Assembly: GCF_949628265.1 (NCBI RefSeq)
Contig: NC_088790.1
Location: 24,990,545-25,054,544, forward strand
DNA length: 64,000 bases
Reading direction: 5' to 3'
Source of the DNA: Cloeon dipterum
Taxonomy: Eukaryota; Arthropoda; Insecta; Ephemeroptera; Baetidae
Program-made: the position numbers and the translations under genes
Shown here: piece after piece, positions 1 to 64,000 of the stretch
Layout of the letters: each line of letters starts with the position of its first letter
How positions within the stretch are numbered: position 1 is the stretch's first letter
The notes under the pieces: generated by a model
Told to the model about the DNA's origin: nothing
Database searches by the model: none
What the model saw: the letters and a program-made list of their open reading frames with translations, nothing else

Positions 1-207
1 CTCGGTGAGAGGAATCGGAATATGCCAAGAAAATATGTTCGAGCACTGTACATTTTGGAGAAAATTGGAAAAATTTGAATTTTTATTGTAGGAAGGTCCA
101 TTTTTTATTATTGCAAATTGTTGAGCATATTGTTTATCGGTCAATTGTTTAAGGCATCCAACAATTTAAATCATTTTTAATTGTTGCCCAGTATCATTCC
201 ACTTTAA
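1..207 (+). mobile_element. Right half of a TTAA-bordered MITE, cut by the window edge
   Basis: This is the right half of the approximately 445-bp miniature element whose full copies lie at 7949-8391, 48045-48491 and 51452-51896. It shares the GAGAGGAATCGGAATATGCC block, the GTTTAAGGCATCCAACAATT block and the terminal CAGTATCATTCCACT followed by TTAA. The left half lies outside the window or is missing. It has no coding capacity. Confidence 0.85.
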
Positions 208-2676
208 ATTGACAAAATCTCTGTATCAAGCTAACTGCTGGTCGGGCTCACCCTTTTGAATCGGGTTCTGAAATTACGAAACGACACACGTCAGCATCGT
301 GTGGCTGACCTTGGAAATTGAATTCTATAAATTTTAAAATCATATCTTTCTGCAGTTTCAACAATACTGCAAATTTAAAATTATAATAATTCAATTGGCT
401 TTGTTGGCTTACAACAAAGGACCGCGCGCGTGAACCGCTGCTTAAAGTATAGTATATATACATATGTATATTAATACATACTTCCGCGTATATAGGGAAA
501 CAGTGAAATCATACTAATAATACAATCACTCGCGCTCAAAGCATGTCCTGCAGCTCAATGTTACGTGGTAGTGTCCCTTTGCTGAGCGTATAAGTATAAC
601 ACGTGTTTGCGAGTTTTTAACTTAATTGTCTATTAGTAGCTGTTACGTCTAGTTTGGGCCCATTTCGACTTTTTTCTCTTGAGCAAGGTTACCGAGTTGT
701 TTCTCCTTTCTCACACTGCTTTTTATCCGGCTTGTTTTTGATGTATTTTGATTTTAAAGTGAGAATAAACAATAACATATAATTCCTTTTCAAAAAATTC
801 CATTTTAATGACCTTAACCTTTGTCCTACTACTTTGAGGTCAACAGCAAAGTTGTTCCACTTGTCTACTAGACTAGTTGAACAACGGTGTTAAAACGTTT
901 GAACTGCCTTGAACTGATTTTTGAGAAAACTTCATACATAATAAAAAAACCCTTGAAATTCTAGTGCCCGCAAAACCTGCAAAATAAATGTTGGATAGTT
1001 TGGATTTTCTGTCAAAATATCAGTAAAATATTTCATGAAGAACTTCATAACTCCACCAGAACTATGTGCATTTTCTGGACATGAAAGGCAATTTTAACTA
1101 AACTTAAAGATGATGCAACTCTGTACAAAAATGGTGCGTGCAAAACAAAGTTATCTGTATGAACGATAATTTACACCCGGAAGTACGAGTGAAAATGACG
1201 CTTCAAAAAATGTACAAAATCAATTAAAAACAATAAGAAACCCTTTAAAACCGACTAAAACGTTATTATCAGGAGTCGCGCGGCTTTTAGTTTGACAAAA
1301 CACCGTCAAAAATTTAATCCCATTTTTAAATTTTCGATTAACGCGGCGTTGATAGACTTATGCAGCGCATACGCAATTCATTTGTCCTTGGAATTGTGGT
1401 TCATATTGTCGAGGAAATAATCTCATATGATGTTTGATTTTCAAGCGCAGCGAATGCTGATGTAATTATTAAACCAGAAGATGTAACCTCATAGATTCAT
1501 AGGGATTCGCACCGCGATTCAGAGAAATGTGTGATCAAACCTTTAAAAATTCTGCATGCACTCTAATGACTTCCTTTCGCAATAAAAATGGAAAGTTCCC
1601 AGCAGCATTGATTGCAAAGGTATTCTCCAAAGGGAGCTTGTTGATAAATTTCCAGAACTAGACGTTGATTTCTACAGAATCTTGCGCAACAGTATCCATG
1701 CTACGAAAGCAAAATCAATCACTCTCTTTTTCGCAGAAACGGTATGAAACAACGAGTTTCCTGAATAAATTTAACAGGCGCGCACTTCTCTTCTGGTTTG
1801 AAACATTAATTTGTTTTACTCAGGGTTGCGGATATGGGAATAATTCGTTTACTTGCGGTTGGTTTTCCCACTGGGCTTTTGCAAACAAATTTTGCAGCTA
1901 TTGAATTTCGCCTTTATTTAGCTCTCTTGCCAACTTGTATTTAAAATTATGGCTAAATTTAAAAAATACATACAATTTAAAAAAAAAATAATTTTAAAAT
2001 ACTAAACTTTATGAACCCAAGATTTTCAGGTACCGTAATCAATTTTAATGATTCTTATAATAATATTATATCAAAAGTGCATTAAACCGCCAGAAACTGG
2101 TAAAAAATAACTGCACTGGAAGTCTGGGAAAACTCGCTGGGAGATTCCCAATCCCAGCCCTGGTTTTACTAGAAAAGAAGGGAAATATTCAAAATAAAAG
2201 CTTGATTTTACGAAATACTTCCCTAGAAAAAATTAAACCTCTATATGGGCTCAGATTTCTAAACGTGATTTTCCAAGATCACATTTTTTAGAACCACACT
2301 GCTCAGCATTTCCCATGATCTATTCTGTTAGAAATATCCAAAACTTTCCAAAAAATCGCACATCATTAGATTCGTTTCGATAAGCAAATTCAAAATATGT
2401 TATGTTATTCTGAAATCCAACCAATTCAAGAAATATTGGTAGTTTGGAATTGCTAAGAATTTTAATTTTTTTTTAATCCAGACGAGATCTAGCGAACCAC
2501 GAATTAATTCCTTTTGCAAATTGATAAACTTAAATCAAATATGGTGCAAAAAAAATCATTTACCACCGCATAAATCAGGTTTCCATACAGAAAAATATGC
2601 ATCGAAATCAAATAACAAATTTGAATTTTATTTTTAAAAGCACTACAATTAATCAATTAATATTCCAGCTGAACAA
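208..2676. other. Intergenic, no gene recognised
   Basis: This is AT-rich spacer between the MITE fragment and the 3' end of the mRpL24 gene. Only short unsupported reading frames are present. A minus-strand AATAAA at about 2627-2632, roughly 45 bases past the mRpL24 stop, is a plausible poly(A) signal for that gene. Confidence 0.5.
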
Positions 2677-3850
2677 CTAGTACCAGTAGGTTTTCGCATA
2701 ATTTCTGTCTTCTTTAATTCCCATCTTCTCCATAATTTCCATGTCGAACGTGCACAGTTTCGGCTCAAACGTAATTTTGGACAGTTCATCAGGGTCCGTG
2801 TCCTTGTCCCCTTCTCGGTACGACCCTTTCGTTTTATAGTCTATAGTTTCTTCGGCCATCGGCGGCATCGGGATGATCCTGCCCGTGCGCACACTGACCC
2901 GCACCTTCTCCCCTTCCTCCGTGAACCTCCACTCGATGTCGGTGCTCTTCAGGTCGGAGGGGTCGACCAGCTTGACCTCCGTTGTCACCAGTAATGGCTT
3001 CTCCCATCGCACTGCCATCCCAGGGAAGTTGTTCTTTTTGTCTTCGCCCATCATTTTGATTTCCGTGTTCAGACCTTCGACGATGATCCAGTTTTTCTCC
3101 TGGAAGACGTGAATAACGATTCCCTGCTTGCCTGTAAAACATATTATAGTTTAAATTTCTGACAAGTAAAATTTTTAGCTGAAACCAATTATTTTAGACA
3201 AAAATAAAGCTGTGAATCTCTTTGTCAGCTCTAAAAATTTTGCAAAACAGTGAATTAAAACTGTTAAAGAGTTTGACCGATTTTTTGTGCCTTGGGTCTT
3301 TAAAATAGGGATTATCCAGAAAGTTAAAAAAGTCATAACAATATAAACATGCTTGTTAATTACGATTGAACAAAAACTAGCCAAAAATTCGATTTTAAAG
3401 CATTCTCCATCACGATTTTATTCAATTTTGACGATTTAATCCATATTACTGAAGTCAAATAAGCTCACCTTTATCTTTTCCAATAAGAACTTCAACTCTG
3501 TCGCCACGGAAGAAGCTCCAGTTTTGTATAGGCTCGATCAATTCGCGTTTTATCTTCTTCCTTGGTGCGTTGTCTTGTTGGAATTCGAACGTCCACGGGC
3601 GATTTGTTGAGAATCTGGGGGAATATTTTGCATTTTAAGAATAAATTCTAGGTCAAAAATAATACACTTACTTGAAGATCTTTCGTTCAAGGGTGCGATT
3701 CAAATACTGCGGCTTTCCTCGCGGAGTTTGATACTCGATTTGCCGCATGGCTCTCCGCACATATCGCTCCGGCAAATTCGAGTATTTCAGCGTCCATTCG
3801 CCGATGGTGGGGCCCTTAACCGGCCCACACAAGGCCCGCAGCAGACGCAT
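2677..3850 (-). CDS. mRpL24: Large ribosomal subunit protein uL24m (mitochondrial L24), three exons
   Basis: Component of the mitochondrial large ribosomal subunit; uL24 proteins bind 23S-type rRNA early in assembly. I read the exons as 3672-3850, 3469-3614 and 2677-3131, each with GT/AG borders and matching phases, giving about 259 residues, close to other animal L24m proteins. Exon 1 carries the family-typical YVRRAMRQIEYQTPRGKPQY. Exon 2 carries STNRPWT and a run ending FRGDRVEVLIGKDKGKQG that crosses into exon 3. This is the KOW motif, followed by WIIVEGLN. Exon 3 holds DPSDLKSTDIEWRFTEEGEK and ends in KTYWY, both characteristic of metazoan L24m. The start is the first Met (MRLLRALCG), giving a basic, mitochondrial-import-like N terminus. 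It stands alone; its upstream flank has AAGATGGC on the minus strand near 4000, common at housekeeping promoters. Confidence is high from sequence similarity I recognise. Confidence 0.95.
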
Positions 3851-6145
3851 TCTTTGAGAAAATTATTCCTCTTTTAGACACAAGTTGATCCGAATTTGTG
3901 CAAACAGGGATTATCAGTTTAAACAGATAGATTCAAGCAGCACGATTACGACAATAACACAGACAGCTGAAGTGGGCGTGGTAACATGAGGAGAGAGGAG
4001 AGCCATCTTTTTCTGGCTACTTTGCTGCGTATGGCGCGAATTCTTAGTTGGCGCGATTATTTCGGGATGGGAATTAAGTTGTTTTACTTCATGAAGTCAT
4101 GATCAAAGTCAAGGAACTTTAAATTCTGCCTTCCATGTTTTTATGACAACGTTTCATTCAATAAATCATTTACAAATAGCATAATGGTTTCATATTATTC
4201 AACATCCTTTTAGAATATCTTTGGCTTGAGGTGGAGATTAGGTAATCTACACGATAACAGATGTTTTTTTAACAATATATTTTAAACCCCTACAAGAAAT
4301 GACGACATTATTTGCAATGGAAATGCACAATTACGCTTTCGCTGGCTGTTGCTCTATGGCTTACAATTAAGGATCGTATAGACACAAGATACAACAATCG
4401 ACTTGAGTACTAGGAACTCGCCATTATATTTGCGATCAATTAGTGTCATACTATGTAACGTATAAGATGCAACTTAAAAACTGTATTGCGCGACACGTGA
4501 CAACGTCGTTACAATTACTGTTTTGTTTCGGTTGAATATGCACGTCATCCAGTTCCTCCTTGTCCCTTTTTACCATTGCTTATAATATTGAACCTTTTTA
4601 ATTAAATCGATTAAATCTGACTTACGTAATGCAATGTACGTGAGTAATAAATATGCATAATTATAATAGCAAAAACAACAATTAAGATCCAAGTCGATTT
4701 CGATTATCGCATATCCTGTGCATTGTCTACCACATTCCTTATTGTTGGTGTCATTGATTAAGGAGAGTAAAGGTACCTTTACTCTCCTTATCATTGATGT
4801 CAGAAATATGACCGCATCCAAATCAGAGAACCGCTCCCTTTTCTGATTGGTCGGTCGCCGTGGTTGCCAGTTTTCAAACCAAAAAGAGGCGATCAAATTA
4901 GTGGTTTTCAGTTTTATGCCGAATTTCGGCACGTCGAATCGTGATGAATTTTCGACTTTGTGATTCGGCTGACCTCTATATTACAATAATTAAACCCCTC
5001 TAAAATCTATGGGAAACTATAAAAAATTAAATTGCAGAGCGCTCAATTAATATTTTGAAACATTTTATCACAAACCAAAGCATGATGAGAGGGCTTTAAA
5101 TTACATTGATGGTCTAGAGACAATTGCATGGAATTCGGTCTTCACTCACCCATTAAAATAATTGCGTATTTTTTACATTTGAGTGTTAAAAATAAACCAA
5201 TATGTATTTTTGACAAGCATTACGTTCCTTTTGCCTCTCGATAGCACCGCGCCATAAATGGAAAAGAATCTGCAGAGCGAGCAGAGGCGTGGTGGATCAA
5301 TTTCAAGGCCAAAATACACACGCAGTCTTGCTGTGGGTAGTGAGAGAGAGAAAAGACATTTCGCGTCACTCAAAATTCTTTTAGGATGTTAACGATTGCA
5401 TGCCGTTCGCACCTGTCAAAGGTCAAGAACAAAGATCAATAGTCTCTGTAATATTTTTTTTCTATTCTTTTGAGCGTCACTTCAATCTTAGATGACGAAG
5501 GCCTTGATATTATTGCTAATATTTTCTTAAATTTATGTAGATCAATATTAAAACTGCGAATTAAATTTAATTTTAAAACACTTTCGCACAGACGGTCAAG
5601 AATATAGTTGGTTAAATATTCAAAACCTGATTTTTGGATTTATTTATAAATTATGAAAATTGATCCTTTTAGTCAAAATTTATTCTAGAATGTGAGAGCC
5701 CCCTTTTAATAGCTAATTTTTACCCTTCTGATTTTTGTTGGGGTGTAAAGTGGAAATGATATGGCAGATTTTCATCATGAGAGTTCTTCGTCTTTATTCA
5801 TTTTGTACAAACTATTCATAAATTAACTTTGTAATGTTTTGATGGAAAAACAATAATTCTCTTTGCGGAAATTTCAGATCTCGGGAAAGTAAAAAAGTGT
5901 GCGTGTCGATATCCACCTGCGAGCGTGTGTGAGAGAGAACCTGAGTCGAAGGTAAGTTATTGACGTGTCACGACACCTTCAGTATACTGTGTCCGAGAGA
6001 CCGAAAATCAGCTTCGTTTGTGCAAAACAAATTGAGTCGCGGCAGACGTGATCGTATCGTATCCTTGAGCGGGGCAGCCGAAATCCAGGTGCAGAGGTCG
6101 TCATCGTCTCGAAAAAATCAAACCACCATTAGGGTAGATGTTAAT
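3851..6145. other. Intergenic region with a 32-bp palindrome
   Basis: This is the upstream flank of mRpL24 and the downstream flank of the cuticle-type gene. Apart from the palindrome at 4751-4798, listed separately, I see no gene. The stretch 5870-6140 has higher GC and may be 3' untranslated sequence of the minus-strand cuticle gene or an unrecognised exon. The reading frame at 4570-4932 runs across the palindrome and shows no family features. Confidence 0.4.
4751..4798. mobile_element. Perfect 32-bp palindrome between 8-bp direct repeats (minimal inverted-repeat insertion)
   Basis: Positions 4759-4790 are a perfect palindrome whose half is TAAGGAGAGTAAAGGT, with GGTACC at the centre. It is immediately flanked on both sides by TCATTGAT (4751-4758 and 4791-4798). 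An exact 8-bp direct repeat around an inverted repeat is what an 8-bp target-site-duplicating DNA transposon (hAT-type) leaves. Here there is nothing between the two ends. The structure is seen directly; the assignment to hAT is inference from the duplication length only. Confidence 0.6.
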
Positions 6146-6916
6146 TTACAGGGCCAGGACGGCGGGTCCGGCGGCGTAGCCGTGGGTGTAGGCGGCAGCG
6201 GGGGCGTACGCGGCGTAGCCGTAGGCGGGGGCCGCGTAGGCGGCGATGGCGGGGGCAGAGTAGGAGACGGCAACGGGGGTCTGCACGTTCTGCACGATCG
6301 GGGTGTTGACGGCGTAAGCGTGGTTCTCGGCGGTGCTGTACGCGAAGTTGCCACCGATGCGGTCAGACTGGATGACGGCGCTGTCGAAGGCGGGCGCGCG
6401 GGAGATGGTGCTCAGGGGAGCGATCAATCCGGCGGAGGCAACGGCCACGAGGGCGGCGAGGGCGACGAGGAACTGATACGAAAAATTAACAAAAATTTGG
6501 TTAGAACAGTTATTTCTTGAGAATGGGTATTGAAATTTAATTTAATGAAGACTGATTAATTCAAAAATGTGTTTTAGGAAGTTGATCCAATTTAATTGGT
6601 CCTTAAAATTGATTTAATCATTTTCAGGGTAATTTAAAAAATTATTGCACTTTTTAGACTGAATTTGAAAGTCGTTATCAGAAAATTTATCAAATTTTCC
6701 AGCAAATTAATTAAAAGATTTTATCTTCTTGCTATTAGTCCTTAGAATCATCTCTAATTTTGAAAGAAATCGTGATTTTACAATACAAAATTTTAGCTCT
6801 TCGACCGCCGAAGTGAGTTAAAACGATTTTTCAAATATTAGAATGGGAATAAAATCAAATTGTAAGAAATAGAATTTTCCAGGGTGCAAACGGAGCACTA
6901 GCTCACTCACCTTCAT
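6146..6916 (-). CDS. Short Ala/Tyr/Pro-rich secreted cuticle-type protein, two exons
   Basis: Probably a structural protein of the cuticle, secreted by epidermis. Exon 1 codes only Met-Lys (6911-6916), followed by gtgag. Exon 2 (6146-6472) begins FLVALAALVAVASA, so the joined N terminus MKFLVALAALVAVASAG is a clear signal peptide. A two-residue first exon before the signal peptide is the usual layout of insect cuticle genes. The mature part has a short polar middle (residues about 35-65) and a C-terminal run of Ala-Pro-Ala and Gly-Tyr units (AYAAPAYGYAAYAPAAAYTH), as in low-complexity AAPA-type cuticular proteins. No Rebers-Riddiford chitin-binding consensus is visible. Total length is about 110 residues. 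A strong TATA/initiator promoter lies just upstream. The exact cuticular subfamily cannot be fixed by eye. Confidence 0.85.
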
Positions 6917-6949
6917 GATTGTTGAGAGTTGTTTGTAGGTGTCAGAGCG

Positions 6950-6986
6950 AACTGATAATCCGTGAAGCAACGCCAGCCCTTTTATA
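6950..6986 (-). promoter_or_regulatory. Core promoter of the cuticle-type gene (TATA box plus arthropod initiator)
   Basis: On the minus strand TATAAAA occupies 6980-6986 and the initiator TCAGTT occupies 6950-6955, with the A at 6953. That puts the TATA start 33 bases upstream of the predicted start site. The transcript would have a leader of about 37 bases before the ATG at 6916. Spacing and motifs match the arthropod consensus. Confidence 0.75.
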
Positions 6987-7948
6987 CTCAAGAGCAAGTG
7001 GCCATCATCGCAGCGAAGGATCAACCACGCCCCATCCTCGTCTCGCTGGGCTTTTGGCCGGTCGGTCGGTCGTCCCCACGCCCAAGAAGCAAGGCGAAAC
7101 GCCGCTCGGACAACTCGCTGAGAGCTGTGCAATCCACTCCACGCTAACATACAGGCCGGCGTCGCACTTGAATACACACACGGCGGGGGCAGTTGCGCCT
7201 TTTTCGAAACGCGCTCATTTTTATGCGTGACAAACAGGCATCTTCTGATGCAAGCCTATGAACTAATGCCGTAGTCTACTTTTAAATTGTTGAGCACAAA
7301 AAATATTTGCAGGAAATTGAGAGTTACAAATGGGACATGAATTTTAAACTTGACTATTTTAAATTCTTACTATCACGGGACGATCAAATGGAGGCGAAAA
7401 ATAATAATATTGGTACAACTTTGTGGGATTTTTCAAGTAATTTTTTAGTACTTTCGAATTGAAGAAACCTCAAACTTATTTTAAATTTAGGTGCAACAAA
7501 TTTAAAATAACAACAAAATGTTTCTGAATGCAAGGGTCTGCAAAATACTATTAATATAGGTCTCTCGAGATAGGGAACACACTTTAAAAAAGCCTTTTCC
7601 GTATATTAATTTTTTTAAAAAAAATATCAAAGCCAATTACGAGTGATTTATGGTAAAATTGATGCACTAAAGTCCATCATAAGCTGTCGTTCCTAAAAAT
7701 CAGTCATTATATTGCCTAAATAAAAAGGACATATTTTATGAAGCAATAAGAGATTAAAAAAATATTTAAATCCGGGCGTTGAAGTCTCCAAATCATAACT
7801 TGATTTTTTAATTTTTCTTTGGCCCCCGTTTCTTATTTTTTTATTTAATCTGTTTCTTGCTCCTTTCCATCAAAGATTTTACATCTTTTTTAAACGAAAA
7901 ATAGATAAACCTGTTAAAACCGCAAGGGAAAACTAGTTTTTTTTTTTT
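6987..7948. other. Intergenic, upstream of the cuticle-type gene
   Basis: Positions 6987-7230 are GC-richer and probably hold the proximal regulatory region of the cuticle-type gene. The rest is AT-rich, ending in a run of T at about 7937-7950 that abuts the MITE. No gene is recognised. Confidence 0.4.
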
Positions 7949-8391
7949 TTAAAGAGGAATGATACTGCAAAAGCCTGGAAAATGCTTGTTGCCAATGCAT
8001 AAACTCATCCCTTAGGATTCAGTTAAAGCCTAAATTGACCTAAGGAGCGCTGTAAGTTTTTGAGAAAATTGGCTGGAAAGTTACCGTGCTTTTCAAATGG
8101 TAATGGCTGTCTCCTTACTTGAAATCCGATTTAATTTCAAAACCAAGAGTTTCCCCAATAAGTGGCATTCACCGTTGGACAGATCTCGACGAGGGGAATC
8201 GGAATAGGCCAAGAAAATATGTTCGAGCACTGTAAATTTTGGAGAAAATTGGCAAAATTTGAATTTTTATTGTAGGAAGGTCATTTTTTTATTATTGCAA
8301 ATTGTTGAACAAATTGTTAATCGATCAATTGTTTAAGGCATCCAACAATTTAAATAATTTTCAATTGTTGCCCAGTATCATTCCACTTTAA
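7949..8391 (+). mobile_element. Full-length MITE, about 443 bp, TTAA at both ends
   Basis: The left end is AGAGGAATGATACTG and the right end is its near-complement CAGTATCATTCCACT. Each is bordered by TTAA (7949-7952 and 8388-8391). The interior is non-coding and matches the copies at 48045-48491 and 51452-51896 along the whole length. TTAA borders suggest mobilisation by a transposase that targets TTAA (piggyBac-like or Kolobok-like). The tips do not start with the CCC usual for piggyBac, so the superfamily is uncertain. Confidence 0.85.
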
Positions 8392-10823
8392 TTTTATTGT
8401 TTCGAGTTTTTTTGTATTTCAAGCCATTTTTGGCATATTTCATCATTTTAAATCAACCGTTGCCAGATTATTCTCGATAATCACGCCCTTTGTTGCACCT
8501 CAATTACAATAAGAAATTAACTGTCAAAAGAAAAGCGGTCGGCATTGAGCAATTAAATAAGCAATGGGCACATTCACGAGCCTTGGCATAGACCTCCACG
8601 ACATTTCGCACTTTCGACTGTCACAAATGCAAACGCACGTGACTTTCCTTGCAGCATATATATTTTTTTTGATCATCTCGCGGCAGCCAAAAAAAGTGCA
8701 AGGAAGCAGCTGGCGGTGGCCGCAGGCCGCGTTCGATTGGCAGGAGCAAGGTCGGCCGTTTTTTCCACGCCGAAGACACGCGAGATTCGGCAGCAGGCGC
8801 CTCTTCCGCCATCGTTTCTGCGACCAGTGTGTGTTCCGCGTCCGACGACGGGCGTTTTCAAGGTGAACGCGTCGTCGGATCGCCGCCCGGAGAACAGTCA
8901 CGATTCCCACTTTTTGTTCCTCCAGATCCTATTGCATGCACGCGTCAATCTCTCTCTGCTTTTCTTTTCGTTGTTTTGTTTTGTTTTGTCAATCCGAGCG
9001 CGCACATGAACAGAATGCACTGCACACTCGACAGAGTTCATTGTTGTGCGCGGGACAACTCGTCGGTCTCGTCTCGCGGCGGTGGCGTTCACAGGAAAAT
9101 GAAAGTTATCGCGAAGCAATCGACCGACCCGCCTGTTTTTTATTTCATGGTCATCGCGCTATTACGGCCGCGGTGATTACAGCAGTTATATAGCATAGCG
9201 CGTCTCGTTATTTGCATTTTGCCTCTTCAATCGGCAAATTATCAACTCTGCAAGATGCTCTTATTGTTTGATTTAGAAATACAATAAAATGGGGAGAACG
9301 GAGAACAAGCTGCTTGGTCATTTTAATCAAGCAATTTTTTATCCATTTGTATCAATACAAAATTAAATGCTGTTTCATTTAGACTGCAAACATTTCCTCT
9401 GCTGTGCAAGGCCTACGTGCCAGCCAGAGCGAGTTCATAGTCAGTTTTTGGGCCCGCTTCGCCTTCTAAGTAAAGTTTTGTCGCCAGGAGCGACGCTCTT
9501 TCTTACTTTTTTATCATAGACTTGTAACTTTTGTGAAATGGATAGTTTGGATATTTATAAGAGTGAAAAATGCAAATTTAGCTATCTGAATATTTTTATT
9601 AATTTTTCTACTAAGAGATTTTTACCAAAATTTTGCTTAAAAATACAATCACGTGTTAATTGAAAGATTGGGAACTAAAAGCTATTTAAAAAAGGGTTAA
9701 GAAATTTATTTATAATAAAATTTTAGTGATATAGAGTCAAAATCTATGCATCAAACAAGTTTACAAAGGTAGACAAGGGTGCAACTAGAAAAATAAAATA
9801 AAATCATCATGAAAAAATGGTGCAATTATCTGGAATTTTTATGAACTTAATCATAATTTGTTGTTTCAATCCACTAAAAAGGCCTAATTTTTCTAAAACA
9901 TTTTTATATTTTGAGAACTAGTCCACGTAAAAACAGGTTGTTCTATATTATACTCCCCAATTCTTTTATTTTTTTGCGCCATCGCATCTCTCCCAACGCG
10001 CTCCTCCTTATTTCTGACGCATCGTTAACCTGATTTCAAGGTCCTGGCGGGCGCTGCTTTTATTTTCCATTTTTTTTTTGCGACTCGCACTTAATTTGCG
10101 ATTATTAGGAGCAGAGGGAGAAAAAAGGTAAGCGTGCATTCTTGAAGCGCGATCATTAATGACGTGCGGCCGCGCCAGAAGAACTGGAATAATATATTTA
10201 AAAGGCGTGGACGAGCGCCAAGCAAGCAAGCATGACAATAAACATATGCAGAGCGAGTTACATAATTCCTCCTATATAGTGCAACTCGGCCGATAAAACT
10301 GTAAGCGAGAAGACGACGTGAATACTAAATTAAGTAACTCCCTCGCATCGATTATGGACTGGAATATTTTATTTATTTATTTATTTGACAACAAAACGGA
10401 TTAGAAATATATTATTCGTGGAAGCTATATGGCAATAATTATAGCCTTGGGGGATTTTATTGCTTAGATTGGTTTATTCAAGACGGAAAATTTGAATAAA
10501 TCTTCTTTTGGTTATAAAAAAAATACTAAATCACCTAAAAAAGGACAAATTTCCTGTTTTAATTTTGATTCTAACTTGCCTGGTCAGTTTAGATTCTTTA
10601 AATCACCGTTCGATTTTAATTTTTTATTGTCTTCAGAAGTGTTTTCAAGAAATTCGGACAACTTTTTATTTCATTCAAGGTTGCACTAGAGGATGTTTTC
10701 ACCATGGCACGTTAACTTTTAAATATTATACTTCAACCAGGGAAAATTTACACTAAAATAACTATTTCGGACCGATAATTAAGCTAAAACGTGCAGAATT
10801 AATATTTTTTAAAAAAGCACCAT
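8392..10823. other. Intergenic with a GC-richer island at about 8540-9200
   Basis: Positions 8540-9200 are clearly less AT-rich than their surroundings and have overlapping open frames in several phases, none with family features. The island could be a regulatory region or a non-coding first exon; I cannot tell. Positions 9200-10820 are AT-rich with a small ATTT repeat near 10370-10386. A minus-strand AATAAA near 10824-10830 may serve the next gene. Confidence 0.35.
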
Positions 10824-10945
10824 TTTATTTAAAAAAAACTTACAATAAAACAGAATGGCGATAGTTAAAAATATGCAAAGAAAAATAACAGAAAATGACA
10901 AAAACCTACTCCCAATAAATAAAACAAACCAAAATCAACAAAAAA

Positions 10946-12243
10946 TCACTTCTTTTTGTATCCCAAATGTACATTGGCGAACCTAAAAGGGTAAAAATCG
11001 TCTGGCTGCTCGTCACTGTGCCAAGAGCTCTGATTATTGTTGCCCTTATTAATCTTGTCCTGCTCCCAGCTGTCCTCCTCGCTCCAGGGGCCGCTGCTCT
11101 CGTCCTCCTCCGCCTCGTCCACCTGCTGCTGTTGCTGCTTCCTCGTCGAAACCGCCGGCGTTGCGGTCGTTGAGGTCTCCCTCGGCCGCGCCGTCGACGT
11201 GCTGGTCGTTGTTGACGTCGTTGTTGTTGTAGTTGTTGACGTGGTGGACGGCCGGTTGACTGGAACTTTGTCCATGAAAACCGGCCTCTTCTTTTTACTC
11301 TCGAGCACCACTCGGTGGTGATGGTGGTGGTGGTGCACGACGAGGGGTGGCGGAGGCGGCGGCGGACTCCACGGGTGCTTTACCGGCGGCCACGACGGGG
11401 GGTTGAAGTCGTGCAGGGGTTGAGGGTGGAAGAGCAGACGCGGGGCGCCGGATGCCACGCTCGAGAAGGACGTAGGGCCGAACCTGAGGGCCAGGGCATT
11501 CTGCGGCTGGAGCAGGTGCCCTGATATTGGCTGCTGCCCAGACAGGGCGACGACCATGATCAGCAACTGTGAACCAAACAGGGTTGCAAAAAAATTACTA
11601 GTAAAAACCTTTATTTCATTTTTAAATTTAAAAAAATAGTTAAATGTGTGTTGAGACAAATAACGAGCGATTGGAGTTTGAATTTTCCTTTCAAAATCAT
11701 TTTATTCATAAAATATGTTTGATAAAATATTTACAATTAAGCATGTCTTGCTGGTCTAGTGGCTACAATTTTACCATATCATTAATCTTTAATTGAGTAC
11801 TGGATGTGCAAATCACTCGTTTAGGTCATTGTAAAATGTATGGTTTATTTTTATTTTGAAGTGAGACTTAATTCAATATTTTTAAAATATTTTTTGTTAA
11901 TATTTTTATCCATAAAATGAAATTTTAAAGAGCTCAAAACTTCTGAAATTAAAAATTTTAACAACAAATAAAGGCCAATTTTTAAAATATATGGTAAGTA
12001 TCACTTTAAAAAAATATCAAAGCGTAAATATGAAATCTGAAGAATTAAAATTCAATATTCCAAGCAAAAAAGTAATTATTTAGTTCGTAAATTATTAACA
12101 CAAAATTCGTGTCATTTAGATGATTGAGAGACGTGAATTCTAACAGTTTGAACAAGAATGAATGTGTACATTAATCATTTTTGAGAATTTTAAAATCTCA
12201 CCTTGTAGCAAATGTTGAGAACAGAAGGAACGATCCAATCCAT
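10946..12243 (-). CDS. Secreted low-complexity protein with His, Pro, Thr and Gln runs, two exons
   Basis: I do not recognise the family. Exon 1 (12202-12243) codes MDWIVPSVLNICYK and exon 2 (10946-11566) continues LLIMVVALSG. Phase and GT/AG borders agree, giving a hydrophobic signal peptide of about 25 residues and a total of about 220 residues. The mature chain has a Pro run followed by a His run (about residues 105-123), then a basic KKKR stretch. A long Thr/Ser tract comes next (about 137-160, a likely O-glycosylation zone), then a Gln run and an acidic Glu/Asp segment. A YPFRF patch and a KKK C terminus finish it. The signal peptide, mucin-like tract and His run suggest an extracellular or cuticular matrix protein, perhaps metal-binding; that is inference. 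Its promoter is the same TATA-initiator type as the cuticle gene about 5 kb to the left. Confidence 0.7.
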
Positions 12244-12267
12244 TGTGTTGAGCTGCAATTGCAGCAA

Positions 12268-12303
12268 CACTGACAGAAAATTTGCTTTCCCGTCGATTTT
12301 ATA
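12268..12303 (-). promoter_or_regulatory. Core promoter of the low-complexity secreted protein gene
   Basis: On the minus strand TATAAAA lies at 12297-12303 and the initiator TCAGTG lies at 12268-12273, with the A at 12271. The 32-base spacing is canonical. The leader before the ATG at 12243 would be about 28 bases. This supports the short first exon and therefore the signal-peptide reading. Confidence 0.7.
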
Positions 12304-13291
12304 TGGTGCCAATGCAGTTGCATGTCGGGTTTTAAGTCATGCAAAATCAAACAATATAAAAATCTTACTTTTATTGCGCAAAATATTATCGCACTCGAGA
12401 ATAGAAAGTATTGATGTTCATTCATATAATTCAAAGGTACTTTTGAGCACGTCAATTACCACTGAACTGGGAAAATGTATTTTTAATGTGTGGAATTTAA
12501 TAATTTTATTCAAGCCATTGAAAGTATAAAAATTGTGATGCTGAAAGAACAACAGTTTTTAAAATCGGATGAAAATCTGCAAAGTGGCAAATATAGAGCA
12601 ACTATAATTTTAATGTATTCGACACAATTTAGTTAAAACAACAATTTTTTATGGTATATTATATAGACTCATCCTTTTCAAAAAAAGTTCTGCATGATTA
12701 CAATACTACTAAGAAAACCTTACGTTTGCTAAATTTCCAATTGCATTATTTCTTGATTTTAATAAAGAAATTAGTAACTTATTCGTGTCTATATTTTTTT
12801 AACCAGGATTTTTAAAATTTTTGCTCTGACACACCTGTATCTTAAAATACTGTAATAAGTAGAAACACCATTCTGACAAAATTATTCGATTAAATCGCAA
12901 AGAAAACTCCCATTACTTTGACGTAAAATAAATAAATTAGATTTTAAAATCTCTATGAAAAAGAAAAAAGTTATACAGAAGTGTAAATATAAAATAAAAT
13001 CAAACACGAAATTATATTTTAAAACTGCTTGATTTATTAAAAACCATCAAATAATTTAAAATGACTTGTGGCGGGAGTTTTAACGTGTTTGTGAGTGTTT
13101 TTTAGCTTAGGCTGTGTACGACTCGACGATTCTTTGACTGCCGACGTTTCAGTGACCTGATCACTTTGTATACATATGTGCCTTTTTACTCTTTTTGATA
13201 TATGTAAATGACATAGCAGAGAAATAAACTATTAATTAATAAATAAACTTAACTGAATATAAATGGAAACCGATTTGATATGTACCGACTT
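12304..13291. other. Intergenic, AT-rich
   Basis: No gene is recognised. The left part is upstream of the low-complexity secreted protein gene. The right part is the 3' flank of the glycosyltransferase gene, with minus-strand AATAAA candidates, for example near 13034-13040. Confidence 0.4.
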
Positions 13292-16003
13292 TTATGTATA
13301 CAAACTGGGGTACGTTTTCGGACAGAATTTTCGCGCCAGTTGGACAAACGGCGCAGTCGAATTCTCTTTGAACAAAATGTTATTGGTGTGAGAGCCCCAG
13401 AAGTGGACTCCGTAGCTACTTCTAGAAATTCTATCAGCCCAATTAATGCTGGTCGGGTAGAACAGGTTCAGGTATTTAGCGTATTTGAAAGGACTGAAGC
13501 TGTTCGAGTTGTAGAATCGCACGCCTTGCCATTTTCTGAGTTTGACCGCCTCCTCGACGGACAAATTAAAATACGCGACGACGGCCGAGTTGATGGCCGT
13601 GGGCACCGTCGAGTAGGATTTGGGATCGTACTCGGCACGCACCACCTCGAGCAGGGTCTGCAGCAAAGGGTGGCGCCGCTCGAAGCCCATGACGCAGCTG
13701 TTCAGGTGGTCCGCGTCGTCGGCGGCCAAAAGGTTGGCCTCTCGCAGCACCAGGGACAGATTCCGGACGGTCAGCACGTCCAGGTCCATGTAGACGCCGC
13801 CAAAGTGCCAAAGCAGCGCCAGACGCACCAGGTCGCTCAGGTGCTGCACCGGCGCGACCGAGTGAAGAAACTTCGTCGTCCAAATTTCCTCCAGAACGGT
13901 GTTTTTCAACAGCTTTAATTGAAACGATTTTAATTGATTAATTAATAATTTCCTGACCAAATAAAGAGAATTATTTTTGGTTTAAACTGATTGCTACTAG
14001 GTATTTCTCTTCAGAAAAATATTTATTTTATTAAAATTTTCAGACAGAAAGAGTTGTTGTTTGACAAAAAATTCAATTTAACTGTAAACAGGTTTTTTTA
14101 CAAGGTAATTCAACGTTTTAGTTTTTAGCAAATATAGCAAATATAGCCTTCTCAGATAAATTAAATTTTTGTTTTTGATGGAATGACGATGATTGATTTT
14201 ATTCGGTTTTTGTAAAAAAGTCAAACATAGAGAGGAATGATAGTGGATTTCCCCGCAAAATCCTTTAACACACATACAGATTGGGTCCTAAAAATCATGT
14301 ACAGTTAAAAAAATACATAGACAGCACTGTAAATTTTCGAGAAACTTTTAGCATAGTTTTAAATGGAGAATTTTCAACGGAATTGTGTAATCACGATTTT
14401 TCTGAAATTCCGCATTTCCCCAAAAAAAGACACTGGTTGTCCGATAGATCTCGATGAGAGGATTCCAAATCATGTGAGAAAACACAGTGCAGCACTGTAA
14501 ATTTCGGAGAAAATTTTCTGATGGCAATTAGGGTCCGAGTTTGCCTCTGAAAATCATTAAAATTATTAAAATGAAAGAAATATTTTTTCTGAGATGATTC
14601 TTGAATAAATTAACTTAATTTTGGGTATTTTGATTTTTCCCAAACAAATTTTAAACGTTCTTTAACGGACATCTGAAATTTTCAGACGAATTTTTTTTTC
14701 GAAAATTTTAAATTTGAGATAATTTTGCTGAGTGAGGGAAAACTGGAAATTTAATCAGCTCTCTGAATTTAGGCAGTATTTAACGCTACTATGAATTAGT
14801 GAATTTTAATGAAGCCAAACACAGACCCCTTTTGAAAATCTGCAATTTTTGAAAAAATAAAAAATTTCTTTCAAGACTCAAAAGCACTATTTTTTATCTT
14901 CTCTCAATATTAAATTTTTATAATTTTTCTCACCCCGGAAGCAATTAATTTCATATGCTAAAAAAAGAGGGCGTAACCGGTAAAATTCGAAAAATTGAAT
15001 TTTGTGGCACTTTTGGTCAGATGTACATGGAAAACATAGGTCGGTTAGGGTTATCTTAACATGGAATTTCATTTTTTTAAATAAAAAAATCACTATCATT
15101 CCACTTTAAGAGGTCATGATTTTATTTATAACAAGAAAAATACCGAAGCTTTACCGTTTTGACTTTATATATATTTAAAATTGCCATTTTATATTTTGCC
15201 ATTTATTTTTAAGGTGCTTTTTTTTAACATGATACAGTATTTTTTCGTATTTTATGAAAGTTTAATAATTGCATCATTAATAGTTATCGCCATTAGTAGC
15301 TAGGTCCTTTGTGAGACACGTAGAGAACAGAGTGCAAGAATTTGGAAATTTTCTTTATTAAAATTTTTTATTTTTTAATATTAATTCTGAAATTTTGCGC
15401 AGTAAATAAATTCTCTGATCAAATTTTAATTTTTTTTATTATTTAAGGACAAAAATGGAAGTAATTCAAATTCCAATAAAATCCATCTCTACGCACCTTA
15501 AAATTTAAATACTTTTATTCCTTAAACTCGATTGTAGCTAATAACCGATAAATTTATAGTTTTCATATAAATACATTTGATTTTATCCAGTAAAAATTTA
15601 CCTGCTTGGATTCAACGCAGGCTAGCCGAATATTAGGGTATTCATCGAGGAGGCGAACGAGGGCAGTGTTATTTTCCCGTCGAATTTGGCTCGTTTGCTG
15701 CGTCATGACCAGCAGGACGGTGACGTTCGGGTTGAGACTAGCGGCCGCCTCCAGGGAACACACGTGGCGCTCCAACACTTTGCCCGAGTTGCTCGTCTCG
15801 ACGAAGAAAACGACCTGGCGCCGGCCAAACGTCGCGTCGAACGCGTTCAGGTCGCCCAACATGCGGCCCAAGTCGGTCAGGACGAGGCCCGACTGGTCCT
15901 GGTTGCTCGAGAAGCAGTAGAAGGCGCAGTAGACGCAGCAGAAGAAGAGGACCACGGTGGAAATTCGCAGACACGGTAAAAACGTGTGTCGCAGGAAAAC
16001 CAT
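13292..16003 (-). CDS. Golgi alpha-1,4-glycosyltransferase (alpha-4-galactosyl/GalNAc-transferase family), two exons
   Basis: Type II membrane glycosyltransferase that adds a hexose to glycolipid or glycan acceptors in the Golgi. In insects the family acts as alpha-1,4-N-acetylgalactosaminyltransferase on glycosphingolipids. Exon 1 (15602-16003) starts MVFLRHTFLPC and has one membrane segment at about residues 12-33, then a stem and the start of the fold (RRQVVFFVETSN, NPNVTVLLVM). Exon 2 (13292-13912) has the DXD sugar-binding region: HLSDLVRLALLWHFGGVYMD followed by LDVL, with the metal-binding Asp pair at about 177 and 179. It also carries the C-terminal domain with NSAVVAYF and YGVHFWGSHTNN typical of the alpha-1,4-glycosyltransferase C-terminal region. 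Total is about 340 residues, near the family length. The 1.7-kb intron carries a transposon-like element. Acceptor specificity cannot be read from sequence. Confidence 0.88.
14231..15109 (+). mobile_element. Longer MITE relative inside the glycosyltransferase intron
   Basis: The left end is AGAGGAATGATAGTGG and the right end is CACTATCATTCCACT followed by TTAA (15106-15109). These are nearly the same tips as the 445-bp family but about 880 bp apart. Near 14445-14520 it repeats the family's GATCTCGATGAGAGG and GCACTGTAAATTTCGGAGAAA blocks in diverged form. No transposase frame is seen. TTAA is not evident at the left border, so the element is old or the border has mutated. Confidence 0.6.
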
Positions 16004-16991
16004 TTTCTACTCTTATTTCCAAACCGAACTTTGACGTGTCTTTGTTGCCGCACATTATCAAACAACCTTTTTTTGATAAAGTTTATCACTTGAGTCCTGA
16101 AAATGATATGAATAATGAAGGAAAGGTTGTAAAGATAAAACAAGCTGGCTAAAAGATAAAAATTTTGGAGGAATTTAAAATAAACGATGCCAATTTTTTT
16201 CTTTTGTTGGTAAAATTTAAAATCATAGTTTTTATAATTATTTTTGGTCGGTCAAGAGATATAAAGGGGGAGATCAAGACAGAAGACAAGCTTTACTGGT
16301 GCGCAGTTTTTTGCAATTCGGATGGTTAGACATAGAACCAGAGTTTTGGCGATGAAAATATTTAAAAAATTGGTGTTTTATTGAGTTTCTTGAAACCGGA
16401 AGTGAAAATAAATATGGAACTTTCACAAAAGCTCAAACATTCATTGGGACTACTTTTCAATGGCTTTTTTGATTTTTAAAAAATTGAATAGTTTTAAAAA
16501 AAATCGTATTTAAAAAAAAACAGAGCTAAAATGACCAGGGTTTGCCAATTTTGCAATGCGCAAAAATGCACCACTGGTTTCTTGCGCAAAAAACCGGCTG
16601 AAAAAACCCACCAGTTTTGGGTGTTTTCACATTTTTCCGAATTTTAACCAGAAATAGTCAAATTTTGCTCCAAAAGTGTCTTGAAATTTCAGAAAATTAC
16701 GTTGAGAGTTAAAATTTTGCGTCTCTTGGTGGAACCAGTGGCTCTAATACTGATTTTGGGGATTTTGAAAAATCCCTATTTTTGGTCATCCATGATGAGA
16801 ATTTTTTATTTTCCATAGGAATGCATGTGTATCGGAAAAATGCACAAAATTGCAGAAAAAACCCGCAAAAAACAGTTTTTTGCAATGCAGTGGGTTTGAC
16901 TGATGGTCGGGTTTGAAAAAAGCAGGAATCCAATTCACAAAATTGTCCAAAGTTACATATTTAACTCTCCCCGGTGGAAAAAAGGAGTTGC
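16004..16991. other. Intergenic, AT-rich
   Basis: This is the 5' flank of the glycosyltransferase gene and the 3' flank of the 5S rRNA gene. No gene is recognised. A GC-poor section at 16540-16930 has many GCAAAA/TTTTGC runs giving weak self-complementarity. Confidence 0.35.
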
Positions 16992-17109
16992 GCCTACAAC
17001 AAGCAGTGTTCCCAGGCGGTCACCCATCCAAGTACTGACTGCTCTCAATGTTGCTTAACTTCGGTGATCGGACGAGAACCGGTGTGTTCAACATGATATG
17101 GTCGTAGAC
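16992..17109 (-). rRNA. 5S ribosomal RNA gene, apparently intact
   Basis: Read on the minus strand from 17109, the sequence starts GTCTACGACCATATCATG and ends GAACACTGCTTGTTGTAGGC, 118 bases long. The two ends pair as 5S helix I. The internal Pol III promoter is present: box A GAAGTTAAGC (about +50), then box C with TACTTGGATGGGTGACCGCC. TCTCGTCCGATCACCG is the near-invariant animal 5S segment. About 12 bases beyond the 3' end the minus strand has a run of six T, a Pol III terminator (16980-16985 region). It is a single copy here, not a tandem array. Confidence 0.92.
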
Positions 17110-17437
17110 ATTCATTCTATAGTTTGATTCAATTAATAATGAATGAATTTATAAAAGGTGCGATAATCCGCCATTAATTACGTTTTATATTCACCCTTCA
17201 GTGCTTCAGAACTATTTAAAGATGGCGTTTGTTCATATCTCCATTATGCAGTGACGTCACAGATTCTGTTTTGAATCACCGCCTGCTGGTGAGCGGTGTA
17301 GGTGTAGGTGCACGCCCATCATTATTCAGTTTTCTCTCCTTAAAGATCCGCATGTACAAAAACCGCAAACCACGAAACTTTGATTGGAAACGCGTTTTTC
17401 TATCTTATCTTGAGATGAAGTAACACAGTGAAGGACC
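17110..17437. other. Flank between 5S rRNA and the Star-like gene
   Basis: This holds the upstream region of both the minus-strand 5S gene and the plus-strand Star-like gene. TATAAAAG occurs at 17150-17157 and TCAGTG at 17198-17203, but their 48-base spacing is too long for one core promoter. I list them only as motifs. Confidence 0.3.
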
Positions 17438-19772
17438 ATGCAAGTGTCGTGGTCCCTGCTGGGCCGCCGTCGGGTTCGGCAGGGCCGATTTCTCGTGCTG
17501 GTCGCCTGCTCGGTGGCTGTAGTTTTCCTTGTCGTGACTCGAGGCATGCTGAAACAGGACTTCCTGCCCGACAAGGAGTGTTTCAAGCACTTTACCCTTA
17601 CGGAGACAGTGGTTCACGGTTCCTATGCGAAATGGCTCTCTGTTTTTGGCGGCTTGTTCCTGCCCCAAAACACCCTAGTCCAAGGTATGATATAAAAATT
17701 AAATTAGGGCAAAAAGTGAATGAATTGTGTTGAAATTGGGTTGGATGAGAATTATTATTTTTTTATCGTTTCAGATGTTTTCAACACTTGGTACAACTAC
17801 CCCAAAAAACAAGGTGAGATTTATATAATACATATCATAATTGAGCTGAAAATTAAAATCTTTTTTCGCCACGAATACTCTGAAATTGCAGTGAAAAGAG
17901 CATCCGAAAATTTTAAATCAAAGGTGGAGCAATCTGTTTATTTATTGCGAAAGCAAAATTGTTTTCGTGGCTGTTATCGATTCTTTTCACAAATATTTTG
18001 TTGTTTGTGAGATGATCCTGTTTTCTATTTTCATGAATAATTAATTTATTATTTTCATTTATAAAAATTAACTTTTGGTTTGACTAGAATTCGATTTAAT
18101 ATCTTTTTTTTAAATTTCAGTTGACCAGTTGAACGCCGCGGAGGTGCAGGGCGACGAAGGTTGGCTGCTAGACCTGATCAGGGACCGTTTCCTGGTGAGT
18201 CCTGCCGCGGCAGAGACGGCCTACTGCCTGGAGAGCCCGGAGGTGCAAGACCCCTCAATGGGACAGTCCGAGAAGATAATTCGGCTGCTGAGGAACAAGA
18301 CGAACGGCTTCTTTGTCGAGTGCGGTGGCCTGGACGGCGAAACGCGCTCCAACACGCTCTACTTTGAGCGGTTCCTCGGCTGGAAGGGCCTGGTGGTCGA
18401 AGCGGACCCCCTTAACTTCATGAAAATGCTGCCGCGGAGGCGCAAAGTCTGGCTGTCGCCCACTTGCCTTAGTCTTTCTTCCCACCCGACACTGGTACTA
18501 AAAGATAAATTATAATTTTAAGACTTACACAAAAATGGGAAGGTCAACTGACTTAAAACGTCCAGCAAGTTGATTCAATTCAATTTGTTTATTAAACACA
18601 ACAGATTCTATTAAATAACTATTCTATAAAGTAACAGGAAGTTGGTCAAATGGGTTTTTTATATTTTAAATGAAAACAAAATGCCCAATTTACACGGAAA
18701 CAAAGTTCTATTTGCTTGAAATTCAATTATCTTGACTTCCAGAAGTACGAAAAGGTCAAAATTAAAGCCATTTTAAATTTTAAAGCTAACTAGTGGAGCA
18801 AGAAATTTGCAATAAGGATCAAGGTCACCAAAATTTCGTCAAAATCTTAAAATAACCGCAAGTTATCAATGCGATGCACTTAATGAATGTTCCAAATTGA
18901 ATATAATAGGTTCAATAATTGTTAACAAGTTATGACGGGGGTTGTAATCAATTCCTTGGAAGGTTTACAGGGGTGGTATTTGGGCTTTAAAGCCAAAATT
19001 AGCGTTCTTGGTGTTGATTCCCATGTTTTTCTCGACCAAAATCTCAAATTTAAGTTCATCTTGACCAAGAAAAAAATTCTTTGTCACCTGCGAATGAAAC
19101 AGCAAAGAAAAAAAGCATCAAATTTATTTGTTTTCCTGCGTAGGTGTCGTTTGAGCAGAAGGAGAACCAGGGACTGATCAGCAACCTGCCCGCCGGCACC
19201 AGCAAGGAGGGCTTCGTCGACGTTCAGTGCCTGCCGCTGTGGTCCCTCCTGCTTTCCCTCAACCAAAGCACAATAGACTACTTCAGCCTTGACGTTGAAG
19301 GCAGCGAGCTGCCCGTGCTCAAAACTATACCCTTCGACAAATTAGACATTAAGGTGAGAAATTCCATTAGGCGGTATAATTTCTGATAAATGAAGCAAGT
19401 AAATAATTTTTATAATTAATTTACGCTTGATTTTTTTCATGGTCTATTTGTAAATTTTCTTATCAATTGATGCCAAATCCACCAGATACTAGCGTGAAAT
19501 GTTTCCATTCTTAATTAAATCGGTTTCAATAATCTTTTGATCCTAAATCTTAGGCTGCAAGAGAACTAAAATGTCGCGATGTATTTTATTATGTTGAATT
19601 AATATTTTTCCAGACATTGTCAGTTGAGTTTATTCACGGCAAAGACGGCAAGCAAGCCCTTAGAGAATTCATGGAGGCGAAAGGTTACGTGGTGGACAGC
19701 GAGGTGACCGACCCCAACTGGTTGGCCAACGACTACATTTTCGTCAAGAAAGAATTGCAGCAGACCAAATGA
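17438..19772 (+). CDS. Star-like type II membrane protein with FkbM-type methyltransferase domain, five exons
   Basis: It resembles the arthropod Star family. Drosophila Star escorts the EGF-receptor ligand Spitz from ER to Golgi and has a methyltransferase-21 (FkbM) fold. I read exons 17438-17684, 17775-17813, 18121-18494, 19144-19353 and 19614-19772, all with matching phases, giving about 342 residues. The short basic cytoplasmic N terminus is followed by one membrane segment (about residues 18-37, FLVLVACSVAVVFLVV). The lumenal domain has VECGGLDGE at about 161-169 (nucleotide-fold motif I) with SNTLYFERFLGWKG after it, EADP, and SLDVEGSELPVL at about 268, the second FkbM hallmark. The C terminus is KGYVVDSEVTDPNWLANDYI, also family-like. 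A poly(A) signal AATAAA lies near 20053. Whether it is the true Star orthologue or a paralogue, and whether it has enzymatic activity, is not decidable here. Confidence 0.85.
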
Positions 19773-20957
19773 ATTCACTCACTTTAAAAGACAAGGAATA
19801 TTTACTAGCAAGTTACCCGATCTACATCCTCTACATCACATTACTTATTCTGCTCCCACCTCTCCTACAACGATTTCAACAATATTATAATTATATCCAC
19901 GACTCGTAGCTTTACTTTTTGCCCTAAACTAATTAAAATTGTATTTCGCACTTTAAGCGTCTAGTCACAGGCTGACACTTTGATGCTAATTGTAAGTTTT
20001 TAAAACTTAAATTAGAATGTTATGGTGGATTTCAATACCTTGTTATGAACGAAAATAAAGTGAAATTCATCTTTTATCCTTATAATTTCGTAACATTTTA
20101 TTTAGAAATTAATCACTAGTAAACATTTTAATCCCAGTAGTGTCAGGGGCCGCCAGAGCAAAGTACCTGCTTTTACTCTGATTTTAATTTGAACGCCATT
20201 TTTAAATGCATCTTTAAATTCTTACACTAAATAATTTGGAGTTTTTAAATTATTTCTTGCATACCATGGGTTCTAGAAATTAAAACTGGCAACACATATT
20301 AAAATAATAACGAAACTTTCGCACGTGAAACAATTTTTTTACTAGAAAACGAATAAAAATAATAAAATAAGCTGTAAATAAGGCAAAATCATGTGAAAAT
20401 CCTTGAAGTGAAACTTAATTAGGATAATTAGACTCAAAATATGTTAATTTCGTCAATTTTACACTGACATTAAGCTTATGTTGAGGTTTTAGCAGCATAA
20501 GACGGGTTAGAAATTGCTTTTTTTGTGCTCATTTGATCGTCACACGGCGATGGAAATCTCAATTATTTAAAATTCAGTCCAAATAATATCTTACAACAAA
20601 ATTTTATGCCATGAACTTGCAACTCAACATGAGTCGAGGATAGGAAAAAGCTCGCAAAAACAGTAAAAATCCAACAGCGTTTACTTCTAAAAATTTTATT
20701 GTTTAAATACAAAAAATAATTTTACTTTCTAAACGTTACCATTATAGCCTCTACATCAGATTTCGTCAATAAAATTTTGTAATCGCCGCTTTTAAAATGC
20801 TAAAATCGATATCATGCATCCCAAAGAGAAACTTACTCAATAAATTTCGACCCAGCATGAACTGCTAGCAAAAAACGTTACAAAAGCAGAAGTATACAGT
20901 GTAACAAAGTAACTGAGAAAATAACTTAAACAATGTGTTTTTGGCTTGAATGATCAG
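19773..20957. other. Convergent intergenic region between Star-like and SCAP genes
   Basis: The 3' ends of the plus-strand Star-like gene and the minus-strand SCAP gene face each other here. AATAAA at about 20053 (plus) and about 20695-20700 (minus strand) are plausible poly(A) signals. No other gene is recognised. Confidence 0.5.
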
Positions 20958-23900
20958 TCATGAGGACTTGCCAGTGGCAACAAGCGGAAAACGGATGACT
21001 CGTAACTGCGACCCATAGTCACACACCACTGAATCGTGCACGGTGATCAAGTGCTGGACAAACACGCCCGTCGTGGCCGCTACCCCAAGGCGGATCGCCC
21101 TGATTGGCTCGCCTCGGCGCACGTCCCAAACCAGCAGAGAGTCTTGCTTGCTCGTGATGAGCAAATTGTGGGTCAGCATCACCATGCTGCAGCAATACGA
21201 CTGCGGCTGCAAAAATTAAAAGTTAATTACAAAGTTATCTTTGAATTTGTGTAGTCTGTTCTCATGTAAAGCAGTTACAGGGGTGGAATTTTTTAATTTG
21301 ACGTATTTAGAAATTTTTGGAGATTTTGAAAATTGGCCCAAAATGTCAAAATTGATTAGAAAATACAGTTCTAGCTCAGTAGAACAGACATTTGGTTTGT
21401 AGACACAGTTCAATGAGAAAAATTGATCGGTGGGTCAATTTAAACGTTCTGAAAAAATCGGAAATTTCCACGATGGGTTAGTTTTGGACTTTGTTCGTTT
21501 TTAATGGTTAATTGTAGCCAAATCAATTTTAAAAACAATCTCAAACCGTTGATGGGCCTTAAACAATTCCTAGCAAAAATCTGAATGTTAGAGACTTTTC
21601 TGGAAATTAAAAAAATTACCCATAATTTAATTCGTCTTCTCAAGTATGTAGAATTTATTATAAAATATCATCACGTTTGTATGGAAACTGGCTACACAAT
21701 TACCCATAAATTGGTGTCGCCCAACCAAACTTTTGAGACTTACAATTGATATCGTGTTCAGCAAGTGGCCTTGGAATCTTTCCCACACGCACAGCTTGTC
21801 GTCAACACCCAAACTGAGAACGTAACTGGCGGAATACGCCAACGATTGGATGCTTCCATCGTGGGCTTGGATGCTGTACATGCAAGCACCTGCAGAAATT
21901 ATTAAAAAATGAAATGGAATGTTCAATATATTAATTCTTATCATACCGGTGAGCAAATCCCAGACGCACAGCATTCCATCTTGACTTCCGCTTCCTGACA
22001 TCATTGGTGAGATTTTGTCAATAAATAGTGCTGTGATGGGGCCGCAGTGGCCGTGAAGGGTGAACAAAGGAAATTGATCCTCAAGACGGTAAACCTGGAA
22101 AAAACGTTTGCTTAATCAGATATTTTAGCACTTGAGAGGAAATGACGTTGAAAATTAAATTTCTTTGGACACTATTTAATATTAGACTGGTGATTCATGG
22201 GTAATTTTTATATTCTAAATGGAACCAAAGCTCTGTAACTTTTATAAATTATAATTTTAGAACAATCAAATATTTTAATATAAAAAAATTAGAAAAATAA
22301 TCAAAATTTTAAACTTTTGAGCTTCAAGTGTGAAAATGGGCTCACTTTTAACGTGTGATCTTGACTGCCAGACAAAACCCTGGCACCCTCAGAGTCTAGG
22401 ACGGTTATGGGCTGTTGATGGGCTCTGACCGTGGCCAGTTTTTGGAAGCAAACCTCTTCCAACACGCTTCCAGACACGGACCCTTCCCAGTCCATAGAAC
22501 CGGTGCTTCCGGTCCTTATGTGTGCTACGAAAAATTGTTATATTGTAAAATTTTTATAAATTTATACAAGGAACGACTCACTTCTCCTGAAAGAAGAGAA
22601 CCCCCAGCTTTCGTGTTTTCCTTTTCTATAGCTGTCGATCTCTACAAAATCTATGCAACCATTCAACTTGGCAACTACCACGCGGTTGCCGATGATTTTC
22701 AAAGAAGTTGATCCTACGCTGCTTGGATCTTCATACAAACACTGAAATTTTAAGAATAATTACAAACTGCTGACATTTCTAAAGCTTGATATATGAAAAA
22801 AGTATTTAATTTAAAACTATTTTCTTCAGCAATTCAAATTCCTACTTTAAACTTTCCAGTTGTGGCTTCCCACAATTCCAGTCTGCCGTTGGCACAGCCA
22901 ATGACGATTTGGTTCGATTGACAGTCGATGCACCAAATAGGAGGGGGATCGGGCACAGGCGACAGCGGGTGCTCGACATGGACGTTGTCTGGCGTCACAA
23001 CCTCAGCCTCGTTTGGATGCTGGGCGTACGCCATGGATTTTTCTTCGTCGAAAGAGTGGTACCGACCAAAGTCGTAGCCACTGGGAGATGACGCCACTGT
23101 CTCTGCAAAATTTAATTAAGTCGAAAATTATTTTAAAATTAGAGCAGCTTTACCTGTCGACCGCGAAGAAGTGAAATTGATATTGATAGATCCAGGTATT
23201 TCAGTCTTTGAGTTAAAATTTGAAGGCTCCCTAATCTGGTACCAGTCCAGTTCCGTCGAGTGTCTCGGATTTTGATGCATGGCGTTTTCTTTGTTCGCAA
23301 ACCGTGAGTCATCTCCGTCTAAATTGCACAGGTTTGTGTTGCTCCTTCTGCCTTGTGACGGCGGGGAGCCAGATTCGTAATCTGAGTAGGGCTGGTCATC
23401 CAAGTCTTGGTCACTCGCATAACGTGGCTTCCAGGGCGCGCAGAAAAACCTGGAGGTAAAAATTTCGGTTGCAATATAATTTTTTTTTAAATTTATTTCA
23501 CAAATCGCTATCCTATTTTTTTGTTATGTTGTTCAGGAAGGAGGAATAGAGGTCGGAACAACCAAATTTATCGGGAAATGTGGGACCATTTCCTGAAAAA
23601 TCGGGGGGAAATCTGAGAATAACTCTATAAAGCCGACAACTTTGATTTTTCTCAAGTTCATTGGAATTTTCTAAAATTGTGCTTATATGTAAATTTTTGA
23701 ATAGCCCATTTAATTTTTCTTCAGAGAATGGAATAAAATGTTGCCCCAAGTATGTGTTAAGGATAGAGAATTTAAGTTTTTTTTTTGTTTTAAATGGGGT
23801 CATAGGTTAAAAAATTGTTGTTTTTAAGTTCAAGTTAAAGGCTAAAAAATAAGAATTGCCCAAGCAGATAATTTCTACCCTCGAAACACGATTGGAGTCT

Positions 23901-26900
23901 CCTCTGAGGTCACATGAGAACATCAGAACAGGTAAGAAGTCAAACCCTGGTGTCAGGGTAACCCTCAAACAATCGATATTTATTAATTTTGTATATTTGG
24001 CCATTTTACTGACGCCTGACGGGTCCTGTATTGGTTAGATTATTAAGATAAGCACACTGTTAGAGTGACCAAGACTAATAATGTCCAATTTTAACCTTTG
24101 GAAGCCATCAGGGCACTCAGGAAACACCCTGATGTGCTCCAAAGAAATTATTTCTAGGAAATTACACATGAAATGCCATTTTGTAGACAAATATTAAACT
24201 CTTACCTTCGCCTGTTAATAACCGCCATGCCCTCTCCGCTGAAGACATTCCACGAACGCACCTCTCCAGAGAGACAAGTGCTGGCAACCACGGCGCCGTC
24301 GGTGGTTAGACACTCAATTTGCTGCGGATGTCCCTCCAGAACCATGGGCATCGTCTCGAAAACCACCTGCGTGCTTGAGTCTGCGTTCACAGACTCACCG
24401 TTGGTCCAGCTTGAGCGCCATTCTGCATAGTTTCTTGTGCACACGCATCTGATTTAAAGGAAATTAGTGAGAAATAAACGAAAAATTAGCTTGGTTGTTT
24501 TACCTGTACAAAACAATCAAAAAGTAAGCAACGACCAGCACGCTGATGATGCAGAGAATAGCGATGAAAAACAGTTCCATTGGAGATTGAGGAACGTACG
24601 GCACTTCGGAAATTGACGGCTGGGAATCTTTGATAGCATCTGGGTTTCCTTGGGCACCTTTAATTAAAAGGAAGAGCCAAAGTTGTAATTTAATAGGATT
24701 TTTTAGTGTTTAGACCTGTTCACAGACTGTTTATTTAACAAACTAAAATTCATGGTTTCAAAGGATCAGAACAACGTAAGTGGTTGATCTTACTCATGTT
24801 GTAGACAAACTTGAGCGCTTTCGATTGCCAATAATTACAGCGCGAGCCGCTACAGTAATTCAGACACAGAGCCGCTGGCGCGAACTCATTCAACACGAGG
24901 AAACTTAAAAATGTTCTATAAAGAATTTGACATACCATTTAAATCTATGGGATCTAAGGCTGCAACGAGCTTTTGCCACTGGCTGAGGACAGGAAAGTCT
25001 TTCTCGTAGGGGTTTCTAAGTATTTGCGCCTGTTGCGGAGACACGGCTGCGGAGATTGTGATTGGTGGCAGAATGCTGAGATAGTGTCCGGCACTGGAGA
25101 TGTTGTAGATGCGCAGCACAGACTCCCAGTGGTGCGTAGAGAGCATGCGCCATGGCGCGACCCCAGAGTGGACCAACTTCAGATAGTCGTCCAGGTGTTG
25201 GTTTTCGAAAGAGGACACGTTCATCATCATCGTAGGCGCGTTGCTCTGCTGCGCGTTTGACGCTAAAACACAAGTCAAGAATTGAACAAAGTTCATGTTA
25301 GGATTATTTTATTAATTGAAAAACAGCCCAACATAAATAAAATTAACAGAAAAAGGTTTCTTTCTTGCTGGGAATAAAATTAAAATAAAGAAAAATTGTG
25401 ATATAATTCAGAAATAATTGAAACCTAAATTTGAAATATTACAAAAAAGAGCAGCCAGACTGCCAATGTTCTGGTTTCATTTTTTTAATTAAGTAATCTC
25501 CAAAATAAACCAAGCTGCAAGAAAAAAATAAACTTGATCTAGATATGTGTGGCGCATTTTTACGCATTAAAGATTAAATGAAATTTTTAAGCTACCTTCA
25601 GTGCTAGTTTTCAGTTTGGACGTGCTTCCAGATTTAGCGGTGGATTTGTCCGTGCCATTCCGATTAACTTCGGACAACTTTTGCACAAGTTGGGCGTTGT
25701 AAGCGATCATTCCGATCCACACAACCATGCAGATCATGAACGCTCGCTGGAAAATCCGTGTTCTAGTCCAGAAGTGCACGATCCGCAGTCTCTTGGGCAC
25801 GGACGGGCTGTTTCCAGCGGCCAGCGGGTTTTGAGGCGAAAAAGCAACGATGTTGGTGGGATAGAGACCGGCTGAGCTCAATCTCGGGTGCGACTTGGAG
25901 CGCGACAGCCGAGAGCCGGTGGAGAGGTCCATATCGCACGGCTGTCTTTGCAGCGATTTCAAAGCAGGCTCTGCCAGTTCTGAACGCCGGATGTCGATTG
26001 AGAGAACCTGAAATGAGTAACACAAGGGACTGTGAAACTCGGAGGAATTTTCTGAAAGTGGCACAGAAATTCTTATTCAACACGGTAGGATAATATCTAA
26101 AATTATCAGATTTTCTGTCCGTTGGTATCAATTCTAGGATTGAAAACAAAAAACGATATTTTTCTAAATAATTAGGATTTTTTTTATAAAACTTTCCCTT
26201 GAAAAATGGAGACTTGAAGTGGTTTTAAAACGCTTTAATAAAATTTATGAAATAAAAAGGTAATAATTAGAAAAAATTGTAAGAAATGATTATAAACAAA
26301 ATTTAAATGGCTAAATATTCATAATATATTTAATTCGTATACCCACAGGTTTAACATGAAAACAACACTGACGAGAAATTCTCAATAAATCCGCAAAATT
26401 TGATTGGTGCAGAGTTAAAGGAAAAAACAACTAACTGCTACTTGAAATTGCTATTTCAAGTACTAGAAAATTGCTCTAAAATTTTAGAAATTTATGAAAA
26501 AAAAGTACCTATGGCAACTTTAGTCTAACCTTACGTCTAACTCAATCACCTCTTTCAAAATTTAACAGAAGCAGCGCATTTAAGAAATTTTAAAAAATAA
26601 AAAAAGCCAAAACTCACAGCGGTGTAGAAGACCATGTGCAAAAAGAAGTCAGCGACGAGTCCGACAACCGCGAAAATGCAGAACTCTTGGATGGCGGGCA
26701 CAAAAGTGAGCAGTCCAATAGTGAGAATGGTGACTTCTGAAAGGAGATTCTTTATGATGTTCCAGCCTTCCTTGCTCAAACCCTGCGCCACCCTGATCTT
26801 GACGTCGAGATGAGCTTGCGTCGACAAAATAGATTTCGTCTGGATCAAGACGTTCTCCAGTCCGACGGCAACCACGACATAGGGGAAAACTTCTTTGCCG

Positions 26901-28619
26901 TCGAGAGATAGGCGCAGTCCGAAGAAGAAACACAGTCCTACTGCCATTGCCAAGGACGAGGCCACTGTTATCACTGCGCTGAAGGCAATGCCAATCTGCA
27001 ATTAAAAATGATGATGATAAATAATTTTAACAAGAAATACTGGAGATTGATTTAATTATTTTTTTCTGTGATAACAGAGAGCTTAATTTTAAGTAAAAAC
27101 GTGAATTTAGAAACCATCATAATTGTCAGGAACGAGATAATGGGCAAATCAGGCGGTTTCCTGAGCGCCCTGATGGCTTCCAAAGGTTTGAATTGCACAC
27201 ATTCTGAAAGCTCTCGACTAGGCCGTTCCAATGGTGTTTAAATCTTGAAAATCGAACCATTGCATAGCCCGTCAGGTGTTGGTAAAGTGATCACACATTC
27301 ATAATTTTTAATTAAATGATATTGATAACTTGAGTGCAACCCTGGGTCTGATCAGCGCAACAACCTTGAGCTCAAGGCTGCTGCTGACGCTGGGGTTTAA
27401 TATTTATTTGAAAGTACATACCTTTGATTTGACAAAGTCCATTTTCCGCAGTGAAAAGTAGACATACAAGAAGAGAGCTGCGTAAGTAACGAGAAGAGGC
27501 ACAAATTCTTTGTAATTAATTTCTCCCGGATAGTAGATGTGCCAAATTTCCTGGGGACGGTTTGAGGTGAAATTCTGCGAGTGCAAGGGGTAATTTGTCA
27601 CTAGCATCTCCTTCAGGCCTTCGATAAAGCTGCAAAAAAGTTACAATTCAGCCGGATTTCTCTAATGAATTAATTATTACATACTGTGGGTCGTAGTCCT
27701 GAAAGACAATAGTGATGGCGAATTGGAGAAATCTCTGTCGGTTGCGGAATGGATAGCTTTTGATGCCGGTATCCTGCATGTTCATTCCGAACAGCATCTC
27801 AGGTAAGCTGACTTTGCCCTTCTGCAGGCTCTGGTGGGAGAAAATCGTGCCGAGGATGCTGGGGTCGTCTTGGAACGCGGCTCTGTCGTTCTGCCAAAGA
27901 TTGGCGGGCGAAAGCACCAAACAGTTGAATTCAGGAAATTTTATCTTGCCCGAAATCTTCTCCTTCACATCCTCAACGTGAAGACACAAATTTCCAAGCA
28001 TTTGTCCACTGATAAGAGGGTTATTTTCAATTTGTAAGGTAAAGAATGGATTTTATATTACCTGGCGTGGTTTTGAAAGTTTTGTATCAATTCGATGATA
28101 TGAAAAACTCTCTCTAAAGGAGCTCTAAATGCATCAGTCAGGATTAATCCTTTATCCCATGGCACGACAGCAGTTTTTACAACAACCTGTTATAATTTAA
28201 AATTAGAACACAGAGAATTTAAATGTACTCATAAACCAACTTGTTGGATGTGACAAATAGGTGAGTGAGAGAACCATCTTGGAGGCACATCAAAATTACC
28301 CGATTGATTAAGGTGAGTGTTGTTAGAGACAAAAGTCCTGTATTGCTGGGGAACATTGCCTGGCAATGGGATGCTAGTCAGAGGGTAACTGTAAATTTTA
28401 GGAGTTTTAAAATATAATTTCCACATTTCAGAATTGCAACACTTACCAACAAGCAAGAATTATGGCGACTGCAAATATCACAATTGTGTAGGGGTGGCTG
28501 GCGATGATGAGACCATAAGAATAAAAGAGATGAGCAACACGGTCAGGCAAACCAGCAGCCAAACCTCTCTTCGAGGCGGCTGAAGGGGCCGACGAAGATT
28601 CCGAGGCCAAGCCACTCAT
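20958..28619 (-). CDS. SCAP: SREBP cleavage-activating protein (SCAP), 17 coding exons
   Basis: ER membrane protein that binds SREBP through C-terminal WD40 repeats and carries it to the Golgi when sterol (or, in flies, phosphatidylethanolamine) is low. Exons by my reading: 28447-28619, 28241-28388, 28062-28186, 27685-28008, 27422-27629, 26618-26995, 25596-26007, 24936-25262, 24504-24657, 24206-24448, 23154-23449, 22846-23102, 22582-22741, 22346-22524, 21947-22094, 21744-21889, 20958-21206. Phases agree throughout, giving about 1308 residues (human about 1279). The first membrane segment is at about residues 35-57. The sterol-sensing domain runs from about 295 to 455 with [31 protein letters not shown] and [17 protein letters not shown], followed by SIDIRR. 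Another membrane helix, [20 protein letters not shown], precedes the WD40 part ([38 protein letters not shown]). The usual MELADL COPII signal reads SELAEP. The exon 2 donor is CAA|GTTGGT; a neighbouring GT would break the frame. Confidence 0.95.
23985..24150 (-). repeat. Dispersed repeat in a SCAP intron, copy 1
   Basis: Read on the minus strand this has TTTCCTGAGTGCCCTGATGG followed by CTTCCAAAGGTT, then further along ACCCGTCAGGCGTCAGTAAA. The same blocks in the same order occur on the plus strand at 27125-27345. It lies in the intron between exons 24206-24448 and 23154-23449. No coding capacity or clear terminal repeats are seen. Confidence 0.6.
27125..27345 (+). repeat. Dispersed repeat in a SCAP intron, copy 2
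   Basis: The plus strand carries TTTCCTGAGCGCCCTGATGG followed by CTTCCAAAGGTT, then GCCCGTCAGGTGTTGGTAAA. This matches the copy at 23985-24150 in the opposite orientation. It lies in the intron between exons 27422-27629 and 26618-26995. The two copies make an inverted pair about 3 kb apart within one transcription unit. Confidence 0.6.
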
Positions 28620-29554
28620 GTTACTGCACTCATATTACGCTCCTAAAACCAAGAAATTTCAGTAAATAACAAAATCATTAACTGCGTTGTTGCTCAATAC
28701 TTAAAAAAATTAAGCCTCAGCCAGTATAGAAAATTATCAGGGTTAATTTACCGCGATTTATGTTTAAAATCGATGGCATACCTCTGGACTGATCGAAAAT
28801 TATAGCCAGCGCACTTAAACTTGAGCTGCACAAACGAAACCTCGCGCTTCAAGTTTGTTGATTCTTTCCAAAAAGCTAGCTCCTCGTCCTTGGTTTCGAA
28901 AAGTTTGCGGCTCCCCACCGACGAATGGGCACGAAAATCGGTTTGGTCAAAAAGCAGTCGTCGCTATGCAATTTCGCAGTGGCAAAATGCTCGAGTTGGG
29001 CTGTGAAGGCCACGGAAATAGCTGGCAAATTTAATAAATAATTGCTGCCCTTTTGTGTTTGGTATTATTCTCGGTGTGCTCGGTGTTCAAGGGGTACTCC
29101 TCCTTCCTCCTCCTCCTCATTCATGCATTGCTGCATGCGGCCACGTTTTCAAGGAGGTCGCCTTGACCGTAAAGGCCAAAGTTGGATTGCAGCCAAATGG
29201 AAAATATTCAGGAACCGGTTTTTCAGAATAACCGGTCAAATTGAAATATAAATGTCACAGTCTGACATAGAAATCTTAAATATTGTGTTTAATTTGGTAT
29301 TTAATCAAATATTCATTCGTTGTTAGGAATTTTGTGGGAATACAGCCCTTTAAGTTTGAAATATAAACCGGTTATTGTTAATTTTTCGGAGAGAGTTAAC
29401 TATAATCGCGAAAGGTGACATCGCATGCCAAACAATATTACCGTACCATCGGGATCAAACTCGACTGATAAATAACGAGGCCAAAGCATCTCATCTCTGG
29501 AGTCTGGAAATTTTCACTTATTTGAAGAATTTTTGTCCATCTTGCGAATTTCAG
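28620..29554. promoter_or_regulatory. Shared divergent upstream region of SCAP and shuttle craft
   Basis: The SCAP start codon (28619, minus) and the shuttle craft start codon (29555, plus) are 935 bases apart and point away from each other. Any promoters for both genes must lie here or in leader introns. The shuttle craft ATG directly follows a TTTCAG acceptor, so at least part of its 5' leader exon is upstream in this interval. No TATA-type promoter is evident, as usual for housekeeping genes. Confidence 0.55.
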
Positions 29555-32500
29555 ATGGCATACGGTGGAAACAACTGGAACGGCTACAACCCGAATTTTA
29601 CTGGGTAAAACTACGAAAATTACATCATTTCGAGAAAATACATAAATACAATTCTCGATTGACACACTTTTAACAAAGAAAATAAATAATTAAAACCCTC
29701 TGTCATTCCAGCGAGCAACAGTTTTTCAACAGTCAGCTCAACCCAGATGCGCAAGGCCGGCCACCGTGGCACCAGGAATGGGATCCAATTTCTCAATACT
29801 ATTACAATGGCTCACAGTCAGTGCCCCCAGCTGCAAACAGGACGCCAGCGAGGAACTTCCAATTCTCTCAGAACAGAGGCCCTAGAAACTTTACTCCCCA
29901 GCAAAACCGTCAGCCGCGAAACAATAACAATCAGCAGCAGCAATCACCTGCTGGCGAGCAGCAAGAACGACGTCGGTTAAAACAGAATCCACGTCCGAAT
30001 CCAAACAGTGAGCCTATCAGGCCCTTGATGAGTGAAAGCCAAGACAATCAAGCTCCTGTTGAGACTCCTGAGAGCACTGCTGAAGGTGCCAAAGGGTGGG
30101 TTCGGTTTAATTTTTTATGCAGCATTTCAGTGAAACTTTATTAGGAGTGGAGCAGTGCGGAAAAGAAATAAAATTCAACCGCCACGGCCTCAACCTTCAG
30201 GTGGCCGTCCAAGACCAGGAAAAAGGTGGAGTCGTGAGGGAGAAGCAGGAAGACAAAATTCGCATGGGAATGGCTATTTTTACTCGGAGCCTGACAATTC
30301 GTCGACCAAAGAAAACGAGCAACAAAAACCCATTCCTCCAAAACGACAATTTAATCCACCAAAGCCAAATTTTAGGAATAAAGGTACATAATTCAGGGTG
30401 TGATGAAGGTTGGAAAATTGACACAGTGTCCAATTTTTTTAATAGCTGGCTGTAAAGCAGGAATCCTTATTTACCGTGGTTATAAGATCTGGAAAACGTT
30501 TTTTATTTTGCTGAAAATTATTTAATTTTCATGTCGGAATGGAGGCATTTTTACTATTTAAAAAATTTAATTTATAGATTTAGATCATGAATCAGGTGGT
30601 TGAAATTGTTAACATTTTACTCTCAATTGAAAATTGTTTGAAAAATTTCTCAACCTTTTATAATCAAAAAATCTCGAACATAAATTCGTAAGAAAAAGGT
30701 AAACTGCAGAATCTAACGTTTGATAATTTTTTATAATTCAGACATGTCACAACGAGAGTTCCTCATTTACCAAATGAACGCTGAAAGGTTGGAGTGCATG
30801 GTTTGCTACGAGTCGATCAAGCACAAGAATCCGATTTGGAGCTGCTCCGGCTGCTTCAACCTTTTCCACATCTGGTGCGTGCAGAAGTGGTCCAGGTCGA
30901 CTGACGGCGAGGAAGGCTGGCGCTGCCCTGGCTGCAACATGGGATACCAGAAGATGCCCGAGAAATCGTGCTACTGCGGCAAAACGCTGCAGCAGGCGAG
31001 AGACATGAATCTGAAAAGCTACAGCAGCAAGCATTGTTGCGAGGAAATTTGCTTCAAAAAGCGGCCGAGGGCGGTGACCGCTAAGTTCGATTGCGAACAT
31101 CCGTGCAGCGAGATGTGCCATCCGGGTCCTTGCCCTCCATGCGAAGGAATGTCTCTCAGGTACTTTGTCCAGTGGGTGTATCGAAAAGGGTTGAAAACTG
31201 CTTGAACTGTCATTCTAGCTATTTAGGGAAGCTCACCTTTAATCCGTTAAATGAGAGTTTTTGATAAAAAAAGGCAAACGATTAGTTGCCGTTATTTATG
31301 GTTGGCTAGATCCACGCCTCTGTTATGTAAGTCAAAGTTTTAACAAATTTATGTTTAATATTTCGAGAATTTTGGCAAGATTTATTTAAGGCTCGTAGAC
31401 CCATTTTATTCGTTATAAGAATAAAGATGTTCGCCATCAGGGGGTCGTTCTTCTCAAAATATATGTAGGGATCTTTTTTTATTGTTATGTCGCCAGAAAA
31501 AATCGCTTGAACAGAAAAGAAGTAATTCAACACCAAGTAAATCCTAACAATAAGAGTTTCTTTCAAACATTTATTTTGTGATTGAGAATTACACGTGGAG
31601 AAATTTTCATTTTCATCAAAATGACAACTAATTTTCATTCCCAAAAATTTATTTTTTAGACATTGCCCTTGTGGAAAGAAGTCGACTCGCGTGAAATGCG
31701 GCGTCGACACGGATTTGCTCTGTGATAACACCTGCGATAAGCTGCTTGCCTGCGGCAGGCACAGGTGCCCTGACCAGTGCCATGCCGGATCGTGCAGCGA
31801 GTGCTTGCTTCCCATCGACCTAGGTAATAATTTATTTCATTGGTTTGAATAGAATAAAAAGGATGAAAATCTTTTTATAGAGTGCATGTGTGGCCAAGAG
31901 AAGAAGGAAGTTGTGTGCAAGGACGCCCCCAAAGGAGACCTGAGCTGCCACTCATGCAAAAAACCATGCGGCAAACAGCTGGAGTGTGGAAATCATATGT
32001 GTGCGGATGAGTGCCACGCTCCTCCATGTTCACCATGCCCTCTTTTGCCAGAGGTAACGTTAATTCCTGATTGAGCTTATTCAGAACAAATTAAAAAATG
32101 TTTCACACAGTCCAAAAATTGATTTTTTGTTTCTTGAAAATTATATATTTAATTGTGATCGGTCTTTTTTTCAACGTGAAATTTAAAAACGGCAGAAATA
32201 GAGTCAATTTATCCGTTTTTCAGCTAAGAAAAAATTTCAAATACATTATTTCTCGGCCACAGTATATGAAAAATGAGGTCATATCCAGAAATAAATATAA
32301 AATATTGAACTTCATCTGGTTTCAGATCAACACGAGGTGCCTTTGTGGCAAAGTTTCCCAGTCTTTGCTGCTGCTGAGCCCGAGAAAGTCGTGCCTTGAC
32401 CCTGTGCCTCAGTGCCCAAACAAGTGCAACAGAACTCTGCTGTGTGGTATGTTTGTTTTTTGCCTCTTCTCATTTCATCTGAACTAATTTCTCGTTGCCT

Positions 32501-35500
32501 GAAGAACACAACTGCCCTGAGAAGTGTCACACAGGTGACTGTCCACCGTGCCAATTGCAATCACAGCGGTACTGCGCGTGTGGCTCCTCCAAAAAGATGA
32601 TTCCCTGCTCTCTTGTTGCGTTCGACGCTGTCACTTGCAACAAAAAGTGCACAAAGGTAAACAAATATATATATTCGGTGAAATAAAATTTAAATAAAAA
32701 TTATTTTTCAGATTTTTATGTAAAAATATCTTGATGTTATATTCTTTGATATTTTTTATTGCACAATTTGAGTGCCAAAACCTCTTACTGCTGATATTGA
32801 ATTTTAAAACACAATTTTCATATTTCAGTGGCTGTCTTGCTTGCGGCACAAATGCCACGACATCTGCTGTCGGCGCGAAACGCACGATTGCCTGCAGCTG
32901 TGCAACAAATTCCTCAACTGCGGTAGACACAAGTGCGACGCCCTGTGCCACACCGACCGATGCCCACCGTGCCTTCTAGCTAGTATGCAGTTAAAGTGGC
33001 CTCTAACATAAACCAAATCTCGTTTTCTCAAGGTTTTGACGAATTGCGGTGCGAGTGTCAGACGGAAGTAATTTACCCTCCTGTTCCGTGCGGCACGAGG
33101 CCGCCGCAGTGCAGCAAACCCTGCACGAGGAGCCACCCTTGTGGCCACAACAGTCACAATTGCCACAGCGAGGAAGAGTGTCCGCCGTGCACTGTGCAAG
33201 TCAGGAAGTGGTGCATGGGAAAGCACAAGGTGTGCAAATATTTTTAATTTTGCGTTCAAATCGTTTTATTACTGGTCCAATTTTAAAAATAATATATTAA
33301 TTGCATACCTCTTGTTAAACCTGAAAGAATTAATACTAAATATAAGGTCAAGGTAAAAGGTTATTACGGGTCATTTTCTGATAATTTATTTAGCGATTTT
33401 TATAATTTTTACAGCCTTGTAAATGAGTTTTCATTTTTGTTTTTTAGAAATTCCACTTTAAAATCTATATTATTTAAAAGAATTTCTTCGCCATTTATCT
33501 TTAATTTTGGCCGTCCAAATTGCAAAATTGCACACAATTTGTCTCGTTTTGACATCCCTTTTAACAATCTGAAGGTTTCACCCTAACTTATCTTCATATT
33601 TATTAATATTTTCCAACCCTCTAGATTTTTAATTATATTCTTAAAAAATATTTTTCTAATTTCAGGAAGTGTATCCAGTGCTATGCAACCAGGAGTTTGT
33701 GTCTTGCCACCTACTTTGCGGCAAGCCTTTGGAGTGTGGCCAGCACCACTGCATCAAAAAGTGCCACGCCGGCCCGTGTCTCAATGAACGGTGCACGCAG
33801 TCATGCACAAAGCAGAGGGCCGAGTGCGGCCACTCGTGTAACTCACCCTGCCATGGAGCTTCCCCTTGTCCAGACACAAAATGCATGTTTGAGGTAAGTT
33901 TCAGAGCACAGAGCTGTAATTTGACTGTAAATCATTTTATCTTAAGAAATGATAGAAAATGAGGTTGTCGGCAGGTTTTGAATGATTGGTTTTTTATTTT
34001 CCACAGCCAATTGAGTTTTGAGAAAGTGTTTTTTAGTTAATTATTTATTTAACATCAGACTTAAAAATCACTTTAAGCGCTTTTATGGAATTATTTTTTT
34101 TAAATAAATTACAGTTTTGTCTGAATTTATTATTTTGAACAAATTATTCATATTTTTTGCAGTGAATTAACAACAGATTGTTCGGCTTGAGCATAAAAAA
34201 ATTGAATAAAGACAATCATCATGCAGCTACGGATAATTTTATCAAAAAATGATTATTCTTGACTCGCTTCATATTTGAAGGTGAAATTTTTAATTAACAT
34301 AAGTAAAAATGTGATTGATTTCAGTTGAAAGTGACGTGTGAGTGCAAGACAATTAGCGAAATCCGTCCGTGCCACAAGCAGCTGGAAGCGTACAAGAAAA
34401 AAGTTCAGATGGAAGCGCTGGTTGAGAACATGTCTGACCTGATGCAAGGACACAAGGTGCCTTTGCCTGGTGCCGTGCCGCTGGCCCACTGGACCATGGT
34501 GGTCGGACTCGAGTGTGACCACAATTGTGCCGTCAAAAAACGCAACGACAAGTTCTTCATTGGGCTCCAAATCGTCAATCCGGACCTTGGGCAGAAACTC
34601 AAGCTTGACTACCCTTCAAGCCTGCAAAACTGGGTCGCGCAGGACAAGGAGTTCGTCAAGGAGGTGCATAATACTCTTGCTGAACTGGTCCTCTGCACTC
34701 AAAAGGTACGAGAAATTCGCAAATTGAGACATCTCTTACAATAAAACTCTTAGGATTCGATGTTTTATTTTTTCTGCGATATTATCAATTTTTTGTAGCA
34801 GTTTGGTATGTACTTTACATCTTGTCTAGTTTTAAGTCTACTTATCAAATATCATCACGATTGAATGAAAAATGGCCTCACAATTCATTTTAAAATGTTT
34901 TCATAAGGATTTTTTAACTCCATCGATTCAAAAATTTTCCTCGATTCAATTTATTTTGTCAAAAATTAAAAGTAGAATCTTTAAGAGTTTTCTAGTTTGT
35001 AGATTACAATTTTTGGGCAATTCCAGTGATATTTATTTTTATATCAAATCCTGCTCCTACGCATATTTGGCTTAAAAATATTTCTCTCGATGTGCTGAAA
35101 TCCTAAACACGGTAAAATATAAATAAAATGAATAATATAATAAAAAATCTTACGTGATTGGCTGAACCATTTTTGGTTTTAATTTTGACAAATTTAATAT
35201 TTTAAAGCCAAGATTGCACAGTAGCTGGTTTGACCTGAAAAATCTGAGAGCAAAGTTTCATTAAGTCGAAAATTCGCAGGGCACCCAGCGATTCCGAATG
35301 CACAGTTTTGGCGTGATGAACCAAGCGAAACGCAAATTCGTACACGAATATTCAACCTACTTTGGCCTCACCTCGCATTCCATCGACAAGAGACATTCCA
35401 GGAGCGTGGACGTGACTGCTGAAAAGAATAATGTAAAATTTGTCTCATTTTATGGATTAAAATAGTAAATTTTTCTCCATTCAGTGCTGGATTCCAAGTA

Positions 35501-36297
35501 TAAGTCTGCATGAAATGGTCGGAAAGAAACTGAGCCACTCCAATTCAAAGTGAGTACTGATTCAATTTTCTTGCATGCCGCTAAAATATGCACCGAGTTG
35601 GCGTATGCGTTTTATTTTTACTGGATTAAGGTCAAATCGTTTTGGAATGCTATTTTTTCTGATTTATTCATTTAGTAGGCTTAAACTAACCTGACCTATT
35701 TATCTGATCCAATTATTGCTTTTTTTCTCTAAGAAGGAAAATTTAAAGATTCTTCGTTAAAGTTGGCGGTGAATTTATTTAATTAGTATAAAAAATAGGG
35801 ACTCCTACAGATATCAAACTTAAAATATATTGGATGGCACGAAAACTGGCCTCAAAATTTGTTTAAAAAAGTAATTCCGATATTCAATGCAATAATAATT
35901 TTTGTATTACTTTGGATCTCCATCATTCGTCTTAAAATAAAAGTTTTCCTCTGAGGGTCTCACTTCTTATACTTCGATGAAACGTTTTTGGATTCACCAA
36001 AATTAAAGAGGCGTCCAAACAGTTTTTATTTTTTGCTAACAAAATGTTGAATGCTTGCTTGTTTTTTCTCCAAAATGGTGCGTGGGCATTAAATTAAATT
36101 ATTATTTTCAGCACTTTTAGAGTTGTGTATTTTTTTATCCTGATGGTGAGCATTTAATATTTTTGTTTAGATCTTCCTTAAGAGAAATGTCTCGGGCACC
36201 CGCTGCAAAACAAGAGGAGCCCGCCGCGTCTGCCCTAGCGAGCTCCTCTTCGACCGTGCTCAGCTACACTCAGGCTCTTGCTGCAAAGAAAAATTGA
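29555..36297 (+). CDS. stc: NF-X1-type zinc-finger protein, shuttle craft orthologue, 15 coding exons
   Basis: Nuclear transcription regulator of the NFX1 family; fly shuttle craft is needed for motor axon guidance and the human protein represses MHC class II genes. Exons by my reading: 29555-29604, 29712-30095, 30145-30383, 30742-31159, 31660-31823, 31881-32053, 32326-32446, 32505-32656, 32829-32982, 33033-33229, 33666-33893, 34325-34705, 35280-35432, 35485-35549, 36171-36297. Phases agree, giving about 1001 residues (human about 1120). The N terminus is low-complexity, rich in Asn, Gln, Pro and Arg. A RING-like finger starts near residue 240 (CMVCYESI, CFNLFHIWCVQKW, WRCPGC). Then come repeated NFX1-type fingers (e.g. 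CGRHRCPDQCHAGSC, CGHNSHNCHSEEECPPC) to about residue 770. An R3H nucleic-acid-binding domain follows near 850-925 (HSFGVMNQAKRKFVHEYSTY). A short Ser/Ala-rich tail ends AAKKN. AATAAA near 36698 is a likely poly(A) signal. Confidence 0.95.
31226..31390 (+). repeat. Dispersed repeat fragment in a shuttle craft intron
   Basis: It shares GTTATTT, then GGTTGGCTAGATCCACGCCT and TTTTAACAAAT-type flanking sequence, with 55480-55620 (GTTTGCTGGATCCACGCCTC). The two copies are diverged but collinear over more than 100 bases. It is non-coding and of unknown family. Confidence 0.5.
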
Positions 36298-38694
36298 AAA
36301 TATTTTCGCATAAAAGTCAAAATGGAATGTTGGTTTAAAAATGTACAGGTTTTGGGTTGAAAATGTGCTGTCATTCCTTGAGCGGTTTCGCACCGCACCA
36401 CACCGACACCGTGAAAAGTTCCTAACGCCGCAAGGCACAATAGAAGGAAGCTATAGTTACGATTTTGATACACCAAAAGAGCATAATTAGATAATATGAC
36501 GATTCTTAGCCGCGAAACGTGTAATTTACCATTGTCTTCACTCCCCGTATCTGTTGAGTACTTTTCATTTTGTGTTATACTTTAAAATCACATGGTTGCA
36601 GCTCCGCTTCTCGATTTTTTTGTCCCTCCAAATCACGGTGGTGGGATTTTATCATTGTATAAAAAACTGTTTCATATTGTAAAGGATTTCCTCCGAAATA
36701 AAGATGCAAAAAAATACTACAAGTTAAAACTCACAATTGTTAATTAAAACTTCCTTTATATATAATTAAACATTAACATGATCCAAACAAATGTAATAAA
36801 TTATCCCTTTAATTTACAGTTTTGGATGTGTGGAAAAGACGTTAAAAATATGAAATTGTTTTCCTCCAGGTCACCTCTTTGCAGCACAATCTATTTTGAA
36901 CTAAAACTCTTAATATCCCTTCTAATCGTGGTTGAAAAAAGCTACAAGTTTTAGTTTAATGCAAAATACTGCTTTTTTTAAGATTTATAATGATTAAAAA
37001 TTCTAGCAAATTGAGAGCAAAAAAGCATTTTCAATTAAAGCTTCTTTAAGGAGCAGATTTTTTAGCTATACCTGCAAATTTTTAAATTTAGAGGAAAGAA
37101 TTTTTTCCCATTTCCTGAGCTAGAATTTGACAATCAGGGGTGTGAAAAATCGGGTGGTAAAAAAATTCAGCCTTGCTCTGAAGTCAAATTAATTTTTTAG
37201 AGGCAATTTTAAGAAGAGTAATTAGGTTTGCTATGGCATAAAACTCGCATTTCTATTTTTATATCAATCTTAATTTTCCTTAATTTAAAATACATGTAAA
37301 GCGTAAGCGTATTTTAGTTATAATGCAATTTTTTAACCAAAAAATAAAACAAAGTTTCACTTAAAATAGGTCTTTCCTACAAAATTTTAAAAATGATTTT
37401 TATGTGAACACCAATGAAGGAAGGAGCACACTATGTCACTATTTAAACTGGAAAACTAAGACATAATTCTTATAAAAAATCAGCAGAAATATTCCCACTG
37501 TGTACCGTTTAAATTTTTGGGAAAAAAATCAAATCTATGCAATTCAGCAAAACGCCGTATGAATTTCCTTGCGAACGAGGAGATCGTTGAGATTTGACAA
37601 GTTGAAATGGCGCAACTTACGGGAATTTATATAGAAACTGATTAAATTATTGATTTGATAAGAGATGATAATTTAAAAATGCGTCAGAATCCTTAAAACA
37701 ATTTATTACTTATATTTAATCAAACATCATAGCGACACAGACAAAAACAATCGATAACCGGATTAGAACATTCCTAGTGAAAAGCTATGCAACCTGCACG
37801 ACATACGGGAAGTGCAGGCTGCATTTCATGAAAGCCAAAGGCTACAATTTAAAACAATGTCCTTATTAAATTTAGTAAATAGTTATCTTAGTATGGACTC
37901 TGCTAAATATAATCTCATAAAATGTGCTGAAAATAAAGAAAAAAAATTGAACTCGAGAGTCGGTATTTGAACCATAAAGGCACGAATGTGCTGGAGGGAA
38001 AAACACCACGCAACTGCTGATTATCATTATACATTTGATATTGAAAGCAATTATTGTCCGAATAGGACGCCGCGTGTAGTGCTCTTTGAGCCTGTTTTCG
38101 CTAGAAGCGGCGGCGGCGGCAGCAGCGTTTTTGTGAGCCAGCCGTTGGAAATAAAGTGAATATAATGACGCTTGATTATATTACACGCAGGTCTGGCTGG
38201 CTGCTCGAACAAAAAGAGTTTGATATCAGACTGCAGCCATTTTGTTTATGTAATTCCACAAATGACAGGTTTGCTGCGGCGAGCGAGCGAGCGAACGAGC
38301 GCTGGAGGGGCTGAATTATTTCGAATTTCCATTTTTAATTCACCCACCCATACGAGTCTGATGATGGAAACAGCGTGGCAGTAAACACGAGACAAAAAAT
38401 AATGCGGCAAGCAACATGGCCGACCGACCATTCACACCAATTAGTCTGCTCTTGACCATTAAGTGTTTGCATTTCTCATTCCGCCAAAGGCACACACAAT
38501 TTACGGCCATTCCATTTCATATATATATTCCGAGAAGCGCCAAGTAGATTTTTCTTCCTGCAGATCGAATCCTTGATCCTCTCTCTCGTGCAACTGCAAT
38601 ATTAATACACGCGCAAATTGAGCTCCACTTAAACCCACACTCGGTTGCAAATGGAAAATTTCAAGCTTTGAAACTAAATTTGTTTATACAGTAA
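36298..38694. other. Start of the gene desert, 3' flank of shuttle craft
   Basis: Positions 36300-37900 are AT-rich with no gene seen beyond the shuttle craft 3' end. Positions 37930-38660 form an island of balanced composition without a convincing coding frame, a candidate regulatory segment. Confidence 0.4.
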
Positions 38695-40649
38695 GGAAGG
38701 ATCTAAATCAAGTGACACCCCCCTTGGCAAGTGGTCTTCAGATTTTGATGAAATTCGGTGGAGATGTTGCCCTAGGGGACCTAAGTTGAACCCTAAAATA
38801 TTAGGTGAAAATTCCAAAAATTGCCCATTTTACAGGGGTTCAAAATTTGAGATTTTTGAAAAAGGTGATGTTTTCGGCGATTTGGAACTTTGACTCTGTT
38901 TGTGGTAAACACAAAAATTTGGTATCCAAAATAATCTACGTTTAATGCCAAACAATATCCCCACGACGACCAACTTCGTAGGTCAAAGGTCAAGGTCACT
39001 AAATTCGGGTCAAACTTTTCGAAAAAATCCCACATACCCTAGTACATAAAATTTTGAAAATTCAAAATAGCCAAAATGTGCCTCATATCCATGGTAACAA
39101 CATATAAAAAATTGGCGAGACTTATTTTTTTCTTTTTCGAGATATTTTGAATTGAGTGTTAAAAACCGGTGTTTTCCGGGTCTTCTGATCGCAAATAAAA
39201 ACACGTTTTCCGCTTAATCTCAGCTTTTATGGGTCCGATTTAGAAAAACCGCACACCATTCCATACGTAATGACCTCCCCTAGGTAATGCAAGTGATCAT
39301 AAGGGTGCCCTCCCCCTTCGAACCCTTAACCACCCCCTGGAAATCCGAAAAAAATATTTTTTCATATATTTACTATCTAAATCGATTAATTAAGCAAAAT
39401 ACTAATCAAATATGTTCCAAAATAATTAAAATATAAAATATTTCTATTTTCTTTGTAAAAATAACTTTAAAAAAGAAAAATTGCTCATGAAAAATTATTA
39501 ATGTTTATTTTAAATATATAATAATTTTGAGTTTCTTTGTTAATTCAAAATAACTGAATTTTTTATTTTTTTAATGAATTTTCGAATATATTTTCTATTT
39601 TACAGTATTTTTTATAAATATAAAGGTATGCAACCATTAGCAACAATGTTTTAAACACACAATTTTTACCCAATACCAATGGTCAATGGTTAAACAATTA
39701 TTAATAGTTGCATTTATTTATAATAATAAAATAAACACTGTAGAATAGAAAATATATTTAATAATTCATTATAAAAATATAAAATTCAGTCATTTTGAAT
39801 AAACAAAGAAACGCAAAATTATTAATATATTTAAAAAAAACTTAAATAATTTTTTATGAGCAATTTTACTTTTTTAAAGTTATTTCTACAAAGAAAATAG
39901 AAATATTTTATATTTTAATTATTTTGGAACATATTTGGTTAGTATTTTGCTTAATTAATCGATTTAGATAGTAAATATATGAAAAAATATTTTTTTCGGA
40001 TTTCCAGGGGGTGGTTAAGGGTTCGAAGGGGGTGGGCACCCTTATCATCACTTGCATTACCTAGGGGAGGTCATTACGTATGGAATGGTGTGCGGTTTTT
40101 CTAAATCGGACCCATAAAAGCTGAGATTAAGCGGAAAACGTGTTTTTATTTGCGATCAGAAGACCCGGAAAACACCGGTTTTTAACACTCAATTCAAAAT
40201 ATCTCGAAAAAGAAAAAAATAAGTCTCGCCAATTTTTTATATGTTGTTACCATGGATATGAGGCACATTTTGGCTATTTTGAATTTTCAAAATTTTATGT
40301 ACTAGGGTATGTGGGATTTTTTCGAAAAGTTTGACCCGAATTTAGTGACCTTGACCTTTGACCTACGAAGTTGGTCGTCGTGGGGATATTGTTTGGCATT
40401 AAACGTAGATTATTTTGGATACCAAATTTTTGTGTTTACCACAAACAGAGTCAAAGTTCCAAATCGCCGAAAACATCACCTTTTTCAAAAATCTCAAATT
40501 TTGAACCCCTGTAAAATGGGCAATTTTTGGAATTTTCACCTAATATTTTAGGGTTCAACTTAGGTCCCCTAGGGCAACATCTCCACCGAATTTCATCAAA
40601 ATCTGAAGACCACTTGCCAAGGGGGGTGTCACTTGATTTAGATCCTTCC
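38695..40649. mobile_element. 1.95-kb near-perfect palindrome (foldback-type element) with GTAA borders
   Basis: The left arm starts GGAAGGATCTAAATCAAGTG and the right arm is its reverse complement, ending at 40649. The centre is at about 39672 with essentially no spacer. Comparing the arms by eye, I find no mismatch over about the outer 600 bp. Scattered changes appear from about 39296 inward and many in the innermost 100 bp. GTAA directly precedes the left tip (38691-38694) and directly follows the right tip (40650-40653), consistent with a 4-bp target-site duplication. The same short open frames appear on both arms only because the arms are copies. No transposase is present. The superfamily is unknown to me. 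Confidence 0.85.
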
Positions 40650-43600
40650 GTAAAGATTTTACAACTTTAAATAATAAAATAGAATTGGATGATTTTGAAA
40701 GCTGAAAAAGAGTTTGGACACATCCTTGAACAAATGGTATGTTTCTCGGAACTATATTGATAATTTTTCGAAGGGAGTTTCGTCCCTAAACGTCTAATGA
40801 TCGTCTTTCACTAGGGGACAGTTTTTTCTGCGAAATTAACAGCAATTAAATTATTGCTTCACATAAATTTTTGTTTAGTTTAATTGCTTTTTAGCGTAGT
40901 TCTACACGGGGAAATGCACCTGTCAATTAATAAATTCTGGTGTTTTCGCTGCCAAACGATAGTGTGTAATAAAAGATGTCAATTCGACAAAGGAGTATTA
41001 GCCCTTATTTAGGGTTCGCCAGTTTCCCGCCTCCATAATTCAAAACATTTCAAACTGTTGTAATATCTTAGAAACTGGACGGATTTCAATAATCTACTTA
41101 TTTTTTAATCTATCTGCTTATGAGAAAAATCGTTTTGTGTGCGGTTTTCTTACTTTTGGAAAGAAGGATTTAAAAAAATTAGTTGTCCTGGGAAAATTGC
41201 ATTCAGATTAGGGGCTTGTTTCATAAAATAAAGCTTTATTTCGGTTATTTAATTTTTTATGTCTCGCAAATTCAAGTAAATTTTTAAAACGGCTTTTGCA
41301 GAGAGTTGGAGAGAGAATTTCCTCATGGTTAAAAACTGCAAATTTCCTCAGATTCCCGAATTTGCTAAGAGTATTGCTCCACCACTGCTAGCCGCTGAAT
41401 TATAATACCAAACTTGTACTGCTTATGTTATTCGTCCATATTTTTCATCTAATTTTAAACTCTGTTGGACGGAAGAAAGAAAAGGTTAATTTTTGGCTCT
41501 TTCCGTTGGTAGAAACAAAAATTAACTTTCCCCAGCATAAAAATTATTTGTTTACGCTAAATCCAGATGAGCAATCTTTTTTGGCAAGGATGAAACTTAT
41601 TTAATATTTTTTGGAAATTAGCTGTATATTTGAAACAAAAAGGCTGCCTCTTTAAAAATACCACACGCAGCTCAATGGCTTGTTTTACCGTTGCTTTTAA
41701 TTACCTTTAATGTCTTTATTAAGCTTATTAAAAAACACTTATAATCTGCATCGGCATGCATTCGTGTAATGATGAATATAATTAGAATATATCTAACTAT
41801 AATTTGACACGATTTGATGAGTGCGAAACTCTCGTTTCTCACGCCTGAAGGGACGTATTCAAATTTGCACCGTCTCTAATTCACACAGGTGCCGCGTCTG
41901 TTATTAGATGCATTCTGAAATAATTAGAATAATGCCGCTCCTCTAATCAATATTTATGTTTCGCATTGTTCGTTTTAAAAATTTGTTCACAAAAACCTGC
42001 CTGTGTCAAAAGTTTTCGGCGATAGAAAATGCGATGGGTTAATGAATGATATTTTGGCTCCATCGTAAACAAAATAATTCGAAATCCTTAAAAAAGAAGA
42101 AAACTCTTAATCGTAATGATTATGAAAAAAAATGTTATAAAAATTTATCAAATTGGGCTCATTTGTCTTAGTCAACTTGTACATCTGAAGTGTCGCCTTA
42201 TGATTCTGGGCTATGATACATTAATGTAATAATAATGACTAATTGTGAGAACTATAAACATCAATTTAGATTCTGCGCTTTTGATGAAAGGATTTTTAAA
42301 TCAAAAGAATTTTCTTTTAGAAGCAACATAGATGGCAAATATTTACGAATAAAAATATTCAGATTGCATTAAGCCCATATTTTTGTTCATTTTATTCAAT
42401 TTTGTTTCCCAAGAATGGATCAAATTTCATTTTTAAAAATTGATATTATATTTTTTTTATTAAAATACTAACTAAATCAACAAAAGGTGGACAATTTAGA
42501 TTAAAATCGTGATTTTCCTCTCAACCTGTGAATAAATTCGCTTAGAAACATTAATTAAAATAATAAATAAGATTTGTTGTTATTAAAAGTTTGTTAAAAA
42601 TGATTAAACTTTGGGCAAAAATAAAAAAACAAACAGAAGATGAGTAAATTTAGATTTGGTTTTTGTTTATCAAAATCTATTTTTGAGAAATAAATTCCTT
42701 TTGTCACACAGAAACATTAAATATGTAGTTTTCCAACTTCTGCAGTAGCCTACAATTATGTGAAACTCTCTAAACAAAATACAGGAAGACCAAAAAATTG
42801 ACATGCTGCTACAGGGCAGAAAAGACATTTTACCTAATGAAATTAACGGTCCTTTATTCATACATATTTCATTAAAGAAAGCAGCTGACCGCAAAAGCGA
42901 AATGACAAGTTAGCAAACAAACCGCAACAACTGTCTCACTGTCATGAAAGAAATGCCCCGTGTGTGTGTGTGGTGTGTGTCGCACGAGCTGACCGTAAGT
43001 ATACATTTCTATAAAACGTGATTGCCTATCAAATAACAATAATCAAGAGGCGCACAACAAAGGGAAGGTTTCCTGTGCGTTTTCTAAAGAAAAACTGAAA
43101 GAATGAGACTCGCGGCAGCTGTCGCGAGCTCTACAATCAGCGGTCCTTTGTTGACTTTTGTCTGCTTATTTACAAAATGATACACTCCTGAATAATTTAC
43201 AGCTGCACGAAAGAAAGAGAGAAATATTAACAAACTGTCCATTATCAACACAATACGAGCGAGAAATTGGAGCAGCTTTTGTGACAGTAGTTTTCGGATT
43301 AAAGAGTTCTTTCGAAAGCCTATGGGAAAATGTTTTCAGCTTCATAAATATTCAGAGTTGTAAGAAGTATTGGAATACCTCTAGAGCAGTAAATTTAAAT
43401 TTCACGACTCTCTTGTATAATCCGGAAATGAAGTGAAACGCTTTTGTGAGCCCGCAAACCCATAATCTTGTATTCACTCTGTCATTTTCGGACATTTGAT
43501 TTTGTATCAGGCAACGCGCAGAGTGCTTCTGATTGGCCGCAATCGCTGATCAATTACTACCGTCGACGTGGAAACCTAAAACGGTCTTCTCGCTAAAGAG

Positions 43601-46299
43601 GCGTATTCCATATTCTTGAATGTATAAACAACGTACATTAATTTTTGGGAAGGGTTACATGCATTAAAAAAATAAAACATAGAGACGTATACACACATTC
43701 CTGAAAATATTTAAAAGGTAAGAATTCTTTTATTACTAAGAAACAATACAATTCCTTCTTCATTTCTTAAATTATTTTAATTTATAAAACAATAACGACA
43801 CTGTTTGTATTTAAACAGCTTAAATTCAAGTTTTTTTATATTTCAATTAGAAGAAGCCTAATTTAAAGTGCATTATTTTACTACCAAAAATACCACTTCT
43901 AAAATAAATGTTTTGCCTGAATGTAATTAAAAAAACTATTTACACTCACAGCCCTAAAAATAATAAAATTCAAATTAAAACTTCATCATCTGCTCCATCT
44001 CTATTTTAAACAGATTTTAAAGTTTATTGATTGATTTATTTATTTTATACATTAAACCATTTTCCTAAAATTACGTCGAGAAATATATTCTTCAAATGTT
44101 TTCAAATTTTTAATTTCTAGAATGTTTCATTTAAAATATTTTTAGAAGACTATCCAAGAAGAAACAAATTCAAAATAATTGAAAACAGTGTTCGTAAAAA
44201 GACATATTTTTTAAAACAATATCGACTAAGCCGTGTTTAAAATTATAAATAAATATGCTTCTTAAAAAAACGGTTTTCAAGCGGCTAAATTAGCAAAAAT
44301 TGGCCGAAGTTAGGTTTAATTCAACTGAAATTATGTGTAAAGTAAGAAGAGAATGGTTTCACCTGAAATATCATAATTTTGAATGAAAATCTTTATTTCA
44401 TTAAAAAATATTGCATAAAAATACCATGATTTTAAAGTTGCATTTAAAATTTTTCAACGCCCTTATGTGTTTGAGCTCGTTTTTTGCCGAAAAATTAAAT
44501 TAATTTAAAACATGCCAATTTTAGACTGGCAAAAATTGCTTGGCAAAAACCAGCTGGTCAAAATTGCGAACACCGATTGAAATCAACGCACATTTCATTC
44601 GTTTGTTCTTCTCAAGAATTATTGTTAGAATTTAATTTATATCAGATTAGCTTTTTGAAGTAGTGAAACATTTTTTCGAGGAATTTTGAGTGTCGAACGG
44701 CACGGTATCGTCGGCCGTGCAGTGCAGCACGAAAGTGGCGATCGTATCTAATTCTACGGTAGGTAAAAGAGCTAAAATGGCCGCTTGCGTATGTATACGT
44801 GAAACACAAATTGTGCGGCGCATGTGAGTCGGCGGTGTGTGTTTAGCATTTTATCTGGCGGCGAAAATTATGTCAATTTGCATGGCAAATGAGTCGGCCA
44901 TAGGGCTCCAAATAATAATAATGGCAGCCGGCGGCGGCGACTGTGAGTGCGTCGAATTAATCCGAAATTAGACTGCCGAACAAATCACAGAGCGTTCTCT
45001 CTCTCTCTCACTCACATGAATCGTAATTACAATTATAGCCTTAACATTCCCGCGCACTTTATTTCGGAGCCAGCCCCGTGTTGTTATTATACTTAATTCT
45101 CTGTGATTTCCACGATATAATGAGCCGCCAGGGCCAGACGCACGAGCACTGCTCTGCTTTTCCGATTCTCTCGCCGGATTCGCGTCGCCAGGCAAGCCAC
45201 TTTGGAGCAATCACGTCCATTTATTTATTATTTTGCGGCAGCTGAAGAGCAAGCAGGAAAGGCGAAAGGAGAAAAAATATAATTTGAGACGCAGAAACCA
45301 AATTATGCCGCGCCGAAAGCCAACCGCAGCATCAACCCCCTCATTTTCATCGCTTCATTATATCCGCCCGCGACCTGAGAAAGGGATTCAAAACGATTTC
45401 TACTTTTTGGAAGCACCAAACGGTTCGACGATATTCAGCATAATAATTATTACACCAGGCCAAAAGGTTTGGATTCTCTCCTCGAATACAAATAGGTATA
45501 GTAACAAAAGGAAAAAACGGAGAGTTTTTGCTGCTTATAAAAATTTATTCCTCAGGAAAACGCAAAGCTTGAAGTTTTTTTATAGGAAAAATAAAAAGTG
45601 TTGCTTCATTCATTCTGATTTAATATTGTCTAATTGCGGAGCAAATATTTTGTCGTGTAAATTGACGAGTACATTCTCTTCTGTTTTCGCTACCTCAAAA
45701 ATCAGCATGATTCAACAAATTCTAAGCTACATATTCAACATAATTTTATTGAGGAATAATTTAAAGCCATGCATAAACTGTTTTGATATTTTTGTCTGAT
45801 ATATTCCCAATTTTTTGCTACATTTTTTCACAAATTCAATATTTTGTTTAGAAACTCCAATTTTAAAAATTGGTTTTGCTAAATTTGATATTTAATTTAC
45901 AGTAAAATTTATATTTTAATAATACAAACCGCTAGTTCTAAGACCTTTCAAGTTAATTAAAAGTCAATCAACACATCGTATTTGGAATATCTTCGTAATT
46001 AAATTTGAGCTTTAACCCTTATTCGATTGAAAATAATTTATTTTGACTTTTCGAGGTCGTGCATGGTTGTTGGCCGAGTCCCCCATGTCCCGTATGTGGA
46101 ATTTTTTTGAGTCAAAATAACTTCTGATCTTAATTCAATCGTATTTCACTCTCACAAGGAAAAACTATCCCTCTTTTTTTAAGGACTGCCCGACGCTCAA
46201 AGACGGTGTTAACTGATGCTATTTTATGACCAAATGGAGTGCGATACGGTGAAATCAAGTTCGAAATTGAGTTTTTTGTGGCGAAAAACGTAGGAAACG

Positions 46300-46700
46300 T
46301 CACCAAAACGAGAACATATCTTAATTTCTGGCTAATTTAACTCAACCATGACCTCAAAAAGTAAAAATAAATATTTTAATTTAAATACGGGTCAAAATCT
46401 AAACAAAATTCTCCATTTTCAAGGCGCAAAAAACCTCGGTTTTTCAATTTTGACTTCGATTTTCTCAAAAAATAAGTAAAGAGTGCACAATACACATTTT
46501 TAATACGTTGTTACGACGTAATTTTGGCTTTTCTACTTAGACATTTTATAGGATATGCCAGAAATGGACCTGATTTTTGACCCACGAAGTTTGTCACCAG
46601 GACGAACTTGCTTGGCGTCAAATTTAGAACATTTTCGACACCAATTTTTTGACTCTAAAATCGGACAAATGTTTGAACAAGTTTAATATTTGAAAATATA
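46300..46700 (+). repeat. Diverged relative of the palindromic element's arm
   Basis: It has the same order of blocks as the right arm of the palindrome at 40170-40470: a CGGTTTTTCAA segment, a TTTCTCAAAAAATAAGT segment, ACGTTGTTACGACGTAATTT, TTTTGGCTTTTC, then GACCTGATTTTTGACCCACG with AAGTTTG, and TTGGCGTCAAATTTAGA. Identity is low but the order is kept. Only one arm is recognisable. Confidence 0.4.
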
Positions 46701-46983
46701 AGTTCTAGGAAAGCTATTTTCAAGAACATGTATGTATTTTTTGATCGTAAAAAACAATACAAGTTCACTTTTCATTTTTATTTTACTCCCGTGACCTAAA
46801 TTTCGTTGCGATAGTGTCGCTGATTCTAAATAAGCAGTTGTACCTTTTTGTCAGGGGATCCGGCCGTAAAAATAACAATAATTACGTGCGCACAAACCCT
46901 CTCTTAGGGCCGGGTCGCAAACTCGTAATTACATGCATTTGACCCGTGACTGCAGAGGCTGGCTCCGTGCGCCTCAATGAACG

Positions 46984-47003
46984 TACACACACACACACAC
47001 ACG
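46984..47003 (+). repeat. (AC)n microsatellite
   Basis: An alternating AC run of about nine to ten units, within a GC-balanced island. Confidence 0.9.
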
Positions 47004-48044
47004 CGTGTGCTTTGTACATCCGAATTCTCTCCAACGTGTATTTACTCTAAATCTTTTAATCAACGATGTTTAATATATATAATACTTATTCACGCTCGCT
47101 TGCGAATAACTGAATGGAGTTATGCAGTGCACGCGTCTAAAAATTACTACCGTGCTTTTAATAACTTGAATGTTGCTACAGTGAAACTTTCCGGTGTAAT
47201 TTATTTGTAAATCATATGACTGATTTTTAATTATATATAAGGCAAAGAACCAAATTAACTCTTATTAAAATGACTCGCAAGCTAAAATATATCATACAAG
47301 ACACAAGAATACGCGCCAAATAATTAATTTTGAACGAAAATATCGTGCCAACAGGACAAGGTGACAGAGGACATTGTGTGTGTGAACCCATGGTGAGGTT
47401 ATTGACCAATCAATCCCGTGTTTATGACATATGATAACCGATCTGTGAAGCAGCGACAATACAATTTGGCGCAGCTCTGTTTCCACCTACGGAATTAAAG
47501 TAAGAGCTTAAAATTAATGAAAATTTTGCATTGTTTACTAATAGCAAAGTCGCTGTGGCATCGCCTTTTCCAGTAATATTCGTAAAAGCGTTTGATTTTT
47601 ATTTTCACACACTATAATATTTGTGTTTCATTGTGAAAAACTTTTGATGCGAATCGCCACAGCGAAGTAGTTCATTTGAGTTTATTGTTTGTGAAATTTA
47701 GCAAAAATTTATCCTTATACATCAGGACCGAAAACATATTCTATAAATTTCACATTTTGCTAAAATCCTCGACTAATAAGGAGAGATTCGCCGCTTGATT
47801 AGCATGTAAACTCTGAGCCAATTTCCTCTAAATTATATAAACGGCATTCTGGGAAATTTCGCTTTTTCCTAATTTTTAGATATAATTTTCCAGTAAAGAT
47901 TCACCATTCTTGAACTCGATACAAAATCAAACAACGCAGCCTTCAACCATCGCCGGACAGCGTATATTGTTCTATACATTGTACAACAATGTGATTAGAA
48001 GAATCAACAATATATGTTGAGCAGACTAGATGAGCATTTTTTAT

Positions 48045-48491
48045 TTAAAGAGGAATGATACTGGAAAAGCCTGGAAAATGCTTGTTGCCAATGCATAAAC
48101 TCATCATCCCTTAGGATTCAGTTGAAGCCAAAATTGACCTAAGGAGCACTGTAATTTTTTGAGAAAATTGGTTGGAAAGTTACCGTGCTTTTCAAATGGT
48201 AATATGGCTGTCTCCTTTACTTGAAATCCGATTTAATTTCAAAACCAAGAGTTTCCCCAATAAGTGGCATACACAATTGGACAGATCTCGACGAGAGGAA
48301 TCGGAATATGCCAAGAAAATGTGTTCAAGCACTGTAAATTTTGGAGAAAAATGGCAAAATTTGAAGTTTTATTGTAGGAACGTCTTTTTTATTATTGCAA
48401 ATTGTTGAACAAATTGTTTATCGGTCAATTGTTTAAGGCATCCAACAATTTAAATGATTTTCAATTGTTGCCCATTATCATTCCACTTTAA
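48045..48491 (+). mobile_element. Full-length MITE, about 447 bp, TTAA at both ends
   Basis: Same family and orientation as 7949-8391. TTAA is at 48045-48048 and 48488-48491, tip AGAGGAATGATACTG. It is alignable along its full length with only scattered substitutions and small indels, so the copies are fairly young. Non-coding. Confidence 0.85.
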
Positions 48492-51451
48492 ATTGATCTT
48501 TTTCTTCTAAAAGAAACATTTTTTACTCTAAAATATTTATCTGATATAATGACTGCGTCGTATAGAATAGAGAAATAAAAATACAATACATAAATTTTAG
48601 TTATATCATTCGGCTGGAGTGTCAGCTTATTTAAAGAAATCAGTTAATTTTAGAGATGAAAAAAGGAAGATATTGTACGATTTTACTGAGGAAATTAATA
48701 TTCCTGGGAACCAAACCCCTTGAAAAATAAGTTAAAAATGCAGAGAAAAAACCAATAATGAGGCGGGAATTTTCCATTTGCTCGTATATGGCCAGGGAGT
48801 GAAGCATAAAAACTGTGCAAGAAGATTAAGGCAAAATTCCATAACTTCCGTGCGAATGGCTAAAATTGTGGAATGCACCCCCTCCTTATGAGTGGAACTT
48901 TATTTAGCAATGAGATTAAATGTAACGTTACTTTGACAGCAGGTCTGCTTCATGGTTCAACCCCTAAATGACGCTGCATCCATCGAGTCACCCTCTTAAT
49001 TTGCCGAAATAGAGTCAATCTGTCTTTTGAATTGGTCTGTCGAAATCGGATCGCAAACTCAATAAAAGTCTCAATCTGTCACCCCTATATGCAGCGGGGT
49101 TGCTGCAGCAGCACAGCACGCGCCTGCTTTATTCCAACGCCGAGATCCCCGCCGAGTGCTGCATGTTTTAATCGCTGTTTTCAAAACATTTGGTCGAACT
49201 GGATTTTGATTTCCGTCATGGGGGAGCGAATGCTTTTGCCCGTCTCACGCTGTGACTTCTGTGAAATGCAATAAATTGAAAATGGGAGAAGGGTCGCGCG
49301 CAGGAAAACACGACTGTTTACTAATTTTTTTTCTTTTATTTTATCCAACCATATTAAAAATTACATCCATGGAGGTATTTTCACCGTAAATTTAAGCATC
49401 ACTTACACCAAAAAATTGGACATGTGCCGGAAATTAAAATAAAATGACGGATTTAAAATTAAAATAAAAAGAAGAATAAAACTAATTTTTAAAATTCAAA
49501 CTATAAATTTTGGACGAAATCACTAGGGGTTCGAGTTTGGCTTAATAATTCAGCTGCTAAAAGTGCTAGCACAAAAATCTTTTCATATTCGGATAGCTGA
49601 TTAAAAATTGATTTCCAATTTCCCAGAAAAGCCGATTGAAAAGTTGTCTCAAATTAACCAGGAATAGTTAATACGCATATCGCAAAAACATTTTAAAAAG
49701 ACAAAAAGAAGCTCTCTTGATTTTGAGGCAACAAACTTTGAAATAAATTGAAACTCAACCACAAGCCGTTGCATTGTTACATTTGAATTTCCCATAGAAA
49801 ACATCGATTTCTATCAGCAGAACATAATTTTTTGGATTAACAGATGTGTTCCCTTTGTGAGGACACGCATTAAAAAATTATCTTAAACACGTTAACCTTT
49901 TTGACAGGAAAATGAAAGAATGAAAAGGTTTTGATAATTGAATAAGGACAAAATCATTTTTAAAAATGTGACCAGAATAATTAAAAATCATTTTTTGCCC
50001 AAAATTGAAATTAACTGGACAAATATTAAACATTAAACTGCGCAAATAACAATAATTTTATTTAATGGCGATAAAAATTTCCTCATTAAGGTAGTAATTC
50101 CAACCCAGAATTAACAAATAAAACGCTGGAAAAGAAATAATCGAGTTGTTGACGCGTGGGGCCCGCGCGGGGTCCGCGGGCCCTCGGTGTGGGTGGGCGT
50201 GGCCAGCTGCTGTTCGGGGCGGTGCACGGCCTCATTGGCAGGAACGGGTTGCACGCACGGACAGCGAGCGCTCCGCAAAAGTAGCTAAACGATATTATAC
50301 AAAAGGAGCCGCCGCCGCCGCCGCACCACTGCTTGGTATACACACACGAATACCAGCCAGGCGCAGCCAGCAGCCGCGTGTAATTGCACGCGATAATCAC
50401 TCTGCTTTGCCGAGCATAAATAATTTATGCAATTGCTTCGCTCGCTCGCTCACTCGCTCTTTGCCAAGCAGCACACACATATACACACTTTCCCAAGAGC
50501 AAAAATAACGCCCTTTGACGAGAACAGCGCTGAGCGCGCACTACCTTTGTTGTTTTGCTTCTCTCGCGGGCGATTTTGTACGACTGTGCACTCTATCGTA
50601 ATCAGACGTTTTCATGATGCATGCAATTAAACTCATTTTGTGTTCTGCGCATTTCTTGAAACTGTTTTGCGCTGTCGTGCAGAGCTACTAAATTTCGACC
50701 TCTGCAATCTAAGGTCAAACTAATTTCAAGCGGCTATTTCCTTTGTGTGTGATGAAAGGAAGCGCACAGCGGCTGAATTTCTTTACAAAATAATTAATCG
50801 GCAGGAAACCAATTTCCCCATTTTGTTTTGAGTTGTTTTTTTAATTTTGTATCTATTTATATTCAAATGACTTCTGATGAGAGTATTAATGAATATTCCT
50901 ATTTATTCTGTGTGAATTAAAGAAATTATGTTAATTTTATTAACATACATGTGATACAATTTTATTCCTATTTTTATCCTTTAAGACGGTTTAAAATGTT
51001 TTTCTCATATTTCTTGCCAGATATATTTTAAAACCTCATGGTGATCATAATTTTAGTTAAAAATTAGTAATAATATTGGAATAAGGAGGTAACAGCGCAT
51101 ATTTGTTGGAATATTACTGTGAAATTAAAAAAATTGGCCCAAAATTAATATAATTTTAATAGGGTGCAGCATTTCAGGTAAATATTAACAAATATCCAGA
51201 ACAAAAACCTTTAAAGGGCATATTTTTAGTTTCTAACGTTTTTAGTTTTATATGGGCATCACGGAGGTTTGCCCATTTTTTCACTTTTGCGATTAATAAT
51301 TTTCTTTTTCGTTTTTTTAATAGATTTGCATGATTTTAAATTCTAAAATGAGCTTGGAAGCTGATATCAGGAGGTTTTACTATAGCAATTTGTGACAACC
51401 TTCAACGAAAAATTGCATTGTTGGCTTTTACCTGTTGTAAAAGCTAACAAT
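48492..51451. other. Gene desert with GC-rich island at about 50140-50800
   Basis: No gene is recognised. Positions 48850-49320 have balanced composition. Positions 50140-50350 are the most GC-rich stretch of the desert, with GGGGCGGTG and TGGGCGTGGCC (Sp/KLF-type GC boxes) and a GCC repeat near 50309-50325. The rest is AT-rich. Confidence 0.4.
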
Positions 51452-51896
51452 TTAAAGAGGAATGATTCTGCAAAAGCCTGGAAAATGCTTGTTGCCAATG
51501 CATAACCTCGCCCCCTTAGGATTAAGTTAAAGCCTTAATTGACCTAAGAAGCGCTGTAATTTTTTGAGTAAATTGGCTGGAAAGTTACCATGCTTTTCAA
51601 ATGGTAAATGGCTGTCTCCTTACTTGAAATCCTATTTAATTTCAAAACCAAGAGTTTCCCCAATAAGTGACATACACCGTTGGACAGATCTGGACGAGAG
51701 GAATCGGAATATGCCAAGAAAATATGTTCAAGCACTGTAAATTTTGGAGAAAATTGGCAAAATTTGAATTTTTATTGTAGGAAGGTCCTTTTTTAATTAT
51801 TGCAAATTGTTGAACAAATTTTTAACCGATCAATTGTTTATGGCATCCAACAATTCAAATAATTTTCAATTGTTGCCCAGTATCATTCCACTTTAA
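51452..51896 (+). mobile_element. Full-length MITE, about 445 bp, TTAA at both ends
   Basis: Third full copy of the family, same orientation as the other two. TTAA is at 51452-51455 and 51893-51896. The left tip reads AGAGGAATGATTCTG, one change from the others. It lies 3 kb from the copy at 48045. Non-coding. Confidence 0.85.
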
Positions 51897-54060
51897 ATCA
51901 GGACCAGGGAAAATTAAATTTCAGATTTTGCTTAATTTTTCGAAAAATTAAATGGCAAAATGGTTGTTTTGTTTGATTTTAATTTCTCTCTCCACGATCT
52001 ATTTAATGAATATTATGAGGGAAATTAATCTAAATTATTGAAAAATCGTGATTTCCGTTAGAGAAACAGAGCTCACTGATTTTCTCGCAAATTTTACTAG
52101 CACTGTGGAATTTTTAGAGAAAAGATAAAAATAATTTTCAGAATTTATCAGTAGAGATCCACTCTAACGCACGAAAAAAGAAATCAATTCATGCATCAGA
52201 GAGGTTACGATTATGTTTATTTTATTCACCACATGCCATGCATTGCCATAATGTTTACGAAAGTGGCTTGTTCCGCTTACAAAGAGCTTTTCTGTTTGTG
52301 GGGACTGCTTGAGGTCAGAAAAGTCGCTTATGATATGCATTGTGTTTTGCGTGCCCTCGCTTTTTCTCCTCGGGGGTGGCTTCGGGCGGGCAGAGTGCGT
52401 ATGTAGGGGATGCGATAAATAAAGAGAACACTTAACGCTGACGGGAAAGAGACAAATTGTCGGGTGGGGGACTCACAAAGAAGCGCCGAGAGCTTTAGCC
52501 AAATAATAAATTATACACAATAAGAGCTGCTGATGTGTATTTACAGGTTTATTTCCATACAACGACAACAACAATGTGGAGGAATATAAATATTTAAATG
52601 AAAGAAACAGCATAGTTTATGAGCGGAAATTTTGGCATGTATATATGGCGTAAAATTTTTGTTTAGTGCAGGAAAATAAGTGCTGATCAGGCCTGAGTGG
52701 CATAAACAGCCACTGATCTAAGCAAATAATCCTTTTGCTAGCCATTCGTAAAATTTTATGTACATTAAATATTTTTTTTCAGTTAAATAATATAGGTTTG
52801 CACTTCATGTTTTTATTAAAGTTCTTACTGTCTATATTGTTACCACCTAAATAATATATAATATATTTTTTATTTTCAAATTATAGCATCACACATATAT
52901 TTATTAATCAGTTCAAAAAATTCTTTGTTTGGGAGATGAATTATGAATTAATTATGCTTATTGAATATACATACGACAACAGGAAAAAAATACTAAATAT
53001 TAATTGCAATAAATATTGAATAAAATATTGAAAAATCAAATTCAGAATGTGTTCTAAGATAAGTAACCGAGTTTCTAATTTTGCTTGAATGCTTTTTTGA
53101 TCTCTTACAAACAGAAATTCATCAACGAATTGTTCCTTAGAAAGTCTTTTATCAAAAGCATATAGTTCTGGTAAACAAAATTATACAGATGGGGCCAGGA
53201 GATGCTTTTAAGTTTTAATTTTAAACTGACACTCTTAATAAGGGTTTGGAAAAAGGGCTGATAACTTAGGTGACAAAGAGACGGTCCAGTGAGTGTTTTT
53301 TTTTCTTTCTTAAAACATAAATAAGTATGATTTTTACAGTTTTTAGAAATAATAAAAACTCGGGCTTTCAGCATTTGTGCTTTTATATACAGTGTGCGCC
53401 CTTCCCGGTCCTCGGACAGGGATTAAAAGCAAAAAAGCAGGAATCTTAACTTTCCACGGTTGGAAAATTTGGAGATCGATTTCATTTCGTAGTAGTTTAT
53501 AAATTTGGCATTTCTTGCACATATAATACGGTTCAATTCAGTTGATCTCTCCAAGATAAGTCTTCATTTCTTTTTTTTTTTAATAAAAAGCCAAATCACA
53601 ACACGAGAAATTGTAAGAAATGCAATAACACTTAAAAAAAGCTAATAGATCAGTGATTCTTATTGTTAGAGCAATAATTTATCCATCAAGTTAAATTCAT
53701 TATGTTACAATCTCCGATTATTGACACTGATAAAAGCAAAATTTTGCAACAGTGTATATTAATAACTCATTATTTTTACTATTTCAATTTCAGTATTCAG
53801 TATTCATTTTGTTATTTGCTGACAATTTCCATCACATAAATTTTTTTGTTATGTATTTTTGTGTAAATTTGACTTTAACTTTAAGCGGATTCATATTGAA
53901 ATTAAAACTATTTTAACCTTTTTCTGGAAGATACCCGGTAAGTTTTGATAAAGTTTAAATTTTCCCAGGCCACTTTTTTAAATATCTGAGAAAGTCAGCA
54001 TGCAAAGCAATAATGTCCGCTTAATTATATCTCCTTAATTGTAATATCATGATTTGTTTT
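51897..54060. other. Gene desert, AT-rich
   Basis: A balanced island at about 52180-52700 is followed by very AT-rich DNA. No gene, RNA gene or clear repeat is recognised. Confidence 0.4.
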
Positions 54061-54074
54061 TTATCTTAAAGGAA

Positions 54075-54321
54075 ATTTACACCATAATTCACACACCGTT
54101 GGATAAATCGTATATAACGAAAAAGAAGGAATTGGAATCAAGCGAAAATTAAAACCATTTAGATTATCGAGAAATTTTGGAAATTATAAAATTTAACGAT
54201 TACTTTGGTCCTAATTGGATTGTTGCTTATTTTTAATCTAAGATAGATTGAGATTAATTCAAACTAATAATTTGTTCTACTGTTAATTGTAAAGACAACA
54301 ATTTAAATTAATTTCAATTCG
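54075..54321 (+). mobile_element. Old, diverged MITE right half, cut by another element
   Basis: The blocks CACACCGTTGGATAAATC, GGAATTGGAATCAAGCGAAA and CAACAATTTAAATTAATTTC correspond in order to the right half of the 445-bp family (ACACCGTTGGACAGATC, GAGGAATCGGAAT, CAACAATTTAAATAATTTTC). Similarity stops at about 54321 where the CTGGT-type element begins, so the terminal CAGTATC segment is lost. Confidence 0.45.
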
Positions 54322-54420
54322 TCCTGGTCCTGGTAAAATTGCGCAACGTTCAACAAACACCCAAGTTTTCATTGTCGAATTGATTGTTGATCTTTTCTTG
54401 CAACTATAGGAAATTCACGC
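54322..54420 (-). mobile_element. Truncated short inverted-repeat element (CTGGT family)
   Basis: It reads CGTCCTGGTCCTGGTAAAAT followed by TGCGCAACGTTCAACAAACA, then CTTTTCTTGCAACTATAGG. This matches the reverse complement of 62864-62998 over its first 100 bases. It ends abruptly at AAATTCACGC where a MITE fragment begins, so its far terminus is missing. Confidence 0.55.
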
Positions 54421-54522
54421 GCTCCTTTTAGGTCAATTTAGGCTTTAACTGAATCCTAAGGGATGAGTTCATGCATTGGCAACAAGCATTTTCCAGGCTT
54501 TTCCAGTATCATTCCTCTTTAA
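54418..54522 (-). mobile_element. Left-end fragment of the TTAA MITE, reverse orientation
   Basis: In reverse it carries the tip AGAGGAATGATACTGG bordered by TTAA (54519-54522), then AAAAGCCTGGAAAATGCTTG and the GGATTCAGTTAAAGCC and GACCTAA blocks of the family's left end. It covers only about 100 bases and is joined at 54418-54424 to the CTGGT-type fragment. Confidence 0.8.
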
Positions 54523-57500
54523 GGTGCATTTTAAATATTTCTTTTGTTAAAAAAACAGCTTTTTACGGAAAAACCCAATTCGTTTAATGATTTTATCACT
54601 ATACTCTTGAAATAAATATGTCGGCTTGTTAGACACAGTCAAATTCCTGCAGACTCTCGTAGTAAGTGTGTAATTGTTTCCCGCCGCTTTATATTTTTAT
54701 TATTATCTCTGGCGCGGATACTCACACACGCAGTTGCATTTACAGCTCTGGTGACAAATTTGTGTCTATCTAATTTCAATCTGTGCGCGGCAAACATGGA
54801 CTACGTGAGCAATTTTTCAACTCTGCTCTCTATGTTATCGCGATCTGAACAACAATGCGCACAAAACAATTCCGGCGGCGGAAAATATGTATTAAAGTTG
54901 GTTGGTTTTAATTGCCGGGTTTTGGATTGGGAATGAAACGACGGCGCTGCGGTTTTATCGTCATTTGCCCATCAACACGTTAATGAATCATTTCGGGGAA
55001 AACAAGCGTAATACTATATAGAGTGCAACTCTGCGCGTTGTGTGACAAAACAAAGTACATAATAGTTACCGTGATCAATTTTGTCAGCCGCCTCCTGCTT
55101 TTGTAGTTTATTCACTTTATTGTTTACTCTGTCATTAAAAGCTAGAACACGTGTTTTAGATTTGAAATAAAATCGGTGTTGCTGCATTAACACACAGATA
55201 GAGCTCTAAAATGTTTCAAAATTGAAATAAACCGAAAGGACAGTAAATTATTATAATTACAGAGCAAGCAAATTACTATTTTTTAATTATATAGATTATT
55301 TCAATGTGTTTTGGAAAGTGAGTAAATTAAAGAAACATTTTCAGCTGAAATACACAGTTTCGGCCACTCAGAAAATAGGGAAAAGGTGGTGTTGCGAATT
55401 TTGACTGTCAACTATTTTTCTGACAGTTAGAACGTATCTTCTAATCTGAAAATCATATTGGCGTTTCTCATCCATTAGATTAAGTTTTTTGATAAAAGAT
55501 GGCATATAATTTGCCAAAAGATGATATAGTTTCCCGTTATTTGAGAGTTTGCTGGATCCACGCCTCCGTGATTTTGAAATGTCGAAATTTTATCAAATCT
55601 TAAACTGCCACAATTTCTTGAAAAGTGGTCACGTTTGAATTAACCTTACATTTTTGGATTTTGCTTAACGAGACGAATCGAATGATGTATAATTTTCATA
55701 CTTTTGCAAAATTCCATAATTTTTCCTTCTGGGAAAATTTCGTGATAACATATTTTTCCTGCGATAGTTATAGTAAAATCATGCTTTGTTTTAACAATTT
55801 CTAATTGTTGCAGGTAATATGAGTTATTTATTATTTTCTTTTTAAAGTTAAATTTGGAGGAACCTCGGTGTTGCCGTTCCGGTCCATTTTTTTCAGTTTC
55901 TCATCCGCCAATGAAAGTAATAATTCTATTGTTAGTTAAAATTCAATATTTTCATTGAATTTATCGAGAAAAAAATTATATAATAACCCTATCCTTAAAT
56001 GCGTAATAAATAAGCCTGAAACTTTGAATCATTTCATGATGTATTGATATTTATATTTCCAGCAAAAAAGTAGTATTAAATTCAAAGTGTAGGTTATTTG
56101 ACCTCTGCTTTATAATTATCTTTTAGTTTCTCAGTCGGAGGTTTTTATGCAATTTTCTAAAAGAACAGCTGGTGCACAGAACGTAACAGTCGCATTTTCC
56201 TTCAAATATATACGAGTTCTCTGTATGGCAGTCGGCGAGGAGTGCACATAATACACTCTTTTATTTATTCCGTTTCAAAAAGATGCACCATTAAATTTAC
56301 TGCCTGAAGTTGCATGTGCAAGGATGAAAGAGATGACAAATTGCGGCGCCGAATTCGAGCTGGAAATAAATGCGCCGCCGTGCTGCTGTGTAATTTTATG
56401 CATCTCTCAAAAGCAGAGAGCAAGGGCAATCTGCATGCGACGCGGCGGCGGCGGCGACGCAAAAGTCGTGTGTGCGCTCTTTGAAAGCGGAGACAGACTG
56501 CTAATGAGAGGGATATTAATCAAGAGACGTTTGCTCTTTTGAATTGTGAATGGTGTGTTGTCCTCCCTAATTGCATTATCACCACCGCACTGCTAGATTA
56601 AAGAACTCTCCTCCGCCACCGCGCCCCGCTCTCTCGCTCTTCTCTCGCTTCCATCACATACGCACATACAAGGCGCACAAATCCAACTATATAGGGCCAC
56701 CGGTTTACAGGCTACACCCACGGCGATAAAATAATTAATTTTGTAATAATGGAAATTGTCAAAGAATTATAATAGGAATTGTCTACGAGGTTTTAATTAG
56801 GTGTTTCCACGAGAGATTTGGTATTGGTCTTCAATTTTTTAATTTTTGTTATAACGAACCATCAGGATTTTTTTTAAATGTTTAGAGAAAATAAGGAGGA
56901 AGCGCCAACTCGTATTTCCTTTCTACCTATTGCTTTTCAATAATTTAATTATCAGACCTCTCTTGTAAAGAATGTTACTTTTCTCTTTCATCTTTGCCTA
57001 CTTTTCTTAATTTTCAAAAATCATCGAAATAAATTTCAATTTTTTAAATTTCAACCCAATCTAAATTAAGGAATATTTAAGCCTTTAGGACAATTGAAGG
57101 GTACGTTTTCTCCAATTAATTTAAGCTTGATCCTACTACAGAAATTATGCTTTTATAATATAAATCAGTGGAAATTTGACCGTCGAAGGAAAATACAACG
57201 GCAGCAAGAGCTACGTATGTATGTGTGCTTAAATATGAAATTATAAATATATACCTTAACCATTAACAACATATAATCTCACCAATTGAGTCATACAATC
57301 AATTATCTTCTTTGAAACAAAATTCAAATATTTATTGTGATTATTGCTCTTAGTTTTTTGCTTCAAACGTTTGTTTCCATCTCGAATCATTCCCAAAATG
57401 TGTATGCAAATTTAGTAAAAGAAGCCATATATTGAAGTATAATTTTATTAAAAGTAAAGCAAAGTCTCTATCTCTCAAGAAAGCAGCAACATTATAAAGA

Positions 57501-59264
57501 AGCTACGCTAGATTTTAAGTCTTTGGTAAATTTCATACTGCTGATGTGTGCACTATTTCTTTAATGCGTAACAGAAAAGCCCTACAAAAATCTGGTAATT
57601 GTCGCAGGAAATTCATCTTATATCAAATTATTTTAATGCTTATTTAAATTCAGAAACCAAGTTCTTTGATTATGGCAAAATAGAGCCAAAATAAATAGTT
57701 CATAGCAAAATTTCTACTAAAAATAAAAAACCTGTAGGAAATCTTTGTGTCCTACTAATTGTAAAAGAACCATTTAGATAATAGTCTTATCTAACAAGTT
57801 TAAACTATTTTATCCACTCTAATAAGTTGTTTCATTATTGATATGTGGTCTAGTCCAGCACTTGTTTATTCTTCTTCAGTCTGGGCCGGCGTTGGTGAGG
57901 GTCCTGGCGACGCAACCCCCTCCGCGTGAGCAACCCCCGCTGTTCTGGCTCGAGGGGAGCATCACGCGCGCCGAGAGGTGATTATCCCGCGTGAGGGTGA
58001 ATTGACTATTACACACAGCATATGATGATCCAAGCGCGGCATTCAAACCTAATTACGCATATTCAATTTTTAGTCGGCGGTTCATTCGAATTTGGAAACT
58101 ATTTTGCTGCCGAAGCGAAGCGTAACTAACGCCGCAATTTGCATTTAATTCATTTAATGAACAGTCGTAGGAATAGGGGTTGGAAATAGATATATATTCT
58201 GCGCTTGTTTTTTGTTCGCACTTGATTTTTGTCTCAATTTTTATTCTGATCATAGTTCAACTTTGATTCGATAAGTACAGAGAATATATGTACAAATTAT
58301 TCATTCAAAGTCCTCAATGAGTTGCAGAGCGCGGACGCTCTTGCAAAATGGTCGAGAGATATATAGTTGTGATCTGAGATGATATATTTCGCAGGTAGGA
58401 TGACACACTCGTCGCCTCTTCGCGTAGTTATCACACTTGACTATACTTGCAGCACAACACAGTGTATTAAAATGTTCATGAGATTGTTCCCAGGGGTAAT
58501 TAACAACATATTAAAATTACTTTTAAGAGTCTTCCGCAGCGGAATGTGGCCGAGCTCGACAAGTCCTCAGCAAATAAAATGGATATGTAATTTTTTTATC
58601 TTCATAGATGAGGAAATAACCGAATAATTTTACAATTTGCCAGTTGGGAAAGGAATTCTAGTGTTAAGACATAAACAGATGGCACCACAGTTCATTTACA
58701 AATGACAAAATCTTTATAAGGCTTCAATGGCGATAAGCTGAATTAAATGATACTTATTTTTGCGCAGAGAAAGTAGCCGATAACTGTAAATGAACGGTGG
58801 AAACATCTGTTGGAATATATGGGCAGCTCCAAACAGGAAAGAGTTTCCCAGAAAAGCACTACACAAATTTTCCATGGCTGTAGAACAAAAATATTTCATT
58901 CAATTCAATTCGATTTTATTTGTACTTGATTCTGCCGCTTTTTTGTAACGTCTAAGATTGCAGAAGGCGTCGTTTTTAAAGGAAATGGACGTCGAGAATT
59001 AGTTGAACGCAAACATTTTGGCATTGGACGAAGCAGGTTTGCACTTTTAATAAAAAAATCATGCCAGAAGTTGAAATGTGGGGTTCACCATCTCAACCAA
59101 TTCCAAGAAATCCAACCATTATTTCGACGTCCTTGCCCTTTTAATTCATTTCCTTGCAAGCAACAACCGATTTTTTTGAAAGTAAAGCCGAGGACAGCTC
59201 TGGTCAGCAAATCAACGAACGCGGCCACATTGTCGCGAAACGCACAGCACTGCGGCAGTGTCCA
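54523..59264. other. Gene desert downstream of the Sp8/9-like gene
   Basis: No gene is recognised. Balanced islands lie at about 54640-55100, 56150-56720 (with a CGGCGGCGGCGG run near 56442) and 57840-58480, with AT-rich DNA between. A repeat fragment lies at 55480-55620. Minus-strand AATAAA at about 58914-58919 is a possible poly(A) signal for the Sp8/9-like gene. Confidence 0.4.
55480..55620 (+). repeat. Dispersed repeat fragment, second copy
   Basis: It shares GCTGGATCCACGCCTCCGTG and flanking GTTATTT/TTTTATCAAA sequence with 31226-31390. The copies are diverged. Non-coding. Confidence 0.5.
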
Positions 59265-61376
59265 TCAGACGACTCCTCCGTGCGGCGGACTGCAGTTGTC
59301 GTCGCTCTCGGAGCAGCTCTCGCTGGAACGCGACTTGGTGTCGCCGTCGCCGTTGCCAGAGTGCGTCTTGACGTGCTTGGCGAGGTGGTCGCTGCGCATG
59401 AAGCGCTTGTTGCACACGGGACACGCGAAACGCTTCTCGCCGGTGTGCGTGCGCAAGTGACGCTGCAGTTCGTCGCTGCGCGTGAACCGCTTCCCGCAGA
59501 AGAGCCAGTTGCACACGAAGGGCCGCTCGCCGGTGTGCCACCTGCGCAGGAAAACCAGTTTAGTCTTACAAAAAATTGTCATTGGCTCGCATTACGGGGG
59601 GGTTTAGGCCAAAGACTGACAATGAGCAACAACTAGGACCGGTGGAGACGCCATGCCGTTTTCGCTGGGTACTCGACACGCCCCCTATTGCATCATGTTA
59701 TGAAAGGGGGTGTGTCTTGTACCTGGCTGAAAAAATGGGCCGTTACCATCGGTCCTTGTTTGGAGTGGAAGCAGCGACTTTTCCCGCCACTTGTGGTGGG
59801 AAAAGTTTCTGTTGGATTGAGCAATAATTTTGGTCAAAAACTAACCGGTTTACTTGGCCTCGAACAAAGGCGTCCCAGACTGGCCTCTCAGAGATACATT
59901 GGAGTCTTCTGGGGGGCCAAGACCAGGAACCCCCAGCCCCTTAAGGACAAGTACGCCAAGTCAGACTTTACAGTTAGTCTGCGTATGACTAGCTGACTGA
60001 CCTCTGATGATGCTTGCAAGTGCATCAGAGGTCACAGTGAACACATTACTTATGCCATCTGCGAAAGAGAGCAAAAGGTTGTCAGCACATTTGCAGAGGA
60101 TCAGAAAAAGGAGCAGTGCAACACTCTATTTGGGGACTTTGATAATGAGGATGAGCGAAAGGCGAGGTCACCAGATTGGTTTGGATCATGTCAAGCAAAA
60201 TCCTCGAGATTCACACCAGTCTAGACTATATGAGATTAGAGATTAGGTTATGGAAAAACATGTCAATTCATTCAAACGTGCTTCTGCGGTCCTAAATACA
60301 TATTTCATCAAAAATATCCAGGAATGATGAATTTTTCAGATTCTCAAGCTAGTGAATTTTGCTTTGCATGAACCGAAGCCGTCTTGTGACCCAGTGCCTG
60401 TCGCTCACAGATGCAAGGATTTTTCGTTTTCTCACCTGAGATGGGCTTTGAGGTGCGACGTCTTGCCGTAGACCTTTCCGCAGCCGGGAATGTGGCAGCT
60501 GTGGATGTTCTTCTTCCTCAGGTGGACGCCGGCCGGGCCGAGTCTCTCGGCCTCCTGGCAGTTGGGACAGTCGCAAGTGGCGCGGCCGGTGTACCTGCGT
60601 TGCGCCCTGGGACTCTGGGTGGAGGGGGGTGGCGCCGGGGCGGGGGCGATCGGCGGCGGCGCGCTCGACGCCGACGTGATCTGGTGCAAGGAACTGAGGC
60701 TGTGGTGGAAGGCGTGGTTCTGCGGCTGCGGCAGGATTTTGTACGAGTCCGGCAGCAGGTGGTGCTGCGTCGAGGCCAGCAGGTGGTGGTTGGCGTGGTG
60801 GCCGGTGAAGCCCAGCGCCGACGAGTACTCGGAGTAGTTGGCGGCCATCTGCAGGCCCGACTCGAGCCACGACGTGTTGTGCACGTCCCACCACACGGCG
60901 TCGTTGGCCTGCTTGGCCATGTTCGGCGGCTGGTGGCCGGACGGAGGTGGCGCCGCCGCCGAGTTCTGGAAGTTCCACGAGTCGTAATTCGGCCTGTAAA
61001 GGTCCTTGGACGCCAGGAGCGCGTGGTGGTAGTTCTGGGCCTGCGGCTGCGCCTGCTGCAGGACTGGCGCGGAATTCAGGTAGCTGCCGAACTCGGTGGC
61101 GGCGCTGCACGTCGTCAGGCTGGCCACCGACGCGGGGAACGGCGCCGAGTTGAGGGAGCACGCCGGCGGCGGTCCCGCCGGCGGAGACTTGACGCTCGCC
61201 GCTTCGCTCAGCGGCGCAGGCTTCGGTGACGAGCTACTGCTCGGCTGCTCGTTGTTGTTCTTTTTCCAAGGGTGGAAACCCTTGCCGACGGCCGCGTCGG
61301 CCAGCGGCGGCGGCGACTTGCTCGACAATTTGTTGCACTGTGCGGCGAGCATCGCCAACGGTGACGTCCTCTGCTC
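59265..61376 (-). CDS. Sp8: Sp8/Sp9-class zinc-finger transcription factor, last two coding exons (start missing)
   Basis: Developmental regulator that binds GC boxes; in insects this Sp6-9 class gene (called Sp1 in Drosophila) promotes leg and other appendage growth. Exons 60436-61376 and 59265-59541 join in phase through a split Arg codon and code 405 residues. In order: the Sp box [13 protein letters not shown] at the N terminus, then GKGFHPWKK, the Sp8/9-type [11 protein letters not shown], and the Btd box [18 protein letters not shown]. Next come three C2H2 fingers: [21 protein letters not shown], then [20 protein letters not shown], then [20 protein letters not shown]. The acidic Ser tail ends GGVV. 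The first exon shown opens directly after a TTTCAG acceptor (GAGCAGAGG); the in-frame ATG just before lies in the intron, so the true start exon is upstream, probably outside the window. Sp8/9 is chosen over Sp1-4 and Sp5/btd because of the HPWK and WWDVH motifs. Confidence 0.93.
59542..60435 (-). other. Intron of the Sp8/9-like gene, unusually complex sequence
   Basis: The 894-bp intron splits the fingers between the first and second C2H2 units, at a split Arg codon. Its borders are GTGAG and CGCAG. The interior at 59640-60250 is less AT-rich than other introns in the window and contains a 12-bp hairpin (59998-60034). Short open frames here show no family features. It may hold an enhancer or an old repeat. 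Confidence 0.6.
59998..60034. repeat. Perfect 12-bp inverted repeat (hairpin) in the Sp8/9 intron
   Basis: TGACCTCTGATG at 59998-60009 and its exact complement CATCAGAGGTCA at 60023-60034, with a 13-base loop. It may be a chance hairpin, a repeat end or a paired nuclear-receptor-like half site (TGACCT/AGGTCA). Confidence 0.6.
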
Positions 61377-62863
61377 CTGAAACACAAATTTAGGAATTTA
61401 ATTATTTTTTTCTTGATATTTTTTGGTATGAACTAGTTTCACAGGGGGTTGGGACAATTTTAGGCCTAGGTTTTTGGAGAATTTAAGCTAGCGATTTTTT
61501 TATTTTAAATTAGAAGGTCCTGATTTAACAAATTGGGATCAGATGTAAAAAAAGGAAACTCGTAAGGTCAGAAAATGTTTCCTTTTTGTGCTAAACCCGG
61601 TTGCACCGATCGAAACCAAGGATGTTTTACATTAAAAACTCTTCATAACGGCACACAACTTGAATATTCAAATTATGCAACACTTATGTTGCCTGCGACA
61701 CTCTGGTTGCATAAGTGCGTCACAATATTGATTTAAAACGTTGAACTGTGAACAAGGCTGGAATAATTTCGTAAAAATCCTTGCACTCGGCAATTAAACT
61801 CCGCACTCGACGCGTTAGCAACTAATCAATCAGATAGCCAGCAGGCCCTTCGATATCAATTATGCAAAGTTTCTCGACTAACACAATTATTACGCATTGA
61901 AAGCAGCAATGAAAATGTAAATCACTTGCCACGGAGGAGCATTATTCAGCAGACGTGTGCGTAAGGAGTTGAATTTCAATAAATTACTGTTGTTATGAAT
62001 TCGATCTGCCTGTTGTATGTATATTAAATTAAATAAATGGTCATTATTATCACGTTGTTACAAAAACGGACAGCAAATAATGGAGTTATTAAAAAGCCGC
62101 GGCAGAGGACATGACACGTGTGGCAAAAGGGTTGCAGCCGCACACGAAGCTCATTGAAAAGTAATTTATTATTAATTTGCGTGGCCACAGACTGAAATGG
62201 CACGTCAGTATTCGAACGAATACATGTATAATATGCGTGCGTGCAGCCCGGCGACGATTGCTTCTCTCGCTCGCTCGCTCGCTGCCTCGAAATAAGTCTA
62301 ATAAACATACAGCTCTGACTGGATTATGAATATAGCAGCAGGTAAAGGCAGCTATTCATGTCAGAAATAAAACAAGTGGATAGCACCACGCCCATATCTA
62401 TCACGCCCATCACACGCTGAAGCATAAAATACATATATACATACACTTCTTATTACTATAACTTATTGCGCACTCCACTACTTGCATTGTGCAAATGTCT
62501 GACGTGCATAATGTATTTACTGCACGTACACATACTATCCTATCTTTCACGTTTTATCGCGCTCGGCAGCCACTTCGTAGTATTATATATTTATATAGGT
62601 TTCAGGATCGTGCAGTGCATTGATTTTAATCAGCTTGTTTTCGTTTTAATTCTGCTCTGGGTAATGAGAGAGAGGAAATTGCTTTAAATTTAATTCTCTG
62701 CTGGCTCGTCGACGGTTGAGTGTAGAGTTGACGTGACGCACTGGATAAACCATTGTTTACCGAGATGCTAATTTTTATTGCAGCATTTTTTCACAACAGG
62801 TTTTAATTAAAACTACCGAAAAATTGCAATAAAGCCTTTTATATACTTTTACTTGAATTCGTC
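61377..62863. other. Upstream intron or flank of the Sp8/9-like gene
   Basis: This follows the acceptor of the first visible exon and is therefore intronic, or 5' flank if a start exon lies within. I could not identify the start exon. Positions 61600-62750 have balanced composition, including a GCTC repeat at about 62265-62285, and may include enhancers. Confidence 0.4.
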
Positions 62864-62998
62864 CTGGTAGCGGTAAAATTGCGCATTTCTCAACCACGAA
62901 TAAACGCGAATTTCCTTGTTGCAAGAAAAGGGCAATAATCAATTTTTCAGTGAAAATTTGGGTAGTAGTTGAGCGTTGTGCTATTATACCGCTACCAG
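62864..62998 (+). mobile_element. Short inverted-repeat element, about 135 bp (CTGGTAGCGGTA ends)
   Basis: The left end is CTGGTAGCGGTAAAATTGCG and the right end is the complement of CTGGTAGCGGTATAATAGCA. A second, truncated copy in the opposite orientation lies at 54322-54420. AATT flanks both sides, but the duplication is not clear-cut. Non-coding. Confidence 0.65.
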
Positions 62999-64000
62999 AA
63001 TTAAATTAATAGTCTTTTGGAGTTGGAAAAGAGTTAGAATTTTCTCAGTTTGCCGTTAAAATTGCCGAGAAACTCGTCGGCTTCAAAACTATAATGAAGT
63101 GAGGAAGTGTAAATCAGGATTTTGGAAATTTAGCTCCTATTTCCCACACCATTGAATAGATTTTGCGTCGAGAGGAATCGAAATCAATTGAATTAAACCA
63201 TTTGATCTTTCGGGAAACATGCCCAATATCTGAAATTTAACTTTCCTAAGTCCTGATTTGATTATTGCCCACATTAATTTTTGCCTGATCTTCCAAACAA
63301 TTGACTCGATAAACCAAGTAGTTGTTGCTATTAGCCAACCAATGCGAAATATTCTTTGTTGAATATAGTATAGGCTCTACATCTTAAATGGTAAGAAAAA
63401 GGTTGGAACCCTATTAAATAGCTAAGCGAGGAATTTAAATCAGTTTTTTGCTGTTGAAAACTGGAACTTTTGGATAAAATAGTCTCGTTCTCAGAAATAT
63501 TGCGGGTTTATTTTTGTATTGAATTATCGTGCTAAGAAATAATTGAATTGGCATCGATTCAAAACCATAAGTTCTGTATACTAAAGAACCGAATCAGTTT
63601 CAAATCATGAGAAACCGAAAGAGTTCCGGGTTGGGAACCAAATTTAACGGTACAAAATTTCACTGTCGAATATAAAAATCCTTTTTTACGCTCGTATTTT
63701 TTAACTCTAGTAGAACTGAACCTCTATAATCATGATTTTATTTTCCAGATATATAAATTTAAATTTTAAAAAAATGAATATTAAACTGAAATTAGCCTGA
63801 AAAATCGATTAAAGGCGTAATTTTTCAAGAAAATCGCTGCAATAATCATATCAATATGAATTTATAAAATCTACGTCTTTAATTGATTTTTAAATCTTGT
63901 GTGAAAACCAATGCATGTATATATCTATAAACCTTTTTATCAAACTTTCAAATAAATTCATCAAAATAAATCAGTTAACTCATTTAACACAACAAAAAAT
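62999..64000. other. AT-rich flank with an old MITE relative at about 63150-63300
   Basis: CACACCATTGAATAGATTTT followed by CGTCGAGAGGAATCGAAATC resembles the right-half blocks of the 445-bp family in diverged form, followed by a TTGCCCAC-type remnant. No gene is recognised up to the window edge. Confidence 0.35.

Follow-up and report, generated by a model that had tools for sequence, protein, structure and literature searches.

How can a long palindrome have two tips that mirror each other perfectly and a centre at which its two halves have drifted apart, and what kind of element would it be? This question is raised by a sequence in a 64,000-nucleotide stretch of DNA from Cloeon dipterum (contig NC_088790.1), the whole of which is referred to here as the window. 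The palindrome at window positions 38695-40649 is real and 1955 bp long, with the left tip at 38695, the right tip at 40649 and the midpoint at 39672. A first-pass annotation of this DNA had claimed a 1.95-kb palindrome here, and its tips, length, midpoint and flanking GTAA all proved to be exact. The element starts with GGAAGGATCTAA and ends with TTAGATCCTTCC, and its tips are of the GGAAGGATC type. The outer left arm (38695-39297, forward strand) is the exact reverse complement of the outer right arm (40047-40649, reverse strand) over 603 bp, so that the earlier figure of about 600 matching outer bases on each side also stands. The inner left arm (39298-39672, forward strand) and the inner right arm (39673-40046, reverse strand) are AT-rich, and each is more diverged from its partner nearer the centre.

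The two arms of about 975 bp make up most of the element, which gives it a Foldback-like architecture of long terminal inverted repeats. That they meet with no real spacer, as was first proposed, is almost correct. The innermost 77 bp of each arm are still homologous (alignment score 24, compared with a maximum of -6 in 500 shuffles), whereas the last 37 and 22 bp before the centre align only weakly above shuffles (p 0.02 and 0.01). An unrelated spacer is absent, except perhaps for the last 20-40 bp on each side, where p is 0.01-0.02. A tandem repeat search of the element returned only short rows of 15-19 bp. Judged from the list of open reading frames, no stop-to-stop frame that touches the element is longer than 81 amino acid residues.

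The sequence GTAA is found directly outside both tips (38691-38694 on the left and 40650-40653 on the right), and direct identity between the flanks at this place extends over 4 bp, as in a target-site duplication. Two random 4-mers from this window match with a probability of 0.0069; taken alone, the pair is suggestive. A 2-bp TA duplication in place of the 4-bp GTAA is less parsimonious; in that case the surrounding G and A would match by chance with a probability of about 0.08, as calculated by hand from the base composition. Immediately beyond the tips mirror identity is low, with 3 of the first 8 and 5 of the first 12 bases matching. Over longer spans it amounts to 12 of 20, 20 of 40 (38655-38694 compared with 40650-40689) and 40 of 100 bases. 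Random pairs of windows reach 12 of 20 with p 0.003, the length of 20 having been picked after the fact. The boundary of the element may be less clean than it looks, given this slightly raised mirror identity. A palindromic target motif extending past the duplication could be the source of the similarity, and motifs of this kind have been described for other transposons in the accessible text of one report (PMC4168063).

One diverged, one-armed relative of the palindrome is present elsewhere in the 64-kb window, at 46421-46865 on the reverse strand. In a BLAST comparison of the element with the rest of the window, arm bases 218-303 match 46567-46651 (reverse strand) with 73% identity over 86 bp and an E value of 3.9e-7. 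A local alignment with stricter scoring extends the match to arm bases 119-490 and 46421-46744 with a score of 356, while in 300 dinucleotide shuffles each the whole arm reached at most 313 and the outer 640 bp at most 242; the shuffled region was picked after the BLAST match was known. Of 268 tile-and-strand comparisons, the two highest scores belong to overlapping tiles over the relative, the next score being 241. With looser scoring the alignment is not significant (581, below the highest score among 200 mononucleotide shuffles, 588). Between the tip of the relative and its aligned part lie 118 bp that score no better than shuffles (p 0.56), and a second end was not found in the window, which leaves one recognisable arm.

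The tip motif of the relative, GGCCGGATC, is located at 46865, with GTAA directly outside it (46866-46869); GTAA occurs in the window at a frequency of 0.0038 per position. The pattern GG..GGATC occurs four times in the window on both strands: once at each palindrome tip, once at 46865 and once, at 2883, within the frame of ribosomal protein L24. The motif at 46865 lies within a few bases of the extrapolated tip of the relative, and it is counted as a tip because of its position, the motif itself and the adjoining GTAA. The segment 46421-46865 is taken to be a probable old and decayed member of the same family. The view that the palindrome was inserted as a unit, with a 4-bp duplication, gains support from GTAA at both tips and from this relative, with the same GG..GGATC end beside GTAA. 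Outside the window, exact motif scans gave no match for any of four patterns in viral contigs or for either of two in genome contigs, and the left arm had no match in phages or plasmids in distant mode. The collections scanned comprise viruses, bacteria, archaea and plasmids, and these misses say little about an animal element.

The element is very probably a transposon. This reading is supported by the symmetry, the GTAA-flanked tips, the lack of a long open frame and the diverged relative in the window. Defined tips together with a 4-bp direct duplication are the marks of a cut-and-paste DNA transposon. The palindrome is best read as a non-autonomous transposon of this type that consists almost only of two terminal inverted repeats of about 975 bp placed head to head. 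In kind it is ordinary, a defective transposon with long terminal inverted repeats (TIRs); the one-sided gradient of identity is its unusual part. The whole reading, namely a non-autonomous Foldback-like transposon with a GTAA duplication and a gradient produced by conversion anchored at the tips, is somewhat favoured overall.

The element can be compared with known transposons described in published reports. The closest in form is Galileo, a member of the P superfamily in Drosophila, whose two-TIR copies are described as non-autonomous, 1.7-2.2 kb in length and made mainly of long inverted repeats (PMC3573991). For two Galileo copies, the TIRs of the same copy are reported to share more than 99% identity and those of different copies to differ by about 7%; in two other, chimeric copies the TIRs of one copy differ by about 6% (PMC2775673). 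However, Galileo has a 7-bp duplication with the consensus GTANTAC (PMC4168063), compared with 4 bp in the palindrome, and the copies described in one report have a middle segment of about 350 bp (PMC2775673), unlike the head-to-head arms found here. A one-sided gradient of identity is not described for Galileo in the text available from these reports (PMC3573991, PMC2775673). The palindrome would thus appear to be another long-inverted-repeat element of the kind known from Galileo, with a gradient for which we found no description in the literature consulted.

The Foldback-like elements Tetris and Tm1 resemble the palindrome in having long inverted repeats and non-coding copies, but they are described with duplications of 8-10 bp and internal tandem repeats in the arms (PMC3169594, PMC4079207), where the palindrome has 4 bp and only the short rows mentioned above. 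In Tm1, the paired TIRs of an element are reported to average 93% identity (PMC3169594). The 4-bp duplication is shared with Sola1/Sola2 transposons and is described for Sola2-type elements (PMC3627910). In the amoeba Sola2 elements of that report the duplications are AT-only, of the form AWWT (ATAT, AAAT, ATTT), while GTAA is A or T at three of its four positions, contains a G and does not fit AWWT; the TIRs of these amoeba elements are 12-21 bp long, compared with arms of about 975 bp (PMC3627910). An unclassified palindromic repeat of Calliphora vicina, Unknown 6, is similar in form, being palindromic over 465 of 488 bp at 92%, and is four times shorter than the palindrome (PMC3630058). Among the forms given in the accessible text on ATon elements (PMC3422177) and iMITEdb (PMC5199201), no match to the palindrome was found. 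The superfamily cannot be named because no transposase is present to compare. Transposons with a TTAA target, a rule followed by piggyBac, Kolobok and Sola3, were considered and rejected, as both ends carry GTAA and not TTAA.

The gradient was assessed by aligning the left arm with the reverse-complemented right arm from tip to centre, over 977 bases. The first 603 bases are identical, and 44 differing alignment columns follow up to base 977: 34 substitutions and 10 gap columns, or 39 events in 977 sites when each gap run is counted once. Per 100 bp from the tip the differing columns number 0, 0, 0, 0, 0, 0, 2, 4 and 12, with 26 more in the last 77 bp, so that the accumulation of changes towards the centre noticed in the first-pass annotation is borne out. 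At the rate of bases 604-900, zero differences in 603 sites would have a chance of 4e-16. By the Akaike information criterion (AIC), an exponential gradient with an e-fold distance of 95 bp fits best (221), ahead of a two-step model searched on a 5-bp grid (232), a one-step model (239) and a uniform rate (330). The outer 650 bp have a GC content of 0.39, against 0.17 in the inner part. The trend nevertheless persists inside bases 640-900 (16 events in 261 sites, permutation p 0.00055), and the idea that the gradient is a mere by-product of the AT-rich inner part is rejected on this ground.

The perfection of the palindrome had initially been ascribed either to a very recent origin or to gene conversion. 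Recent origin alone fails because the divergence of the outer and inner arms differs far beyond what a uniform rate allows; homogenisation, or else mutation biased towards the centre, is therefore needed. Stepwise inward growth of the repeats can be set aside, since it predicts that the inner part is the youngest and most alike, and the opposite is seen. In one Galileo copy, according to the text available, internal sequence was duplicated and inverted and the TIR thereby became longer (PMC3573991). In the partly accessible literature that was searched, no description of a tip-to-centre gradient of identity, or of this element, was found, which is not proof of absence.

Conversion between the arms anchored at the tips is the explanation of the gradient that we favour, at about even chances, yet mutation focused on the centre fits the present data equally well. 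A transposase encoded elsewhere would recognise the tips and move the element. Repair would then begin at the tips, where the transposase cuts, and the outer part of one arm would be copied onto the other. The inner parts of the arms would escape copying, keep their old divergence and drift. If the tracts start from a tip and mostly end 600-900 bp inside, the tips should be identical and the divergence should rise towards the centre. In-place repair of extruded cruciforms should, by the same reasoning, begin at the centre, so that the arms would agree best there, which is the reverse of what is seen.

These possibilities were compared in conversion simulations of 20 runs per model, for which means are given and in which the parameters were chosen by hand and not fitted. 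With tip-started tracts of 750 +/- 120 bp, about 1 difference per 100 bp remained across the outer 800 bp, followed by 4.0 and 12.7. Tip-started tracts of exponential length gave a broader rise that begins at the tip. Conversion with random starts produced a flat profile near 4 and no conversion a flat profile near 55; conversion starting anywhere is thus unlike the observed gradient and was rejected. No simulated model has a mean as low as the 0 differences observed over 600 bp. Compared with the simulated value of about 1 per 100 bp, this would therefore mean that the last event was more recent, or that events are more frequent, than in the simulations. The inner arms have diverged from each other on the order of the 27% (over 86 bp) that separates the element from the old relative, as expected for an old lineage in which only the tips have been refreshed.

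The main alternative, which we regard as possible though somewhat doubtful, keeps the same transposon and places the gradient after its insertion. The centre would extrude as a hairpin or cruciform and be cut, and error-prone repair would pile up mutations there, while the young outer arms stay identical. Measured from the centre outwards, the exponential rise is equally well described as a decay, and long palindromes are reported to break at cruciforms (PMC3855049). However, this explanation requires a central rate at least some 60-fold higher (26 of 77 columns, against an upper limit of 0.005 for the outer arm). In addition, the differences are mainly ordinary substitutions (34, against 10 gap columns) and not large central deletions. 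One copy cannot separate centre-focused mutation from tip-anchored conversion; several could.

That the palindrome is a hairpin-RNA locus is improbable. Transcription across it would give a long double-stranded RNA for siRNA production, and this might be the reason why it is kept. One strand is predicted to fold to -1527 kcal/mol with 1840 of its 1955 bases in stem register, and a Dicer-2/siRNA role of such a predicted hairpin transcript is structurally possible. But any palindrome would fold in this way, and both the GTAA and the gradient would be left without explanation. An assembly or library fold-back artefact is very unlikely, although long inverted repeats are a common artefact in general, because the identity stops at the GTAA-flanked tips; the left and right flanks also differ, the arms are distinguished by their 39 differences, and the diverged relative shares the tip motif. 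Equally remote is a local inverted duplication without a transposon, for which the single full copy and the mirror identity over 20 bases outside the tips could be cited, against the direct GTAA on both sides, the dispersed relative with the same end and the fall in mirror identity directly outside the tips to 3 of 8.

The tip-anchored reading carries some general consequences. Foldback-like long inverted repeats can be nearly uniform within a copy, and to our knowledge it is unclear where their homogenisation starts. A tip-to-centre gradient would distinguish repair of in-place cruciforms, which starts at the centre, from repair of transposase cuts, which starts at the tips. Should the same gradient recur in several host copies, with inner differences in common, the mechanism could be tested directly; otherwise the palindrome is an ordinary defective transposon. 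We suggest tentatively, as an idea that may well fail, that the transposon renews its ends, mobilisation copying several hundred outer bases from one arm to the other, starting at the cut tips, that a single copy records the lengths of repair tracts, and that a triple half-site in each arm could tie transcription to host receptors.

This half-site cluster is AGGTCAAAGGTCAAGGTCA, located at 38980-38998 on the forward strand of the left arm and, as its mirror image, at 40346-40364 on the reverse strand of the right arm. It contains three AGGTCA half-sites in 19 bp and, besides the mirror image, is the only such triple in the window, where AGGTCA occurs 43 times when both strands are counted, including 8 times inside the element. 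The relative retains the stretch in part, as GGGTCA and AGGTC. Half-sites of the AGGTCA type bind nuclear receptors. The string AGGTCAAAGGTCA reportedly appears in a study of the sequences bound by HNF4 within Alu repeats (PMC3252374). Any role of these putative receptor-type half-sites in the arms is speculation.

The surroundings of the element contain several other features. A Pfam scan of 10 frames in the window gave matches for three of them, a mitochondrial-type ribosomal protein L24, an alpha-1,4-glycosyltransferase and a sterol-sensing domain, and no match for the remaining seven. By eye, some frames without a Pfam match look like cuticle-type, NFX1-like and Sp-like proteins, and the genes in the window appear to be animal-type. 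A single 5S rRNA gene or pseudogene is located at 16991-17109 on the reverse strand (108.6 bits, Rfam); its sequence does not appear Drosophila-like. A diverged inverted repeat pair at 23977-24137 and 27144-27314 shows 70% identity over 171 bp, and its second copy lies close to the sterol-sensing domain frame (26555-27001).

A second repeat family, of about 445 bp, has near-complete copies at 7949-8391, 48045-48491 and 51452-51896, which are 91.6-94.4% identical among the three. Partial copies are found at 1-207 and at 54419-54522 (reverse strand), and a further right end near 15094-15109. The ends of this family, like AGAGGAATGATACTG and CAGTATCATTCCACT, stand beside TTAA, and the end patterns that include TTAA occur in the window as four left and five right ends. 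We take this family to be a TTAA-target MITE, presumably piggyBac- or Kolobok-like by its target. Finally, two related stretches of about 110 bp, at 54307-54419 and 62905-63010, are 76% identical in opposite orientation, and the first of them abuts the partial TTAA MITE at 54419.
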